In this document: positions 1-64,000 of the stretch, piece by piece | Layout: every line of letters begins with the position of its first letter | Position numbering within the stretch: position 1 is the first letter of the stretch | From: Candidatus Thiobius zoothamnicola | GTDB lineage: Bacteria; Pseudomonadota; Gammaproteobacteria; Chromatiales; Chromatiaceae | Direction of reading: 5' to 3' | DNA length: 64,000 nucleotides | Assembly: GCA_030826945.1 (NCBI GenBank) | Contig: JAPQLC010000023.1 | Location: forward strand, 1-64,000 | Made by a program: the position numbers and the translations under genes | Notes under the pieces: model-generated | Seen by the model: only the letters and a program-made list of their open reading frames with translations | Databases searched by the model: none | Told to the model about the DNA's origin: nothing

Positions 1-2
1 AT

Positions 3-386
3 TATGATCCCGCATCGGCACAGTATCTGAGTCCGGATCCGGTTGGGCTGGCCGGAGGGTTGACCCCACAAACCTATGTTCACGATACCAATCAGTGGAT
101 TGATCCGTTGGGATTGTGTCCAAATGGGGTTGAGGAGGATGCCACAAAGGGAGGAGTTGAGCTTACCAAATCCCAACTAAAAAGCATTAAATCTTTAGAA
201 AAACAGATTCAGAAGCATCAACAGAAATTGGACGATTTCAAAGCAAACCCGACTGTTAGACCGGGGATGGAAAATTTGCCGGAAGATGTGATTAAACGAC
301 AGCAGGACGCAAGAATTAAGCATCTTGAAACTGAAATAAATACGTTCAGAAATAACATAGAAAAAATTAAAAACGGGGAGTTATGA
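3..386 (+). CDS. Rhs/YD-repeat protein, C-terminal tip (5' end outside window)
   Basis: The reading frame is open from base 3, so the gene starts upstream. The first residues ([19 protein letters not shown], then WIDPLGL) are the conserved end of an Rhs core, after which the variable toxin tip begins. The tip, about 85 residues after PLGLCPNG, is lysine-rich and helical, with [16 protein letters not shown] and a second helix ending in KNGEL. I recognise this helical tip from other Rhs proteins but do not assign an activity. In the family, the Rhs shell is exported and the tip is released into a neighbouring cell. The TGA stop overlaps the ATG of the next gene (ATGA), so tip and immunity gene are translationally coupled. 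Confidence 0.88.
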
Positions 387-847
387 GGGTGCCTGTAACT
401 TCAAACAAATCTAATGCATTGCTGTTTACTAGTAAACATCGGGTGTTCAATGAATTGTCGTCATTGGATAAAACACCTTCTGCTGTTTTGTTGACCCTAT
501 GGGAGCAATGGGGCTTCTCTGATTTTCAAAAGGTGGAGCCAGTGGTTAAGAGACTGGTTAGCCTTGGCTGTAGGTGTTTTGTGTGTGCTGGTAACTACTC
601 TGAGTCACTTCATGATTTTATTGATGATGTTATTTTGGATATGACACTTGATGATGGTGAAGCTAACACTGCCTTTCTTACAACTTGGCATGATGATGAC
701 ACGGATGATGAGGTGGCCGATTTTTTCCTAAACTCACCAAGTTTATCGAGCGGATTGAGGCTTGCTATTTTCGATGACGATAGCCTTGAGGATCAAAGGT
801 TAAAGAAAACAGTAGCAACTCTTGCTGAGCAGGAAAGCCAAACATGA
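383..847 (+). CDS. Probable immunity protein for the Rhs tip
   Basis: This is a soluble 154-residue protein with no signal peptide. It is strongly acidic in its second half ([17 protein letters not shown]), as expected for a protein that binds the basic Rhs tip encoded just upstream. A TTWHDD-type motif in small proteins next to polymorphic toxins is something I recall, but I cannot place the family with certainty. The start ATG overlaps the Rhs stop by four bases, and its own stop overlaps the next start the same way. The immunity role is inferred from position, charge and coupling, not from an identified domain. Confidence 0.6.
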
Positions 848-1395
848 TTCGTATTTTTCTGCTTTTGTTTTTTAGTGTCCTCAGCCTTCAGTCATGGGGG
901 CAGATGGCTGCTCTTCCTGATGGAGGGTATCTGTATGATCAACCTCATGTTACAGAAGTCGAGCAAAATTACAGTTACGATTCATCTTTCAATTTTACTA
1001 AAATAACAGAATCACGGTCACCATTTCTCCAGCTATCTGAGAGAAAGATCGCCTTGGCTTTTTCTGACGGTTTTGTAGCTGCAAAGGGAGCAAACTTCAC
1101 CCGTAAGCAACTCGATAAGAAATTCAAACATGCCTCAGATTTCGGTATTAATAGCACAAAGAAAAATTCTGAAACACTTGCTCAGTTTGAATCAGCAATA
1201 AAAGATCATCTTGGAGATTCAGCAACAGTACAAAAAGGAACATATGGTTTTTCAAAAGATTCAACAGTTTATTTTAATCCAAATACGAATAATGTTGTTG
1301 TTCTTGATAAGTCGGGTAACTTTTTAACGGGGTTTAAATTAGATCCTACAACACCACAATATCAAAAATACATAAGTGAAGGTTTTTTGAGATGA
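844..1395 (+). CDS. Sec-leader protein with C-terminal colicin D-type tRNase domain
   Basis: The protein has 183 residues. Residues 1-20 form a signal peptide ([20 protein letters not shown]) without a lipobox. Residues 21-80 are a linker that closely resembles the N-terminus of the product at 1655 (YDQP, NFTK, QL, SD-VAA). Residues 85-183 match the colicin D nuclease domain: LDKKFKHASDFGI with the likely catalytic His96 and flanking lysines 93/95, then GTYGF, YFNPNT and GNFLTGFKLD. Colicin D cleaves the anticodon loop of tRNA-Arg. The next gene is a colicin D-type immunity protein, which supports the call. There is no receptor or translocation domain, so delivery must differ from colicin D. 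The start overlaps the preceding stop (ATGA). Confidence 0.82.
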   Translation: MIRIFLLLFFSVLSLQSWGQMAALPDGGYLYDQPHVTEVEQNYSYDSSFNFTKITESRSPFLQLSERKIALAFSDGFVAAKGANFTRKQLDKKFKHASDFGINSTKKNSETLAQFESAIKDHLGDSATVQKGTYGFSKDSTVYFNPNTNNVVVLDKSGNFLTGFKLDPTTPQYQKYISEGFLR

Positions 1396-1658
1396 GTTAT
1401 ACGCTCCTTGAATTTATTCGTTCTTTTGTTGATGGTCGGTTATCAGCTGATGATTTTGTTAACGCTTATATGGAGCTATGGAAAATAGAGCGTGATAGTG
1501 ACAAATTAAGAGTGTATCCAGATGATGTTAGCGAATGCCTTTCGACAACTTTCTGCCTCGCAGATTTGTATTATCCAGAATCAGATAGAGAAGAATATGA
1601 ACTAGATGAAGAAGGATTGAGAAATCAAGTAAGGAAGTTGCTGGATCCATTATCATGA
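1392..1658 (+). CDS. Colicin D-type immunity protein
   Basis: This is an 88-residue acidic protein. Its second half (PESDREEYELDEEGLRNQVR) lines up with the colicin D immunity protein, where the equivalent stretch is PDADRANYEIDDNGL, and total length is nearly the same (87 residues in ImmD). In the family the protein binds the tRNase domain in the cytoplasm and masks its active site. It lies directly downstream of the matching toxin, with a four-base ATGA overlap at both ends, so toxin and antidote are translated together. Confidence 0.85.
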   Translation: MSYTLLEFIRSFVDGRLSADDFVNAYMELWKIERDSDKLRVYPDDVSECLSTTFCLADLYYPESDREEYELDEEGLRNQVRKLLDPLS

Positions 1659-2236
1659 AATCTTTAATTCGTTTGATACTGCTGCTGTTTGTATTGAACT
1701 TTTTTATTGCTTTGGGTTGGAGTCAGGCAATAGCATTGAGTTTCGGTGTCTATCAGTACGATCAGCCTTCATTCGCAGTAGTTGTTGAAAATCATGGTTA
1801 CGACTTACCTCCCAACTTCACCAAAACAGCAGGATCACAATCATCAGCCCTTGATCAATTAGGGAACAAACTCGTCCTTGCATTATCTGATGATTCTGTT
1901 GCTGCCACAAAGAGGGGACAGAAGTTATTACCGGCACCAAAAATACATAAGCATCATTTATTTCCACAAGCACAGAGGGATTGGTTTGCTAAGCGTGGCA
2001 TTGATATTGACCAACATACGATTCCTTTAGAGCGTGGAACCCATTTAGCAGGAACGCATGGTAAAGGTGGTTTTGTCGGGCCTGGCAATGTTCAGTTACC
2101 AGGGAAGTGGAATCAACGATGGAACGACTTTATTAAGAACAACCCAAACGCCACAGCTAAAGAAACATATCAATATGGTGGAAAGCTGATGGATGAGTTT
2201 GGGTTCAATAATCTACCAATAGGGCCTTATAAGTAA
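1655..2236 (+). CDS. Sec-leader protein with SitA6/TIGR02269-like nuclease-type toxin tip
   Basis: The protein has 193 residues. Residues 1-24 form a signal peptide (hydrophobic core ILLLFVLNFFIALGWSQA) with no lipobox cysteine. Residues 25-85 repeat the linker of the gene at 844. Residues 95-193 carry HKHHLFPQ (98-105), a KRGIDID segment, a conserved GTHLAGTHG, and WNQRWNDF, ending in FGFNNLPIGPYK. This pattern matches the C-terminus of the myxobacterial SitA6 polymorphic toxin lipoproteins (TIGR02269/DUF2380), probably a His-based nuclease. The following gene has the double-CXXCG motif of the cognate SitI6 immunity proteins. The start overlaps the previous stop (ATGA). Confidence 0.8.
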   Translation: MKSLIRLILLLFVLNFFIALGWSQAIALSFGVYQYDQPSFAVVVENHGYDLPPNFTKTAGSQSSALDQLGNKLVLALSDDSVAATKRGQKLLPAPKIHKHHLFPQAQRDWFAKRGIDIDQHTIPLERGTHLAGTHGKGGFVGPGNVQLPGKWNQRWNDFIKNNPNATAKETYQYGGKLMDEFGFNNLPIGPYK

Positions 2237-2243
2237 AATTCCC

Positions 2244-2966
2244 ATGAGTTTCTTTGAACTATCGTCTCCAGATTATGAAACGGATGAGGAGTTGGAGGCT
2301 CATAATCCGATCCGACTCAGTTGCGAGTACTTTATACCTTCTGTTCAGTGCGAAATTTGCGGTGCTTGGGCATCGAGTGATCGAATTAGAAAGAATTTCG
2401 AGTCCTCCGTGCTGAAGACATTTAGAGGGATAAAGTTTTTAAGTTTGTCCGATTGGAAGGTCGCAAGCCTGGACTGGGCCTCGGAATTAGGGGTTTCAAC
2501 GGCTCGCATTACTCCGGGTGCTGAATTAGGTAAGCCGCAAGCTGAACTTTTGTCTGTAAATATTGACGATTTTCTGCACCCGATGCCTGGTCAGATTCTT
2601 ATGACTAAGAAAGTCGCCGCTGTTTTAGAGGAAGGCAATGCTAGTGGTGTAGAGCTGTATCCGTTGTCGCCTGTATGGGGCAAAAAAGTAAAAAATGTAG
2701 ATTATGATCCGCCGATATTGTGGGAACTAGTTGTTAAGGGTGTTGGCTGGAGAAAGGGAGTCGATGAGAAATCTATTGAAGCATGCGATCTTTGCGGCAG
2801 AACTATTTTTCCCCAAGCCCCTATATTAATTGATCAAGATAGATGGGATGGTTCAGATATATTTAATATCGATAAGAACCCGAATAGGGTTTTTGTTACG
2901 GACCGAATTGCTGAGTTAATCGAGTCTTATGGGTTCAGGAATTACCGACTAAGATCTGTAGGGTAG
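2244..2966 (+). CDS. SitI6-like double-CXXCG immunity protein
   Basis: This is a 240-residue cytoplasmic protein with two zinc-knuckle-like motifs, CEICG near residue 36 and CDLCG near residue 181. That is the signature of the double-CXXCG family (TIGR02264), which sits beside SitA6 toxins in myxobacteria and acts as immunity. It starts 7 bases after the toxin stop, the only non-overlapping junction of the array. It is larger than the other two immunity proteins. The immunity role follows from family and position. Confidence 0.78.
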   Translation: MSFFELSSPDYETDEELEAHNPIRLSCEYFIPSVQCEICGAWASSDRIRKNFESSVLKTFRGIKFLSLSDWKVASLDWASELGVSTARITPGAELGKPQAELLSVNIDDFLHPMPGQILMTKKVAAVLEEGNASGVELYPLSPVWGKKVKNVDYDPPILWELVVKGVGWRKGVDEKSIEACDLCGRTIFPQAPILIDQDRWDGSDIFNIDKNPNRVFVTDRIAELIESYGFRNYRLRSVG

Positions 2967-2980
2967 ATGATAATCCTACG

Positions 2981-3003
2981 AAGCCCCGCATTGCGGGGCT
3001 TTG
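2981..3003 (+). terminator. Rho-independent terminator of the toxin array
   Basis: A 9-bp GC-rich stem (AAGCCCCGC / GCGGGGCTT) with loop ATT lies 14 bases after the stop of the double-CXXCG gene. It ends the plus-strand array just before the minus-strand toxin-antitoxin genes. The T run is short. Confidence 0.75.
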
Positions 3004-3018
3004 TCGTTGAGAGAGCGG

Positions 3019-3366
3019 TCACCCAATCACCGATTCAATAACCGTCCTCAATCCTTCCTGGTCTTTGTCGCTGAGTTTCCCTAGCGTCTTCCTGACAATC
3101 GTTTTCTCAGCGGTAAAGACAATGGGCTTGATGGCCGAAGGCTTGAGCAATCTGGCACTCTGCCAGTCCTGAATTACCGCTTCCCCAAATCCTGTCTTTG
3201 CCCGTATCTGACTGGTCACCGCCATCAGGATAATGTCAGGCCTCGCCTGGTTGTAGTCGGCGCTGCTGACGACGACCGCCGGGCGTTGCTTGCCGCCACG
3301 CTGATCGGTGAACGGAAAGCGCACCAGCACGATCTGGCCGAATTTATAGTTTGTCGTATTCGGCAT
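3019..3366 (-). CDS. Type II toxin, PemK/MazF family endoribonuclease
   Basis: This is a 115-residue protein with the PemK/MazF fold pattern: GQIVLVRFPFTDQRGGKQRP near the N-terminus (residues 10-29), then ILMAVTSQ, and a C-terminal VIESV helix. Members cleave mRNA and are held inactive by the partner antitoxin. The start lies inside the 3' end of the antitoxin gene (23-base overlap), the usual antitoxin-first arrangement. It probably stabilises the accessory segment. Confidence 0.87.
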   Translation of the reverse strand: MPNTTNYKFGQIVLVRFPFTDQRGGKQRPAVVVSSADYNQARPDIILMAVTSQIRAKTGFGEAVIQDWQSARLLKPSAIKPIVFTAEKTIVRKTLGKLSDKDQEGLRTVIESVIG

Positions 3367-3547
3367 CGTCGGCGTTGTCCCACACGGTGTTCAAGGCCGG
3401 TTCCGAGGCGGCCATGGCTGCCTGGGTCAACTGCCGGTCGCTGTCGCGCTGGCTCAAGAAATCGATAAAGTCTTCCACTTCGTTAATCCGGTTCGGTGTC
3501 AGCGCCTGAAGCTTCTGCACCACCTGTTCGATCTGTTGTGTTTGCAT
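3344..3547 (-). CDS. Antitoxin of the PemK/MazF-type pair
   Basis: The product is a 67-residue protein. The N-terminal half is helical (VVQKLQALTPNRINEVEDFI), a DUF2281-like form typical of antitoxins paired with PemK-type toxins. The C-terminal tail is acidic (VWDNADDAEYDKL) and is the likely toxin-neutralising segment. It overlaps the toxin gene downstream. Its upstream neighbour is an XRE regulator separated by 12 bases, so the three may form one unit. Confidence 0.75.
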   Translation of the reverse strand: MQTQQIEQVVQKLQALTPNRINEVEDFIDFLSQRDSDRQLTQAAMAASEPALNTVWDNADDAEYDKL

Positions 3548-3559
3548 AGTGGTCTCCTG

Positions 3560-3919
3560 TTAGGTTCCGGCGTGATAAGTCTGCCGGGTCTTGGCATCCC
3601 GCATCAGGCTATCGATGACATACAAAATACGCTCCCGGTCTTCCGGCTTGAGCGTTTCCAGTGATTGCCATCGGTTCAGCATGGCCTTGTCCTGAATCCC
3701 GTTCAGGTCGTTATCGCCCACCAGATAATCCAGCGTCACTTCCAGCGCCTCGGCCAGCTTGCGGGCAACACCAATCGACGGCGTGATCTCGCCGCGCTCA
3801 TAGCGGCCAATAATGGCCCCGGATGTTCCCACCTTTTTAGCCAGCGTCGGCTGAGACCAGCCTCGTTGCTTGCGCAAGGCAAGCAATCGATTTGCAAATA
3901 CCTCGTTATCTTCTGCCAT
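3560..3919 (-). CDS. XRE-family helix-turn-helix regulator
   Basis: This is a 119-residue protein. Residues 7-62 form a Cro/CI-type HTH (RLLALRKQRGWSQPTLAKKV, then IGRYERGEITPS). A helical tail with LKPEDRERILYVIDSLM probably mediates dimerisation. I chose the ATG at 3919 because GGTGA lies just upstream; a longer form from 3967 is open but adds an unconserved leader. It is the first gene of a minus-strand unit with the toxin-antitoxin pair and may regulate it or the adjacent primase element. Confidence 0.75.
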   Translation of the reverse strand: MAEDNEVFANRLLALRKQRGWSQPTLAKKVGTSGAIIGRYERGEITPSIGVARKLAEALEVTLDYLVGDNDLNGIQDKAMLNRWQSLETLKPEDRERILYVIDSLMRDAKTRQTYHAGT

Positions 3920-4093
3920 AACCGTCACCAAAGAATCGTTTAAATGCTGTGAAATGCAGTGTTTCATTAAATTTATGTGCTCTTCTGGTAACGGTCAACA
4001 CAGATTAAGTCTTGACGATGCTAACATCTATTAGTACGTTTCGTCATCAATTGGTGATGAAAAACTTTTTTCAATTATTTTGAGGAATCGACC

Positions 4094-4738
4094 ATGGCCC
4101 GCATCCCAGACACAGAACTCGACCGCCTCAAGCGCGAAGTCTCGCTGGTGCGCCTGGTGGAATCCTCCGGCATCGAGCTGAAGAAGCACGGCAAGGACTA
4201 TCTGGGCTTGTGTCCGTTCCATGACGACAAGGAACCGTCCCTGGTCATCAGCCCGGACAAGAATCTGTGGCACTGTCTGGGTGCCTGTGATGAAGGTGGG
4301 GATGTCATCCAGTGGGTGATGAAGTGCCAGAGCGTGAGCTTCCGCCACGCCGTGGAGTTGTTGAAAGATGGCGATGCCGCCTTGTCGGTTCCGGCTTCGC
4401 CGGTCAAACGCAACACCATCGCCAAGCATCCATCTTCTTTAGCTGCGAATCCTGACGACCAGAAACAGCTTGCCACCGTTATCGATTACTACCACGAGAC
4501 CCTGAAGCAAAGCCCGGAAGCCCTGAATTACCTCAAGAGCCGTGGTTTGGATCACCCCGAACTGATCGAGCGCTTCAAACTGGGCTACGCCAACCGCACC
4601 CTGGGCTATCGCTTACCGGAGAAGAACCGCAAGGCCGGGACCGAAGTGCGCGGCCAGTTGCAGAATATCGGCATCCTGAGAAAGAGCGGCCACGAACACT
4701 TCAGCGGCTCACTGGTAATCCCGGTGATCAATCTGTAG
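4094..4738 (+). pseudogene. Truncated CHC2 zinc-finger DNA primase of a mobile element
   Basis: The product is 214 residues. The N-terminus is a primase-type zinc finger (CPFHDDKEPS with Cys/His, then WHCLGACDEGGDVIQWV), followed by the linker that leads to a TOPRIM domain (YYHETLKQSPEALNYLKSRG; LGYANRTLGYRLPEKNRKAG). The frame ends at VIPVINL, where homologues continue into the catalytic TOPRIM domain, so this copy should be inactive. The stop codon lies inside the sequence TGTAGTGGTC, the edge of an insertion-sequence-like remnant. The broken end therefore looks like an insertion or deletion scar. Confidence 0.8.
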
Positions 4739-4806
4739 TGGTCAAGTTTTCTCGCACCCCTGTTAGAGGGTAAATTTTCCTAAGCAGCTTGTAGTGGTCT
4801 AGTTTA
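4734..4806. repeat. Two direct copies of TGTAGTGGTC(a/t)AGTTT, insertion-sequence end remnant
   Basis: TGTAGTGGTCAAGTTT (from 4734) and TGTAGTGGTCTAGTTT (from 4790) differ at one of 16 bases and lie 56 bases apart. The first copy supplies the stop codon that truncates the primase. They resemble transposon termini left after insertion and deletion. No transposase remains between or beside them. The rest of the gap up to argH (to 4951) holds nothing else I recognise. Confidence 0.5.
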
Positions 4807-4951
4807 TGGGGAGTATCATATTCCTGTTTCGTCTATCTGGTTTATCAGACGGATCATATTCATACATTGACTTTTCTAGCCGATCAACGCTGCCTCAATC
4901 CGCTAAAATGAGCTTTTTATCGCACCTGTTTTTCATCAGTCAGAAACTATT

Positions 4952-6334
4952 ATGAGCAACAAAAAACTTTGGGCCGGGCGTTTTTCTGAACCGACGGACG
5001 CTTTCGTTGAGGCTTTCACGGCTTCGGTTGAATTTGATCAACGTCTCGCGCCTTATGATATCCAAGGATCCATTGCTCATGCCACCATGCTGGCCGAGCA
5101 AGATATTTTAACTGAGCAAGAAAAGACCTTGATTATTAATGGCTTGCAGTCGATACAGACGCAAATTGAAGCGGGTGATTTCCAGTGGTCGATTGGTCTG
5201 GAAGATGTGCATATGAATGTAGAGGCCGCATTAACTGACCTGATTGGCGATACCGGCAAAAAGCTGCACACCGGGCGTTCCCGTAATGATCAGGTGGCCA
5301 CGGATATTCGTTTGTGGTTGCGTGATGAAATTCAGGTGATTCAAGCTGAATTGCGTCGTTTACAGCAAGGTTTGTTAGACGTGGCCGAGCGCGAAGCAAG
5401 CACCATTCTGCCGGGGTTTACGCATCTGCAAACAGCACAACCTATCACCTTTGGTCATCATATGATGGCTTGGTTTGAAATGCTGCAACGCGACTATAGT
5501 CGTTTGCAGGACTGCGCCCAGCGTATGAACCAAATGCCACTTGGCGCAGCGGCGCTGGCGGGAACCACTTACCCCATTGATCGGTATGCCACCGCCAGTT
5601 TTCTGGACTTTGACGCCCCTTGCCGAAACTCATTGGATGCGGTCAGTGATCGTGATTTTGCCATTGAATTCACTGCGGCAGCCAGTCTGGTCATGGTGCA
5701 TCTGTCCCGCATGAGTGAAGAGCTGATTATCTGGTCGTCAGCTCAATTTCATTTCATCACATTATCGGACAGTTTTTGCACCGGCTCCTCCATCATGCCG
5801 CAAAAGAAAAACCCGGATGTTCCCGAACTGGTACGTGGTAAAACAGGGCGCATTTTTGGGCATTTGATGGGGCTGCTGACATTAATGAAAGCCCAGCCAC
5901 TGGCTTATAACAAAGATAATCAGGAGGATAAAGAGCCTCTGTTTGATGCGGTGGACCATGTAAAAGGTTCTGTCAGAATATTCGCCGATATGTTGCCGGC
6001 TTTAACCTGTCATCGAGAGAATATGCGTCAGGCTGCGCGACAAGGTTTTTCGACAGCAACTGATTTGGCGGATTATTTGGTGCGTCGCGGTATCGCTTTC
6101 CGTGATGCGCACGAAATCGTTGGCCAGGCGGTCGCCTATGGCATCAACAAAAACTGTGATTTGGCGGAACTGGATTTGGCCGAGCTGCGCCAGTTCAGCC
6201 CCTGCATTGAGCAGGACGTGTTTGATTATCTGACTTTGGAAGGTTCAGTGTCCGCGCGTCAGCATATTGGTGGAACCGCCCCTGAACAGGTTAAGGCGGC
6301 GATCAAACTGGCGCGGACGCTCATTGCTGATTGA
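4952..6334 (+). CDS. argH: Argininosuccinate lyase
   Basis: The 460-residue length is normal for ArgH, which splits argininosuccinate into arginine and fumarate in the last step of arginine synthesis. The start [20 protein letters not shown] is typical. The fumarase/aspartase signature [20 protein letters not shown] is intact near residue 280, and the [12 protein letters not shown] substrate loop is present near 107. It is a single gene; no other arg genes are in the window. It marks the return to core genome after the left island. Confidence 0.97.
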
Positions 6335-6405
6335 GTGTCGGTGACGATATGATGCGGGATGGACGGGGCTTTTTCATCTATCGTTCGTCCCGCGTCGGTT
6401 TTTGG

Positions 6406-6843
6406 TTATTTGGTGCCATGTAGCCTTATCTGATTAACATACCAATTCACCAAAGTACTGATTAATGAGGCCTCGCGCTGCTTACATTGCGCCTGCATTT
6501 TAATCAGGCGACCTTTGGTTTCTTTGGCCAATTGCTGATATCCGTGCAATTGTTGCTGCAAATGCGCGATCTGGATTTTCGCTTGATGTAAATCGGCGGC
6601 CAAACGCTCAGGGTCGCTGGTATTTGCCTGCTTTTTCAACGCCGCCGCTTCACGAATCAGCTTGACTTTTTCAATCATGCCCGAATTGTCGCCATCTGCA
6701 TCCGGATAGGCTTTACGCAACTCAGACATACGTATGTAACCTTCGAAGGTTAAGACCTGTCCATTCTGGATATGTTGCTGCAGTAAGCGACGAGGAATGC
6801 CTACCATCCGTGCAGCTTGAGAAACACTCAATAAACGATCCAT
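6406..6843 (-). CDS. MerR-like HTH protein with coiled coil
   Basis: This is a 145-residue protein. Residues 3-25 look like an excisionase/MerR-type HTH (LLSVSQAARMVGIPRRLLQQ). Residues 60-125 are predicted coiled coil rich in Gln and Lys (DLHQAKIQIAHLQQQLHGYQQ). I chose the ATG at 6843 because GGAG sits 8 bases upstream; the frame extends to 6942 without conserved sequence. I do not know its targets. It is a single gene between argH and djlA. Confidence 0.6.
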   Translation of the reverse strand: MDRLLSVSQAARMVGIPRRLLQQHIQNGQVLTFEGYIRMSELRKAYPDADGDNSGMIEKVKLIREAAALKKQANTSDPERLAADLHQAKIQIAHLQQQLHGYQQLAKETKGRLIKMQAQCKQREASLISTLVNWYVNQIRLHGTK

Positions 6844-7036
6844 AGAACTTCTCCGCGATTTCATTAAATAGAATATCCCAATAGGGATATACGGAGGAAT
6901 TATAGAGGGGATTTTGGGGGTCGTCATCCACTCGATACACATCCTTTTTTCCTTATTTTCAGGCTGTGTGCCGATCTCATTCTGGGTGAAGGAGGGCTTA
7001 TTTTGGGAGTCAGTGCTTGGGAGTGGTTGGCCTGAT

Positions 7037-7834
7037 TTAACGATGTTTGATCAGCTCATAGGCTTGTTTAATCTCATGCGTTTTCTGCGCGGCTATTTTC
7101 ATCATCTCTTCCGGCAGGCCTTTGGATACCAATTTATCGGGATGGTGTTGGCTGAGCAATCGACGATAAGCCTTCTTAATATCAGCGTCGGTGGATTCGG
7201 ATGATACGCCAAGAATGGCGTAAGCATCTTCTGGTGTCATGGATGGCGTGCTGGATGCCTGTTGACGCTGGCTTGCGGATGCGTATTCGGCGCGGATCAT
7301 GCGTTCCAGGCGACGATATTCAAACTCACTGACTTCGAGCCAAGCACAGATTTGCAGTAATAAGCGATCTTCGGCGGCATGCAGTTCGCCATCGGCATAG
7401 GCCGCCTGGATTTGAATTTCCAGAAACATCCGGATCAGATTGGCTTGTCCATGGCAGGCTGTTTTGAATTCCTGAATGATGTCTTCCAGCGGAAAAGTTT
7501 CTGATTTTCCTTCGTTGAATAAGTCAATCGCTGCTTGCCGCATGTCAGGGCTTAAGTCCATTTGCGCCATGACATGTTCGGCAATGCGAATTTCAGCTTG
7601 AGTGACATGCCCGTCAGCTTTCGCCAGTCGGCCCATCACGCTGAAAGTGGCGTTAAAAAAAGCGGACTGAATACGTTCACGGTTAATGGAATTCAAGAAG
7701 TTGAAGCCATTTCTAGGTAGGTTCAGCATGCCTTTATCAAATTGGTGGCCGATGAAGATTCCAAGCATTGCGCCCAGTAACCCGCCTAACCAGAAACCGA
7801 AAAAACCGCCTAGCAGTTTTCCTGTCCACTGCAT
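7037..7834 (-). CDS. djlA: Co-chaperone DjlA, membrane-anchored J-domain protein
   Basis: The 265-residue protein has three parts. An N-terminal glycine-rich membrane segment (residues 5-30, GGFFGFWLGGLLGAMLGIFI) is followed by a TerB-like helical domain (about 60-165) and a C-terminal J domain (about 200-265) with the HPD motif in LLSQHHPDKLVSKG. In the family the J domain stimulates DnaK at the inner membrane. It lies 3 bases downstream of the thioredoxin-fusion gene on the same strand, so the two are probably cotranscribed. Confidence 0.9.
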   Translation of the reverse strand: MQWTGKLLGGFFGFWLGGLLGAMLGIFIGHQFDKGMLNLPRNGFNFLNSINRERIQSAFFNATFSVMGRLAKADGHVTQAEIRIAEHVMAQMDLSPDMRQAAIDLFNEGKSETFPLEDIIQEFKTACHGQANLIRMFLEIQIQAAYADGELHAAEDRLLLQICAWLEVSEFEYRRLERMIRAEYASASQRQQASSTPSMTPEDAYAILGVSSESTDADIKKAYRRLLSQHHPDKLVSKGLPEEMMKIAAQKTHEIKQAYELIKHR

Positions 7835-7837
7835 GAT

Positions 7838-9106
7838 TTACCCCTCGTCTAAAAGTGTTTGCAATGCTGTTGTCATCTCAAAGTCAGTCCAGTCAGATGC
7901 GCCAAAAATGGCGTAGCGGATATGTTGATGTCGATCAAGCATCAAGTTGGTCGGGAAGCCGTGTACTTCCCAGGCTTTTAATGCGTCGCCATTTAAGTCT
8001 GACAGTACGGGAAAGGTGATTGAGTGGTCCGCCATAAAGGCGCGTATTGCTTCCGGTGACTCACCGACGTTCACCGCCAGGACTTCCAGGCCTTCTGATC
8101 GCCTGGTCGTGTATAAGTGTTGTAGCGAAGGCATCTCCTCCACACAATGTGGACACCAAGTTGCCCAAAAGTTGACGATAACCACCTTGCCTGCCAAATC
8201 CATCAAGTCAATTTTTTCACCAGTCCGTACAGCAGGTAGGTGCAGAGCGGGCGCGCGACGCCCGATAGGATAAGATCTGAGGAATTGATCGGCGTCGGGG
8301 TTTGCTGACGTCACCTTTTCTTCCTGGCGTATGGGGGCCGGATTGCCTGGCACACCGCCTGATGTTTCCAGCTGCGCAATGGCTTTGACCAACATGCCAG
8401 GTAAATGTTGGCTCATTTGCGCTTCCTGCGGACTGAATTGGGCGCGCAAGTAAAAATGCTCCCCAACTTCATGCAGTGTTTGTATGAAAACCGGGCTGCC
8501 GCCAACCGAAAGCGCGGCCACAAGCTCGGCTGTACGCCAATAGCTGCTTGAGTTTTTGGGTTGCAACAGATAAATGGGTGTATTGCTGGCGGTGGCAATC
8601 GAGAGAAATTTCGCCGTTTCGCCGCTTCGCGGGGTGCGAATGAACAAGTTGGGGTTAAATCCTAATAAACCACCTAGTTGATGCGTCGGCTCACCGCTTT
8701 GCTGATAACGACGAATGCCACGCAGCGCCAGTGCGTTCGTGCGGTCAGAAGCCATCACATAAACCGTTTTTTTACTTGCCAAGGCGGTTTCAAGCAGTTG
8801 TTGAATGACGCCAGGATCCACATTATTCAGACTGTAGCGACCAACTGGTATGAACCAGGCGCCATGCAAATCCGGTATCCAGACTTCCAGACCAAGTTCA
8901 GCCATGGCTGTGGCGGTGGCTGTCTGGCGTGGGGATAAGCCTTCTTCGGAAGGTAGCCACAGAATGAGATGCTTACCTTTCGCTGGATAAACCTCAATGT
9001 CCAATGCGGCTTCATCATCCAGCGCTATGGAATGCGCTTGTGGTGTGGCGGCATATAGCGGAAAAGCCAAAGATAGCAGTAAAACGAATGTCAGGGTGTT
9101 GTTCAT
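7838..9106 (-). CDS. Periplasmic TlpA-like thiol reductase fused to an alpha/beta-hydrolase-like domain
   Basis: This is a 422-residue protein. The signal peptide starts at MNNTLTFVLLLSLAFPLYAA (ATG at 9106; the frame extends to 9187 without signal features). Residues 25-255 resemble an alpha/beta hydrolase (HLILWLPSEEG, then VWIPDLHGAW), but the usual GxSxG nucleophile is not visible (VMASDRTN at that place). Residues 285-420 are a TlpA/ResA thioredoxin with WATWCPHC and a cis-proline (GFPTNLML). It probably reduces disulfides of periplasmic proteins, perhaps in cytochrome c maturation; its substrate is unknown. Confidence 0.78.
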   Translation of the reverse strand: MNNTLTFVLLLSLAFPLYAATPQAHSIALDDEAALDIEVYPAKGKHLILWLPSEEGLSPRQTATATAMAELGLEVWIPDLHGAWFIPVGRYSLNNVDPGVIQQLLETALASKKTVYVMASDRTNALALRGIRRYQQSGEPTHQLGGLLGFNPNLFIRTPRSGETAKFLSIATASNTPIYLLQPKNSSSYWRTAELVAALSVGGSPVFIQTLHEVGEHFYLRAQFSPQEAQMSQHLPGMLVKAIAQLETSGGVPGNPAPIRQEEKVTSANPDADQFLRSYPIGRRAPALHLPAVRTGEKIDLMDLAGKVVIVNFWATWCPHCVEEMPSLQHLYTTRRSEGLEVLAVNVGESPEAIRAFMADHSITFPVLSDLNGDALKAWEVHGFPTNLMLDRHQHIRYAIFGASDWTDFEMTTALQTLLDEG

Positions 9107-9209
9107 CGGCGCATTATAAAAGACCCATCTGCCACAATGGAAAGTCTTGCGATCCATATCGCTGGAAATCGTTCTGACAAGTGTCAATGTGATGTTATCC
9201 TTCGGAATT

Positions 9210-9225
9210 AATAATAGTTATTATT
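9210..9225. promoter_or_regulatory. Fur-box-like palindrome upstream of the iron-binding protein
   Basis: AATAATA-GT-TATTATT is a perfect 7-bp inverted repeat with a 2-base spacer. It lies in an AT-rich stretch 70 bases before the start of the Fe(III)-binding protein and resembles the 7-1-7 form of Fur operators. It lies between two divergent genes and could repress either under iron sufficiency. Confidence 0.45.
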
Positions 9226-9295
9226 TGTATTATCGAGAATATTTGCTTATTATATCGCCCGTATCCGCAATACTATTAAGGTCTGAATCTGAATC

Positions 9296-10309
9296 ATGAA
9301 ACAGTTTGTTGTCGTATTATTAATGGGTTTGTTAGGTGTTTCGACGGGATTCGCTGCCGAATTAAATTTGTATTCTTATCGCCAGCCTAAGTTAATCCAA
9401 CCGCTGTTGGAGGCTTTTACGGAAGAGTCCGGGATTAAAGTCAATGTTGTTTACGCCAAGAAAGGTATGCTGGAGCGAATCAAAGCTGAAGGTGTTAATT
9501 CACCAGCTGATTTGGTGCTGGCGGCAGACATTGGTCGTTTGAATGATATGGTTGAAGCAGACGTACTGGCGAAAACCTATTCGCCCATGCTGGAGAGCGC
9601 CATTCCCTCACATTTACGCGATCCGCAAGGTCTTTGGTATGGTCTGACTCAGCGTTCGCGGGTTATCTACGCATCTAAGAATCGGGTATCGGAAGACACG
9701 GAATTAACTTATGAATCTTTGGTTGACCCGCAGTGGCGGGGCCGTATTTGTATGCGTTCCGGTAAGAATGTCTACAATGTTTCGCTGATTGCATCCATGA
9801 TCGCTCACCATGGTGAGGCTGAAGCGAAAACCTGGTTAACAGGCGTCAAGGCTAATTTAGCACGTAGACCGCAAGGCAATGATCGTGCGCAAGCAAAAGC
9901 CGTTTTTGAAGGTCAATGCGATCTTGGCATTGGTAATACCTACTACTATGGCAAAATGGCGACTAATCAGAAGAAACCGGAACAGCAAGCCTGGGCTAAA
10001 TCCATTCGCGTGGTTTTTCCCAACCAGAACGATCGTGGTGCTCATATGAATGTTAGCGGCGCTGGTGTGTTGAAAAGCGCGAAAGACAAAAGGCTTGCGC
10101 TCAAACTCATCGAATTCTTAGCCAGTCCCAAAGCTCAGGCGATATATGCTCACCAGAATTTTGAATATCCGGTGATTCAAGGCGTGGATGCTGACAATGT
10201 GACGGCGGCATTAGGCGCATTTAAAGCGGATAAAATCCGTTTGACGAAAGTCGCCAAATACCGGGCGACAGCCAGTAAACTGGTTGACCAGGTGGCGTTT
10301 GATCAGTGA
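9296..10309 (+). CDS. Periplasmic Fe(III) ABC transporter substrate-binding protein (FbpA/FutA type)
   Basis: The 337-residue protein has a signal peptide ending near FAAE (residues 1-21). The mature protein begins LNLYSYRQPKLIQPLLEAF, typical of the ferric-binding FbpA/FutA/IdiA family. The paired tyrosines in GIGNTYYYGKM (about residue 220) are the expected iron ligands. No permease or ATPase gene follows, so it must serve a transporter encoded elsewhere. A Fur-box-like palindrome lies upstream, which fits iron-repressed expression. Confidence 0.9.
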   Translation: MKQFVVVLLMGLLGVSTGFAAELNLYSYRQPKLIQPLLEAFTEESGIKVNVVYAKKGMLERIKAEGVNSPADLVLAADIGRLNDMVEADVLAKTYSPMLESAIPSHLRDPQGLWYGLTQRSRVIYASKNRVSEDTELTYESLVDPQWRGRICMRSGKNVYNVSLIASMIAHHGEAEAKTWLTGVKANLARRPQGNDRAQAKAVFEGQCDLGIGNTYYYGKMATNQKKPEQQAWAKSIRVVFPNQNDRGAHMNVSGAGVLKSAKDKRLALKLIEFLASPKAQAIYAHQNFEYPVIQGVDADNVTAALGAFKADKIRLTKVAKYRATASKLVDQVAFDQ

Positions 10310-10455
10310 TCAATGAAACTTTAATAGGGTTTGCATTGAAGTGATTGATGGTGTGAAAAGGTGATACGAAAAAGATTTGCCATGTCGTTTGTAATTGATG
10401 AATGGGTCAGGTGTTTTGGAGGTTTGGCAAGAGAATAGGAGTTATCCGGGTATCT

Positions 10456-10785
10456 ATGAGGTTATATTCCACCAAAGCACTGGTTCTATTCGTCGCATTT
10501 TTTTTGGACTTTGCCATTGTCTATGGCGCGACGCCCAGTGGTTCTGTTGGTGCTGCCAATGCTGGAGGGGCTGGGGCGACGACTGGAGTAAGCGCAGGCG
10601 CAGCCAGTAATGTGGGTATTGCCGCCGGTGCCAGCGCGGCAGCTGGTGCAGCAACCGGCGGAGTTGCTTTGGGTACGATCGCCACAGCGGCGATGGCAGC
10701 GGCGACAGTTGCTGGGGTTGCTTTAGGTGCTGCTGGTGGGGGAAATAGCGGGACTTCTACATCCACGACCACTTCCACGTATTGA
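10456..10785 (+). CDS. YjbE/GfcA-like small Ala/Gly/Thr-rich secreted protein
   Basis: The 109-residue protein has a signal peptide (residues 1-24, LVLFVAFFLDFAIVYGA), a low-complexity Ala/Gly body, and the ending GVALGAAGGGNSGTSTST. The ending closely resembles E. coli YjbE ([20 protein letters not shown]), an exopolysaccharide-production protein. The neighbouring yjbF-like gene supports this, although it is on the opposite strand, not in the same operon. I start at the ATG at 10456, which begins the signal peptide; AGGAG is 14 bases upstream. Its biochemical role is unknown. Confidence 0.7.
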   Translation: MRLYSTKALVLFVAFFLDFAIVYGATPSGSVGAANAGGAGATTGVSAGAASNVGIAAGASAAAGAATGGVALGTIATAAMAAATVAGVALGAAGGGNSGTSTSTTTSTY

Positions 10786-10818
10786 GCGCATGGTGAATAT
10801 GGTGACATCTATCAGGGG

Positions 10819-11496
10819 TCAGGCTTGGGTAGGTCGCTTGAGTATTTCAATACTGGCTGCCGGCATATTGGGCGCGAAATGTTGCAAGCTACGCCACATA
10901 ACGCCCTGTTCGGGCGAGATCCAATAAATATTCATATGTTGCCACCCAATAAGTGGTGCTTTGCAATATTCCTGGATTTTTAAAGTTGAGTAGGCAATAC
11001 CTAAAATGGTGATTGTTTCTTCGCCGACGTATTGTAAGCTTGATTGGATGTTGACTTGGTAAAAATCGTTGTGCTCAATATCAATTTCCCGCTGATATTG
11101 AGTGTGCCTGGATTGACTGTGTATCATCGGCATGAGTGGTGTGGAGAGATAATGCGCGCCCCTAAGATTAGTCCCCAATCCAACGGTTCTGACGATATGC
11201 CCACGCCGCGTGATGATGACGGCCTGATCAGCCGAAATCCAGTGTAAATCATCATTTTCTTGTCGGCCAAGCACCAACAAGCTGCGTGGCCCTCTGCCAA
11301 TTTTCACCTGGATGCAAGCATATGGCAGCGCATTGATTTGTGATCGTGATAAAGCGACATCTGGATAGCCATTCGCCAGTAAGTTGATGGCTTCGACGGT
11401 TGATTGCATGAGAGAAAGAGGGCTGGATGAGCAGCCCGAGAGGCCAAATAAGCTGATCAGCGAAGAGAGAAGATGTCGTCTGGATAGGGTCATCAT
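10819..11496 (-). CDS. YjbF/GfcB-family outer-membrane lipoprotein
   Basis: The 225-residue protein has a lipoprotein signal (LISLFGLSGC, lipidated Cys near residue 22). The remainder matches the YjbF/GfcB family: VALSRSQINALPYACIQVKI, LVLGRQENDDLHWISADQ, then GLGTNLRG and a C-terminal WISPEQGVMWRS repeat. In enterobacteria this family acts in exopolysaccharide or group 4 capsule secretion with YjbG and YjbH, neither of which is present here. It converges with the yjbE-like gene, with 33 bases between their ends. Confidence 0.82.
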   Translation of the reverse strand: MMTLSRRHLLSSLISLFGLSGCSSSPLSLMQSTVEAINLLANGYPDVALSRSQINALPYACIQVKIGRGPRSLLVLGRQENDDLHWISADQAVIITRRGHIVRTVGLGTNLRGAHYLSTPLMPMIHSQSRHTQYQREIDIEHNDFYQVNIQSSLQYVGEETITILGIAYSTLKIQEYCKAPLIGWQHMNIYWISPEQGVMWRSLQHFAPNMPAASIEILKRPTQA

Positions 11497-11826
11497 ATGG
11501 TTCCAGCTTAATAGATTATTTTGGTTGCGCGTTGTCAGGAAATGGGTTTGGTATCCACTTAATGCTAAATTCGGAGTTTGGCCGGATAAACAGGATTTAC
11601 GATACTCAGTTTGACCTCTCTTGAGATCGCCAATAGAATAGGCCGATGAGTTGGCGGCTGTTTAAATGCTACTCAAGTGGTGCGATACAGTGTTCTGAAT
11701 GGCTTCAGAAGGTGCATTTACATCCAGTAAACAGTTTTCTCGCCTGTTTTGGCCTTGTTTCGCGCTTACCTGAGTGAATCTTAGCAGCCTGTTACGCCGG
11801 CATTGAATTTGTAAGCCGGTTTCAGG
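11497..11826. other. 330-base non-coding stretch before the rimP operon
   Basis: I see no credible gene here. The stretch holds one copy of the TTGTTTCGCGCTTACCTGAG repeat (listed separately) and the promoter region of the rimP operon. I found no tRNA, although a tRNA often lies upstream of rimP in related bacteria. Confidence 0.5.
11734..11796 (+). repeat. Intergenic repeat copy A (core TTGTTTCGCGCTTACCTGAG)
   Basis: It shares the identical 20-base core (11755-11774) with copy B at 19342-19361. Similarity continues on both sides: GTTTTCT upstream, and GAAT then AGCCTGTTA downstream. Both copies are intergenic. Whether the element is a decayed mobile repeat or a regulatory site cannot be decided from two copies. 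Confidence 0.6.
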
Positions 11827-11850
11827 AACCCCGATTACGGGGTTTTTTTT
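11827..11850 (+). terminator. Rho-independent terminator upstream of rimP
   Basis: AACCCCG-ATTA-CGGGGTT is followed by eight T residues. With no plus-strand gene directly upstream, it probably ends a leader transcript and may act as an attenuator for the rimP-nusA-infB operon. Confidence 0.75.
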
Positions 11851-11864
11851 GTGGTTACAGGAAG

Positions 11865-11886
11865 TGGGCCTTCAGGCCCATTTTTT
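11865..11886 (+). promoter_or_regulatory. rimP: Hairpin plus T-run abutting the rimP start
   Basis: TGGGCC-TTCA-GGCCCA is followed by six T residues and then directly by the start region. It has the form of an intrinsic terminator placed where a ribosome binding site would be expected. It suggests that rimP expression is controlled by attenuation or by access to the start. Confidence 0.6.
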
Positions 11887-11892
11887 ATGCTG

Positions 11893-12351
11893 ATGAGTCA
11901 GGTTTCACTGGAATTGCAGGATAAGGTGGCTGGTGTCGCGGAGGCATTAGGCTATCAGTTGTGGGGCATTGAGCTATCTTCCCCGTCGGGAAGGGGGCAA
12001 TTATTGCGCATTTATATTGATAAGCCGGATGGAGTCAATCTGGATGATTGCGCTTTGGTCAGCGCTCAGGTAAGCGCTTTGTTGGATGTTGAAGATCCGA
12101 TTGCTGGTCGATATGTGCTTGAGGTGTCTTCGCCTGGTATGGACAGGCCGATTTTCACGTTGGCACAGTTTGCAGCTTTATGTGGCAGTCGGATTCGTGT
12201 CAAGTTGAGATCCACGGTAACTGGGCGTAAAAATTATCGTGGGGAATTGCACGCGGTCGAAGGTGAATGCCTCAAATTGATCGTTGATGAACAACAGGTT
12301 GAACTGTTTTTCCCGGATGTTGAATCAGCGCATGTCGCGCCTGAGTTTTAG
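11893..12351 (+). CDS. rimP: Ribosome maturation factor RimP
   Basis: The 152-residue form is normal length. RimP helps assemble the 30S subunit. Recognisable stretches are EALGYQLWGIE, LRIYIDKPDG, VSALLDVEDPI and LEVSSPGMDRP. I prefer ATG 11893 (MSQVSLELQDKV) because it aligns with the E. coli start; ATG 11887 and GTG 11851 are also in frame, but the latter would translate the hairpin. It opens the conserved rimP-nusA-infB-rbfA-truB operon. Confidence 0.93.
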   Translation: MSQVSLELQDKVAGVAEALGYQLWGIELSSPSGRGQLLRIYIDKPDGVNLDDCALVSAQVSALLDVEDPIAGRYVLEVSSPGMDRPIFTLAQFAALCGSRIRVKLRSTVTGRKNYRGELHAVEGECLKLIVDEQQVELFFPDVESAHVAPEF

Positions 12352-12472
12352 TCGGCTTGTGAATGGTGGTTTAGCGGCTGGTCAGGAACATTGATTTGTT
12401 GAAGAGATCGACTCAACAGAAACTCACGCAAAGTTTGTTAATTAATCTGGATTTTGGTTGGAAAATAAGCGA

Positions 12473-13975
12473 ATGAATAAAGAGATTCTGCTCGTTGTCG
12501 AGGCGGTTTCCAATGAGAAAGATGTTGAGAAGGGCATTATCTTTGAGGCGATTGAAGCCGCTTTGGCGGCCGCCACACGCCGGAAACATGGCGGCGAGAT
12601 TGAAGTGCGCGTGCAAATAGATCGTGCGACGGGTGACTATGAAACCTTCCGACGCTGGCTGATTGTGGATGATGCCGAAACCCAGATTTTGGCGAATCCC
12701 ATGGCGGAAATCACCTTGTCAGCCGCGTTGGCCACGGATCCCGATGTCGAGGCAGGCGGTTATGTGGAAGATCAAATCGATTCCATCGAGTTTGGCCGCA
12801 TCGCCGCGCAAAATGCGAAGCAAGTTATCGTGCAGAAGGTCCGTGAGGCTGAACGGGCCAAAGTGATTGATGCTTTTCAAGATCGTTTGAATCAATTGGT
12901 TTCAGGCGCTGTTAAACGGGTCGAGCGTAACTCCATCGTGCTGGATCTGGGCGGTAATGCTGAGGCGTTGGTGCTCAAGAATGACATGATTCCCAAAGAA
13001 GCGGCCCGGGTTGGAGATCGTCTGCGCGGTTATTTGTATGAAATTCGGGGCGAGGGCCGAGGCCCTCAATTGATGGTGTCGCGTAATACGCCGGATTTAC
13101 TGATTGAGTTATTCAAGTTGGAAGTGCCTGAAGTCGGTGAAGGCACCATTGAGATTATCGGCGCGGCCCGCGATCCCGGGCTGCGCGCCAAAATCGCTGT
13201 GCGGGCGAAAGACGCACGGATTGATCCGATCGGTGCTTGCGTTGGCATGCGCGGTGCTCGTGTACAGGCGGTCTCGAATGAACTGGGCGGCGAGCGCGTC
13301 GATATCATCCTGTGGGACGATAATCCGGCGCAGTTCGTTATCAATGCGATGTCACCGGCTGATGTGGTTTCCATCGTATTGGATGAAGACGGCCATAGCA
13401 TGGATGTCGCCGTTAAAAATGAAAGTCTTTCGCAAGCGATTGGTCGTGGTGGTCAGAATGTGCGTTTAGCCAGCCAATTGACGGGTTGGACGCTGAATGT
13501 GATGAGTGAGGATCAGGCCAGCGAAAAGAATCACGCTGAAGTGCAAGTTTATGTCAAGCGTTTCATGGAGCAGCTTGATGTGGATGAAGAAGTCGCGGCG
13601 ATTCTAGTGCAGGAGGGTTTCACCCAAATTGAGGAAATCGCCTACGTTGATGAGGATGAAATGCTGGGTATTGAGGAATTCGACGAGGAAATTGTCGAAG
13701 AACTGCGCAAGCGATCAAATGATGCATTGTTGACCCGGGCGATTGCGAACGAAGAAGTGCTGGATGCGACAGAACCAGCGGAAGATTTATTAAGTATGGA
13801 TGGTATGGATGCGGTATTAGCGCATCAAATGGCTGCTCGAGGCATTGTGACAATGGAAGATTTAGCGGAATGTGCGATTGACGATCTGATGGTGATTGAT
13901 GATATGGATGAAGCACGTGCCGGCGAATTGATTATGACTGCGCGCGCGCCTTGGTTTGTTGAGGGTGCGGAATAA
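12473..13975 (+). CDS. nusA: Transcription termination/antitermination factor NusA
   Basis: The 500-residue protein has the NusA N-terminal domain ([16 protein letters not shown]), an S1 domain (about 130-200), two KH domains (about 230-345; [15 protein letters not shown] and [15 protein letters not shown]) and acidic C-terminal repeats (about 360-500) that bind RNA polymerase in gammaproteobacteria. ATG 12473 is chosen because the protein then begins as family members do; the frame opens 15 bases earlier. It is second in the rimP operon. Confidence 0.97.
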
Positions 13976-13986
13976 GAGGGTTAGGC

Positions 13987-16737
13987 ATGAGTGAAGTAAC
14001 GGTCAATCAATTAGCCACTGATGTGGGCATTCCTGTTGATCGCCTGCTGAAGCAGTTGAAAGAAGCAGGTGTGGGTAAAAGGTCGGCGGCGGACAGGGTC
14101 AGTGAGCAGGAAAAGATTCGCTTATTGAATTATTTGCGGCGCAGTCATGGCAAAAATGAGAAAAAGTCAGACGATAATGCGAAAAAAGTCACCCTGAAAA
14201 AACGCACCACCACAGAATTGCGACAGTCTTCAGGTAATTCTGGGGGGCGCACGAATACGCGCAGTACGCCAAATCGCGGTGCGGGCAAAGGCAAGACGGT
14301 GAGTGTTGAGGTGCGACGTAAACGTACTATCGTGAAAAAACCGCCGAAGGAAACCGATAAGGAACGTGCGATCCGTGAAATGGAGGCGGCGCAAAAAGCT
14401 TTGGCTGAGCAGGCGGCCCAGCGTGAAGCCATTGCCGCGCAAGAAAAAGCCCGACGTGATTTGATCATTGAGCGTCGGCGCCAGGAAGATGCGGAAAAAG
14501 AACGTGAAACGGCAGCCCGGAAGGCGGCTGAGCAGGAAAAGCTCGCGGCGGAACAACTGGCGCAGCAGCAGGCTGAGGCCGAACGGCAAGCGGCCGAAGA
14601 AGCCGCCACGCGTCAGCCTGAAGAGTCCGCTGAAAAAACAGTGGGGGCGAATCAGCAATCAACCCAAGCCGCTGTTACAGGTGGTGATGCCAAACGGGAA
14701 GTCGCAAAAGCGGCGCCGGCCAAAGCCAAACCGAATAAAAAAGAGGGCGATGCGGCGGAAAGCGCCAAGCCGGGGAAATCGGCGAAAAAACCGAAACGGG
14801 TGCGTAATGCGTCTGGTGGCGATGAAGGCAGTAACCGTCGTCCCGCTAAACGTCGTGAATTGCATGTGGCTGACGGTAAACGCGGTAAGTCCAGCGCTCG
14901 CCGAGGCGCTAAAAAGGCGGAAAAACCCGCCTTGCCAGATACCCGGCATGCTTTCCAGAAGCCGGTTGAACCCAAGCAATTGACCGTAAGCGTGCCGGAA
15001 ACGATCACGGCTGGTGATTTGGGACAACGTATGTCCGTGAAATCGTCTGAAGTGATCAAGGCGTTGATGAAAATGGGCATGATGGTGACCATCAACCAAC
15101 CGCTCGACCAGGAAACCGCCATGCTGGTGGTGGAAGAGATGGGCCATGTCGCTGAAGTGGAAAAAGTGGCGAATGTGGAAGAAGAGATGTTCACCAAGCT
15201 GGAGGCGCATCATCAACAAGGTGAGATGTCGCCGCGCGCCCCAGTCGTCACCATTATGGGACACGTCGATCATGGTAAAACCTCTTTGCTGGATCATATC
15301 CGCGCGACCCGGGTGGCAGCTGGTGAAGCTGGAGGCATTACCCAACATATTGGTGCTTATCATGTGGAAACCGGTCACGGCATGATCACTTTCCTGGATA
15401 CACCAGGGCACGCGGCGTTTTCCGCCATGCGTGCGCGCGGTGCCAAAGCGACGGATGTTGTTGTGCTGGTCGTGGCCGCTGATGATGGCGTAATGCCGCA
15501 GACCAAAGAAGCGATTCAACATGCGCGTGCGGCTGAAGTGCCTCTGGTGGTGGCGATTAATAAAATGGATAAGCTGGAAGCTCAGCCGGATCGTGTCATG
15601 CAGGAGCTGGTGGCTGAAGAGGTTGTGCCGGAAGAATGGGGTGGCGACACCCAGTTCATCAAAGTGTCCGCGCATACCGGCGAAGGCATTGAGCAATTGT
15701 TGGAAGCTTTGTTGCTGCAAGCTGAACTGCTGGAGTTGCAAGCGGTTGAGCAAGGCCTGGCTCGTGGCATTATCGTCGAATCCAGCCTGGACAAAGGTCG
15801 TGGTCCGGTCGCCACGGTATTGGTGCAGTCAGGCATGCTGCGTCAGGGCGATTCCATCGTATCCGGGGCCGAATATGGCCGGGTCAGAGCGATGTTTGAT
15901 GAGAATGGCCGCCCGGTCAAGACGGCAGGCCCGTCTATCCCTGTTCAATTGCTGGGTTTGTCTGCTGCGCCTTCAGCCGGTGATGATTTGGTGGCGGTCG
16001 CGGATGAAAAGAAAGCGCGTGAAGTTGCTGAGTTGCGCCGTGAACGCAGCCGTCAGGGCCGTATTGCGGAGCAAAAAGCCGCTAAGCTGGATCAAATGTT
16101 CTCCCGAATGGCTGAGGGGGATGTCGCCTATGTCAATCTGGTGATTAAGGCGGATGTGCAAGGTTCGGTCGAAGCCTTGAAAGAATCGCTGTTAAAAATC
16201 CAGACGGATGAAGCCAAAGTCAAAATCGTTGCCGCCGGCGTTGGTGGTATCAATGAGTCGGATGCCAATTTGGCGATCACTTCGGATGCGGCGGTGATTG
16301 GCTTTAATGTGCGTGCGGATGCTTCAGCGCGCCGGGTGATTGATGAGGGCGGTATTGACTTGCGTTATTACAGCATCATTTATGAAGTGATTGATGATGT
16401 GAAGAAAGCCGTATCCGGCTTGTTGTCGCCGGAAATCCGTGAAACCATTATCGGTCTGGCCGAAGTGCGTGATGTTTTCCGCTCCTCCCGTCTGGGTGCC
16501 ATTGCTGGTTGCATGGTACTGGAAGGCGTGGTCAAAAAATCCAATCCTATCCGGGTATTGCGTGACAATGTCGTCGTCTATGAAGGGCAGTTGGAATCCT
16601 TACGCCGCTTCAAAGACGACGCGAATGAAGTCAAAGCGGGCACTGAATGCGGCATTGGGGTGAAAAATTACAATGATGTGAAATCCGGCGACCAGATCGA
16701 AGTTTATGAGCGTGTGGAAGTTGCCCGTGAAATTTAA
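13987..16737 (+). CDS. infB: Translation initiation factor IF-2
   Basis: The 916-residue GTPase delivers initiator tRNA to the ribosome. The N-terminal IF2 domain ([20 protein letters not shown]) is followed by a long charged Lys/Ala/Glu region (about 50-330), a second IF2-N domain, and the G domain with [12 protein letters not shown] (about 424), DTPGHAAF and NKMDK. The C-terminal domains include [13 protein letters not shown]. It lies 11 bases after nusA. The long charged region accounts for the long open frames on the opposite strand. Confidence 0.98.
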
Positions 16738-16769
16738 CGTTTGGTTTGCCTGTCGGCGGGTGAAAAGCT

Positions 16770-17147
16770 ATGCGTGAATTTGGCCGTGAAGAGCGGGTCG
16801 GCGCTGAAATGCAACGTGAGCTGGCGAGTTTGTTGCGTAATGAAGCGCGTGATCCGCGTTTGCGCCAGGTCACTGTGCAAGAGGTGCGTGTCGCGCGGGA
16901 TTTATCGCATGCGCGGGTGTTTTTTTCTTTGCTGGAGCATCAGCAGCCTGCCGAAATTGAAGCGGTTTTGCGTAAGGCCGCTGGTTTTCTGCGTCGTCGG
17001 CTGGCGGAAACCTTGATGCTCAGAACAGTACCGATGCTGCATTTTGAATATGATCACTCTTTTGAAACGGGGATGCGCTTATCCGGCCTGATTGATCAGG
17101 CGATTGCGCAGGAGTCTTCGCATTCGACGGCGGAACAGGACGTTTGA
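16770..17147 (+). CDS. rbfA: Ribosome-binding factor A
   Basis: The 125-residue protein matches RbfA in length and pattern: RVGAEMQRELASLLRNEARDP near the start, then VRVARDLSHARVF and LRTVPMLHFEYDHSFE near the C-terminus. RbfA helps mature the 16S rRNA 5' end and supports cold growth. It sits between infB and truB, ending one base before the truB start. Confidence 0.96.
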   Translation: MREFGREERVGAEMQRELASLLRNEARDPRLRQVTVQEVRVARDLSHARVFFSLLEHQQPAEIEAVLRKAAGFLRRRLAETLMLRTVPMLHFEYDHSFETGMRLSGLIDQAIAQESSHSTAEQDV

Positions 17148-17148
17148 T

Positions 17149-18063
17149 ATGGGTAGGCATAAAAAACCGCGTGGCCGTGAGGTCAATGGTATTTTGGTGC
17201 TCGACAAACCGGCGGGGATTTCCTCCAATGCCGCGCTACAGCAGGTCAAACGACTCTATCAGGCGCAAAAAGCTGGACATACTGGCAGTCTGGATCCCTT
17301 AGCGACGGGTATGTTGCCCATTTGTTTTGGTATCGCCACCCGCCTGTCGGCCTATTTGCTGGATGCGGATAAACATTATCAAGTGCGCATCAAGTTGGGA
17401 CAAACCACGACGACTGGCGATGCGGAAGGTGATATCTTGCAAAGCCGCCCGACGGATGGTGTTGGTGAAGCGGAGATTGCCGCTATGCTGCCTCAATTCC
17501 AGGGCGTGATCAGCCAGCTTCCCCCCATGTATTCAGCCTTAAAGCACAAGGGCCAGCGTTTGTATGAACTGGCGCGCCAAGGGATTGAAGTGGAGCGGGA
17601 GCCACGCGAAATCACTGTCCATAATTTGCAGCTTGGTGTTGTTGAGGGCGACGAGTTTGAAATTCAGGTGGCCTGCTCAAAAGGCACCTATGTACGTACG
17701 CTGGCCGAAGACATGGGAGAGGCCTTGGGATGTGGCGCTCATGTCATCGGATTACGGCGCACGGGAGTCGGTCCTTATGTCGAAATGCCCATGTATGCCA
17801 TGGATCAACTACAAGAGGCTGCCGAAGCGCAAACCCTGGACAGCCTGTTGCTGCCGCCGGATAGCGCATTGAATGATTGGCCAGCTGTGTATTTGAGTAA
17901 CGATTTAACTTACTATCTGAAGCAGGGGCAGCCGGTACTGGTGCCCAGATCGCCGACTGATGGTTGGGTGCGTTTGTACCAAATGTCTGATCAATTTCTG
18001 GGGGTTGGAGAAGTGTTGCCGGACGGGCGGATCGGGCCAAGGCGTCTGTTGTCTGGAAAATGA
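17149..18063 (+). CDS. truB: tRNA pseudouridine-55 synthase TruB
   Basis: The 304-residue enzyme makes pseudouridine 55 in the T loop of tRNAs. The motif GHTGSLDPLATGMLP holds the catalytic aspartate; KGTYVRTLAEDMGEALG is the second signature. ATG 17149 is chosen because it begins one base after the rbfA stop; the frame stays open into rbfA. rpsO and pnp, often next, are absent. Confidence 0.97.
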   Translation: MGRHKKPRGREVNGILVLDKPAGISSNAALQQVKRLYQAQKAGHTGSLDPLATGMLPICFGIATRLSAYLLDADKHYQVRIKLGQTTTTGDAEGDILQSRPTDGVGEAEIAAMLPQFQGVISQLPPMYSALKHKGQRLYELARQGIEVEREPREITVHNLQLGVVEGDEFEIQVACSKGTYVRTLAEDMGEALGCGAHVIGLRRTGVGPYVEMPMYAMDQLQEAAEAQTLDSLLLPPDSALNDWPAVYLSNDLTYYLKQGQPVLVPRSPTDGWVRLYQMSDQFLGVGEVLPDGRIGPRRLLSGK

Positions 18064-18100
18064 CGCTGAATCAGCCAATTGATCAAAGCGAGATGATTTC

Positions 18101-18538
18101 GTGATTGGGTTGCTGCAACGTGTGACCCAGGCCAGTGTGACGGTTGATGGTCAGGTGATAGGCCAGATTGGTTCAGGGTTATTGGTTCTGGTCGGTGTGG
18201 AGCCGACGGATACGCCAGACAAAGCAAATCGGTTATTGCGGCGTTTGTTGAATTACCGGGTATTTGCAGACGCGGAAGACAAAATGAATCTCAGCTTGCA
18301 GGATGTCCATGGTGGCTTATTGTTAGTGCCGCAGTTCACCCTGGCGGCTGATACGCATAAGGGGAACCGTCCAGGTTTTTCAACCGCAGCAACGCCTGCA
18401 CTTGGCCGCGAGTTATTCATTTATTTATGCCAGCAAGCCTGTTCGCAATATTCCCAAGTCGCCAGTGGTCATTTTGGCGCGGATATGCAGGTGGCTTTGG
18501 TGAATAATGGGCCTGCCACTTTTTGGTTGAAAGTTTAA
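18101..18538 (+). CDS. dtd: D-aminoacyl-tRNA deacylase
   Basis: The 145-residue protein removes D-amino acids (and Gly) wrongly charged to tRNAs. It starts at GTG 18101 (IGLLQRVTQASVTVDGQV). The C-terminal NNGPATFWL is the expected NxGPxT motif. The other signature, normally SQFTL, reads PQFTL here (LLLVPQFTLAADTHKGNRP), a Ser to Pro change in an active-site segment. The rest is well conserved, so it may still be active. Confidence 0.92.
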   Translation: MIGLLQRVTQASVTVDGQVIGQIGSGLLVLVGVEPTDTPDKANRLLRRLLNYRVFADAEDKMNLSLQDVHGGLLLVPQFTLAADTHKGNRPGFSTAATPALGRELFIYLCQQACSQYSQVASGHFGADMQVALVNNGPATFWLKV

Positions 18539-18665
18539 CGAGCCGTTGAAATTCAACTTATTCAGCCAAGCGCGCGTTTTTCCTTTCGAGATTACTGGTT
18601 GGTTAATATCCATTTAGTGATCAAAATAACCAACTAATTTGATATTGCTCATCTGGGAGTTTGTT

Positions 18666-19256
18666 GTGCCACGCACCGCCTACATTGAACGCCATACTCA
18701 GGAAACTCAAATTCAAGTGGAATTGAATCTGGATGGTGTTGGCCAAAGTCAGTTGGATACTGGCGTGCCATTTCTCGAACATATGCTGGATCAAGTCGCG
18801 CGGCATGGTTTGATCGATCTGAATATCGCTGCCAAAGGCGATCTGCATATCGACGCTCATCATACGGTGGAGGATATTGGCATCACGCTCGGTCAGGCTT
18901 TGGCGCAGGCGGTGGGTGACAAAGCCGGTATTTATCGATATGGGCATGCTTATGTACCGCTGGATGAAGCCTTGTCACGGGTGGTGCTGGATCTCTCAGG
19001 TCGCCCTGGTCTGGTGTTTGAGGTCGATTTCGTACGCAGCACGATTGGGACTTTTGATGTGGATCTGTTCCATGAATTTTTCCAGGGATTGGTGAATCAT
19101 GCGCAAATGACGCTGCATATTGACAACCTGCGTGGACAGAATGCGCATCATCAGGCGGAGACGATTTTTAAGGCATGCGGTCGTGCCTTGCGCATGGCGT
19201 TAGCTGTGGATTCGCGCATGGGGCGGAATATTCCTTCCACTAAAGGGTGCCTTTGA
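18666..19256 (+). CDS. hisB: Imidazoleglycerol-phosphate dehydratase
   Basis: This is the 196-residue monofunctional HisB of histidine synthesis. The manganese-binding histidine motifs are present ([11 protein letters not shown] and the later [12 protein letters not shown]). GTG 18666 is chosen because GGGAG lies 6 bases upstream and the protein then begins [13 protein letters not shown], like homologues. In many proteobacteria hisH, hisA and hisF follow; here the gene stands alone, so the rest of the pathway is encoded elsewhere. Confidence 0.95.
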
Positions 19257-19321
19257 AGCCGGAGTTCTATTCAGGCGGCGTGTACGGCGGTAACAATGCG
19301 CATTTATATCCCGCAAACGGT

Positions 19322-19384
19322 GTTTTCTGCCCATTTTTGCGTTGTTTCGCGCTTACCTGAGCGAATTCCAATAGCCTGTTAGGT
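19322..19384 (+). repeat. Intergenic repeat copy B (core TTGTTTCGCGCTTACCTGAG)
   Basis: The identical 20-base core lies at 19342-19361 with the same flanks as copy A near 11755: GTTTTCT before it, and GAAT then AGCCTGTTA after it. It sits between the ends of the convergent hisB and dioxygenase genes. Confidence 0.6.
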
Positions 19385-19438
19385 CCGATTGGGCATGTTT
19401 TTACCTTGTATGGGGCTGCCTGAGTCGAGTTCACCAGC

Positions 19439-20107
19439 TTAAATTTCGGACCACATGCGCAGTAAATTGACATAGCTGCGATCCAATCGTTTGGTGTGCT
19501 CAATGTCTGGTTGTTGCTGGAGTAATGTTTCGCGCACTTGGTCCAGGTCATATAGCAATGTGCGTTTTTGCGGATCCCGCACGAAACTTTGTATCCAGGT
19601 CAGGGCCACCAAACGTTCGCCGCGAGTGACTTCAGCGACCCGGTGCAGGCTGCTGGACGGATAGATCACAGCGCTGCCGGCATCCAGTTTGATGGTTTGT
19701 TCGCCAAAATGGGTGTGGATGACCAACTCGCCGCCCTCATAATCATTCGGATCACTGAGAAAGAGGGTCATCGAAATATCGCTGCGGAATTTGCCACCGC
19801 CCATGATGGGATCATCCACATGATCGCCATAGCGCATGCCAGGCTGGTAGCGCGCAAAAATAAAATCGGCCACTTGACGGGGTAAGGTGGCGCGGCGAAA
19901 GTCTGCATGATGCCCCAAAGCTGGCATGATGATGCGATACAGGCGCTGTAATAATTCAGGAGATTGGGCTAATTCTTCATTCTGCTTAACCGGACTGGCG
20001 GCGCGACCGGCGCTGAGTTTGCCGTCAACAAAATCACCTTGTTGAAGCAACTGCGTTAATTTATCAATTTGGGCAGGGTTGAGCAGAGCGGGAATTGTTA
20101 ACAGCAC
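19439..20107 (-). CDS. PiuC/YbiX-family Fe(II)/2-oxoglutarate dioxygenase
   Basis: The 222-residue protein matches PKHD-type hydroxylases: GKLSAGRAASPVKQNEEL near the start, the Fe(II) ligands in the HxD motif (YGDHVDDPIMG) and the distal His in SSSLHRVAEVT, followed by the 2-oxoglutarate-binding arginine region. The C-terminal half is YbiX-like. Family members are often linked to iron uptake or siderophore receptors; no TonB receptor is adjacent here. The substrate is unknown. Confidence 0.9.
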   Translation of the reverse strand: MLLTIPALLNPAQIDKLTQLLQQGDFVDGKLSAGRAASPVKQNEELAQSPELLQRLYRIIMPALGHHADFRRATLPRQVADFIFARYQPGMRYGDHVDDPIMGGGKFRSDISMTLFLSDPNDYEGGELVIHTHFGEQTIKLDAGSAVIYPSSSLHRVAEVTRGERLVALTWIQSFVRDPQKRTLLYDLDQVRETLLQQQPDIEHTKRLDRSYVNLLRMWSEI

Positions 20108-20148
20108 GGGCTAAAATACGCTATCGCAGTTATAGATGAAGACAGACC

Positions 20149-20730
20149 ATGATACTGAACACACTCCTTAACGACCAGCAGCTTACCTTGAATGTTCCGG
20201 ATCAATTGATCGCGCAGGCGGAGGGATTCTTCGCCCGAATGGATCAGGATATGGACAAAGGTTGGCAAGTAAACCGTGAATGGGTCGAACAGCCAAATGC
20301 TTATCTACGGGGTCAAATTGCGGCCAACAAGCTACTGACCGCACTGGAGAATGAAGATCATAAGTTGGGCCGTTTGATGGCCGGGTATATTTTGTCGCGG
20401 TTTCCGGACATTCAATTATTGGAGTTATCTGAGCAAGGTGAAACTCGTGATCATGTGTTGAATTTACCCGGCACTCAAGTGAGTCAGTCGTCTTCATTGG
20501 GTTTTAGCCACCAAGGTTTACCGGGTGGATTGGATGAAAACCAAGCGATGGCGCAGGCGAATAAAGATGTCAGCGGTGTGTTTAAACGTGGTAAGCAACA
20601 TTACTTTTCCGTATTCAACCATACGCATGCGCAGTGGCATGAATCGCCTGCATTTGCTCAGCCAGGCGATGCGGAAAAAGCGCGTGAACAAGTCTTTAAA
20701 CAACGTTTGGATGCTTTGGTTAGCGGTTGA
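20149..20730 (+). CDS. Conserved hypothetical protein
   Basis: I do not recognise this 193-residue protein. It has no signal peptide or membrane segment. The N-terminal half is helical (GFFARMDQDMDKGWQVNREW), and the middle is a loop rich in Gly, Ser and Gln. The C-terminus is charged. It overlaps the next gene by one base (TGATG), so the two are translationally coupled. It is divergent from the dioxygenase, 41 bases away, possibly from a shared promoter region. Confidence 0.7.
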   Translation: MILNTLLNDQQLTLNVPDQLIAQAEGFFARMDQDMDKGWQVNREWVEQPNAYLRGQIAANKLLTALENEDHKLGRLMAGYILSRFPDIQLLELSEQGETRDHVLNLPGTQVSQSSSLGFSHQGLPGGLDENQAMAQANKDVSGVFKRGKQHYFSVFNHTHAQWHESPAFAQPGDAEKAREQVFKQRLDALVSG

Positions 20731-21086
20731 TGGCGACCATTGATCATGTCACCGCGCCTTTAGTGCTGCGCAACCCGCAAGGGGGCGAAAAGGTCATCGC
20801 CGCTTGTTTCCAGCACCCTCAGGGAGTGTTATATCTGGATTTGTTCTGGCACTTGAGCACGCCGAATGAAGCGGCCCATTGGCTGAAAGGTGAATTGACT
20901 GGGGAGGGGCCATGGCGGATTGGCAACCATCGGATCCGGGTGCTAGGTTGCCCACAAACCGATCCGCATCTGCAAGAGCCTTATGCGGAGTGGCGGACTT
21001 ATCTGCAAAATCATGGGGATGAATACCCTTTCCGGCAGCAGATGATGGCGGTTGCGCGGCGTTTAATGGGTGGAAGTGAGTTATAG
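20730..21086 (+). CDS. Conserved hypothetical protein, coupled to the preceding gene
   Basis: This 118-residue soluble protein has no recognised domain. The core VLYLDLFWHLSTPNEAAHWL is followed by RIGNHRIRVLGCP and a C-terminal helix. The ATG at 20730 overlaps the previous TGA by one base. Coupling suggests both proteins act together, but the sequence gives no function. Confidence 0.68.
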   Translation: MATIDHVTAPLVLRNPQGGEKVIAACFQHPQGVLYLDLFWHLSTPNEAAHWLKGELTGEGPWRIGNHRIRVLGCPQTDPHLQEPYAEWRTYLQNHGDEYPFRQQMMAVARRLMGGSEL

Positions 21087-21152
21087 GGCAATTGGTTTAT
21101 TGTGTATCCTATAGAGTCAGTGCGCTCACGGGTGGCGGTAATGATGATTTTA

Positions 21153-21746
21153 TCATTTCGTTTTATCCATCTGGAATATGAGATGGGTCAGGTGGTTTTT
21201 AATGTGGGTTCTGGCTTCTTCATAATCTTTAAATAAAAAGATTATGAAGGCGTCAGCCGTCCGGTTTTTATGCATCGCCAACAGCATGGCTGCTGGGTAG
21301 TTTTTGCTGTATTCAGGATCAACATCGAAAATTGACATGGCGGCCCAGTCTGCGCCGAAAACTTTCTGGGCGTCTTCCGGCATATATTCCCTGGTGGGGG
21401 TGTTGCCGCCAATTGAAAGATTACCGGTCAGTGATTGAAACAGGCGTGAAAAGATATGATTGGGGTCTGGGGTCGCGCCATGCGGGTCATCATAATCAAT
21501 GATCACTCGGTTGATCGGGCGTAAGGCGTAACGGATTTCCAGTTTTCCATCCGCGCTTTTGATGCCTTTCTCGTAAGTCAGGTAAGGGTTATCTACCGGG
21601 GTGACTTCAACAAAGCCTGCAGGAAATCGCCATTGCATGCCGCTTTCTTTAACCAGGGCGGTGAATAAATCTTCACCATAAACCGGTGAAATCAACCAAG
21701 CCAACAGCAGCCCGATGACCCATTTTGCCCGGGTGCGATTTTTCAT
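21153..21746 (-). CDS. Secreted hypothetical protein
   Basis: The 197-residue protein has a clear signal peptide (residues 1-24, WVIGLLLAWLISPVYG) and no cysteine in the mature part. The mature part contains RYALRPINRVIIDYDDPHG and a C-terminal IIFLFKDYEEA. I cannot assign a family. It lies 10 bases downstream of the TPR gene on the same strand and close to the 12-haem cytochrome, so it may belong to the same periplasmic unit. Confidence 0.7.
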   Translation of the reverse strand: MKNRTRAKWVIGLLLAWLISPVYGEDLFTALVKESGMQWRFPAGFVEVTPVDNPYLTYEKGIKSADGKLEIRYALRPINRVIIDYDDPHGATPDPNHIFSRLFQSLTGNLSIGGNTPTREYMPEDAQKVFGADWAAMSIFDVDPEYSKNYPAAMLLAMHKNRTADAFIIFLFKDYEEARTHIKNHLTHLIFQMDKTK

Positions 21747-21756
21747 TGGCGATCCT

Positions 21757-22485
21757 TTATGAGGTACTTTCTGGTGTGGCTTCCGTGGCTTTATCCCGCC
21801 AGTTTTTCAATATGTCCCGAGCGGCTTGTTTGGACTTTTCCTCTTTAGCCAGATTGATGAAGCGCTCCATATCCGCGATGGCTTCGGTTCTATTTCCCAG
21901 GGCGTCATAGACGGCTGATCGATTGAAGTAAGGGCCGGGGGCATGGGGGTTGACGGCGATGCAGCGTTCAAAATCTGCCAAAGCACTTTGATGATTACCT
22001 GCATTCATGTGCAGAAATCCCCGATTGAAACGGGCGGGAACGAAATCCGGATTGAGTTTTATGGCCTGATTCAAATCCGCCAAAGCTTCCCGGACACGAC
22101 CAAATTTCAGATAAGCATGAGATCGATTGACATAAGCCTTGATATCTTTCGGATTCAGGTTGATGGCGGTTTCAAGATCCTGCAATGCCGCCGCGACTTT
22201 ATTTTGCTGTAATAACATGCTGCCGCGTACGGCGTGTATTTCCGCATTTTCAGGGAATTTTGCAGCGGCGATATCCAAGGTGCGCATGGCTTCGCCCTGA
22301 CGGCCTTCGGCCATATGTTGCAACGCCACCATAATACGCTGATCGGGTCGTAATTTATCGTGTGGGTGATGTTGTCCATGTGGCTTGCCTGGCGTGGTTA
22401 ACATGGGAACTTGCGTCGCTTGAAGTGGATGCCCGGCGAGCAATAATGCCAACATCAAAGCACTGAAAAGAGGTGGGTTCGACAA
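21757..22485 (-). CDS. Periplasmic TPR-repeat protein
   Basis: The 242-residue protein carries a signal peptide (ALMLALLLAGHPLQA) and about five tetratricopeptide repeats between residues 50 and 215 (for example AEIHAVRGSMLLQQNKVAAA and AYVNRSHAYLKFGRVREALA). TPR arrays serve protein-protein contacts. I choose TTG at 22485 because AGGAG lies 7 bases upstream; the in-frame ATG at 22509 sits in the T-run of a terminator and has no binding site. It follows the 12-haem cytochrome gene and may help assemble or dock it. Confidence 0.8.
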   Translation of the reverse strand: MSNPPLFSALMLALLLAGHPLQATQVPMLTTPGKPHGQHHPHDKLRPDQRIMVALQHMAEGRQGEAMRTLDIAAAKFPENAEIHAVRGSMLLQQNKVAAALQDLETAINLNPKDIKAYVNRSHAYLKFGRVREALADLNQAIKLNPDFVPARFNRGFLHMNAGNHQSALADFERCIAVNPHAPGPYFNRSAVYDALGNRTEAIADMERFINLAKEEKSKQAARDILKNWRDKATEATPESTS

Positions 22486-22509
22486 TGGGAGGCTCCTGTT
22501 GATGTTCAT

Positions 22510-22539
22510 AAAAAAGGGTCCTCCTCACCAGAGGACCCT
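22510..22539 (-). terminator. Strong terminator between the 12-haem cytochrome and TPR genes
   Basis: On the minus strand, AGGGTCCTC and GAGGACCCT form a perfect 9-bp stem with a 7-base loop, followed by six T residues. It lies 18 bases after the cytochrome stop and immediately before the TPR gene. Some readthrough or a separate promoter must feed the TPR gene. Confidence 0.85.
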
Positions 22540-22556
22540 ACATCAGTATAAGGATG

Positions 22557-24953
22557 TCAGTTATTCACAATAGGTGAGTTATTTTGGCTTCGCTGATCAG
22601 CATATGCCTTGAACATTTTGTTCATTAGCTCAATATGCTGTGAGTCATTCAACTGGCCTTTGGTCGCTACTTTATCCCACAGCTCTGTATTGGACATTTC
22701 ACGATGGCAGCCCATGCATAACCCGGTGCGTTCCATGGCGTCGCGCATTTCCTTCGGTAGTGCGCGGGATAATGGCCAGTGAGTGCCTACCGTCTGGGTT
22801 TGCTGGCCGTCTTTGATAATGGTGGACCAGTCGTAATCCAGATCGGCGATCTTGGGGATTTGGATCTGATGCCGACCAGGGATTACCTGACCGGTTTTCT
22901 GATCAATCAAATCCTCAACGATATCGCGCGGATAACCGGTCTGGAATACGCCGCCGCTGATCCCGTAGCCAAGGGCTTTGGGGTTATTGTGGCAGGATTC
23001 ACAGGTACGCGCCTTGCGTTGCGCCGAGTGCGGCTGCACTGGAGCCATGTCAATGGCATCCGGCACCCGGGTTTGTCCTAATGCCTTTTGCTCATCGTAA
23101 GATTTACCAAGTTCGTTCAGCGCCACTGTCTGGCCATCACGCCCAATGACGGTATAGACAATCTGGCAACCTGGCATTAATGGAGTCACCCGGCCTTCGC
23201 CATTGATGCCAAGCACCGGTTCCTCCCAGCGTAAGTAGGAGCGTGTCTCAAACACCTTGCCCGGGCTTTTGATGCCGCTGCTGCCAATTTTGGATTCGGC
23301 TGTGGAGCCATCGGGGAATTTCTGATTACCCGAAGCCACCCAGTCGGTATCCTGATAGGGATTGCCTTTGGCGTCTTTGCCGTAATTCACCTGAACATGG
23401 CAGCCATAACACTGGGGCACCCAGGAAGCGTGACAGGCGTAGCACTCCAGAGATTCATTGTGTTTTTCCACTTGGCTCATGGCGACCTTGGCGTCCGGGC
23501 TTTTCCAGCTATCCGTGATAGCCAGATTTTTCAGCACTGGCACCTCAAAGTCATTACCGGTGGCCGAGTGCATAATGACTTTATCGCCATGTTTGACCAC
23601 ATTGCCAAAGGCGTTGCCGCGCGCGGTTTTGAGATAACCATCGCCTTGTTCATACACAGTGGCGAAAGCGGCGGTTTCATTCATCAGTTCATTGGTCAGA
23701 CCGCGCGGCGTTTCTTCCAGTTGCTGGGCGAATTCTTCTGAATAACCAAGCGGTAACTCCCAAGGGAATTTGTCAGGCGTGCCGTGGCAGTCCTGGCATT
23801 CAACTTCAACCTGAGCCAGTGTGGTGCCGAAGATATTGCCGTCGCCATGCATATCAATGGAGGTATGGCAATCCTGGCAGAGCATGCCGCCTTTGGGGTT
23901 TTCCGGGCGGGATTTGATTTGATGATGCAAATCATCAGAAATGAACAGATAACGTTTGGTATGCAATTTGGGCTGCGTATTCCCTTGCTCATTGTAAGGT
24001 GAGCCATAGGGGAATTCCATCAGGCCCTGATAAGTGACACCGATGCGTTTGCCCCGGTTGTGGCAGGAGTTACAGGTTTCGACTGGGATGCCCGAATATT
24101 CCACGTCGCCATGCTTGATCTTGGTTTTCCGGGTCGCCTGGATTTTATGAATCAGCACATGGCCGCGTTCATTTTTATCAATGGATTTGTCCTGCCCTTC
24201 GTAGAAGCCTTCATTGCCATAAGGCATATGGCAGGAGGAGCAGCCCTGGCCGCGATAATCGCCTCGCTTCTCACGTCCGTTGACAGCCACATGGCAGCGC
24301 TGACATTGCTGGCGTGAATAGGTGAAGCCAGCGAGCTTGGGATCCTGCTCGATCTCTTCCACCGAAGGTTGCGGCACCATTTTCAATTCTGTGGGAAACT
24401 GTTCTTTATGTGCCGCTATCATGGCCTGCATATAAGTTTTGTATTCGGCGGAGCCGACTTGAGGGATTGGGCCATCCGTATCTTTCACATCATAATTGCC
24501 CCATGGCACCTGATAATTCTGCACTTCCGGAATGCCCCAGGTATGCAGGTTGCCTTGCAGCTTACCGGCTTCTGTATTCATCAATGAGCGTTCTAAACGG
24601 TAGCTATAACCGCTGTGACAACCTGATTGTCCGCAACTGTTCTCGGCGACCCAAATGGAGCCGGGATCCGGGTAGAAGAGTTGTGGCCCGTTTTCCTTCA
24701 CCAAACCCTCAGGCGAACCCTGATGGGCGGCCTCAAGGGTTTGACCGGCAGGGTTGCCGCCGTGGCAAATCACGCAACCTTCTGGATCGCCATGCATTGC
24801 GCCCTTGGCTTTGATAATCTGCATCATGGCACTTTGTTCATCACGGATGGAGGCGATGCCATCATGGCAGCTTAGACATCCTTCTGCAGTGATGGCATGA
24901 CCGCTGAAAAGCCAGCTGATCGCCAGCATGCTTAATAAGATCAGGCGTTTCAT
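22557..24953 (-). CDS. Periplasmic multihaem cytochrome c with 12 haem-binding motifs
   Basis: The 798-residue protein has a signal peptide (MKRLILLSMLAISWLFSGHA). Eleven CXXCH sites occur in order: CLSCH, CVICH, CQRCH, CSSCH, CNSCH, CQDCH twice, CYACH, CYGCH, CESCH and CMGCH. One longer CX4CH (CGQSGCH) follows the second, giving 12 candidate haems. ATG 24953 starts the signal peptide. It should transfer electrons in the periplasm. I cannot say whether it is catalytic or a conduit, and I do not recognise a named family. The TPR and secreted hypothetical genes downstream are likely partners. Confidence 0.9.
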   Translation of the reverse strand: MKRLILLSMLAISWLFSGHAITAEGCLSCHDGIASIRDEQSAMMQIIKAKGAMHGDPEGCVICHGGNPAGQTLEAAHQGSPEGLVKENGPQLFYPDPGSIWVAENSCGQSGCHSGYSYRLERSLMNTEAGKLQGNLHTWGIPEVQNYQVPWGNYDVKDTDGPIPQVGSAEYKTYMQAMIAAHKEQFPTELKMVPQPSVEEIEQDPKLAGFTYSRQQCQRCHVAVNGREKRGDYRGQGCSSCHMPYGNEGFYEGQDKSIDKNERGHVLIHKIQATRKTKIKHGDVEYSGIPVETCNSCHNRGKRIGVTYQGLMEFPYGSPYNEQGNTQPKLHTKRYLFISDDLHHQIKSRPENPKGGMLCQDCHTSIDMHGDGNIFGTTLAQVEVECQDCHGTPDKFPWELPLGYSEEFAQQLEETPRGLTNELMNETAAFATVYEQGDGYLKTARGNAFGNVVKHGDKVIMHSATGNDFEVPVLKNLAITDSWKSPDAKVAMSQVEKHNESLECYACHASWVPQCYGCHVQVNYGKDAKGNPYQDTDWVASGNQKFPDGSTAESKIGSSGIKSPGKVFETRSYLRWEEPVLGINGEGRVTPLMPGCQIVYTVIGRDGQTVALNELGKSYDEQKALGQTRVPDAIDMAPVQPHSAQRKARTCESCHNNPKALGYGISGGVFQTGYPRDIVEDLIDQKTGQVIPGRHQIQIPKIADLDYDWSTIIKDGQQTQTVGTHWPLSRALPKEMRDAMERTGLCMGCHREMSNTELWDKVATKGQLNDSQHIELMNKMFKAYADQRSQNNSPIVNN

Positions 24954-25137
24954 TGGAATACTCTTCAAAATAGATGCTGTAACGGAAATCATACGTATGG
25001 GCCGTTATATATTGTTCGCTTTGATCGAACCATTTGCTTGCGGGCATGGGGCATTGATATTGCCGCAAGTTTTACAATTGTAGTCTTATTTTCGAGTTTC
25101 ACTCTCCGCAATTTGTTTAGCGGGCCGCTTTATTCCT

Positions 25138-25830
25138 TCAAGATAAATAAAATGCGGCCAGTGCCAAATCTTCGGGCCGGGTGATCTTCAGATTGTCCGC
25201 ATGCCCTTCGACGATGATTGGTTGGTCTCCAGCGTATTCAATTGCACTGGCTTCGTCGGTTATTGGTATGCCAGCATCAATCGCGTCTTGCATTGCTTGA
25301 TGCAAACGAGCGAAGCGAAACATCTGTGGCGTGAGGGCATGCCAAAGCTGATCACGGTTGACCGTTTCATGGATATACCCAGCAGTGTCCGTGCGCTTCA
25401 TGGTGTCGCGCACTGGCGCGCCCAGCAACCCGCCTTCTGGGTGCTGTTCGACTTGTTCAATTAGCTGGCTGATGTCTTCCCGGCGCACACAAGGCCTGGC
25501 GGCATCATGCACCAGAACCCAATCATCAGGTTGGGCTTCATCAGCCAGTGCATCCAAGGCGTGTAATACCGAATGGCGACGTTCCTCACCCCCATTGACC
25601 CGAACCAGATCAGGGTGTTGAGCATACTCAGTCCGCTCCCACCACATATCCTGTTGATTTAAGGCGACATATATTCGATCCAATGCAGGATGGAATAACA
25701 GACGTTCGATGGTATGTTCGATCACTGTCCGCCCGGATAATGGTAAATATTGCTTGGGTATATCGGCACCCATGCGTTTGCCAACTCCGGCGGCAGGAAT
25801 GATGACCCAACGATTAGCCGGGTTTTTCAT
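25138..25830 (-). CDS. ispD: 2-C-methyl-D-erythritol 4-phosphate cytidylyltransferase
   Basis: The 230-residue enzyme makes CDP-methylerythritol in the MEP isoprenoid pathway. The nucleotide-binding start (IIPAAGVGKRMGADIPKQYLPL), VLVHDAARPCV near residue 105 and TDEASAIEYAG near 190 are IspD signatures. It overlaps the ftsB stop by four bases. This ftsB-ispD order is typical of gammaproteobacteria; ispF, which often follows, is not next. Confidence 0.97.
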   Translation of the reverse strand: MKNPANRWVIIPAAGVGKRMGADIPKQYLPLSGRTVIEHTIERLLFHPALDRIYVALNQQDMWWERTEYAQHPDLVRVNGGEERRHSVLHALDALADEAQPDDWVLVHDAARPCVRREDISQLIEQVEQHPEGGLLGAPVRDTMKRTDTAGYIHETVNRDQLWHALTPQMFRFARLHQAMQDAIDAGIPITDEASAIEYAGDQPIIVEGHADNLKITRPEDLALAAFYLS

Positions 25831-26120
25831 TGGTTGGTCTCTTTACGGTCAATTAACTGGAAATAGGTTTCCCCGGAACGAATCATGCCCAGTTTTGTGC
25901 GTGCTCGCGCTTCAATAGCGGTATCTTCGTGTTTCAAACTGACCACCTCGGCGCGTAAAGCTTGATTACGTTGTTTAAGTTTTTCCAGTTTGTCTTGTTG
26001 TTCGGCCAATTGTTGCTGTAGCGCATGGACCTCAGCGAAACTGCCTTCGCCAATCCACAGGCGATACTGTAAGCCAAACAACAGGATAATCAGCAGAATG
26101 GTATAAATTTTGTAGCGCAT
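25827..26120 (-). CDS. ftsB: Cell-division protein FtsB
   Basis: The 97-residue protein has an N-terminal membrane segment (YTILLIILLFGLQYRLWIG), a periplasmic coiled coil (about 28-65) and the C-terminal ARTKLGMIRSGETYFQ typical of FtsB, which joins FtsL and FtsQ at the septum. ATG 26120 is chosen because it starts the membrane segment; the frame opens to 26276 with unrelated sequence. The upstream neighbour is acnB where enolase is more usual. Confidence 0.93.
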   Translation of the reverse strand: MRYKIYTILLIILLFGLQYRLWIGEGSFAEVHALQQQLAEQQDKLEKLKQRNQALRAEVVSLKHEDTAIEARARTKLGMIRSGETYFQLIDRKETNQ

Positions 26121-26230
26121 GTCGTCGCAAATCACCGGCAGCCTAGTGCGAAGAGTATTGATGCTGAACAAGCCAACGTATTCGCCGTAAGTGGCTGACC
26201 CAACTAAGGTCAGTGGTATTTGATCAAGGT

Positions 26231-26273
26231 AAAAAAGGCAGGTGATTGAAAACGCATTTTCAACAACCTGCCT
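26231..26273 (-). terminator. Long-stem terminator after acnB
   Basis: On the minus strand, GGCAGGT...TTGAAAA pairs through a TGCG loop with TTTTCAA...CACCTGCC and is followed by six T residues. The stem is about 16 bp with small mismatches. It lies 34 bases past the acnB stop and separates acnB from ftsB-ispD. Confidence 0.88.
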
Positions 26274-26306
26274 CAAAATCGCTTATTGAGTCGAGCAATT
26301 CATTGC

Positions 26307-28892
26307 TTACATCGTGAGTTTAACAACCACTTCCTGTTGCGCATGCTGCGCGGATTCGACAAATTCCGGCATCTGATCGAAAGTCAGGTAGCGATAAATC
26401 TCCGGCGCCATGGTATTAATCTTGTCAGCATACCGCCGGTATTCTTCAACCGTTGGCAACTTGCCGACCACAGCCGCCACAGCCGCCAGTTCAGCCGACG
26501 CCAGATAAACATTCGCGCCTTGTCCCAGTCGATTAGGGAAGTTGCGGGTTGACGTCGATACTACCGTTGAATTCGCCGCGACGCGTGCCTGATTGCCCAT
26601 GCAAAGCGAGCATCCTGGCATTTCCGTGCGTGCGCCTGATGCCGCATAAATATTGTAGATGCCTTCTTCCATCAGTTGGCGCTCATCCATTTTAGTCGGT
26701 GGGGCGATCCATAAACGGGTCGGTATGACGCCTTCCGCCGCTTCCAGTAATTTGCCGGCTGCCCGGAAGTGGCCGATGTTGGTCATGCAGGAACCAATAA
26801 AGACTTCGTCGATGGATTTGCCGGCCACTTCGGACAGTGGCTTGACATCATCCGGGTCATTGGGACAAGCCAATAAAGGTTCAGTGATTTCGGACATGTT
26901 GATTTCAATCACTTCCGCATATTCCACGTCCTTGTCAGCGCGCAACAGAGTCGGATTTGCCAGCCATTCCTCCATCGCCCGGGCACGGCGTTCCAAAGTG
27001 CGCGCATCGCCATATTCGTTATCGATCATCCAGCGCAGCATTACGACATTAGAGCGTAAATATTCGGCAACGGATGCTTCTGACAAGTCAATCGTGCAGC
27101 CCGCCGCAGAACGTTCCGCTGTTGCATCAGATAATTCAAAGGCTTGTTCAACTGTCAGATCGGATAAGCCTTCAATTTCTATGATCCGGCCATTGTAGAC
27201 ATTTTGTTTGCCTTTCTTCTCCAAGGTCAGCAAATCACGTTTCAAGGCTGCAAATGGGATGGCATTAACCAAATCACGCAATGTGATGCCGGGCTGCATT
27301 TCGCCTGTGAACCGCACCAGTACGGATTCCGGCATATCCAATGGCATGACGCCCAAGGCCGCTGCAAAAGCGACTAAGCCAGAGCCAGCCGGGAATGAGA
27401 TGCCTAAAGGGAAACGGGTGTGCGAATCTCCTCCGGTGCCAACCTGGTCAGGCAGCAACATACGGTTCATCCAGGAGTGGATGACGCCGTCGCCAGGGCG
27501 CAATGATACGCCGCCACGGTTCTGGATGAATTCAGGTAATGTATGCTGGGTATTGATATCAACCGGTTTGGGGTAAGCCGCCGTATGGCAAAAAGACTGC
27601 ATGACCAGATCCGCAGAAAACCCGAGACAGGCAAGCTCTTTCAGTTCATCACGCGTCATTGGGCCAGTGGTGTCTTGAGAGCCGACGGTACCCATGCGTG
27701 GTTCACAATAAGTGCCTGGGCGGATGCCCTCAACACCGCAGGCTTTGCCGACCATCTTTTGCGCCAGGGTAAAGCCTTGATCAGTGTTGACCGGGTCTTG
27801 CGGACGACGAAAGACATCTGTCGCCCCGAGGTTCAATGATTCACGCGCCTTATCTGTCAGACTGCGGCCAATGATTAATGGAATGCGACCACCAGCCCGG
27901 ACTTCATCCAGCAAGACTTCCGTTTTGAGCTTGAATTCTGTCACTAAACGACCATCTTCCCGTTCGATGCGACCGGCATAAGGTTTGACCACCACCACGT
28001 CGCCCATCGTCAAATCATCAACAGGGGCTTCAATGGGTAATACGCCGGCATCTTCCAAAGTGTTGAAAAAAATGGGCGCGATTTTGCCGCCGATAACGAC
28101 GCCGCCTTGACGTTTATTTGGCACAGAAGGGATATCCTGTCCGGTGTGCCAAAGCACAGAGTTGGTTGCTGATTTACGGGATGAACCTGTGCCAACCACA
28201 TCGCCCACATAAGCCACTGCGTGACCCGCCTTTTTCAATTCAGCAATTTGCGCTGGTGCGTCATGCACGCCATCCCGTGGGTTTTTCAGCATGGCCAGCG
28301 CGTGTAATGGGATATCTGGACGTGACCAGGCATCTTGCGCTGGCGATAAATCATCGGTATTGGTTTCGCCAGTCACTTTGAACACCGTGATTTTGATGCT
28401 TTCCGGTGTCGCAGGTCTGCGAGTGAACCATTCAGCATCTGCCCAGGATTGCAGCACGGCTTGAGCTTGCGCATTGCCTGCCTTGGCTTTTTCTTCCACA
28501 TCGTGGAATGCGTCAAACATCAACAGCGTATTTTTCAGTTGTTCAGCGGCGTGGGCAGCCAGTTTCTGATCATCCAGCAAGTCAATCAATGGCTGAATGT
28601 TGTAGCCGCCCAACATAGTGCCAAGCAGTTCCACCGCTTTGGTGGGTTCAATCAAAGGACAAGCTGTTTCGCCTTTGGCGATGGCGGATAAAAATGCTGC
28701 TTTGACATAAGCGGCGTCATCCACGCCAGGGGGCACACGGTTAGCCAGCAGATCTAACAGGACATCCTTTTGCCCGACCGGTGGTTTTTTCATTAACTCG
28801 ACCAGATCACCGACCTGCTCAGCGGTCAAAGGTAATGGAGGGATCCCTTGCTGAGCACGTTCCTCAACATGCTGGCGATAAGATTCAAGCAT
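26307..28892 (-). CDS. acnB: Aconitate hydratase B
   Basis: The 861-residue protein has the length and domain order of AcnB (HEAT-like domain first, catalytic domains after), which isomerises citrate and isocitrate using a 4Fe-4S cluster. Signatures include [34 protein letters not shown] and [20 protein letters not shown], the latter two with cluster cysteines. ATG 28892 is preceded by GAGGTGG. It is a single gene with its own terminator. Confidence 0.97.
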
Positions 28893-29259
28893 AATCCACC
28901 TCTGTGTCATTCCAAGTCAAAAATATGACCGGAATTTTAAGGGATTCGCTGAATTCACACCATTAAGTCTGTCAAGGTTATAATGCTGGATTTTCACCTT
29001 GATTAAACCGAATGGTGAAGAGGTTTTTATCGCAACAGCGTTCATCATAGCAAACACTAAAATTCAAATGCTTAATCAATAAAGGCGGAGTATTCGCTTA
29101 TACTAGGAAATAAGTCACTTTAATGACGGAGAAGGTGAATACTTGGCGCTTAGTCCAAAGAGCAAAGGCTTCTCGGGCGAACCTGATTGATTAAAGCACC
29201 TGCCGCACCTGGCGGAGGATATTTCACCATCCACTTTATAATTGATATTTTTAAGAAGC
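28893..29259. other. Intergenic region between acnB and panD with possible structured element
   Basis: This stretch separates the divergent acnB and panD genes. A TATACT at 29098 could be a -10 box for panD. GGTGAATA (29133-29140) can pair with TATTTCACC (29219-29227), enclosing about 80 bases with a smaller CCGC-ACCTG-GCGG hairpin, so the panD leader may fold or may be a small palindromic mobile repeat. A second TTCACC/GGTGAA pair lies at 28995-29024. I match none of it to a known riboswitch. Confidence 0.4.
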
Positions 29260-29640
29260 ATGCAATTCAACTTACTCAGAGCAAAACTCCATAAAGCTTG
29301 CGTCACCCGGGCCGAGCTGCAATATGAGGGTTCCTGCGCGATTGATGATGCGCTGTTGGCGACTTCCGATATCCGCGAACACGAGCATATCGAAATTTAC
29401 AACATCAACAACGGCGAACGTTTCACGACCTACGTCATTCGGGCTGAGGCCGGTTCAGGCACAATCTCCATCAATGGTGCTGCGGCGCGTTTGGTGCAAC
29501 CGGGTGATCGCATCATTATTTGTGCTTACGGTTATTATTCGGCGCAGGAGGCGGAAACGCATAAGCCGCGCTTGGTCTATCTGGATGACCAGAATCACAT
29601 GACTGGAACCGCTGATTGCATTCCAATCCAGAAAGATTGA
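29260..29640 (+). CDS. panD: Aspartate 1-decarboxylase
   Basis: The 126-residue proenzyme makes beta-alanine for pantothenate and CoA. It cleaves itself between Gly24 and Ser25 in YEGSCAID to form the pyruvoyl group. The tyrosine/asparagine segment [16 protein letters not shown] is typical. ATG 29260 is chosen over the TTG 18 bases earlier. panB and panC are not adjacent. Confidence 0.96.
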
Positions 29641-29648
29641 CCGGGTAT

Positions 29649-31148
29649 TTATTCCGGTAATATCAGTCGTAGCCCGGCTGGAGCCAAGTAATCCACCTCA
29701 CATCCTAATTCAGTGCGGGTCAATGGGTAATTCAACAGATCATTACCCGACATCACTACCCGGATCTGATTGTCCTTAATCTTTAAAGACAAGGTTGGTT
29801 TGGTATTCGTTGATCGGCCTCGATGCAGTAATACCGCCAGGCGCAGCGGAATACACAGCCGTTGCATGGTCAAACGGATGGATTCGGGCAACTCATCAAA
29901 ACAATCACGATTGAACTTGCGTCGATGATTACGCACCAGCACTGCCAATCGGGCTTGTTGTTGGCGTGAAAACCCCGGCAAATCCGCGTTGCGCACGATA
30001 TAAGCGCCATGTTTATGAAAGCCGTTGTGGGAAAGACTCAAGCCGATTTCATGCAGACAGCATGCCCATTCCAGTAACTTACGCTCATCCTGACCAAATC
30101 CCCAGACATCCGCTATTTGATCAAATAACTCCATCGCGGTCCCATTCACCCGTTGTACTTGTCCCCGATCAATGGAGAAGCGCTGAATTAAGGAGGCGAC
30201 CGTCTGGTCACGCACATCATGATGCCGGATATAACCCAGCAACTGGTACAATAAGCCTTCACGTAAGGCGGCATCGGAAACATGCAAATGTTCGATGCGT
30301 AGCGCATCAAATAAGGCGCTTAGAACGGCGACCCCGCCGACGAAGACAGGTCGTCGCTCATCCGTCAGGCCTGGCAGGTCAATCGCTGAAATATGGCCGA
30401 ACTCCAGTAGCGCCCGTCGCAATTCCGCCAGACTGTCCGCGCTGATCCCTTCATCACACCAACCGTTTGCCCTCACTACCTTACCGATGCTTTTGATCGT
30501 ACCCGAACTACCCACGGCGGTTCGCCATTGATCCTGCCGGTAATGCCGTTTGACCGGACGCACTTCCAATGCGCAACGCAACATGGCCCGGCGCATGTTC
30601 TCCGCATTAATCACTCCGTCCGCAAACACCCAGCGCGTGAGACTGACGCAGCCCATATACAGACTGTCACACTGGGCGGACGACATGCCCTCACCCAGCA
30701 CTAATTCTGTGCTGCCGCCGCCAATATCAATCACCAGACGGCGACCTTCGCTGACAGCCAGCCCATGCGCCACCCCGAGATACACCAAACGGGCCTCTTC
30801 CTGGCCGGAAATAATCTCAATTTCATGACCCAATGCTTGATTGGCCGCGCGTAGAAAATCACCACCATCCTGAATCTGGCGCATCGTATTGGTGCCGACC
30901 GCGCGCACCGTACCTGCTGGCAAACCGCTCAAACGTTGACCGAAACGCGCCAGGCAATCCAGTGCGCCGCGCCGCACCACCGGATCAAGCGATTTGTCCG
31001 CATTCAATCCAGCGCCCAAACGCACCGAACTGCGCAGACGATCCACAATCACCAATTGATTCTGATCCAAACGAGCTACCACCATGTGGAAACTATTAGA
31101 ACCCAAGTCAACCGCAGCAACGGTTTCAGGCAATGTCGGTATAGGCAT
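29649..31148 (-). CDS. ppx: Exopolyphosphatase / pppGpp phosphatase (Ppx/GppA)
   Basis: The 499-residue protein belongs to the Ppx/GppA branch of the ASKHA phosphatases. AAVDLGSNSFHMVVARLD near the N-terminus and VIDIGGGSTELVLGEG near residue 140 are the phosphate-binding motifs. The C-terminal half has the HD-like helical domain (WACCLHEIGLSLSHNGFHKH). It removes phosphate from polyphosphate or pppGpp. The partner ppk lies divergently 1 kb away. The start is chosen at MPIPTLPETV; a start at 31193 is possible. Confidence 0.93.
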   Translation of the reverse strand: MPIPTLPETVAAVDLGSNSFHMVVARLDQNQLVIVDRLRSSVRLGAGLNADKSLDPVVRRGALDCLARFGQRLSGLPAGTVRAVGTNTMRQIQDGGDFLRAANQALGHEIEIISGQEEARLVYLGVAHGLAVSEGRRLVIDIGGGSTELVLGEGMSSAQCDSLYMGCVSLTRWVFADGVINAENMRRAMLRCALEVRPVKRHYRQDQWRTAVGSSGTIKSIGKVVRANGWCDEGISADSLAELRRALLEFGHISAIDLPGLTDERRPVFVGGVAVLSALFDALRIEHLHVSDAALREGLLYQLLGYIRHHDVRDQTVASLIQRFSIDRGQVQRVNGTAMELFDQIADVWGFGQDERKLLEWACCLHEIGLSLSHNGFHKHGAYIVRNADLPGFSRQQQARLAVLVRNHRRKFNRDCFDELPESIRLTMQRLCIPLRLAVLLHRGRSTNTKPTLSLKIKDNQIRVVMSGNDLLNYPLTRTELGCEVDYLAPAGLRLILPE

Positions 31149-31339
31149 AACAGTAATAAAGTAATTTGAGTCGTATCCAATGACCCCGAACATCAGGATC
31201 CCAAGTGAGTGAAATCGCTATTCACTCCCAGCCAGAAGCCGCTGGCGAGCATACCGTATTGCATGTTGAATACGGCAAATGATCTGGGAATCAGTGACCA
31301 AGAATGACGAAAGTAATGATATGCTTATGCTAAAGCCCA

Positions 31340-31666
31340 ATGATTAAAAAACTTGAATTCCCTTTTTATTCAGTGAGTTATCCAATGAACACGCAAAAAT
31401 ATTCTGCGCCATTCGCGCTACTCTCTGAACCAAGGAGAAGGATTTCTGTGTTTACGGACACCACTAAGCGCACTGAAGGCTTTACCAATTTCATAAAATA
31501 CCTGGTGCGCCTCAGGCGTGACGGCACGCTTGATGACCATGATTTTAGTGAACTCGTTCGTACTGCCTCTGCCACCTTTATTGAATCAGAACTGAACAAA
31601 AAAATTGAGCATGTATTAGAACGTCATATACCAAATCATCTATTTTCGGGCCTTGGCGATGACTGA
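31340..31666 (+). CDS. Hypothetical protein of a two-gene islet
   Basis: I do not recognise this 108-residue soluble protein. It has a basic middle (KRTEGFTNFIKYLVRLRRDG) and a helical C-terminus (ELNKKIEHVLERHI). ATG 31385 is an alternative start. Its end overlaps the start of the next gene by 8 bases, so the pair is coupled. The pair sits between the divergent ppx and ppk genes and is probably an acquired islet. Confidence 0.6.
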   Translation: MIKKLEFPFYSVSYPMNTQKYSAPFALLSEPRRRISVFTDTTKRTEGFTNFIKYLVRLRRDGTLDDHDFSELVRTASATFIESELNKKIEHVLERHIPNHLFSGLGDD

Positions 31667-32099
31667 GGAAGAAAAGAAAAAACTTATCAGTCCAGAACAA
31701 GCTTCCAAATCCCAAGATACCAATGATAATGGCAGTGTAAGCGATGTACTTGAGAAATTGCCGCCAGATGCAAAAAGGGTGGTTGAAATTGGTATGTCAA
31801 TGCAACGGTTTGGCCCAACGCCAAACCCACTCGCCGATAAACTGACTGAAGGCTACATTGACAAAATATTAGATCATTCCTTAAAGAGCGATGAACGGGC
31901 ATTTGAGGATTCCAAGGCCTCTCGAAAATATGCGCTTATTTATGTGACCATTTTTGTCATGTTATTCATGTCTCTAACAGTATTTCTCGTTCTTGCCGAT
32001 AAGGCGTTGTACGAAGAAACCCTAAAGCTATTCATTGCATTTATCGGTGGTTTTGGCGGCGGATATGGCGTCAAGTCCTATATGGATCGCCATAAATAA
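31659..32099 (+). CDS. Hypothetical membrane protein of the same islet
   Basis: The 146-residue protein has a cytoplasmic N-terminal half rich in charge and two membrane segments near the C-terminus: YVTIFVMLFMSLTVFLVLA (about 90-108) and LFIAFIGGFGGGYGV (about 122-137). The second is glycine-rich. I know no function. A soluble partner overlapping a small two-pass membrane protein resembles toxin-antitoxin or small defence pairs in layout, but no motif supports that. Confidence 0.6.
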   Translation: MTEEEKKKLISPEQASKSQDTNDNGSVSDVLEKLPPDAKRVVEIGMSMQRFGPTPNPLADKLTEGYIDKILDHSLKSDERAFEDSKASRKYALIYVTIFVMLFMSLTVFLVLADKALYEETLKLFIAFIGGFGGGYGVKSYMDRHK

Positions 32100-32163
32100 C
32101 CTGCGTATAAATCAAGAAAATCACTTTTCTCTTCCTACCGCCCCTTTCGCTGAATGAACACGC

Positions 32164-34323
32164 ATGAATCACCCAACGCCTGAACAATCCCCTACGCTGG
32201 ACTTAAACGATCCTTCGCTTTATCTGAACCGCGAACTGACTTGGTTGGCTTTCAACCGCCGGGTGCTGCATGAAGCTGAAGATACGCGTAATCCGTTGCT
32301 GGAGCGACTCAAATTCCTTGCTATCGTCAGCTCGAATCTGGATGAATTTTTCATGAAACGGATCGGTGGCCTGAAACAACAGGTTGGTGCAGGCATCACG
32401 GTGCGCACGGTCGATGGTCGTACGGCTAAACAGCAGATCACCGAGTGTTATGCTGAAGTACGCGACATAGAACAACACCAATACCGTATTCTGCACGAAT
32501 TGTTGGAAGCATTGCGCGAATACGATATTTCTATTCTGCGTTATGAAGAATTAGACACCCGGCAAACCGAATTCTTACGCCGCCATTTCCATGACAATAT
32601 TTTCCCGCTGATCACACCACAATCCATTGACTCGGCCCATCCTTTCCCTTTTATCTCCAATCTGTCTCTCAACTTATTGGTGCAGGTGCGTTACACAGAT
32701 GAAGAGGGTAAAGCCTCGCTGACCCGGATCAAGATCCCTATCGGCGACGAGGTTTCCCGTTTTATTCAATTGCCGTACAGCCTGCACTTTATTGCGTTGG
32801 AAGACGTGATTAAACACAACCTGCATATGCTGTTGCCGGAAATGGAAGTGCTATCCAGCAATGTTTTCCGCGTTACCCGGAACGCCAATACCGAGCGCGA
32901 TGAGGAACATGCTGATGACTTGTTGGCGATGATCGAATCCGAATTAAGAGAACGCCGTTTCGCGCCGATCGTGCGCCTGCAGGTCCAAGGGGATATGGAC
33001 GAAACGGCGCGCGGCATGCTCGCTGCCGAACTTGGCCTGGATGAACAAACCGATGTTTTCAATGCGGGAGGTGACATGCTGGCCATGCGCGACCTGTTTC
33101 AATTGGTCGCATTGGATTTCCCGGAATTGCACGATGCCCCCTTTCAATCCGTTGATCACCCGGAACTGCGTGCCAACAACAACATTTTTCACGCGATTCG
33201 CAAATATGGCCCATTCTTGCTACACCACCCTTATGATGCATTTGGGTCGTCGGTAGAACGCTTTCTTAAAGAAGCCGCCAATGATCCTAAAGTGCGCGCG
33301 GTGAAAATGACCTTGTATCGTACTTCCAGTGACACCAAGGTCGTCGATTGCTTGATACAGGCGGCGCGCAATGGTAAGCAGGTCGCCGTGGTGGTGGAAT
33401 TGAAAGCGCGTTTCGATGAGGCTGCTAACATCCGCTGGGCCACACGCATGGAAGAAGCTGGCGTCCATGTCACTTATGGTGTTGTCGGACTGAAGACGCA
33501 TTCCAAAATCGTTTTAGTGGTGCGCAAAGATTATAATGGCCTCCGCCGCTACCTGCATATTGGCACGGGCAACTACCATGCTGGCACGGCGCGTTTGTAT
33601 TCCGACCTTGGCATGCTGACGAATGACGAAGAGATGGGTATTGACGCAACCGAGTTGTTTAATTACCTCACGACTGGCTATACCCCGGAGCGCCAATATC
33701 GCAAATTACTGCCAGCACCGAAAGTGCTGAAATCATCGCTGTTGGCGCGCATTGAGCGCGAGCGTAAACAACACAGCGACGATCTGCCCGGCCACATCCA
33801 ATTCAAAATGAACGCTCTGGAAGATGCCGACATCACCCATGCTTTATATAAAGCGGGTCAGGCGGGCGTCAAAATCGATCTGATCGTACGCGACACTTGC
33901 CGATTACGCCCGGGTTTGGCGGGCATCTCTGACAATATACGGGTGATCAGCGTGGTTGGGCGCTTCCTCGAACATACCCGCATCTATTACTTCCATAACC
34001 AGGGTAATGAGGAATACTTTATTGGCTCCGCCGACATCATGAAACGCAACCTGGAATCCCGGGTCGAGGTGGTTGCGCCAGTTGAGCATCCGGGTTTGCG
34101 CAAGGACTTACGTGCCCTGTTGGACACCCAATGGCAGGATCAACGCAATGCTTGGGAGATGCAGCCGGACGGGGATTATATTCAGCGCCAGCCTGCCAGT
34201 ACTGAACAGGAAGTCGGCTGTCAGGATAAAATGATGAAACAAGCCTGCGAACGCGCCAAAATGGCCCAACGTTACCAGCGGGGCCGCACTCGCAGGCGAA
34301 TATTCGGACGCAACTTACGTTGA
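32164..34323 (+). CDS. ppk: Polyphosphate kinase 1
   Basis: The 719-residue enzyme transfers the terminal phosphate of ATP to polyphosphate at the inner membrane. It begins LNRELTWLAFNRRVLHEAED after a short leader. The catalytic histidine region is YLHIGTGNYHAGTARLYSDL near residue 460, with THSKIVLVVRK just before it and the second phospholipase D-like site FHNQGNEEYFIGSADIM near residue 610. The C-terminus is basic (RGRTRRRIFGRNLR). ppx lies divergently upstream beyond the two-gene islet. Confidence 0.97.
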   Translation: MNHPTPEQSPTLDLNDPSLYLNRELTWLAFNRRVLHEAEDTRNPLLERLKFLAIVSSNLDEFFMKRIGGLKQQVGAGITVRTVDGRTAKQQITECYAEVRDIEQHQYRILHELLEALREYDISILRYEELDTRQTEFLRRHFHDNIFPLITPQSIDSAHPFPFISNLSLNLLVQVRYTDEEGKASLTRIKIPIGDEVSRFIQLPYSLHFIALEDVIKHNLHMLLPEMEVLSSNVFRVTRNANTERDEEHADDLLAMIESELRERRFAPIVRLQVQGDMDETARGMLAAELGLDEQTDVFNAGGDMLAMRDLFQLVALDFPELHDAPFQSVDHPELRANNNIFHAIRKYGPFLLHHPYDAFGSSVERFLKEAANDPKVRAVKMTLYRTSSDTKVVDCLIQAARNGKQVAVVVELKARFDEAANIRWATRMEEAGVHVTYGVVGLKTHSKIVLVVRKDYNGLRRYLHIGTGNYHAGTARLYSDLGMLTNDEEMGIDATELFNYLTTGYTPERQYRKLLPAPKVLKSSLLARIERERKQHSDDLPGHIQFKMNALEDADITHALYKAGQAGVKIDLIVRDTCRLRPGLAGISDNIRVISVVGRFLEHTRIYYFHNQGNEEYFIGSADIMKRNLESRVEVVAPVEHPGLRKDLRALLDTQWQDQRNAWEMQPDGDYIQRQPASTEQEVGCQDKMMKQACERAKMAQRYQRGRTRRRIFGRNLR

Positions 34324-34358
34324 GGTCAGGCAACTATCAGGTTGACCGGGAAACGGTT

Positions 34359-35546
34359 TCATGATAATCCCGGCGCTGGTCGATAATTGCGCAAAGAACG
34401 CGCAAAATCCTGCAACACTTCAATGCCAGTTTCTTCGGCATCTTTACACCAACGTTGTAAAGATTTCAGCAATACTTCCTGATTGGATGCGCTGCGTTCC
34501 CAGATATCGCGTAAGCGGCAACGGTATTGATGCACCGTAGCCAATGCCTGGCTTTTTTCCAGGATGGTGTTCAAACGCTGTCGGCCAACCGCATCCAAAC
34601 GGTCGCTGGCCAATAATCTGCGCGCCTGATTCACTATCCCACGGCATTGCCGCTCACTGCGGTATAACTCCGTGCGGATCACTGGTTGTATGACCTCGCG
34701 TGCGTAATTTGCCAGCACATGCATGCGATGTTGGACGACCGCCTTAACGGTATTCATATCAATGGCTGTATGGTCTTGCTGAATCACGGGTCGCTGCGCC
34801 ACCCGGCGTACTTTCGTAAGGCCGACCCATTCAAACAGGCGGATATAAAACCAGCCAATATCAAATTCCCACCATTGTGCGGATAATTTTGCTGAACTTG
34901 GGTGTGCATGATGGTTGTTGTGCATCTCTTCGCCGCCAATCAATATTCCCCATGGGATCAGATTGGTTGATGCATCGGGTGAATCAAAATTACGATAGCC
35001 CCAATAATGCCCGAGGCCATTAATCACGCCCGCCGCAAAAAATGGGATCCACAACATTTGCACAGCCCATACGACAATGCCGGGAATGCCAAACAACAGC
35101 ACGTCAATCAACAACATTAACGTCACGCCAAGATAATTCAAGCTGTATACCTGTCGGCTCAACCAGTCATCAGGGGTTCCATGGCGATAACGTTCCACGA
35201 CGGGCTTGTTATGTGTTGCGTCACCATATAACTCAGCGCCTTGCCACAAGACTTTCCTGATGCCTAAAACCTGCGGACTGTGTGGGTCTTCTGGCGTCTC
35301 ACAACGCGCGTGATGATAACGATGCACCGCCACCCATTCATGTGTCTCCATGCCGGTAGTCAACCACAGCCAGGCGCGGAAAAAATGTGCTAGCACTGGG
35401 TGCATATCCAATGCACGGTGGGCTTGGCAGCGGTGTAAATAAACAGTCACCGAAATAATGGTGATATGCGTCGCCACCAAAGTGAACAACACCAACCCCC
35501 ACCATTCCCAGTCCATCAATCCTTGTATCAGCACCAAGTCAATCAT
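34359..35546 (-). CDS. Acyl-CoA (delta-9 type) fatty acid desaturase
   Basis: The 395-residue membrane enzyme has the three histidine boxes of the class: LHRCQAHRAL (near 37), HRYHHARCE (near 73) and NNHHAHPSS (near 215), which hold the di-iron centre. At least four hydrophobic segments flank them. It introduces a double bond into saturated acyl chains to control membrane fluidity. The C-terminal 120 residues are basic and helical beyond the usual domain end; their role is unknown. Confidence 0.93.
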   Translation of the reverse strand: MIDLVLIQGLMDWEWWGLVLFTLVATHITIISVTVYLHRCQAHRALDMHPVLAHFFRAWLWLTTGMETHEWVAVHRYHHARCETPEDPHSPQVLGIRKVLWQGAELYGDATHNKPVVERYRHGTPDDWLSRQVYSLNYLGVTLMLLIDVLLFGIPGIVVWAVQMLWIPFFAAGVINGLGHYWGYRNFDSPDASTNLIPWGILIGGEEMHNNHHAHPSSAKLSAQWWEFDIGWFYIRLFEWVGLTKVRRVAQRPVIQQDHTAIDMNTVKAVVQHRMHVLANYAREVIQPVIRTELYRSERQCRGIVNQARRLLASDRLDAVGRQRLNTILEKSQALATVHQYRCRLRDIWERSASNQEVLLKSLQRWCKDAEETGIEVLQDFARSLRNYRPAPGLS

Positions 35547-35836
35547 TGTTTACACTTCTTATATGCTTCCAAAGTGATTTGGATTGTACACAGATAACCC
35601 AGGCAAAGATAATCATGTAAGATAGCCTCAATCAGGAAAGATGCTGGCAAGATGCATATTCCCCATTTGAGATTCACTTAAAAATATGCCCCATCTTTCT
35701 GCAAAAGATACCACTCAGCATGCGTAAAACGCCCACAACCCAATAAAGTCCACGGCAAAATGCCGCCGCTTGATGCGATTGCCTGAAGCGACGACCCAGC
35801 CTTCTCAGACTCACAATAAAACCCCTGGAGAAACAC

Positions 35837-37060
35837 ATGATGTTGAATTGGGATGACCCATTAAATATTGCAACGGCAACAAAAAAGATACCGCCAGCCA
35901 GCGAGCAAAAACACAAAATTCATGGTTCATCGCCTCAGGTTGCCACCCAGCAGATTGTGGACAATTCCGTTGAAGTTGATTTGGATCCGACAGTGCCAGG
36001 ACAGGGGGGCGCGAGCGGTCTTGAGCAACTGGAAATGGGGGCCAGCCGGATTTGCGTCGATGATAAAAGAATCATTAATTGTCGCGCTGATCTAAATCAA
36101 CTGGTGCCGTTTAAATATGAATGGGCCTGGCGAAAATATCTGGATGGTTGCGCCAACCATTGGATGCCGCAAGAAATCAATATGAATGCGGATATCGCAT
36201 TATGGAAAGCAGCGGATGGATTGAGCGAAGATGAGCGTATGATCATCAAACGTAACCTTGGCTTTTTTTCAACCGCTGATTCGTTGGTGGCGAACAACTT
36301 AGTGTTGGCTGTCTATCGCCACATCACCAACCCCGAATGCCGCCAATACTTGTTGCGTCAGGCCTTTGAGGAGGCGCTGCATACGCACGCTTATCAATAT
36401 GTGATTGAATCACTGGGGCTGGACGAGGGCGAAGTCTTCAATATGTATCGGGAGGTGCCTGCAGTCGCGCGCAAGGCGGAATGGGCGCTGCCTTTCACCC
36501 GGCATTTGGCTGATCCTGAATTCTGCACCGGCACGTTGGAAAATGATCAGACGCTGCTGCGGGAATTAATCGCTTTCTATGTCATTTTCGAAGGCATCTT
36601 TTTTTATGTCGGCTTCACTCAAATTCTTAGCATGGGGCGGCGTAATAAGATGACCGGCACAGCGGAGCAATTCCAATACATCCTGCGGGATGAATCCATG
36701 CATATGAATTTCGGCATTGATGTGATCAATCAAATCAAACTGGAAAATCCCCATTTATGGACGGATACGTTTAAAGCGGAAATGATTAAGATGATCAAAG
36801 AGGCGGTTGAGTTGGAGACTCAGTATGCGCACGATACGATGCCACGCGGTATTTTGGGTCTGAATGCTTCTATGTTCGCCGAATACCTGCAATTCATTGC
36901 GAATCGTCGTTGTGCGCAAATTGGCTTGCCGGAACAGTATGCGGGTGCCAACAATCCATTCCCTTGGATGTCAGAAGTCTTGGATTTGAAAAAGGAAAAG
37001 AATTTTTTTGAAACCCGAGTGACGGAATATCAGACAGGCGGCGCACTGAACTGGGACTGA
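35837..37060 (+). CDS. nrdB: Ribonucleoside-diphosphate reductase, beta subunit (class I)
   Basis: The 407-residue protein supplies the radical for deoxyribonucleotide synthesis. Iron ligands are visible as Asp in ADIALW, Glu and His in [10 protein letters not shown], and later Glu/His in [14 protein letters not shown]. The residue four after the first His is tyrosine, so it should form the usual tyrosyl radical and is not a Phe-type class Ic subunit. The sequence is otherwise close to the NrdB form common in proteobacteria. nrdA is not in the window. A GGAG lies upstream of the double ATG. Confidence 0.95.
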
Positions 37061-37131
37061 CCTGGGTTTTTTTGCCGTTTATGGTAGGCGTAAAAACTGA
37101 CCGGGTTTCCAATAATGATCTGCATTGGGTG

Positions 37132-37164
37132 CCTGTCGTCAAAGACTCAAAATTTGACGACAGG
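37132..37164. terminator. Possible bidirectional hairpin between nrdB and the DUF2796 gene
   Basis: CCTGTCGTC and GACGACAGG form a perfect 9-bp stem around a 15-base loop that contains the DUF2796 stop codon. It lacks a clear T-run. It sits between two convergent genes, where a shared terminator is expected. Confidence 0.45.
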
Positions 37165-37779
37165 GTTTCTCGCAGTCAGTTCCACCGCGCCCTGCTTGCC
37201 AGCAATGACATATTGAACCTCAAGTTGTTCCATCGCAGGAAAGGTTTCAAATAATTCGACTGTCAATTGGTCCAGCTTGCTTGGCTGACGACACTCAAAG
37301 TGATACACGACCTTGATGTCCGAGTGGGTTTCTTTCTCTCTGTGTTCTTCATGTTCATGCCTGTCCGCCTCATGGTGAGGATCGTGATCATGCGAGTGCT
37401 CGTCATGTGCTTCACCCAACAGTGCGGAACGAATCATCGCTTTTTCCATCCGGCAGCCCGCTGCGCCATTGAACTGAAATAAGTGATCACCGTGCTGTAA
37501 TGTCCCCACCGCCTTATCTAAGGCGGCATGTTCAGCTTGGGATGAAGGCGCATGTTCAAAACCCACAATGTTCGCAGCCGGGCTATCCAGTTCGATGTGC
37601 GTTTCCTTGCCTTCGAGCGCCAGATTCAGTTTAGCCATACCGTGAACATGCGCGCCTTGTTGGTGATGGTAATGGTGCTCTTCATCATGTGTGTGTCTTT
37701 CACTTGCCGATGCCGTAGGCACGATAAAGAGCAGAGGTGTTAATAAAGAAGCGGTCAAAGCGATAGTTTGCAAACGCAT
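37147..37779 (-). CDS. DUF2796 (ZrgA-like) periplasmic zinc-binding protein
   Basis: The 210-residue protein has a signal peptide (LQTIALTASLLTPLLFIVPTA) and two histidine-rich stretches (HTHDEEHHYHHQQGAHVHG and later HDEHSHDHDPHHEADRHEHE). This matches the DUF2796 family, which includes ZrgA of Vibrio zinc uptake. It should bind zinc in the periplasm. AAGGAG precedes ATG 37779. It is the last gene of a znuA-zur-DUF2796 unit. Confidence 0.88.
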   Translation of the reverse strand: MRLQTIALTASLLTPLLFIVPTASASERHTHDEEHHYHHQQGAHVHGMAKLNLALEGKETHIELDSPAANIVGFEHAPSSQAEHAALDKAVGTLQHGDHLFQFNGAAGCRMEKAMIRSALLGEAHDEHSHDHDPHHEADRHEHEEHREKETHSDIKVVYHFECRQPSKLDQLTVELFETFPAMEQLEVQYVIAGKQGAVELTARNPVVKF

Positions 37780-37828
37780 AACGAAAGTCTCCTTTTTGTT
37801 TGGATAAACAGGGATGAAAGTATGCGAT

Positions 37829-38290
37829 TCAAGCCGGATTGCTGGATTTCTCAATGCACTGGCCACAGGTGCCCAACACTTCAACGACGGGCCGTTTGGT
37901 GCGGAACCCGATTGTCTCACCAAGTGCTTTCAGGTTTTTCGTCACGCCGGGGTCTTCAATTTCGGCGACTTCACCGCAATCATCGCAAATCAGGAATTGG
38001 CTGGCGTGAGAATGCTCTGGGTGGGTGCAGCTGACGTAAGCATGCAAACTTTCAAGCTTGTGTGCCAGGCCCTGCTCAAGCAAAAAGTCCAGTGCCCGAT
38101 AGACTGTTGGCGGCGCGGGATTCTTGATCAGGCCACGCATACGATCTAACAGTTCGTAAGCGCTGAGAGGCTTATCTGATGCGCACAGCAATTGCAGCAC
38201 GGCTTTGCGTTGCTGGGTTAACCGCACGCCGCGTTCATGGCACAGCGCCTCGGCCTTTTCCAGCATTTGAGAAAGCGTTTTGTTATTCAC
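37829..38290 (-). CDS. zur: Zinc uptake regulator, Fur family
   Basis: The 153-residue protein has a winged-helix N-terminal half (RGVRLTQQRKAVLQLLCAS; PAPPTVYRALDFLLEQGLA) and a metal-binding C-terminal half with CDDCGEV and CGQC, which hold the structural zinc. The context with znuA identifies it as Zur and not Fur. GTG 38290 is chosen because AAGGAGG lies five bases upstream. It should repress znuA and itself when zinc is plentiful. Confidence 0.92.
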   Translation of the reverse strand: MNNKTLSQMLEKAEALCHERGVRLTQQRKAVLQLLCASDKPLSAYELLDRMRGLIKNPAPPTVYRALDFLLEQGLAHKLESLHAYVSCTHPEHSHASQFLICDDCGEVAEIEDPGVTKNLKALGETIGFRTKRPVVEVLGTCGQCIEKSSNPA

Positions 38291-38383
38291 AAATTCCTCC
38301 TTACAATGCGCCAGAACCACCGAAGCACTGCATTAATATCGCAGATAAGCCATCATTTCACCAGCAAGCTCAAAGCCGGTTAT

Positions 38384-39277
38384 TTAAGGCTGAAGCGCCT
38401 GAGCAAATTGCTGTCCGACCCGCCGTAAATTATCAATGTAATCCGCAGCCAATGGATCAACGGCGACCACGGCACCACCTATAGCTTTCGCCACCTGGCG
38501 CGCCTGCCGCTTATCAAATTGAGGTTGTACGAAGATGATTTTAATCCCTTCATGCTTTGCTTGATCAATCAATGCTGCTAAAGCACGGGGGCCAGGGCGC
38601 TTACCCTGATTTTCGATTGGCGTCTGAATAAGCCGATAAGTATCCGCGAAATAACCCCAAGCCGGATGAAACACCATGAATTTCCGGTTGGGCAGTGGAT
38701 CCAAGAGCGTATGCAGTTCGGTATCCAGAGCATTTAATTCAGCCGCTAATGCATCATGATTACGAGTGAAATCGGCGGCGTGATCGGGATCCAGTGCAAT
38801 CAGCCTATCACGGATTTGACCAATCATATGCTTGACTAACGGAGGGCTGACCCATACATGTGGGTCTTGTTCATGGTGGTCTTCGTGCGCAGATGCATGT
38901 TCGTCATGATGTTCATCGGTATGTTCATGTTCGTCATGCCCATGTGCTTCTATCTCTCGCAAATCAATGCCTGCACGGGCATCAAGCACTTGCATCCTTG
39001 GACTGGCTGCGCGGATTCTATTCATCCAGACTTTTTCATAAGGAACGCCGGTGCGCACGTACAACACGGCGCTGGACAGCGCACTAATCTGTTGCGGGGT
39101 GGGTTCGTAAGTATGTGGGCTAAAGCCTGGACGCACCATCACCCTGGCGTCCACATGTTTGCCGCCGACTTTTTGCACGAAAGTCTGAATCGGGATCACG
39201 CTGGCAAAAACCCGCAAAGGCTCAGCCATGGCCAGAGTCGGGGCCAGCAATGATAACAATAACAATAATTTACGCAC
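38384..39277 (-). CDS. znuA: Zinc ABC transporter substrate-binding protein ZnuA
   Basis: The 297-residue periplasmic protein captures zinc. A signal peptide (LLLLLSLLAPTLAMA) is followed by FASVIPIQTFVQKVGG and the metal-site HTYEPTP. A His/Glu/Asp-rich loop (HGHDEHEHTDEHHDEHASAH) is typical of ZnuA, and MVFHPAWGYFADTY supplies another ligand. GTG 39277 is chosen because GGGAGG lies 7 bases upstream. znuB and znuC are not in the window. Confidence 0.95.
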   Translation of the reverse strand: MRKLLLLLSLLAPTLAMAEPLRVFASVIPIQTFVQKVGGKHVDARVMVRPGFSPHTYEPTPQQISALSSAVLYVRTGVPYEKVWMNRIRAASPRMQVLDARAGIDLREIEAHGHDEHEHTDEHHDEHASAHEDHHEQDPHVWVSPPLVKHMIGQIRDRLIALDPDHAADFTRNHDALAAELNALDTELHTLLDPLPNRKFMVFHPAWGYFADTYRLIQTPIENQGKRPGPRALAALIDQAKHEGIKIIFVQPQFDKRQARQVAKAIGGAVVAVDPLAADYIDNLRRVGQQFAQALQP

Positions 39278-39345
39278 TTGTATTCCTCCCAGATTGATGC
39301 GCATCAACACGCTTGGAGCTTACGTTGCATGGCGTGTTTTTCATG

Positions 39346-39370
39346 ATTTGCAACTATATAACATCATATC
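39346..39370 (-). promoter_or_regulatory. Candidate Zur operator upstream of znuA
   Basis: On the minus strand the AT-rich sequence GATGTTATATAGTTGCAA resembles the TGTTATAnTATAACA type of Zur site on one half, with a weaker other half. It lies about 70 bases before the znuA start, where a Zur operator would be expected. Confidence 0.35.
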
Positions 39371-39422
39371 TTCAGAGAACAGTACAAAACAGAATGCTTG
39401 GGTCGATTGTTGAATGAGTGTC

Positions 39423-39656
39423 TTAAGTGATCCACCCCAAGGTTGCTGCGACCAGATAAACGATACTGCAGAGGATTAATCCGACACTCCATACTTGCAA
39501 CCATAAAATTTTACCGTGCCGTCCTAATATCCATAAAATGATGCCGATGACCAGCGCCAGACTGACGGTGAAGTTAAGCATGAAATGCAATCCCTCAGAT
39601 TGCGAGTAAATTATTCCATGGTTTGTTTCCGTGGTTTGCTGTTCGGTATAGCGCAT
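39423..39656 (-). CDS. Small two-pass membrane protein
   Basis: The 77-residue protein has two membrane segments (NFTVSLALVIGIILWILG and LQVWSVGLILCSIVYLVAA). GGAG lies 8 bases before ATG 39656, so I keep the longer form; ATG 39581 would give 52 residues. It starts three bases after yidD ends and is cotranscribed with it. Function unknown. Confidence 0.65.
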   Translation of the reverse strand: MRYTEQQTTETNHGIIYSQSEGLHFMLNFTVSLALVIGIILWILGRHGKILWLQVWSVGLILCSIVYLVAATLGWIT

Positions 39657-39658
39657 AT

Positions 39659-39898
39659 TCAGTGCTCCTTTCTTTGTTGAGAGTCAGGGTTTGGCACTGG
39701 ATCATAGCCATCCCCGCCCCATGGATGACAACGGCTCAGGCGTTTTATGCCTAGCCAAAGTCCACGCCATGCGCCCCATTTTTCAATCGCTTCCATCGTG
39801 TAGGCTGAGCATGTCGGTAAATAGCGGCAATTGCTGCCAAGTATGGGGCTGATAAATAATTGATAAAAACGGATGAGTCGAGTTAATAACCATTTCAT
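39659..39898 (-). CDS. yidD: Membrane protein insertion efficiency factor YidD
   Basis: The 79-residue protein is typical YidD: an amphipathic N-terminus ([18 protein letters not shown]), then the conserved [36 protein letters not shown]. It assists YidC in membrane protein insertion. It usually sits between rnpA and yidC; here it is separate from them. ATG 39898 is chosen; the frame stays open to 40177 without homology. Confidence 0.93.
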
Positions 39899-39927
39899 GT
39901 TAAGTCGTTTTAGATTTTGGTGAGTTA

Positions 39928-40542
39928 ATGCAGGGTAGTTTGTATCTGACGCCACAAAATGTCCAAGATACTTGTGATTTGGGCGTTGCGCATAGGGTGC
40001 TTGATACGCTTGGCGTATCAGGTGGGGTGATAGTCGATAACCTGAGTTATCGTGTGTTATGGGCCGGGCCGAATTTTTCTCGTCATATTGTGTATGCGGG
40101 TTGTTCGCCGCATTTACGTTTTGAACCGACGGATGCTGAGGATATGGCTTTTTGCCATATCGCCTTGCATGGGCCATTTGAGGAATGCGTGGTCCAGGTC
40201 GGTGAAAATACGGTTAAACCGCGTTGCCCTCAGTGTCGAAGCCGCTTTGTCGATTGGGCTGATGCTTTGGATTCGGGCGTTATGTTTTGCCGTTCTTGTC
40301 GCGTTGAATTTGCGGCATGTGAATTGGACTGGCGTCAGCAGGCAGCGGCAGGTCGGGTTCTGTTAGAAATACGCAATGTTTTTCCAAGCGAGGCAAGCCC
40401 AAGTGATATGCTATTGGGTCAATTATATGAAGCGACGCAGTTTGTTTGGACTTATGCTTGGGCGAATACCTGGATGCGTAATCCGCTGAATGACTGGGTT
40501 GATCGGGGTAAATTAAAGCAGAGAGTGGATAAATTGCTTTGA
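39928..40542 (+). CDS. Hypothetical protein with a zinc-ribbon
   Basis: The 204-residue soluble protein has a four-cysteine zinc-ribbon candidate (CPQC near residue 101 and CRSC near 121). The rest has no recognised domain; the C-terminus is tryptophan-rich ([20 protein letters not shown]). It is divergent from yidD and 108 bases before thrS. Function unknown. Confidence 0.62.
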
Positions 40543-40650
40543 TGAACAGGGTATTTATACTCCCCATTTCCAAAAAATGCTTTTGTTTGTTGAAACCCCA
40601 TAAGTGAATGAGTTTTTTATTAAGGATTATCTTAGCTGGAGTTTTATCTG

Positions 40651-42561
40651 ATGCCCCTTGTTACTTTGCCGGATGGCTCGCAACGTCATTTCGATCACCC
40701 TGTGTCCATCATTGATGTCGCCGCTGATATAGGTCCTGGTCTGGCCAAAGCAGCATTGGCCGGTAAGATTAATCATGAATTGTTGGATGTTTCATTCGTT
40801 ATTGAAAATGATGTTGAATTATCCATTGTGACCGCCAAGGATGAGGATGCGTTGGCGTTAATTCGGCATGATGCGGCTCATGTGATGGCGCAAGCCGTAC
40901 AGGAGTTGTATCCGGGTACTCAGGTTACGATTGGGCCAGCCATTGAAGATGGTTTTTATTATGATTTTGCGCGGGATGAACGGTTTACGCCGGTTGATTT
41001 GGAAAATATTGAAAATCGCATGCGTGAAATTATTGAGCGTGATTTACCGATTCAACGTGAAGTATGGGATCGTGATCAGGCAAAGCAGATGTTTGCGGAG
41101 ATTGGCGAGCACTATAAAGTTGAAATTATTGACGCGATTCCTGCTGATCAACAAATCTCAATTTATCGCCAGGGAGACTGGTTTGATGTGTGTCGCGGAC
41201 CACATTTACCCAGTACGGGCAAGCTGCCTAAAGCGTTTAAACTGACGAAGCTGGCTGGCGCTTATTGGCGTGGCGATGCGAAGAATCAAATGTTGCAGCG
41301 GATATATGGCACGGCTTGGGGTGACAAAAAAGCATTGAAGGCCCATTTGCGTCGTCTGGATGAGGCTGAAAAACGGGATCATCGTAAGATCGGTAAAGCA
41401 TTGGATCTGTTTCATATGCAAGAAGAAGCGCCAGGGATGGTGTTTTGGCATGATAAAGGCTGGCAGATTTATCTGACAGTGCAGCAATATATCCGCGATA
41501 AATTACACAGTTCGGGTTATCAGGAAGTGCATACACCTCAAGTGCTTGACCGCAGTCTATGGGAGAAGTCGGGCCATTGGGATAAATTTGGCGACATGAT
41601 TTTTACGACATCTTCGGAAAATCGTGATTACGCGATTAAGCCAATGAACTGTCCCGCGCATGTCCAAATCTATAATCAGGGTTTGAGGAGCTATCGTGAT
41701 CTGCCATTGCGTCTGGCAGAGTTTGGTGCCTGCCATCGTAATGAACCGTCTGGTACTTTGCATGGCCTGATGCGGGTGCGTAATTTTGTTCAGGATGATG
41801 CGCATATTTTTTGCACTGAAGAGCAGGTGCTATCTGAAGTGCTGGCTTTCACGGATTTGTTATTTGAGGTTTACCGGGATTTTGGCTTTGAGGATGTTTT
41901 GATCAAGTTGTCCACCCGCCCAGAAAAACGCGTCGGTGACGATGCCTTGTGGGATAAGGCTGAAAAAGCTTTGGAAGATGCGTTGAATGCGCGTCATCTG
42001 GATTGGGAGTTGCAGCCGGGCGAGGGGGCCTTTTATGGCCCGAAGATTGAGTTTTCTTTGCGGGATTGTCTGAGTCGAGTCTGGCAATTAGGCACTATCC
42101 AATTGGACTTTTCCATGCCGACCCGTTTGGGAGCGACTTATATTGCTGAGGATAATAGCAAGCGTGCGCCGGTCATGCTGCATCGCGCCATCCTGGGTTC
42201 ATTAGAACGTTTTATTGGCATTCTGATTGAACATTATGCCGGTGATTTTCCACTCTGGCTTGCGCCTGTGCAGGCAGTGATCATGAATATTACGACCAAA
42301 CAGGCACCGTTTAGCGAGCATGTGGCAAAGACATTACAGGGCAATGGGTTACGTGTCGTCACTGACTTGAGAAATGAAAAAATAGGTTTTAAAATCAGAG
42401 AGCATACATTGCATAAAATTCCTTACCTATTGGTAGTGGGTGATCGCGAAGTGCGGGAAGGCAAGGTCGCGGTCAGGACGCGGGCTGGTAAGGATCTTGG
42501 CGGTATGTCGCTGGACGAATGTTCAGCCTGTTTGAAGTCTGAAGTTGCCCGGCGTGGTTGA
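40651..42561 (+). CDS. thrS: Threonyl-tRNA synthetase
   Basis: The 636-residue class II synthetase has the TGS domain ([19 protein letters not shown]), the editing domain with [11 protein letters not shown] and the catalytic core ([30 protein letters not shown]). A C-terminal anticodon-binding domain begins near residue 540. A GGAG lies before the start. It begins the thrS-infC-rpmI-rplT cluster. Confidence 0.98.
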
Positions 42562-42633
42562 GTATTTATCCCGGGTTCGCTATATCAAGGCTTTTTAAGA
42601 TTCTGATGAAATTTTTTGTGGAGGAACCAGGCT

Positions 42634-43158
42634 ATCGCCAAACAAGATAAGCGAAATCGTCTGAATAATGATATTACAGCGCCAGAGGTCCGGCTGATTG
42701 GGGCGGATGGTGATCAGATAGGTATTGTGACGAGAGAAGAAGCCTTGCAGAAGGCGACTGCGGCCAGTCTCGATTTGGTTGAGATTGTGCCCAACGCGGA
42801 GCCACCGGTGTGCCGCGTCATGGACTATGGTAAGTTTGTTTTTGAGCAAAAGAAACAGCGTCAGGAAGCGCGTAAAAAACAAAAACAGGTTCAAATTAAA
42901 GAAATCAAATTCCGCCCTGGAACGGATATTGGCGATTACAATGTCAAGATGCGTAACATGCAGAAATTTCTTGAGGCGGGTGATAAGGTTAAAGTGACCA
43001 TGCGCTTCAGGGGACGCGAACATGCGCACCGTGAGTTAGGGCTTGATTTGCTGCGGCGGGTTGAATCTGATTTGGAATTAATCGCCCAGGTGGAGCAAAA
43101 GCCGATCATGGAAGGACGGCAAATGGTGATGGTGTTGGCGCCGCAGAAGAAAAAGTAA
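42634..43158 (+). CDS. infC: Translation initiation factor IF-3 (probable AUC start codon)
   Basis: The 174-residue protein keeps ribosomal subunits apart and checks start codons. [19 protein letters not shown] and [18 protein letters not shown] are signatures. No ATG, GTG or TTG lies at the right place. GGAGG at 42620-42624 points to an ATC at 42634, giving [13 protein letters not shown], which aligns with other IF-3 N-termini. IF-3 genes commonly use such a rare start (AUU in E. coli) for autoregulation. An in-frame TTG at 42616 precedes the binding site and is unlikely. Confidence 0.93.
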
Positions 43159-43225
43159 CCATTGGCGGCGGATGGCCGCAAACCAAGTGCGCTCTATATC
43201 CCAACGATGATTTTGCGTGACGATT

Positions 43226-43250
43226 AAGGCCCCGATTCAATCGGGGCTTC
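43226..43250 (+). terminator. Hairpin in the rpmI leader
   Basis: GCCCCGAT-TCA-ATCGGGGC followed by TTCTT lies between infC and rpmI. It may be a partial terminator, or part of the leader through which L20 represses rpmI-rplT in enterobacteria. Confidence 0.6.
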
Positions 43251-43320
43251 TTGCTGGATGGCCGGGCTATTGGCATTGCCTGGGTCATTTCATGAAAACT
43301 CTATTAACAGGAGAAATAAA

Positions 43321-43515
43321 ATGCCTAAAATTAAAACCCTTCGCGGCGCCGCGAAGCGCTTCCGCGCTTCTGCTGGCGGCATTAAACGTAATCAATCCCA
43401 CCGTCGGCATATTCTGACAAAGAAAACCACCAAGCGTAAGCGCCAGTTACGTTCACCGGTTATGCTGCATAAGAATGACGTCGCTGCTGCACGTCGTATG
43501 ATGCCCTACGTCTGA
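43321..43515 (+). CDS. rpmI: 50S ribosomal protein L35
   Basis: The 64-residue basic protein matches L35 throughout: [20 protein letters not shown] at the start, [19 protein letters not shown] in the middle and MMPYV at the end. AGGAG precedes the ATG at 43321. It is followed by rplT, as in most bacteria. Confidence 0.97.
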
Positions 43516-43535
43516 TTAAGCGGAGATTTTAAAAG

Positions 43536-43898
43536 ATGCCAAGAGTAAAACGCGGCGTGCAGGCGCACGCCAAGCATAAGAAAGTCCTCGGTCAGGCTAA
43601 AGGCTACTATGGTGCGCGCAGTAAAGTTTATCGCGTCGCCAAGCAGGCGGTGATCAAAGCAGGTCAGTATGCTTATCGTGACCGTCGGCAAAAGAAGCGT
43701 CAATTCCGCGCTTTGTGGATTCAGCGGATTAATGCCGCCGCCCGGATGAACGATATGTCATACAGTCGGTTTATTAATGGGTTGAGCAAAGCAGGCATTG
43801 AAGTGGATCGCAAAATGTTAGCGGATATCGCCGTGCATGATATGGCGGCTTTCACCCAATTGGCGGAGAAAGCCAAAGCGGCGTTAGCGGCTGATTAA
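43536..43898 (+). CDS. rplT: 50S ribosomal protein L20
   Basis: The 120-residue basic protein matches L20: [36 protein letters not shown] and [21 protein letters not shown]20 is needed early in 50S assembly and represses its own operon in E. coli. pheS and pheT, which often follow, are absent; the next gene is convergent tsaC. Confidence 0.98.
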
Positions 43899-44044
43899 TG
43901 GCGTGTTCATATTGGGTGTATTGGCAGATGATCTGTCTAATCACCCAATCGCCTGTCCAACAGATTGTTTAATTCCCACTCATGCGGGCTGTACGGCCTT
44001 AAAAAGGCAGCCTTTTGACGATACCGCTTAAAGGCGTTCTGTTT

Positions 44045-44587
44045 TTATCGGATATATACGCCGGTCAGCGCGTCTCTGATTCGGGTTGGCTTTTTCAAAC
44101 CACCTAGTTCGCCGTGTAATATCCTGTCAACTTCTGGGCAGCGTAACCGGACTTGTAACGCGGATTTGGCGGGTTGCTGTCCGGTTTGATTGGCGCTGGT
44201 TGAGATGAGCGCGCTATTGGCGGCATGGCACAGCCCGGCGGCGAGTGGGTGAGCAGTCACTCGGCATGCGACGGTTGCCCGGTCGCCATGAATCCAGGGG
44301 GGTAAGTCTGTTTTGGCAGGTAGGAGCCAAGTATAGGGGCCAGGCCAGCTTGTTCGCACCCTGTCCATAGATTCTGCCTGCCATTCGATAAAGGGTTTGA
44401 GTTGTTCTACGTGACTGGCGATCAAGATCAAGCCTTTGTGCATGGGGCGTTGCTTGATTTCCAGCAAACGTTTGACGGCGTCCATGTTGAAAGGATCGCA
44501 TCCCAAGCCATAGACGGCTTCAGTCGGGTAGGCGATGATGCCGCCATGGTGGATCAATTGGCTGGCTTGTCTTAGCTGGAATTTCAT
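44045..44587 (-). CDS. tsaC: Threonylcarbamoyl-AMP synthase (Sua5/YrdC family)
   Basis: The 180-residue protein matches the YrdC/TsaC fold: GGIIAYPTEAVYGLGCDPFN near the N-terminus, IKQRPMHKGLILIASH, PGPYTWLLPA and STSANQTGQQPA. It makes threonylcarbamoyl-AMP for the t6A modification of tRNAs that read ANN codons. ATG 44587 follows a weak GAGAA; ATG 44608 is also possible and would nearly touch the divergent speE start. Confidence 0.93.
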   Translation of the reverse strand: MKFQLRQASQLIHHGGIIAYPTEAVYGLGCDPFNMDAVKRLLEIKQRPMHKGLILIASHVEQLKPFIEWQAESMDRVRTSWPGPYTWLLPAKTDLPPWIHGDRATVACRVTAHPLAAGLCHAANSALISTSANQTGQQPAKSALQVRLRCPEVDRILHGELGGLKKPTRIRDALTGVYIR

Positions 44588-44610
44588 TTTCTCGGCGTGA
44601 AAATACATTT

Positions 44611-45483
44611 ATGAATTTGCATCATAACGATAATGGTTGGTTTACTGAATTCGATTTAGATGATCGCTCAGCATTCTCTTTAGAGATTCGTGAGCGGGTG
44701 TTTTGCGAGCAGTCGCCGTACCAGAAAATTGAAGTCTATGACACGGTCAATTATGGCAAATTGATGGTGATTGATGGTTTCATTATGCTGAGTAGCAAGG
44801 ATAATTTCATTTATCATGAAATGATGGCGCATCCGGTGTTATTCACCCACCCAAACCCTCAGCGGGTTGCGATTATTGGCGGAGGGGATTGCGGTACTTT
44901 GCATGAAGTCTTGAAGCATCCAGAAGTGCAGCAGGTGACGCAGATTGATATTGATGAGGTTGTCACTCAGGCGGCTGAGCAGTATTTTCCTGAGTTGTGC
45001 GCTTCAAATAAGGATCCGCGTGCCAATTTGTTATATGTGGATGGCATTGAATGGATCAAGGCCAGCAAGGCGGGTTCACTGGATGTGATTATTATCGATT
45101 CAACGGATCCCATTGGCCCGGGTGAAGTTTTGTATACCGCTGATTTTTATCAGGCATGTTGCTCTGCTTTGGCGGATAACGGATTATTCATTCAGCAAAG
45201 TGAGTCGCCAATCGCCCATATGCCGCTGATCCGCAATATGCACCACCGGCTTTTGGAAGGTGGTTTTAGTCAGCCACGGACTTTATTTTTCCCACAGCCG
45301 GTATATCCAACGGGTTGGTGGTCTGCCACAATGTCTGCTAAACAGGCGCTGCCGCTGGATTTTCGTCAGGCAGATGTCGCGCGTAAGTCGTTCGCCACTC
45401 AATATTACAATGAAGCCATTCATCAAGCGGCGTTGGCCCAGCCAGCGTTTTTTCAGGAAGCGTTGGGGATTCCAGCAGTTTAG
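44611..45483 (+). CDS. speE: Spermidine synthase
   Basis: The 290-residue enzyme transfers aminopropyl groups to putrescine. Signatures are NFIYHEMMAHPVLFTHPNP, the nucleotide-binding IIGGGDCGTLHEVLKHP and IDSTDPIGPGE with the catalytic aspartate. The usual GGGDG reads GGGDC. speD, which makes the decarboxylated donor, is not adjacent. Confidence 0.95.
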   Translation: MNLHHNDNGWFTEFDLDDRSAFSLEIRERVFCEQSPYQKIEVYDTVNYGKLMVIDGFIMLSSKDNFIYHEMMAHPVLFTHPNPQRVAIIGGGDCGTLHEVLKHPEVQQVTQIDIDEVVTQAAEQYFPELCASNKDPRANLLYVDGIEWIKASKAGSLDVIIIDSTDPIGPGEVLYTADFYQACCSALADNGLFIQQSESPIAHMPLIRNMHHRLLEGGFSQPRTLFFPQPVYPTGWWSATMSAKQALPLDFRQADVARKSFATQYYNEAIHQAALAQPAFFQEALGIPAV

Positions 45484-45590
45484 CGTAGCTGTTTCCAGCG
45501 CCTCCAAAGCTTGGGAACAGCGGATGATGGTTGTTGTTGTCTATATGCCCGGGTCGGTATATGGCATGTTGCCAAGGGTGTGCTGGGGAG

Positions 45591-45610
45591 GGCAGGGTTT
45601 TCGCCCTGCC
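45591..45610. terminator. Hairpin between convergent speE and prk
   Basis: GGCAGGG and CCCTGCC form a perfect 7-bp stem with a TTTTCG loop. No T-run follows on either strand. Its place between two convergent genes suggests a shared terminator. Confidence 0.45.
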
Positions 45611-45630
45611 TGTAGTTGAGGGATGACGTG

Positions 45631-46503
45631 TTAGCGGCGCGCAGCCATCATTTGATCAATGATCGGCGCCAGAATAATTTCCATGGCATAGCCCATTTTG
45701 CCGCCGGGCACGACCATGGTGTTGCGGCGAGACATGAATGAGTTAGGGATCATGCTGATCAGATAAGGGAAGTCAATGGCAAATTTCTTTGGATCTGCGA
45801 AGCGAATGACGACGAAACTTTCATCCGGTGTGGGGATATCGCGCGCAATAAATGGGTTTGAGGTATCGACAGTGGCGATGCGCTGGAAGTTGATATCGGT
45901 GCGGGAAAATTGTGGAGTGATGTGGTTGATATAGTCAGGCATGCGACGCAGGATCGTATCAACAATCACTTCCGCGCTGTATCCGCGTTCCGCGTTGTCG
46001 CGGTGGATTTTTTGAATCCATTCCAGGTTAATAACAGGTACGACGCCGATGCCCAGATCAACATGTTGCGACACATCATCCATATCGGATTTGGCTAAGC
46101 CGTGCAATCCTTCATAGAACAACAGATCGGTGGCTTCCGGTAATGGTTCCCAAGGGGTGAATTCGCCAGGTTTTTTGCTGGTGCCAAGGCGCGCATTATG
46201 TTCGTCGGCTTCTTCCGGGCTATGCAGGTAGTAACGTTTTTCGCCGTTACCTGTTGCGCCATAGGTTTTAAACAGTTCGGCCAGTTTGTCAAAATGGTTG
46301 GCTTCCGGGCCAAAGTGGCTCAAGCCGGTTTCCTGCATTTTGACTTTCATTTCGGCGCGATCATAGCGATGAAAGCTGTCGCCTTCTATAACGGCTGCCT
46401 CGATGCTTTCGCGTTGGAAAATATGTTCAAAAGCACGTTTTACCGTGGTTGTGCCGGCACCGGATGAACCTGTAACGGCAATGACAGGATGCTTGATAGA
46501 CAT
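45631..46503 (-). CDS. prk: Phosphoribulokinase (proteobacterial class)
   Basis: The 290-residue enzyme makes ribulose-1,5-bisphosphate for Rubisco in the Calvin cycle. The P-loop reads GSSGAGTTTVKRAFEHIF; VIEGDSFHRYDR and FYEGLHGLAKSDMDDVSQH are further signatures. Length matches the class I form of autotrophic proteobacteria. No other cbb gene is in the window. This gene is the main evidence for an autotrophic host. Confidence 0.96.
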   Translation of the reverse strand: MSIKHPVIAVTGSSGAGTTTVKRAFEHIFQRESIEAAVIEGDSFHRYDRAEMKVKMQETGLSHFGPEANHFDKLAELFKTYGATGNGEKRYYLHSPEEADEHNARLGTSKKPGEFTPWEPLPEATDLLFYEGLHGLAKSDMDDVSQHVDLGIGVVPVINLEWIQKIHRDNAERGYSAEVIVDTILRRMPDYINHITPQFSRTDINFQRIATVDTSNPFIARDIPTPDESFVVIRFADPKKFAIDFPYLISMIPNSFMSRRNTMVVPGGKMGYAMEIILAPIIDQMMAARR

Positions 46504-46734
46504 AATGGCTCCCTCTTCAATATATTTTGAAAAAAGTTAACAATTCCCGCCGTGTCTGGCGGGCATTTTCAGATATGGCGTCTTCCGGAAGTCAGGCTGT
46601 TTGCCTCGCCCCGGGATGTTTTGTTTAGCGCTATCTCAGTCAAAAATGCGTCCAAGAATTGGAAAATTTAAACCTTTTGACTATAGCACAGTCCAGAGAG
46701 GGTGCTGAGTGAGCCTGGGAATGGCGGCGTTTAA

Positions 46735-46760
46735 ATGATTTTGTCGTCAGGTAAAATCAT
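46735..46760 (-). terminator. Possible terminator after the glcD-like gene
   Basis: ATGATTTT and AAAATCAT form an 8-bp stem with a 10-base loop, followed on the minus strand by TTTAAA. It lies 23 bases past the stop. The stem is AT-rich, so termination may be weak. The remaining intergenic bases up to prk hold a CCCGCC/GGCGGG hairpin (46544-46561) of unknown role. Confidence 0.45.
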
Positions 46761-46782
46761 TGCATTGGCATTTTCTATGCTC

Positions 46783-48195
46783 TTATGGTAAGGCGGTATT
46801 GATTTGAGGTAATGCAACGCCTGGATTAAGGATGTTATCCGGGTCAAATGCTTTTTTGATGGTGTGCATTAGCTGTATGGCGGGTTCATCAAGTTCGTGG
46901 TGAATGAAGTCGCGTTTGACGCGTCCGATGCCGTGTTCGCCGGAGAGGGTGCCTTCAAGCGCCAAAACTAACTGAAAGACATCGCTCAGACAGGCGGCAC
47001 TGGCTTCTGCTTGCGTCTTATCGTCAGGATCAAGCAATAAATTGACATGGATATTGCCGTTTCCGGCATGTCCGAAATTGACGATTGTGATCCCGTGTCG
47101 AGCGGATAATTGTTCCAAACCATTGATCAATTCGGGTAATCGGGATACTGGCACGGCGACATCTTCATTGATTTTTTTGGGTGCGATGTTACGTAAAGCC
47201 GGGGAAAGCGCTTTGCGAGCGCGCCAAAGTGTGCGGATTTCATCTGGTGTATTGGCCAGCGTGACATTAAGGCAGTCTTTGTTGCTGGCGATATGTTGTA
47301 TCTTTTTAGCGTCTGCGTCGATAGATTCGATTGAGCCGTCGATTTCAATCATCAGCATAGCCGTGACTTTGCTGGAGAGTTGTAAATCTGCATAGTTGCG
47401 CACCATATTGATGGCTTGGGCGTCCATGAATTCCAATGCGCAGGGTGTGATTGGTTGAGCCATCAAGGCGGAGACCGCCTGAGCGGCGGCGTCAATCGTT
47501 TGATAGGTGGCTTGCAGCGTCCTTTTCGCTGCGGGTTTGGGGGTGAGTTTCAGTATCGCTTCGGTGATGATCGCCAGTGTGCCTTCTGAGCCAATGATAA
47601 GACGCGTCAAGTCATAGCCGACGACGCCCTTGGTGGTTTTTACGCCGGTGCGTAACCTTTCGCCAAGCCCGGTTACGGTGGATAGGCCGAGCGTATTTTC
47701 CCGGGGCGTGCCATATTTGACGGCGCGTGGTCCGGCGGAGTTGTAGGCCAGATTGCCGCCGAGCGTACAGGTTGCGGCACTGGTGGGATCGGGTGGCCAG
47801 AAAAAACCTTGTTCAGCGGCGGCATTTTGCAGTTCCTGATTTGTGAATCCCGGCGATGCAATGGCCAGGCGGTTGGCTGGATCAATTTCCAGACGATGAC
47901 GCAGGCGCTCAGTGGACAATATGATGCCGCCTTGGGCTGGCGTTGTCGCTCCGGTCGTGCCAGTGCCTTTACCGCGTGTTATCAGCGGGATTCCATCTTG
48001 GCGGCAGAGTTGCACGAGCTGGGTGATTTGCTCAGTTCGGCGAGGGAAGCAAACGGCGGCAGGCATGGCTTGTTGGCGGCTGTTATCAAAGCCATAGGCC
48101 ACGCAACTGCTGGCGTCCGTTAATAAATCCGCTGTTGGGAATATATCGCCTAAGCGACGTAGGCATTTATTCGGTAGTGGGCTGGATGCGTTCAA
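46783..48195 (-). CDS. FAD-linked glycolate/D-lactate oxidase (GlcD type)
   Basis: The 470-residue flavoprotein has the FAD-binding PCMH domain (LITRGKGTGTTGATTPAQGG; TLGGNLAYNSAGPRAVKYG) and the C-terminal substrate domain ending SGEHGIGRVKRDF. It oxidises a 2-hydroxy acid, likely glycolate or D-lactate. In an autotroph with prk, glycolate from Rubisco oxygenation is a plausible substrate. No glcE or glcF follows. The start overlaps the BON lipoprotein gene by 29 bases. Confidence 0.9.
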   Translation of the reverse strand: MNASSPLPNKCLRRLGDIFPTADLLTDASSCVAYGFDNSRQQAMPAAVCFPRRTEQITQLVQLCRQDGIPLITRGKGTGTTGATTPAQGGIILSTERLRHRLEIDPANRLAIASPGFTNQELQNAAAEQGFFWPPDPTSAATCTLGGNLAYNSAGPRAVKYGTPRENTLGLSTVTGLGERLRTGVKTTKGVVGYDLTRLIIGSEGTLAIITEAILKLTPKPAAKRTLQATYQTIDAAAQAVSALMAQPITPCALEFMDAQAINMVRNYADLQLSSKVTAMLMIEIDGSIESIDADAKKIQHIASNKDCLNVTLANTPDEIRTLWRARKALSPALRNIAPKKINEDVAVPVSRLPELINGLEQLSARHGITIVNFGHAGNGNIHVNLLLDPDDKTQAEASAACLSDVFQLVLALEGTLSGEHGIGRVKRDFIHHELDEPAIQLMHTIKKAFDPDNILNPGVALPQINTALP

Positions 48196-48763
48196 ATAAG
48201 CGTACCACGCGTTTTACGCCTTCAAGGTGGCGTACTTTTTCGGTTACAGCGTCAATTTCCGGTTGGGTCAGCAAGCCCATCAGATAAACTGAACTCAGTG
48301 AACTGGTGACAAATACCCGGGTTGGATCAAATCCTTCAATGTCAATATCAAACAATGCCATTTTGACCTTACCAGTCAGGTAGGTATCGCTGACGGCGTC
48401 TGACCAGCTTGCTTCCTCAGTAATTTCAATTTCGTTGAAGACATGTCGGACCCGGGGGATCTCGGCGACCTGTTGGGCGAAGGCTTGTGATAAGGCCCTG
48501 TTGGGGGCTTGCCCGGTTAACAGGATGCGTTGGTTATAAACCGCGATGTCAATATTGGTTTTTTCGGAGATGTCTGGATTTCCACCACGTAGGCTGATCG
48601 CTTTGAACTTGATTTCTTTATCGTCAACATAGGCACCTGTGCTGCGGCGATCATGGATGACGTTGGCACCTGCGACCATGCCGCCAAAAACCAGAGGCGC
48701 GCAGCCATTGAGTTGGGTCAGGCAAAGGGTGCTGATGAGCAAGGGAATAAGGAGATTTTTCAT
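48167..48763 (-). CDS. BON-domain outer-membrane lipoprotein (DolP/YraP type)
   Basis: The 198-residue lipoprotein has the lipobox LTQLNGC (Cys near 21) and a conserved GGMVAGANVIHDRRSTGAYV. Two BON domains follow (about 60-125 and 130-195), as in E. coli DolP/YraP, which maintains the outer membrane. It lies 7 bases after hemJ. Confidence 0.92.
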   Translation of the reverse strand: MKNLLIPLLISTLCLTQLNGCAPLVFGGMVAGANVIHDRRSTGAYVDDKEIKFKAISLRGGNPDISEKTNIDIAVYNQRILLTGQAPNRALSQAFAQQVAEIPRVRHVFNEIEITEEASWSDAVSDTYLTGKVKMALFDIDIEGFDPTRVFVTSSLSSVYLMGLLTQPEIDAVTEKVRHLEGVKRVVRLFERIQPTTE

Positions 48764-48770
48764 AGGTTAC

Positions 48771-49193
48771 TTATACCGGCTTCAACACGGCGAGCAAAAT
48801 AATCGCAATCAATAGGAGTACCGGTATTTCATTAAACCAGCGATACCAGACATGTGAGTGTTGGTTCCGATCATGTTTGAAATCATATAGTAGTTTACCG
48901 CAGTAAATATGGTAGGCCGTCAGCATGGCGATCAAGAAATATTTCATGGTCAACCATAATTGGCCGCCGAATGCTGCCCAAGCATAGTCGTATAACATCC
49001 AGAAACCTAAAATTAATGTGGTGACGGCGCCTGGCGTGGTGATGCCGAAATACAGTTTGCGCTCCATGATTTTGAAGCGATCAATTGAAATTTGGTCGTT
49101 GCTCATGGCGTGATAAACATAGAGGCGAGGCAAGTAAAACAGGCCTGCGAACCAAGTCACCATGGCAATCAAATGCCAGGCTTTAAGCATCAT
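48771..49193 (-). CDS. hemJ: Protoporphyrinogen oxidase HemJ
   Basis: The 140-residue membrane protein has four hydrophobic segments. AWHLIAMVTWFAGLFYLPRL holds the conserved His that binds haem, followed by YVYHAMS; MKYFLIAMLTAYHIYCGKLL and WYRWFNEIPVLLLIAIILLA are also typical. It oxidises protoporphyrinogen IX in haem synthesis. AAGGTGA precedes the paired ATGs at 49193/49190. Confidence 0.93.
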   Translation of the reverse strand: MMLKAWHLIAMVTWFAGLFYLPRLYVYHAMSNDQISIDRFKIMERKLYFGITTPGAVTTLILGFWMLYDYAWAAFGGQLWLTMKYFLIAMLTAYHIYCGKLLYDFKHDRNQHSHVWYRWFNEIPVLLLIAIILLAVLKPV

Positions 49194-49197
49194 AGGG

Positions 49198-49674
49198 TCA
49201 CCTTGTCTGGAAAGTGGTTTCGGTTGCTTTAATGCGTGTGATGTCAATAGCGCCTTGCATGCGTAAGGCGATCATTCCATCCGGATCCAGCAGAAAATGC
49301 GTGGGAGTCGCTTGCACACTGCCGAACCCACGGCTGACCTCGCCATGGACATCCAGCGCTGTTGGATAGGGAATGGGTCGTTTGTCTAAAAAGCTGAGTA
49401 CGACATTCGGGGGATCTTGTGGGATGGATACTGCCAATACGGTGAGTCCGCCGTCATGCAGTTGGGTTAATTGAGGGATATCTTTGATGCAGATAGGGCA
49501 ATTGATCGACCAAAAAGTGATGAGCGTTGGTTGGCCACGGTAATCAGCCAGGGTTTTGCGCGTGCCATCGGTGAAATTCAGTATCACATCTGGTGCGGTT
49601 TTGGATTCAGACCGTATCCATAATAAGGCCGCAATGACTAAGGCAAATAATAATAAGGTGGACAGTAGTTTCAT
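49198..49674 (-). CDS. Membrane-anchored thioredoxin-like protein
   Basis: The 158-residue protein has an N-terminal anchor (LLSTLLLFALVIAALLWI) and a TlpA/ResA-like thioredoxin fold. The redox motif is CPIC in TFWSINCPICIKDIPQL, and the cis-proline loop is ATPTHFLLDPDG. It should act on disulfides in the periplasm. The ATG at 49674 overlaps the upstream stop by one base. It precedes hemJ by 4 bases. Confidence 0.9.
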   Translation of the reverse strand: MKLLSTLLLFALVIAALLWIRSESKTAPDVILNFTDGTRKTLADYRGQPTLITFWSINCPICIKDIPQLTQLHDGGLTVLAVSIPQDPPNVVLSFLDKRPIPYPTALDVHGEVSRGFGSVQATPTHFLLDPDGMIALRMQGAIDITRIKATETTFQTR

Positions 49675-50369
49675 CAATCGGTTTTTTTGCTGGGCGGTAA
49701 ATGGAAACGCGATCTGCGTTGATGCTGATTTGCGGGGTTGTTTGAAGAAAATGGTGACGCTTGCCGGGGTTGACCGCTGAGCCAATGGCTGATTCGACCA
49801 ACAATGCGCCTGATGGTTCGCCATAACTTGGGTAATAGCCAGATGACCAGCACCATGAACAGGGTTAAGCCGACCAGAAAGAGTATGGGGTAGTGCAGGG
49901 CGGTCCATAATCCGCCGATGACCAACAAATCTTCTGTCAGGGAGGCTGTCCAGTTACTGAAGGGTTCTGGAGAGGTATTGATTAACATCCGGCTGCTGGT
50001 TTTCGTGACATGGCTCGCTGTCGCCAGGCTGCCGCCAAGCAGCAGGGCAACCAGTTCAACAACAGGGCCGGCATCCAGATGGCCGGACGCGCCAGCCGCC
50101 ATTAATGCGCCAGCCGGGATGCGTACGAAGGTATGTATCGCATCCCAACCGGTATCGACCCCTGGTGTTTTGTCAGCGAAGAACTCAATGAAGAACATGA
50201 TCCCGGCTGCCAACATCACGGACGGATCGGTGATGATGTGTAAATCCGGCGGTAATTCAATATGTCCAAGGCCACCCATCCAGCCGAGTACCAGAATGGT
50301 TGCATATAGATTGATGCCGGATGCCCAGGCGGCACCCATGATGAGCGCAATGGCTTCTAGGGTTTCCAT
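49674..50369 (-). CDS. DUF4126 family membrane protein
   Basis: The 231-residue protein has about five membrane segments (for example MLAAGIMFFIEFFADKTPGV and HYPILFLVGLTLFMVLVIWL) and matches DUF4126 in its first 190 residues (ASGINLYATILVLGWMG; DTGWDAIHTFVRIPAGALMA). The C-terminal 40 residues are basic and probably disordered. Function unknown. It heads a coupled unit with the thioredoxin-like gene. Confidence 0.8.
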   Translation of the reverse strand: METLEAIALIMGAAWASGINLYATILVLGWMGGLGHIELPPDLHIITDPSVMLAAGIMFFIEFFADKTPGVDTGWDAIHTFVRIPAGALMAAGASGHLDAGPVVELVALLLGGSLATASHVTKTSSRMLINTSPEPFSNWTASLTEDLLVIGGLWTALHYPILFLVGLTLFMVLVIWLLPKLWRTIRRIVGRISHWLSGQPRQASPFSSNNPANQHQRRSRFHLPPSKKTD

Positions 50370-50438
50370 TGTTTCACCGTGTGTTTTGGCGTCGGGAAAT
50401 GGCGGTTCAGCCGGGTGCTGCTCATGGCGGGATGTTCG

Positions 50439-51800
50439 TCATGATTTGTTGTTGATGAATGTTTGCGCTAATGAATGATAAATGGGTTGCGGACAAACGA
50501 GCCGGGATACGCCATAGGCGATTGCGGCGGTCGCCAGCAAAGGCAGCGCCATATCGTATTCTGCTGTGATTTCAATCACAATGACGACGGCGGTCAGAGG
50601 CGACTGTACCACGCCGGTGAAGTAAGCGGCCATCCCCAACAAAATCATCGCGCTTGATGGCGCAACAGGCCACCAATAGGCTAGGTCAGCGCCTAAACCG
50701 ACGCCTGTGGCTAAAGAGGGAGCGAAAATACCTCCTGGAATGCCGGTTAGAAAAGAAGCGGCGGTCGCTAAAGCTTTATTGATTGGATACCAAGGGTCAA
50801 ATTCTGCGGTATTGGCGATGATGGCCTGGGCTTCAAGGTAACCTGTGCCATTTGCGCTATAGTCAGACAGGAAGGCGATGATGGCGAGCACCCAGCCGCC
50901 AACGAAAGCTGATCGTAAAGGCGCGTGCGTAGCGATTGGCGTTATGACCTGAGTGGTTTTGATCAGGGTCTGCGCAAACAAGCCGCCGAGTAAGCCGCCA
51001 ATAACGCCGACCACGGGGGCAATTGACCAGATCCTCCAGTCCGGCGGCGGATTGTCCGATAAAACGCCAAAATAATCGTAATGCCCCGTTATGCTGATTG
51101 CGGCGATACCGGCTAACACAACAGCGATCATGATTGAGCTATGGATTGGATATTGACTGCTGCGGCGCATTTCTTCGATCACAAACACCATGCCCGCCAT
51201 TGGTGTGTTGAATGCGGCGGCCATGCCAGCGGCACTGCCGGCCATAATCCAGTGTTGATAAGGGCAGCTTGCTGGCAGTCGTGTTAAACGCCGCATCGAA
51301 TACATGATGGCGGCACCGATGTGGATGGATGGCCCTTGTCGGCCAATGGAACCGCCTGCCAATAATCCCAGTAAGGTTAATAACACTTTACCGATGGCGA
51401 TCCGCCATGACAGTAAAGTTGTTTTCTGGTGGCTTTGTAAAGCGGCTAAAGTTTGTGGGATGCCGCTGCCTTGCGCGCCAGGGAAATAACGGAAGGTGAG
51501 CCAGACTATGCCGAGTATGCCGCATGGCGTCAGTAATAAGGGGAGGTACGGATTGAATGCCGCAAGCTGTAAGAATGCATGATTCGCTAATTCAGCCAAT
51601 TTGGCGAACAGTACGCAAACCAAACCGACCAGGATCGTTCCTCCCCAGAATGCCAAGCGGATACGCCAAGCCTGCGAAGACAATAAAAGGCGTTTTGAGC
51701 GGCGTAAATGGGATCCGATGTTTTGCAGATGAGGATGGCGGTGAGATATTTTCGTATCTCCTGAAAAAGGGTGTGCGGACAAGTTTACTGAATTTGTCAT
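50439..51800 (-). CDS. ClC-family chloride channel or transporter
   Basis: The 453-residue protein has the ClC selectivity motifs GAQGSGIPQT (near 110), GGSIGRQGPSIHIGA (near 152) and GIPGGIFAPSLATG (near 350). The inner glutamate is kept (FVIEEMR). The external gating glutamate of the GxEGP motif is glutamine here (GRQGP). In E. coli ClC-ec1 the E148Q change removes proton coupling, so this protein may be a passive channel. ATG 51800 is the start used; GTG 51821 is in frame. Confidence 0.92.
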   Translation of the reverse strand: MTNSVNLSAHPFSGDTKISHRHPHLQNIGSHLRRSKRLLLSSQAWRIRLAFWGGTILVGLVCVLFAKLAELANHAFLQLAAFNPYLPLLLTPCGILGIVWLTFRYFPGAQGSGIPQTLAALQSHQKTTLLSWRIAIGKVLLTLLGLLAGGSIGRQGPSIHIGAAIMYSMRRLTRLPASCPYQHWIMAGSAAGMAAAFNTPMAGMVFVIEEMRRSSQYPIHSSIMIAVVLAGIAAISITGHYDYFGVLSDNPPPDWRIWSIAPVVGVIGGLLGGLFAQTLIKTTQVITPIATHAPLRSAFVGGWVLAIIAFLSDYSANGTGYLEAQAIIANTAEFDPWYPINKALATAASFLTGIPGGIFAPSLATGVGLGADLAYWWPVAPSSAMILLGMAAYFTGVVQSPLTAVVIVIEITAEYDMALPLLATAAIAYGVSRLVCPQPIYHSLAQTFINNKS

Positions 51801-51950
51801 GATTGAGTTGGCAGAGTACACAATGACTCAGCATTACTGATTTTTATGCTATACCCCTGTACGGTTTATGAATCGTGGCGGGTCTGTTGAGTCTGTCGGG
51901 TATCCGCACGGTGCATTTTCGTTGCTAAATCTGATAAGAGGAGTTTGAAC

Positions 51951-52961
51951 ATGAAAACAATGATTGCCGCTATGGTGTTGGCTGGCATAGGTGTGGCCTC
52001 ATCGGCGAATGCCGGCACTTTGCAGGATGTACAGAACAGAGGTTATTTAAATTGCGGCGTGAGCACAGGGCTGGCTGGTTTTTCGCAGAAAGATGAAAAA
52101 GGCAATTGGAGTGGCTTGGATGTTGATGTGTGTCGCGGCGTTGCGGCGGCGGTGTTGGGTGATGCATCCAAGGTCAGGTATAAGCCGTTGACGGCTAAAG
52201 AACGCTTTACCGCTTTGCAATCTGGCGAGATTGATATTTTGTCGCGTAATACGACCTGGACGCATACCAGAGATACCTCTTTGGGATTGAATTTCGCGGG
52301 TACTATCTATTATGACGGTGCCGGCTTTATGGTGCGCAAAGCATTGGGGGTCAACAGTGCCACCGAATTGGATGGCGCTGCGGCTTGTATTCAGGCAGGT
52401 ACCTCCACAGAGTTGGCAATTGCGGACTTTTTTCGTGAAAGAAATATGGAATATAAAGTCGTCACTTTCGATACTTCTGACCAGACCCGCATTGGCTTCT
52501 CTTCTGGCCGGTGTGATTTTCTGGTATCGGATCAATCCCAATTGTATGCGTTGCGGATTGGTTTGAAGAAACCGGATGAGGCGAAGGTGTTGCCTGAAGT
52601 GATTTCAAAGGAACCGTTAGGTCCTGTGGTACGCCAAGGTGATGATGCTTGGTTTAATGTCGTCAAATGGACAGTTAATGCCTGGATTGAAGGTGAATAT
52701 CAGGGTGTGACCTCCGCTAATGCCAATCGGTTGAGAAAAATTGGCAAACCAGGCCAAAAACGTTTGTTAGGCTCTGAGGGGGATTTGGGCAGAAAACTGA
52801 ATTTGCCGGATGACTGGGGCTATCAAATCATCAGGCAGGTTGGTAACTACGCGGAATCTTTTGAACGTAACGTAGGCATGGGGTCGCCCTTGAAGATTGC
52901 GCGTGGTTTGAATGCGCAATGGAACCAGGGCGGTATTTTGTACTCTCCAGCCATGCGTTAA
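51951..52961 (+). CDS. Amino-acid ABC transporter substrate-binding protein (AapJ/BztA type)
   Basis: The 336-residue protein has a signal peptide (IAAMVLAGIGVASSANAG) and the family start LQDVQNRGYLNCGVSTGLAG. The ligand-site motifs GLDVDVCRGVAAAVLGD and SRNTTWTHTRDTSLGLNF match the general L-amino-acid binding proteins. GAGGAG precedes ATG 51951. No permease or ATPase gene follows, so it is either an orphan receptor or partner of a distant transporter. Confidence 0.92.
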   Translation: MKTMIAAMVLAGIGVASSANAGTLQDVQNRGYLNCGVSTGLAGFSQKDEKGNWSGLDVDVCRGVAAAVLGDASKVRYKPLTAKERFTALQSGEIDILSRNTTWTHTRDTSLGLNFAGTIYYDGAGFMVRKALGVNSATELDGAAACIQAGTSTELAIADFFRERNMEYKVVTFDTSDQTRIGFSSGRCDFLVSDQSQLYALRIGLKKPDEAKVLPEVISKEPLGPVVRQGDDAWFNVVKWTVNAWIEGEYQGVTSANANRLRKIGKPGQKRLLGSEGDLGRKLNLPDDWGYQIIRQVGNYAESFERNVGMGSPLKIARGLNAQWNQGGILYSPAMR

Positions 52962-53132
52962 TTTTCCCGGCAATAAACTGCGTGGTCGTTTGCGAGGGCG
53001 AGCGTCCGCAGTTTATTTTCATGCTTGGGGTAATGGCATACAGAATCGCGAAATTGACGCCATTATAGAGGGGTTGGCGTTTCTCACTGTTCAGAAGGGC
53101 TGAATGCTAAAACGCCTGTCCTAGAGGTTGTG

Positions 53133-54947
53133 TTAAATGGCCCGCGAGGCCCGTTTGCGTTCATGTTCTTTCAGCAGTTTTTTGCGTAGACGAATGGCTT
53201 CTGGCGTCACTTCGACGAGTTCATCGTCTTCGATAAATTCTAACGCCATTTCCAATGTGACCCGTATCGGCGGTGTCAAAATGAGTGCGTCATCTTTGCC
53301 CGCCGCGCGAACATTGGTCAGTTGTTTGGCTTTCAGTGGATTAACCACCAGGTCATTGTCGCGGGAATGGATACCCACTAATTGGCCTTCGTAGACTTCA
53401 TCGCCCGGTGAAACCATCAAGCGCCCCCGTTCTTGCAGGTTAAACAGTGCATAAGCCAGCACTTTGCCTTGTCCATTGGCGATCAATACGCCGTTCTTAC
53501 GCGCTGCGATACCGCCGCTCGCCGCCGGGCCGTAATGGTCAAAAACGTGGTATATCAGGCCTGTGCCCGAGGTCATTGTCATAAAATCGGTTTGCAGGCC
53601 AATTAATCCCCGGGAAGGCGCAATATAATCAAGACGTACGCGGCCTTTGCCGTCAGGCGTCATGTTTTTCAGCGCGCCGCGCCGTTCGCCCAGTGCTTCC
53701 ATGACCGCACCTTGATGTTGTTCTTCGATATCAACGGTAAGCTGCTCATAAGGCTCGCAACGTTCTCCGTTGATCTCACGTAAAATCACTTCAGGACGCG
53801 ACACCGCCAGTTCAAAGCCCTCCCGGCGCATATTCTCAATCAGCACGGAAAGGTGTAATTCACCCCGGCCTGAAACTTTGAATTTTTCCGGGTCGCTGCC
53901 TTCTTCCACCCGGAGAGCCACGTTGTGAATCAATTCACGCTCCAAACGATCCTTGATTTGGCGCGATGTCAGATATTTGCCTTCACGCCCGGCGAAAGGC
54001 GATGAATTGACCTGGAAGGTCATGGAGACGGTGGGTTCATCCACGCTCATCGCGGGCAGTGGTTCGATCTGTTCCGGGTCGCACAGGGTGTCAGACACTT
54101 TGGGTGCTTGCAGACCGGTAATGGCGACAATATCCCCGGCACTGGCTTGCTCCACTTCGTGCCTGTCTAACCCGAGATAGCCGTACACAATGCCGATTTT
54201 GCCCCGATATTCCGTACCATCACGCTGAATCACCGTCACATTCTGGTTGGGTTTGGCGATGCCCCGGGTAATCCGCCCGATAGCGATTGCGCCAACATAG
54301 CTGTTGTAGTCCAGATTGGATATCTGCATTTGAAAAGGCGCTTCGGGATCCACGGCGGGCGGCGGACAATGGGCGATGATGGCTTCAAACAGCGTTGTCA
54401 TATCGCCATCGCGCGTTTCCTCTGAAGTGGATGCATATCCATTAATGGCTGAGGCGTAAATAACCGGGAAATCCAATTGCTCATCTGTTGCGCCCAAATT
54501 ATCAAATAAGTCAAAGACTTGATCGACCACCCAATTTGGGCGTGCGCCCGGTTTGTCAATTTTATTGACGACCACAATTGGCCTGAGGCCGTGGTTGAAG
54601 GCTTTCTGAGTGACAAAACGGGTTTGTGGCATTGGCCCTTCCTGAGCGTCAACCAATAACAAGACGGAATCCACCATGGATAACACGCGCTCCACTTCGC
54701 CACCAAAGTCGGCGTGCCCCGGTGTGTCAACAATGTTGATGCGATAATCCTGCCAGCGAATAGCGGTGTTTTTCGCCAGAATGGTGATACCCCGCTCCTT
54801 TTCCTGATCATTTGAATCCATCACGCGCTCAATTTCACCAAAGCGCTCGCCCAGCGTGCCGGATTGTTTAAGGAGTTCGTCAACCAAAGTCGTTTTTCCA
54901 TGGTCAACATGGGCTATAATCGCCACATTGCGTAGTTGTTGAATCAC
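53133..54947 (-). CDS. typA: Ribosome-associated GTPase TypA/BipA
   Basis: The 604-residue protein has an EF-G-like layout. The G domain carries [31 protein letters not shown] and [10 protein letters not shown]. The C-terminal half has the BipA-specific [20 protein letters not shown]. It binds ribosomes under stress and cold and aids 50S assembly. It is a single gene with no close partner. Confidence 0.97.
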
Positions 54948-55126
54948 AGGTGTTACACCGGGTAAGGATTAAAGACGGCGCGCGATTATACCGGGGTTGA
55001 CCCTATGTTGTTCGGTTTAATCCGAATTTAAGCCAGCCTCATGATGACGCGATCCAGGGACGATCATTATCTGATAGGGAATAACAAAGAAACCCATCTG
55101 TTTGCTTTTTGGCAAGGGGAGTCAAC

Positions 55127-56458
55127 GTGGAAACTGTATCCCAGCGTATCAGCATGATTTTGAGTCTGGTGCTTTTATTGGCTTTCAGCAGCGCCCAGGC
55201 TGAAACCTTATTGGATATTTACCGGCTGGCGAAGAAAAATGACCTGGCATTCCTGGCGCAGATTTATGCGGGCGATGCTTCTGCAGAAATTCACGAGCAA
55301 GCCAAATCCGCTTTTTTACCGACTTTATCCGCCGGGTATCGCTACAGTCACACCATACAGGATGTTCGCAGCGCGGCGAATGACGTTTATGCGGTTGGCG
55401 CGAACAGTTTTCCTGTCACTGAGTTCAGCCTGGATGCAACCCAATCCATCCTGAACTATGAGAATATTGCCCGCCTGCGTCAATCACGTATTGAATTGCG
55501 CAAAATTACGGCTGACTTGCAAGCAGCCCAACAAGCTTTGTTGATGAAAGTGGTGGAGCGTTATGTCAATGTGCTGAACGCCAGAACCGAGCGGCGAAAT
55601 GCCAGGATTGAAGCCAACACTTTCAAGCGCCAATGGAAGCTGGCGCGGAACAAGCCACCGGCTCTGGCGGCCAGCTTGCAAGCGGATGCGCATTTACGTA
55701 CGGTTGAGAACCAATATAAGAGTGCTTTACGTGCATTGGAGGAAATGACGGGGCAACCGGTTATTTCGATTCAACTGCTGAAACCGGCGATTGACATCGT
55801 GCGGCCCAAACCTGCCGTGCCAGATGAATGGGTGACGCTGGCACAAAAAAATAACCCTGCTCTATTGGCGCAACGCGAACGGTTCGGCATGTCCGTTGAG
55901 GAAGTGAATGCCCGGCAAGCGACCCGATTGCCGACGCTGGATTTCGTGGTCAGCCACGACAAAAAAAGAACTGACCGCACTTTGTTCGGCGGCGGCAGCA
56001 AATATAACACCACTGAACTTGCGCTTGAGGTGAGTTTGCCGCTATACAATGGCGGTGCGACTTCATCCAAAATCCGCCAGGCGCAACATTTGCGCAAAAA
56101 ATCCCAGGCGGAACTGGATCTTGTACTGCGTCAGGTCAAACACCAAACCATGGATGCGTTCGATACGGTGCAATCAACTATCACCAGTATTGAAGCCCTG
56201 CAAAATTTAGTCCAGGTGGGCCAGAAAGATGTGAAGGCTAAACGCGCGGCGGCCAAATCCGGGGAAATTTCCAATACTCAGGTGCTGAATGCATTACGCA
56301 CTTTATCCCGGGCGGAAACCGACTTTGCCAATGCCAAACACAATTATCTGCTGGATATTGTTCGTCTTAAAGGCATCGTTGGTATCCTGTCTGAAGCTGA
56401 TCTTAATGCCATGGCGCATCACTTTATGGGCGACACGGCGGCGCTGCAAAAGCGTTGA
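55127..56458 (+). CDS. TolC-like outer-membrane efflux protein
   Basis: The 443-residue protein has a signal peptide (MILSLVLLLAFSSAQA) and two repeats of the TolC outer-membrane factor fold, starting LLDIYRLAKKNDLAFLAQI and later TLAQKNNPALLAQRERFG. VSLPLYNGGATSSKIRQAQH is a family hallmark. GTG 55127 is chosen because AAGGGGAG is 5 bases upstream. It may serve type I secretion or drug efflux; no inner-membrane partner is adjacent. Confidence 0.93.
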   Translation: METVSQRISMILSLVLLLAFSSAQAETLLDIYRLAKKNDLAFLAQIYAGDASAEIHEQAKSAFLPTLSAGYRYSHTIQDVRSAANDVYAVGANSFPVTEFSLDATQSILNYENIARLRQSRIELRKITADLQAAQQALLMKVVERYVNVLNARTERRNARIEANTFKRQWKLARNKPPALAASLQADAHLRTVENQYKSALRALEEMTGQPVISIQLLKPAIDIVRPKPAVPDEWVTLAQKNNPALLAQRERFGMSVEEVNARQATRLPTLDFVVSHDKKRTDRTLFGGGSKYNTTELALEVSLPLYNGGATSSKIRQAQHLRKKSQAELDLVLRQVKHQTMDAFDTVQSTITSIEALQNLVQVGQKDVKAKRAAAKSGEISNTQVLNALRTLSRAETDFANAKHNYLLDIVRLKGIVGILSEADLNAMAHHFMGDTAALQKR

Positions 56459-56478
56459 GGCACAGTGCAATTCTATGA

Positions 56479-57225
56479 TCAGGTTTCTGTCGCGGCGCTC
56501 GGGCCAAACGCGCGCAAACGTTGCGTACGCATCCTGATGGGTCTGACAGTGGAAACCCTTTTTACCGCGCGTAAGGCATAAACGCCGTTCAAGCCCGGGG
56601 CCAGCGACTTACCTCGCGCATCCAGCCAATCCAGGTGTTTCGCCCATGTTTCATTGGATACAGGCGGCGCAAAAGCGCAGACATTGCTGGATTCAATATC
56701 AAAACCCAACACGCTCAGCCAGTCATTCACGCGCCGATAAGATAAAAAGTGCCCGGTCCAGGGCGTGCCGCCCCGATGTTGCAAAAATAATCGACCTAAG
56801 CCCCAGAGACTGATGGGATTAAAGCCCAGAATAATCACCCGCCCCTCTGGAATCAGCACCCGTTCGACTTCCTTGAGCACCCGATGCGGATCCAAAGAAA
56901 AATCCAGTGTGTGTGGCAAAACCACCACATCAATGGATGCTGTCGCTAAAGGCAGCATTTCACTACAGGCATACAGCATAGTGGTTGAGTCAGTCTCATC
57001 ATGCAGACTTAACTGTAAACAGTACTGCACCGGCAACCCGTCATAGCACGCTAAGGAATGGCCAAACCCTTGTATCTGCACCAAATAATAACCGAACAAC
57101 CCAGCATGCAAATCAATCAATAAACGTTGCTCCAATTGCATGAGCCGAAGCCCGGCCGGGCGATTAAACCAAGCGCGGATGGATTGATGCAGTTCCTTTT
57201 GCGCACTGAGGTATGTCGGCTTCAA
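56479..57225 (-). CDS. YafS-like SAM-dependent methyltransferase
   Basis: The 248-residue protein has a degenerate class I methyltransferase fold (VVVLPHTLDFSLDPHRVLKE; VERVLIPEGRVIILGFNPIS). The usual glycine-rich SAM motif is not obvious. E. coli yafS lies near mltD and gloB; here it is directly divergent from mltD, which supports the name. I choose TTG 57225 (LKPTYLSAQKELH), preceded by AGGG; the longer frame would run into mltD. Confidence 0.8.
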   Translation of the reverse strand: MKPTYLSAQKELHQSIRAWFNRPAGLRLMQLEQRLLIDLHAGLFGYYLVQIQGFGHSLACYDGLPVQYCLQLSLHDETDSTTMLYACSEMLPLATASIDVVVLPHTLDFSLDPHRVLKEVERVLIPEGRVIILGFNPISLWGLGRLFLQHRGGTPWTGHFLSYRRVNDWLSVLGFDIESSNVCAFAPPVSNETWAKHLDWLDARGKSLAPGLNGVYALRAVKRVSTVRPIRMRTQRLRAFGPSAATET

Positions 57226-57264
57226 GATTGTTACCCTGGAACGCTTTACGTATAGTGTCCGGTC

Positions 57265-58674
57265 ATGAGAAAAATACCCCCGCATTCTGAACAAAATCAG
57301 CGGCGTCAGCAATGGAGCCGACAACTTTTTATGATTCTGCTGACCTGCGCCGCTTGTCTGCCTGCTAGCGGCAATCAAAGCGTACTTTCACACCAAGTGA
57401 CTCAGCCAATAGCGGTAACGGATATTCCGGCGCAGCATCTCAAATCATCTGATGAACAACCGCAAGACCTGCGCCAGCCTGCCGAAAATGCCAATCTGGT
57501 GGCAGAATCCGGTTTGACGGATAGCCTGTGGCGACGTGTTCGTGCGGATTTGCGTTTATTGTCATATCAGCACCCCAAAATCACCTATGAGATGGAGCGC
57601 CTTCTGCGTTATCCGAAAGCACTTGACGTCTTGTTGAATCGCGCAAAACCTTATTTACACTACATCATTGGGCAGGTTGAACAGCATGATTTGCCGCGCG
57701 AATTGGTTTTGCTGCCAGCCGTCGAAAGTGGTTTTCGTCCGCATGCTTATTCACGCAACGGTGCTGTCGGGTTGTGGCAATTCATGCCAGCGACCGCGCG
57801 AATGCTGGGCTTACAGCAACACTGGTGGTATGACGGCAGACGTGACATCACTGCATCCACGCAAGCGGCGATCAAATACCTCACCCGGTTGAATACGCTT
57901 TTCAAGGGCGACTGGCTGCATACGCTGGCCGCCTATAATGCAGGCTCGGGCACTGTCAGTCGGGCTATACAAAAAGCGCAACGCAATAACCAACCGACAG
58001 ATTATTGGTCGCTCGATTTACCGGCAGAAACCCGGGATTATGTGCCGCGTTTAATTGCACTGGTGAAAATCATTCATGAACCAAGCCGGTATGATATCCA
58101 GCTACCGGAATTCGCCAATCAACCCCATTTTGCGATGGTTGAAGACTTTCAACAAATCGACCTGCAAATCGCAGCCGATCTGGCTGACGTATCATTGGAA
58201 ACCTTGCTCAAGCTTAACCCGGCTCTGAAACGTGGCGTCACCCACCCAGCCAGCTCCACGCAATTGCTGTTACCGGTGAATGCGAAAATGACTTTCCAAA
58301 AAGCGCTGGCCGCTTTGCCGGATGATAAGCGGCTACGTTGGCGCAAACACAAAATACGCCAAGGCGAAACCCTTAGCCATATCGCTCATCAATATAAGGT
58401 GCCAATCAGCGCCATTCGTCAAACCAATCAGTTATCCAGCAATCTCATCCGGGCGGATAGACATTTGTTTATCCCACTGACCCAATCCGTCTCACTGGCG
58501 AAAATACAGAATTTGTTTAAACAAGAAGTTCGCTATCATGTACGGAAAGGCGATTCCCTGTATGCCATTGCGCGTAAATTTCAAGTCAAAATCGCCGACC
58601 TTAAGCGTTGGAACAAAGTCAGCCGATATCTGCATCCCGGGCAAAAACTGACGGTTTACATTAACTCGACTTAA
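57265..58674 (+). CDS. mltD: Membrane-bound lytic murein transglycosylase D
   Basis: The 469-residue enzyme cleaves peptidoglycan glycan strands. The signal peptide (LFMILLTCAACLPASGN) includes two cysteines that could serve as a lipobox. The SLT domain has the catalytic Glu in LPAVESGFRPHAYSRNGAVG and WQFMPATARMLGL. Two C-terminal LysM domains (about 353-400 and 420-465; RQGETLSHIAHQYKV, RKGDSLYAIARKFQV) bind peptidoglycan. It is the last core gene before the cassette region. Confidence 0.95.
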   Translation: MRKIPPHSEQNQRRQQWSRQLFMILLTCAACLPASGNQSVLSHQVTQPIAVTDIPAQHLKSSDEQPQDLRQPAENANLVAESGLTDSLWRRVRADLRLLSYQHPKITYEMERLLRYPKALDVLLNRAKPYLHYIIGQVEQHDLPRELVLLPAVESGFRPHAYSRNGAVGLWQFMPATARMLGLQQHWWYDGRRDITASTQAAIKYLTRLNTLFKGDWLHTLAAYNAGSGTVSRAIQKAQRNNQPTDYWSLDLPAETRDYVPRLIALVKIIHEPSRYDIQLPEFANQPHFAMVEDFQQIDLQIAADLADVSLETLLKLNPALKRGVTHPASSTQLLLPVNAKMTFQKALAALPDDKRLRWRKHKIRQGETLSHIAHQYKVPISAIRQTNQLSSNLIRADRHLFIPLTQSVSLAKIQNLFKQEVRYHVRKGDSLYAIARKFQVKIADLKRWNKVSRYLHPGQKLTVYINST

Positions 58675-58768
58675 CCAAGCTGTTATGCGCCAAACAGAAA
58701 TAATTAGCATTAGCAACTGAAAAAGTACAAAATTCTGCTTATGATTGACATTGTGGAATACTGACACT

Positions 58769-59446
58769 GTGAAAAATAAATCCGAATTAGTTTCCTTCCA
58801 TGATGGAAAAGATTTGAAACAAAATAACCTGGGTGGCTTCATGGGATTGAAGTGCGTCCAGGTATCGGACTGTAAAGAAATAGAAAAGCTAAGAAAACTG
58901 TATAGGCGATCTTATTTCAATAAGTACTACCTCGGGTGGTGTGATAACTTTGATAGACGGTTTGATAACCTATCAAGATGGTATCGATTAAATAAACAAG
59001 AATCAAAGTCGGTATACTCTTTATGTAGAGTTACTTACAAATATTGTAGAAAGTCATTACCAATAGATTTCGGGAAGTCGAAGATAAGAATTGATAATAA
59101 AAGCATGACTTGTGAAATAAATAATTTTACTTATAAAAACAGAAGCCACGGAATAACTCTGATAAGGCATGTGCTAGATGATTTAGAAAAGCAAGGAATA
59201 GATCTAGTCTATTGTTTGGTAGATAAAATATATAGGAATTCTTATGAGCTAAATACAAAAGTATTTAAATTCTCTCCAATCCAGGAAGATCTTGTGTTTC
59301 CTGATATAAAATATAACAAACCGGGTAGCAGTATTTCTGTGAACTGGGAGATTCTAGTTCAAGACACATTGTCTAGAAAAGAATTTCTGGGTGAATTCTG
59401 TAGAGAGCCGACAGTAGATACGCGCATAATAAATGAGTCCAGCTGA
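58769..59446 (+). CDS. AT-rich cassette gene, possible GNAT-like acyltransferase
   Basis: I do not firmly recognise this 225-residue protein. It is much more AT-rich than its neighbours, a sign of recent transfer. CEINNFTYKNRSHGITLIRH followed by LDDLEKQGIDLVYCLVDKIY resembles the core of acyl-homoserine-lactone/N-acyl amino acid synthase-type GNAT enzymes, but without a clear P-loop-like RxxGxG. GTG 58769 or the TTG 24 bases earlier could start it. The stop lies in the R'' box of an attC-like site, which marks it as an integron cassette. Confidence 0.5.
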   Translation: MKNKSELVSFHDGKDLKQNNLGGFMGLKCVQVSDCKEIEKLRKLYRRSYFNKYYLGWCDNFDRRFDNLSRWYRLNKQESKSVYSLCRVTYKYCRKSLPIDFGKSKIRIDNKSMTCEINNFTYKNRSHGITLIRHVLDDLEKQGIDLVYCLVDKIYRNSYELNTKVFKFSPIQEDLVFPDIKYNKPGSSISVNWEILVQDTLSRKEFLGEFCREPTVDTRIINESS

Positions 59447-59530
59447 CATACTCCCTCAGTGGTCATTTTGTGCTTTTTATAGCACAAAAATCCCCCTACT
59501 ACGGCACGCAGCTGATTCTTGGCGTTAGCT
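59441..59530 (+). repeat. attC-like integron recombination site 1
   Basis: The outer boxes AGCTGAC (59441-59447) and GTTAGCT (59524-59530) are inverted repeats with one mismatch. Between them TTTTGTGCT and AGCACAAAA form a perfect central hairpin. The upstream gene stops inside the first box, as in integron cassettes. The inner boxes pair poorly. Confidence 0.6.
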
Positions 59531-59563
59531 GCTAAAACGCTCAATTGCGTGTAACATGTAGCC

Positions 59564-60034
59564 ATGAGTGTAACCGTCTATGTTGAATCCTCCGTCATCA
59601 GTTACTTGGCTTCCCGCCCAAGCTGAGATTTAGTGACTGCTGCGCGCCAAGCTATCACTGTGAAATTATGGGAAGAAAGGCGGCACCAGTATGAGGTTTA
59701 TATTTCGGCGCTCGTCGAAGAAGAAACTTCTAAAGGTGATTTGTCCGCTGCAGAGAAACGGCTTGCTTATGTTGCAGAAATTCCGGCGCTGGATGTCACT
59801 GATCAAGCAAATGCATTAGCCAAAGATTTACTTAGGCAAGGGGCTGTTCCTAAAAATAGCGAGGAAGATGCCTTGCATAGCGGTATTTCGGCTGCTGCAG
59901 GTATAGAATATTTGCTTACCTGGAATTTTAAACACATCAACAATGCAGCAACCAAAGCAGCCATTTCGGGAGTAATTGAAGCCCATGGCTTCGCCTCTCC
60001 AGTGTTGTGTTCACCTGAAGAACTTGGGGTGTAA
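59564..60034 (+). pseudogene. PIN-domain (VapC-like) toxin gene broken by an in-frame stop
   Basis: The frame starts at ATG 59564 (MSVTVYVESSVISYLASRPS), hits TGA at 59624, and continues in the same frame to 60034 with typical PIN sequence (GAVPKNSEEDALHSGISAAA; YLLTWNFKHINNAATKAAI). A single C to T change of CGA (Arg) would explain the stop. A GTG at 59633 could restart translation, but that product lacks the N-terminal acidic active-site residue in VYVESS. VapC toxins are RNases; this copy should be inactive. Confidence 0.82.
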
Positions 60035-60036
60035 AA

Positions 60037-60213
60037 ATGATGTACGAAGATTCAATCGTATCTGAGATTAGAAAATATCGTTTAGAGCATGCGGCTAAAT
60101 ATGATCATGATCTTGATCGTATTTGCGAGGCACTTCGGAAACGTCAAAAAGAATCCAAGCGCAAAATTGTCACTCGTAGCCCCCGTTTGTTGTTTTCCAA
60201 AGTTGGCAGCTAA
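60037..60213 (+). CDS. Small partner protein of the PIN-domain gene
   Basis: The frame encodes 58 residues starting MMYEDSIVSEIRKYRLEH, with a helical charged body and a basic tail (KESKRKIVTRSPR). Small proteins with this start commonly sit directly after this type of PIN gene and probably act as or with the antitoxin. It begins 2 bases after the PIN stop, and its own stop lies inside the R'' box of attC-like site 2. Both genes therefore share one cassette. Confidence 0.65.
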   Translation: MMYEDSIVSEIRKYRLEHAAKYDHDLDRICEALRKRQKESKRKIVTRSPRLLFSKVGS

Positions 60214-60321
60214 CATGGCGGCCCAGCGGACACCCAACACTCAGCGGCTTTTTGCACATGGTTTCGCCATTGTCACGCAAACGCCGCTTTGCGTTGGGTG
60301 CCACTGAGCTAGGCGTTATGT
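60208..60321 (+). repeat. attC-like integron recombination site 2
   Basis: AGCTAAC (60208-60214) and GTTATGT (60315-60321) are the outer boxes. The arms pair well: CCCAGCGGACACCCAAC on the left matches GTTGGGTGCCACTGAGC on the right with a few unpaired bases, leaving a central AT/GC-rich stem. The layout, length and position right after a gene match integron attC sites. A decayed copy of the right half occurs at 63262-63336. Confidence 0.78.
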
Positions 60322-60330
60322 GTCTTGAGT

Positions 60331-60639
60331 ATGAAAATAATCGATACAGAAAGTGGGGCTTGGTTTCTTTTTGAGCATGAAGGCAGTTTGTACTTGGATG
60401 TCAACTGCAACGTGCGTGCCTTTGGCTATACCTACATGATCAAGCTAAACGAAGAAGAACTTAATCTATATCAATCTGGCGGTCGTGCATATCTAGGCGA
60501 ACTGGCTCATGATATACATTATTCAGCGCCAATCGCTAAAGACACAAAGTCAATCTATCAAGGCCGAGATGTAACGAATGAGCTATCAGAGCTATCTACT
60601 GAAGCAGTTCAGGCATGGAGGGAAAACGGTAACGCCTAA
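60331..60639 (+). CDS. Cassette-encoded hypothetical protein
   Basis: I do not recognise this 102-residue soluble protein. It has an N-terminal beta-rich part (GAWFLFEHEGSLYLDVNCN) and an acidic helical C-terminus. It lies between two attC-like sites, 9 bases after one, and its TAA stop lies in the next site's first box, so it is a single-gene cassette. Many integron cassette proteins are of this size and unknown function. Confidence 0.65.
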   Translation: MKIIDTESGAWFLFEHEGSLYLDVNCNVRAFGYTYMIKLNEEELNLYQSGGRAYLGELAHDIHYSAPIAKDTKSIYQGRDVTNELSELSTEAVQAWRENGNA

Positions 60640-60754
60640 CAAACACATAACAAGTTGCTGTAGTTGGCCGCCTACACTCTGCTCGCTTTGCGTTGTACGC
60701 TATGCTAGCACAAAGCGGCTCCATTACGGCGTCAGCTAAGCAAGGCGTTAGAGG
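60634..60754 (+). repeat. attC-like integron recombination site 3
   Basis: GCCTAAC (60634-60640) and GTTAGAG (60748-60754) are the outer boxes. The right arm GGCGTCAGCTAAGCAAGGCG pairs with the left arm (TTGCTGTAGTTGGCCGCC) with small bulges, and CGCTTTG / CAAAGCG form the centre. It lies between the hypothetical cassette and msrB. Confidence 0.78.
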
Positions 60755-60759
60755 AACTC

Positions 60760-61161
60760 ATGTCCGATAAACGACAAAAATCTGATGCGCAGTGGCGCGA
60801 AGCAATGACGCCAGAACAATATCAAGTCTGTCGCCAACAAGGGACTGAACCGGCATTCAGCGGTATGTACTGGAATACGAAAACGCCAGGCGTTTATGTC
60901 TGCTCGGCCTGCGGCGCTCCATTGTTCAGTTCACAGACCAAATTTGATTCAGGTACGGGTTGGCCAAGTTTTTATCAACCCATCCAATCGCAAGCAATTG
61001 AAGAAACAACCGATAACCGTCACGGGATGGTGCGTACCGAAGTGCATTGCCGCCAATGCAACTCCCACTTGGGACATGTATTCCCTGATGGCTCCGCACC
61101 TACTGGACTCAGATATTGCATCAATTCATTATCGTTGCGATTGAAGTCTGAGGATCTATAA
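60760..61161 (+). CDS. msrB: Peptide-methionine (R)-S-oxide reductase MsrB
   Basis: The 133-residue enzyme repairs oxidised methionine. [11 protein letters not shown] and [15 protein letters not shown] hold the structural zinc, and the catalytic cysteine is in [15 protein letters not shown] lies 5 bases before ATG 60760, just after attC-like site 3, so it is the last cassette gene in the array. No attC site is visible downstream of it. Confidence 0.95.
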
Positions 61162-61502
61162 AGTTTTTGTATCCCTAGTTGAGGTAAATAAACGCTTTCT
61201 ATTTGTTGCCTCCTGACCAGACTCGGCATTATGCTGCCTGCGCAGACCATCTGCATTGCGCGGCCCGGTGATGCTTTGCGATGAGCCGTTCAAGTTGGTT
61301 CGGCAAACGTTGAGGAAAAGCCGTACTGCATTTGGTTCTTGTTCATCGCTAGAGGGTGCTGTTATATCAACCTTATTAAGGTTGGAGTTCAAGTAAAACG
61401 ATAGTAAATCATTGTTATTAAATAGGTTTTTATTGATTGACGATGCTGTAAACATCTTATAAATTGCTTCCTGGTGGCTGCATCCAGTAGCCGGAGGTTA
61501 AT
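61162..61502. other. Non-coding region between msrB and the DUF4007 gene, with a palindrome
   Basis: I see no credible gene. CAACCTT-ATT-AAGGTTG (61368-61384) is a perfect 7-bp inverted repeat about 120 bases before the DUF4007 start and could be an operator. The last 120 bases are AT-rich, as for a promoter. Confidence 0.45.
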
Positions 61503-62465
61503 ATGTTGCGTGGACCATTTTTTCAGGACATCTATAGCCCACAGTTTTCAGGTCATGAAACCTTTCCGTTACGTTACGGATGGCTGAAGAAAGTCTATGA
61601 CCACGTATTCGCAACCCAAAACAAGAGTAAAAATAGAAGTATATGCTGGGACAATAGCGCAATCGCCCATTTTGGCGTCGGCAAGAATATGGTCAGTTCA
61701 ATGCGTCATTGGGCCAAAGTAACGGGAATTGTTGAGGAGCCACAAAAAACAAACGCCGTCAAAACCACCTGCCTTGGAGATCGGTTATTCGGACAAGATG
61801 GATTTGACCCCTATATGGAAAGCCCCACAACACTGTGGTTAATCCATTGGCAACTCGCGGCCCGCCCTGAAAAAACAACTTGGTTTTGGGCGTTTAACCA
61901 TTTTTCAGGCATTACTTTTAATCGTGATCCGTTCACTCAGCAACTTGAACATCTGATCAAAGAGCGTCATTGGCCACGCACCTCATCTACGACAATCCGC
62001 AATGATATTGCCTGCTTTATTCGCACCTATGTTGCCCGGCAGCCATCCGGCAAGTTGGCGGAGCATGATGGCGTACCCGAATCACCTCTGACCGAATTGG
62101 GTTTGATCAAGGCCATCGGCAAGAAGGATGGATTCCGTTTTGTTCGGGGTCCGAAATGCACTCTGCATAATGGCATGTTTATTTATGCCCTGCTTGATTT
62201 TTGGTTGCGGCATTCGAGGACATCCACTACATCCTCCACTCTGTCATTTGAAAGAGTCGCCTATGCACCGGGTAGTCCCGGGCGGGTTTTTGCCTTGGAT
62301 GAAAACGATGTGGTTGACCGGCTTGCACAGATTGATGATTTTACCAATGGAGCACTTCGCTGGTCGGAAACCGCCGGGTTGAAACAGGTAATTAACAATA
62401 GTGAGATCAATGATGATCTTATATTCGAGTGCTTATCTTCTGGTTATGCCGCAAAAAATAGATAG
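61503..62465 (+). CDS. DUF4007 family protein, putative defence component
   Basis: The 320-residue protein matches DUF4007: FSGHETFPLRYGWLKKVYDH near the N-terminus, HFGVGKNMVSSMRHWAKVTG, TLWLIHWQLAARPEKTTWFW and a later FIRTYV. I recall DUF4007 genes from clusters with DndC/PAPS-reductase-like and large ATPase genes, which suggests phage defence or DNA modification, but I cannot name the system. GGAGG lies 6 bases before the start. The next gene begins immediately after its stop. Confidence 0.85.
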   Translation: MLRGPFFQDIYSPQFSGHETFPLRYGWLKKVYDHVFATQNKSKNRSICWDNSAIAHFGVGKNMVSSMRHWAKVTGIVEEPQKTNAVKTTCLGDRLFGQDGFDPYMESPTTLWLIHWQLAARPEKTTWFWAFNHFSGITFNRDPFTQQLEHLIKERHWPRTSSTTIRNDIACFIRTYVARQPSGKLAEHDGVPESPLTELGLIKAIGKKDGFRFVRGPKCTLHNGMFIYALLDFWLRHSRTSTTSSTLSFERVAYAPGSPGRVFALDENDVVDRLAQIDDFTNGALRWSETAGLKQVINNSEINDDLIFECLSSGYAAKNR

Positions 62466-63251
62466 ATGGTGTCAATTCAGACTCACTGTGCAAAGTTGAT
62501 GGATGTTCTCGCGCAAAGCAATGACCGTTACATATGGGAGGAATCAGCTGAATGGCTGCTTCTTGCAGGGGCCATAAAGTCTGTTGCTGTTGATATTATT
62601 CAATATGATGATGGTTTTGGATACTGCTCAAGTGCGGATGAATTTACATGTTCCAGAGAAGAGTTGCTGGAAAAGTTTGTCACTGACCTAAGCCGTTTTA
62701 ACTACGTATGGGGAGCGATGGAGTGCGCGATCAATACAATAAAACCACCAAGGCATCCGCAAAAAAAGAAGCGAGGAAAAATAAGGGATGCCTGCTATTT
62801 GATAAGTCGCTATTTCAAGAAAAAACAGCCAGTTCTACACGTCAGTGAAACCATTGACGAATTCATAAATGCATCGCAAATGTGCTTTGGCTACAATAAA
62901 GTACAATCCAGATATGCAGAAACTGGTGAGTTTGGCGTTATCGCTATTGGGCTATATTGCGTATATGAACTGGGAAATTCATTTGCTCATGGGGATATCG
63001 CTTTTCCTATACCCGATGAAGAAAACAAACCTGCCAGCGCTCATTCAACGATGGTGCAAGAAGCTACAAGAGTCGTTTTACTGTCACTCCAGATGTTGTT
63101 GCTTACATATTATGGAGAATCCGAGGAACCGACTTCTTTTCAATTCTCAACGGAAATTGACCATGATGATTACCCTTTATGGTTCGTAATACGAGGCTGC
63201 CATATAGAGTATGAGGATGATGAACAGCAATTGTCATTATTCAAGGTATAG
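62466..63251 (+). CDS. Unknown protein of the DUF4007 operon, possibly HEPN-like
   Basis: The 261-residue protein has no signal peptide. The middle is basic (KPPRHPQKKKRGKIRDACYL). Near residue 170 the sequence VYELGNSFAHGDIAFP resembles the RNxxxAHGD helix of HEPN domains, but glycine replaces the catalytic arginine. The C-terminus is acidic (EYEDDEQQLSLF). It starts directly at the DUF4007 stop, so the two are cotranscribed. I do not know its function. Confidence 0.6.
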   Translation: MVSIQTHCAKLMDVLAQSNDRYIWEESAEWLLLAGAIKSVAVDIIQYDDGFGYCSSADEFTCSREELLEKFVTDLSRFNYVWGAMECAINTIKPPRHPQKKKRGKIRDACYLISRYFKKKQPVLHVSETIDEFINASQMCFGYNKVQSRYAETGEFGVIAIGLYCVYELGNSFAHGDIAFPIPDEENKPASAHSTMVQEATRVVLLSLQMLLLTYYGESEEPTSFQFSTEIDHDDYPLWFVIRGCHIEYEDDEQQLSLFKV

Positions 63252-63255
63252 TACT

Positions 63256-63340
63256 GCGCAACTATTTGCGCATGGTTTCGTCATTGTCGTGCAACAGCCG
63301 CTGCGTATTGGGTTTTACTGAGCTTGGCATTCTGTCAAAC
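63256..63340 (+). repeat. Decayed attC-like remnant
   Basis: GCGCATGGTTTCGTCATTGT and the following TTGGGTTTTACTGAGCTTGG align with the right two-thirds of attC-like site 2 (60252-60321). The outer box is mutated (GCATTCTG in place of GCGTTATG), and the left arm is missing. It lies between the second and third genes of the DUF4007 operon. Confidence 0.6.
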
Positions 63341-63359
63341 AGAAAGGAAGGAAGCATAA

Positions 63360-64000
63360 ATGTTGCTTAATGATCAGGTTCATGTCGCCCGTCGGTTTAC
63401 CCGGTCTGTACGGATAGATACCGATCTTGGACAAGAGGAAGGGCTTGAAGGATTTATATGCCCTCAGTCTTCCGCAGAAGTGTTGCTTTCCATGGCGCGC
63501 CATATTGTGCAAACCGGGCAAGGGGCTTTTACCTGGACTGGGCCTTATGGCAGTGGCAAATCCAGCCTTGCTATCGGTCTTGGCGCCTTACTCAATGGCA
63601 ACGCCGACCTGCGAGAAAAAGCAACGGCTATCTTTGGTGCTCAGCTTACGCAGACCTTATGGCAAATGATGCCAACGGGCGCAAAAGGCTGGCGGATTTT
63701 ACCGGTTGTGGGCAGGCGTGGTTCTACGCTTGACATCATAGGAGATGCCATCCAGAAAACGGGCATTGCCCCGCACTTGCCAAATGATGGCTGGGACGAG
63801 CGTAATTTGGTCAAGGCCCTTATTGACATAGCCCACTCCGACCCGGATTCGCATGGCGGCTTGATTCTGTTCATTGATGAAATGGGCAAATTGCTTGAAG
63901 CCGCCAGCCAAGATGGCAACGACATCTTTGTTTTGCAAGAGCTTGCTGAGGCGGCTTCGCGCAGCCAAGGGCGTCTTGTCATTATTGGCGTACTACACCA
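63360..64000 (+). CDS. Large P-loop ATPase (3' end outside window)
   Basis: The frame is open from ATG 63360, preceded by GGAAGG, to the window edge (213 codons). Walker A is TGPYGSGKSS (residues 60-69), and Walker B is LILFIDEMGK (168-177), followed by DIFVLQELAEAASRSQG. The layout resembles the AAA-type/STAND ATPases found in defence systems with DUF4007. It follows the two genes above in the same direction and is probably the motor or sensor of the system. Confidence 0.85.
   Translation, partial: MLLNDQVHVARRFTRSVRIDTDLGQEEGLEGFICPQSSAEVLLSMARHIVQTGQGAFTWTGPYGSGKSSLAIGLGALLNGNADLREKATAIFGAQLTQTLWQMMPTGAKGWRILPVVGRRGSTLDIIGDAIQKTGIAPHLPNDGWDERNLVKALIDIAHSDPDSHGGLILFIDEMGKLLEAASQDGNDIFVLQELAEAASRSQGRLVIIGVLH

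Follow-up and report, generated by a model that had tools for sequence, protein, structure and literature searches.

The window, which is the whole 64-kb stretch of DNA analysed here, carries on its minus strand a gene for a secreted 12-haem cytochrome c followed by genes for a secreted TPR protein and a further secreted protein of 197 residues (Table 1). The preliminary description had claimed just such a cytochrome, with eleven CXXCH motifs and one CX4CH, and two partners behind it on the same strand; the reading frames and the motif count bear out both points. The other gene neighbour at the locus is an ORF that we read from the sequence as ispD-like.

Table 1. Positions in the window of the three genes and of the features discussed in the text
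Feature	Position	Strand	Remarks
12-haem secreted cytochrome c, 798 aa	22557..24953	−	Longer ORF reaches 24992; ExtM-like
Haem 3 site CGQSGCH (CX4CH)	24615..24635	−	Four-residue spacer in 45/81 rows
MtrC/MtrF-like pentahaem domain (haems 4–8)	23778..24317	−	PF22113
P-G-C-Q with invariant non-haem Cys (residue 596 of 798)	23163..23174	−	81/81 rows; shared with ExtM and two ExtM-like proteins
Intrinsic-terminator-like hairpin and T-run, cytochrome–TPR junction	22515..22539	−	RNA fold z −2.81 for the region; same kind in 16/58 loci
Secreted TPR protein, 250 aa	21757..22509	−	Possible TTG start at 22485
Secreted protein, predicted PsbP/Mog1-like fold, 197 aa	21153..21746	−	AlphaFold pLDDT 90.4; fold matches

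The cytochrome ORF encodes 811 residues from its first ATG and 798 from the ATG at 24953, and the N-terminus of the protein is a signal-peptide-like stretch. The unusual haem 3 motif is not a sequencing slip, because its four-residue spacer recurs among the 81 aligned rows, where the others have two residues (30 rows) or five (3 rows) or are truncated at this haem (the remaining 3). The true start of the TPR gene may be the candidate TTG, just before which we read an AGGAG.

Conservation and genomic setting of the three genes

The loci with related cytochromes comprise group A, which includes gammaproteobacteria, some alphaproteobacteria, Deinococcota, Planctomycetota and Bacteroidota, and group B, to which the Desulfobacterota loci belong. 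A survey of co-occurrence found all three genes in the same order and on the same strand in 46 of the 52 group A loci having at least 1.6 kb of downstream sequence (11 of 63 were shorter and left out). The TPR gene was counted in 50 of these 52, a figure that is one too low: locus L061 was scored as lacking it, though a TPR gene lies at 9490–10212 directly after the L061 cytochrome. Neither partner was found in the 16 group B loci counted (of 17). The correlations among the identity matrices of the cytochrome and its partners range from 0.69 to 0.83. At the level of whole gammaproteobacterial genomes, the secreted protein occurs in 11 of 21 that have the cytochrome versus 1 of 348 that do not; these are the plain counts, while for the Fisher test on this protein the group A tally was set by hand at 12. 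The two partners are thus co-inherited with the cytochrome and form with it a real conserved module in group A.

It might be argued that the cytochrome is unrelated to the TPR and secreted genes and adjoins them by chance, since in the window a terminator-like hairpin parts it from them. The conserved order and the genome counts given above refute this for group A, and we regard it as scarcely credible. The hairpin itself is a recurrent feature: among the 58 loci having a TPR gene that were scanned, 16 have terminator-like elements at the cytochrome–TPR junction (shuffle mean 0.14), versus 0 of 50 at the junction between the TPR and secreted genes, which mostly overlap.

The module sits in many unrelated neighbourhoods, which therefore give little functional context. 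Of 80 loci, 18 have cytochrome-maturation genes of the Ccm system next to the cytochrome; they come from alphaproteobacteria, gammaproteobacteria and Thermaceae and differ in arrangement. ResB or CcsA genes lie downstream in L066 and L070. Plasmid records gave only weak sphingomonad matches at 21% coverage, and one of the matched sequences is a large multihaem protein. In the literature accessible without subscription, we recognised no paper describing the module.

The host genome encodes DsrA and SoxB, both over their curated cut-offs, which fits a sulfur-oxidising lithotroph. Among gammaproteobacteria, DsrA passes the cut-off in 14 of 21 cytochrome-positive genomes versus 16 of 59 cytochrome-negative ones (Fisher p 0.003), genomes that are not phylogenetically independent; the 59 were chosen by number from the 348 and served for all such gene counts (DsrA, SoxB, narG and nosZ). 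The setting is not always sulfur oxidation, because seven of the 21 positives are without DsrA and seven without SoxB over the cut-off. Relatives of the cytochrome occur also in Bacteroidota, Planctomycetota and Desulfuromusa. The earlier proposal of a new electron-transfer or oxidoreductase module in a lithotroph therefore stands as regards the conserved module and the sulfur metabolism of this host, but the cytochrome extends beyond sulfur lithotrophs.

A link with denitrification and an exclusion of nosZ were each considered and rejected. For narG, no link was seen (over the cut-off in 3/21 positive versus 9/59 negative gammaproteobacteria). An exclusion of nosZ (0/21 versus 9/59, p 0.10; 0.019 in the DsrA-positive genomes, post hoc) is ruled out by its presence in 8 of 25 other carriers of the cytochrome.

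The cytochrome and its relation to ExtM

The preliminary description saw no named family for the cytochrome, a statement that is not borne out, since the 12-haem cytochrome ExtM (GSU2935), encoded in the Geobacter extHIJKLMNOPQS cluster, is a known distant relative over nearly the whole length (BLASTP 174 bits, 25% identity). All twelve haem motifs are colinear: their Cys and His columns do not vary in any of 10 aligned rows, ExtM among them, and neither does P594-G595-C596-Q597. Judged by its sequence, the window cytochrome is a long and divergent member of the ExtM superfamily: it has about 800 residues versus about 600 in ExtM, and its score with the ExtM model NF040943 (201.6 bits) lies far below the curated cut-off of 800; four of its relatives score 213.7–238.6 bits. 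In genome G408, ExtM and a window-type cytochrome are paralogues, and the true ExtM (locus L123) is adjoined by ORFs that read as ExtN-like and Rieske-like. The ext partners that accompany ExtM (ExtKL, ExtN, the Rieske protein ExtO and the cytochrome b ExtP) are absent beside the window cytochrome, which is accompanied instead by the TPR and PsbP-fold proteins.

A second resemblance is to the decahaem cytochromes MtrC and OmcA. The MtrC/MtrF domain II/IV model PF22113 matches two stretches of the window cytochrome, the best being 226–405 in the numbering of the 811-residue form, with 49.5 bits against a cut-off of 30. However, the protein has 12 haems and scores far below the cut-off of the OmcA/MtrC model TIGR03507 (18.4 versus 209.3 bits). 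These data bear on the possibility that the cytochrome is an outer-membrane conduit, docking on a porin and exchanging electrons with acceptors, donors or partners outside the cell. In addition to the pentahaem domain, such a role is suggested by the 13 of 63 group A loci at which a Porin_5-type beta-barrel gene adjoins the cytochrome (Pfam confirms five) and by the ext cluster, which encodes the porin ExtI (PMC5877670). Against it, no such gene was found in the retrieved sequence, with flanks of varying length, of the other 50 group A loci and the 17 in group B, nor near the window genes, and together with the OmcA/MtrC score this makes the conduit unlikely.

The predicted structure of the cytochrome is only moderate in quality (pLDDT 74.4). 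No relative of solved structure was found by sequence or by fold, although the fold result does not exclude one.

The TPR and predicted PsbP-fold partners

Pfam assigns the TPR protein to TPR families, and its score with the CcmH/CycH TPR chaperone model PF23914 is 15.4 bits against a cut-off of 42. A lipobox-like pattern occurs in 19 of 58 of its relatives.

The secreted protein has no Pfam match, and its profile finds no PDB entry by sequence. Among 50 members of the family there is no match to the PsbP model, and only FUSC and DUF3558 reach E ≤ 0.01, in one member each. Its structural model resembles proteins of the PsbP/Mog1/MTC28 fold: Foldseek aligns it with a chain of the NDH-PSI supercomplex (E 3.3e-5) and with CyanoP (4.0e-4), and VIA gives Z up to 11.8. 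The protein is thus predicted to have a PsbP/Mog1-like fold. A further difference from the known proteins lies in its invariant Asp87, His89, Trp134, His159 and Asp165. We suggest that the two partners may be dedicated to the assembly or docking of the cytochrome.

Electron partners and possible function

Most of the haems look bis-His, because 11 non-motif His are invariant for 12 haems, so the cytochrome could be a mere wire, that is, a non-catalytic periplasmic carrier or capacitor between the quinone pool and other enzymes, comparable to the Desulfovibrio Nhc cytochrome. The Desulfobacterota loci, where FeS and NrfD genes adjoin the cytochrome and no further catalytic subunit is evident next to it, are in line with such a role. 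But non-haem Cys596 is kept in every row and in ExtM, and the surrounding region (about residues 568–598) holds the most invariant haem-free windows (63% versus 23% overall), which exceeds the needs of a wire; we consider the carrier doubtful. The Cys596 region would rather be a catalytic end, its substrate possibly polysulfide or an oxyanion of sulfur (or selenium), for which the haem chain would gather or deliver several electrons.

In five Desulfobacterota loci of group B, DsrO-like and DsrP-like genes lie directly upstream of the cytochrome, while a sixth retains the NrfD end only; DsrP of L090 scores 378.4 bits (cut-off 350) and DsrO of L088 171.3 bits (under the cut-off of 200). This quinol module probably feeds the haem chain. 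The layout resembles MccACD, the multihaem sulfite reductase, and other NrfD-linked complexes (Nrf, Nhc and Qrc; PMC8076601), and it therefore favours a reductase. The differences are the 12 haems and the DsrO/DsrP-like membrane part. FeS and NrfD genes are absent beside the window cytochrome, which does not qualify as part of an NrfD-linked quinol complex of the MccACD, Nrf or Nhc type; in group A, including the window, the cytochrome may exchange electrons with soluble periplasmic carriers.

Our main reading, to which we give a probability of roughly 45%, is a periplasmic dodecahaem multi-electron oxidoreductase of the ExtM superfamily, possibly acting on sulfur or selenium oxyanions and having two dedicated assembly factors. 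Besides the ExtM homology and the conserved Cys596 region, the nearby cytochrome-maturation genes and the commoner occurrence of DsrA in cytochrome-positive genomes speak for it. The wider proposal, rather unlikely to hold as a whole, is that of an uncharacterised class of dodecahaem, Cys-dependent sulfur/selenium oxyanion oxidoreductases, spread over several phyla of bacteria from marine sediments and vents; the class would have its own pair of TPR and PsbP-fold assembly proteins, and its expression would be trimmed by the recurrent terminator.

A widespread, hitherto unassigned redox module of sulfur-cycle bacteria and symbionts is now named and tied to ExtM, and one Cys residue and two companion genes are offered as testable points. 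Should the PsbP-fold protein turn out to be an assembly factor, it would bring to c-type cytochromes a fold that is familiar from photosystem II.

The cytochrome and its relation to ExtM

The cytochrome and its two proposed helper genes form a real and conserved module, which is a new form of the ExtM type. The helpers lie next to the cytochrome on the same strand, as the preliminary description had proposed, and its count of eleven CXXCH and one CX4CH haem-binding sites was also borne out.

Coordinates of the three module genes in the window
Feature	Position	Strand	Remarks
Cytochrome ORF	22557-24953	minus	798 aa; longer start possible at 24992
TPR ORF	21757-22509	minus	
Secreted ORF	21153-21746	minus	197 aa

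Relatives were obtained from one scan of genome contigs (best 80 of 460 confirmed), and by profile score 63 of these 80, together with the window, were assigned to group A and the other 17 to group B. In a tree constructed by a quick method, the main branch of group A (59 rows) comprises gammaproteobacteria, some alphaproteobacteria, Planctomycetota, Bacteroidota, one Dadabacterium and one Poribacterium, while the Deinococcota (5 rows) represent a separate group A branch of unsettled placement. The group B rows fall into two branches that stay apart in the tree: one of 6 Desulfobacterota rows, the other of 11 rows, alphaproteobacterial apart from a single Thiotrichaceae row. The groups are therefore labels rather than proven clades. 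Since several record titles denote MAG bins, transfer between phyla is likely, though short of proven. Among the 55 genomes searched as relatives, the host's own included, nine gave any match, and beside the host genome only G008, G023 and G029 did so at 75–83% identity.

The unusual CX4CH is a conserved trait: in the 81-row alignment, the haem 3 spacer is of 4 in 45 rows, of 2 in 30 and of 5 in three, being truncated there in three more, and in six rows, which are Desulfobacterota, the spacer of 4 sits at haem 1 instead. All 12 motifs are present in 75/81 rows, with 9 to 11 in the remaining six. Eleven non-motif histidines are retained throughout the 81 rows (His77 being counted over the rows untruncated there), while His137 and His265 are invariant in group A only (64/64 rows, window included). 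The single invariant non-haem cysteine is Cys596 (81/81), which belongs to the most conserved haem-free stretch, residues 568–598, with 63% of positions invariant vs 23% overall. Eleven fully invariant outer histidines plus one invariant cysteine suggest, as far as sequence conservation can indicate, that one haem of the twelve may be special.

The cytochrome had been thought to fit no named family. This was not borne out, since its best-known relative is ExtM: the NCBIfam ExtM model matches at E 1.9e-59 and is covered colinearly in three pieces, though the score (201.6 bits) is below the 800-bit cut-off. The genome G408 holds both a true ExtM (locus L123; 1,103 bits), adjoined by ExtN-like and Rieske-like ORFs as read from the sequence, and a window-type cytochrome on a separate contig; direct BLASTP of the window cytochrome against this ExtM gave 174 bits (E 3e-50, 25% identity, 650 columns). 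In a ten-row alignment including ExtM and two ExtM-like proteins, every haem Cys/His column is invariant, as is P594-G595-C596-Q597. According to PMC5877670, ExtM is a 68.3 kDa protein with 12 haems, and its cluster is tied to selenite and tellurite reduction via the porin ExtI. The region of haems 4–8 also scores above the cut-off of the MtrC/MtrF pentahaem domain. The AlphaFold model of the cytochrome is moderate (pLDDT 74.4, pTM 0.78), and a search with it for a solved-structure relative found none.

Proteins of a third ExtM-like family, roughly 600 aa long and likewise with P-G-C-Q, are encoded at Desulfobacterota loci L128 (697-2499) and L129 (640-2487), beside an ORF that reads as NAD synthetase-like from its sequence.

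Co-occurrence and control of the proposed helper genes

The co-occurrence survey suggested by the preliminary description found the three genes together in 46 of the 52 group A loci whose downstream sequence extends for 1.6 kb or more, but in none of the 16 group B loci scanned, which have neither helper there. In the group A script count, the TPR gene was present in 50/52 (L061 being undercounted) and the secreted gene in 47/52; those without the latter are Thiosymbion L027 (also without TPR) and L035, and Bacteroidota L063, L066 and L070. Within 369 gammaproteobacterial genomes, the cytochrome was detected at E up to 1e-60 in 21 and the secreted protein in 12, 11 of them among these 21 carriers, and the eight genomes having a single cytochrome match of more than 1,250 bits all encode it. 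A PsbP-fold protein in G321 (C178:10897-11313), a genome with no cytochrome match, may reflect an assembly gap or be a lone helper. Comparison of the pairwise identity matrices showed correlation among all three proteins (r 0.69, 0.72 and 0.83; 0/999 permutations as high for each), and the helpers diverge faster (mean identity 0.38–0.39 vs 0.73–0.74 for the cytochrome).

In most loci the TPR and secreted genes overlap or almost touch, and the cytochrome and TPR genes of the window are separated by a strong hairpin that resembles a terminator and carries a T-run (fold z −2.81). Scanning for hairpin elements with stems of 8 or more, against 50 rounds of single-letter shuffles, revealed terminator-like elements at this junction in 16/58 loci vs a shuffle mean of 0.14, with 0/58 inside the cytochrome gene and 0/50 at the TPR–secreted junction. 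Such elements also follow the cytochrome in 5/17 group B loci and could be ordinary terminators there. For the module, the layout would fit a larger output of cytochrome than of the helpers.

At five loci (L013, L016, L023, L040 and L055), a response-regulator cluster member, of the sigma-54 type in L023 (Pfam), lies directly upstream of the cytochrome on the same strand, preceded in four of the five by a large ORF of one further cluster. It is a possible regulator of the module.

Properties of the proposed helper proteins

The secreted protein has a confident AlphaFold model (pLDDT 90.4, pTM 0.83) resembling PsbP and PsbP-like chains, Mog1 and mycobacterial MTC28/LpqN (Foldseek E from 3.3e-5; by VIA, Z up to 11.8, rmsd 3.1 over 140 residues). 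Searches of the window protein against Pfam and of the profile against PDB sequences gave no match. All 50 aligned rows share Asp87, His89, Pro93, Pro95, Trp134, His159 and Asp165. Since PsbP proteins assist photosystem II, it is reasonable to suppose by analogy that this protein may be an assembly factor.

The TPR protein exceeds the cut-offs of generic TPR families only, the CcmH/CycH model giving 15.4 bits, below its 42-bit cut-off. A lipobox-like pattern occurs in 19/58 of its relatives; the window protein looks secreted, not lipid-anchored, judging from its sequence.

Genomic associations and the probable function

Ccm genes (CcmF or CcmI clusters) adjoin the cytochrome at 18 of the 80 loci retained, 8 of them in group A and 10 in group B, with examples confirmed by Pfam at L040, L047, L064 and L078; at L066 and L070, Pfam confirmed ResB or CcsA domains. 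A Porin_5-type gene is next to the cytochrome in 13/63 group A loci (confirmed at L020, L047, L050, L063 and L083). Among side observations, several group B loci of alphaproteobacteria (e.g., L081 10328-10708) carry a small secreted Rap1a-domain (PF18602) ORF after the cytochrome, and in Desulfuromusa group B (L090 10350-10892, L077, L088) a small membrane-like ORF without a Pfam match comes after it. The Flavobacteriales MAG locus L063 has a nitrous oxide reductase gene (PF18764 plus cupredoxin domains) with a second, weaker NosZ-like ORF, the pair lying at 146-2593 (-) and 2597-4846 (-), no further than about 8 kb upstream of the cytochrome.

In five Desulfobacterota loci, DsrO-like and DsrP-like genes are immediately upstream of the cytochrome, and the cut locus L080 retains an NrfD end there. 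This arrangement is like that of MccACD; according to PMC8076601, quinone-linked complexes such as MccACD and Nhc combine a multihaem cytochrome with FeS and NrfD subunits.

In a sample of 80 gammaproteobacterial genomes (21 with the cytochrome, 59 without), DsrA over cut-off was found in 14/21 vs 16/59 (p 0.003) and SoxB in 14/21 vs 21/59 (p 0.02), both p values being optimistic since the genomes compared are related. NarG was present in 3/21 vs 9/59, and NosZ in 0/21 vs 9/59; avoidance of NosZ by carriers fails outside the gammaproteobacteria, where 8/25 carriers have it. In the 2.38 Mb host genome, DsrA and SoxB exceed their curated cut-offs and neither NarG nor NosZ was matched at the thresholds used; we infer that the host oxidises sulfur.

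The substrate class assumed for the cytochrome is a guess that draws on ExtM, the DsrA association and the MccACD-like layout in Desulfobacterota. Its haems make a redox role near certain, in agreement with the electron-transfer or oxidoreductase module initially proposed, and the most likely reading is that the Cys596 region is catalytic and the two small proteins act as helpers.
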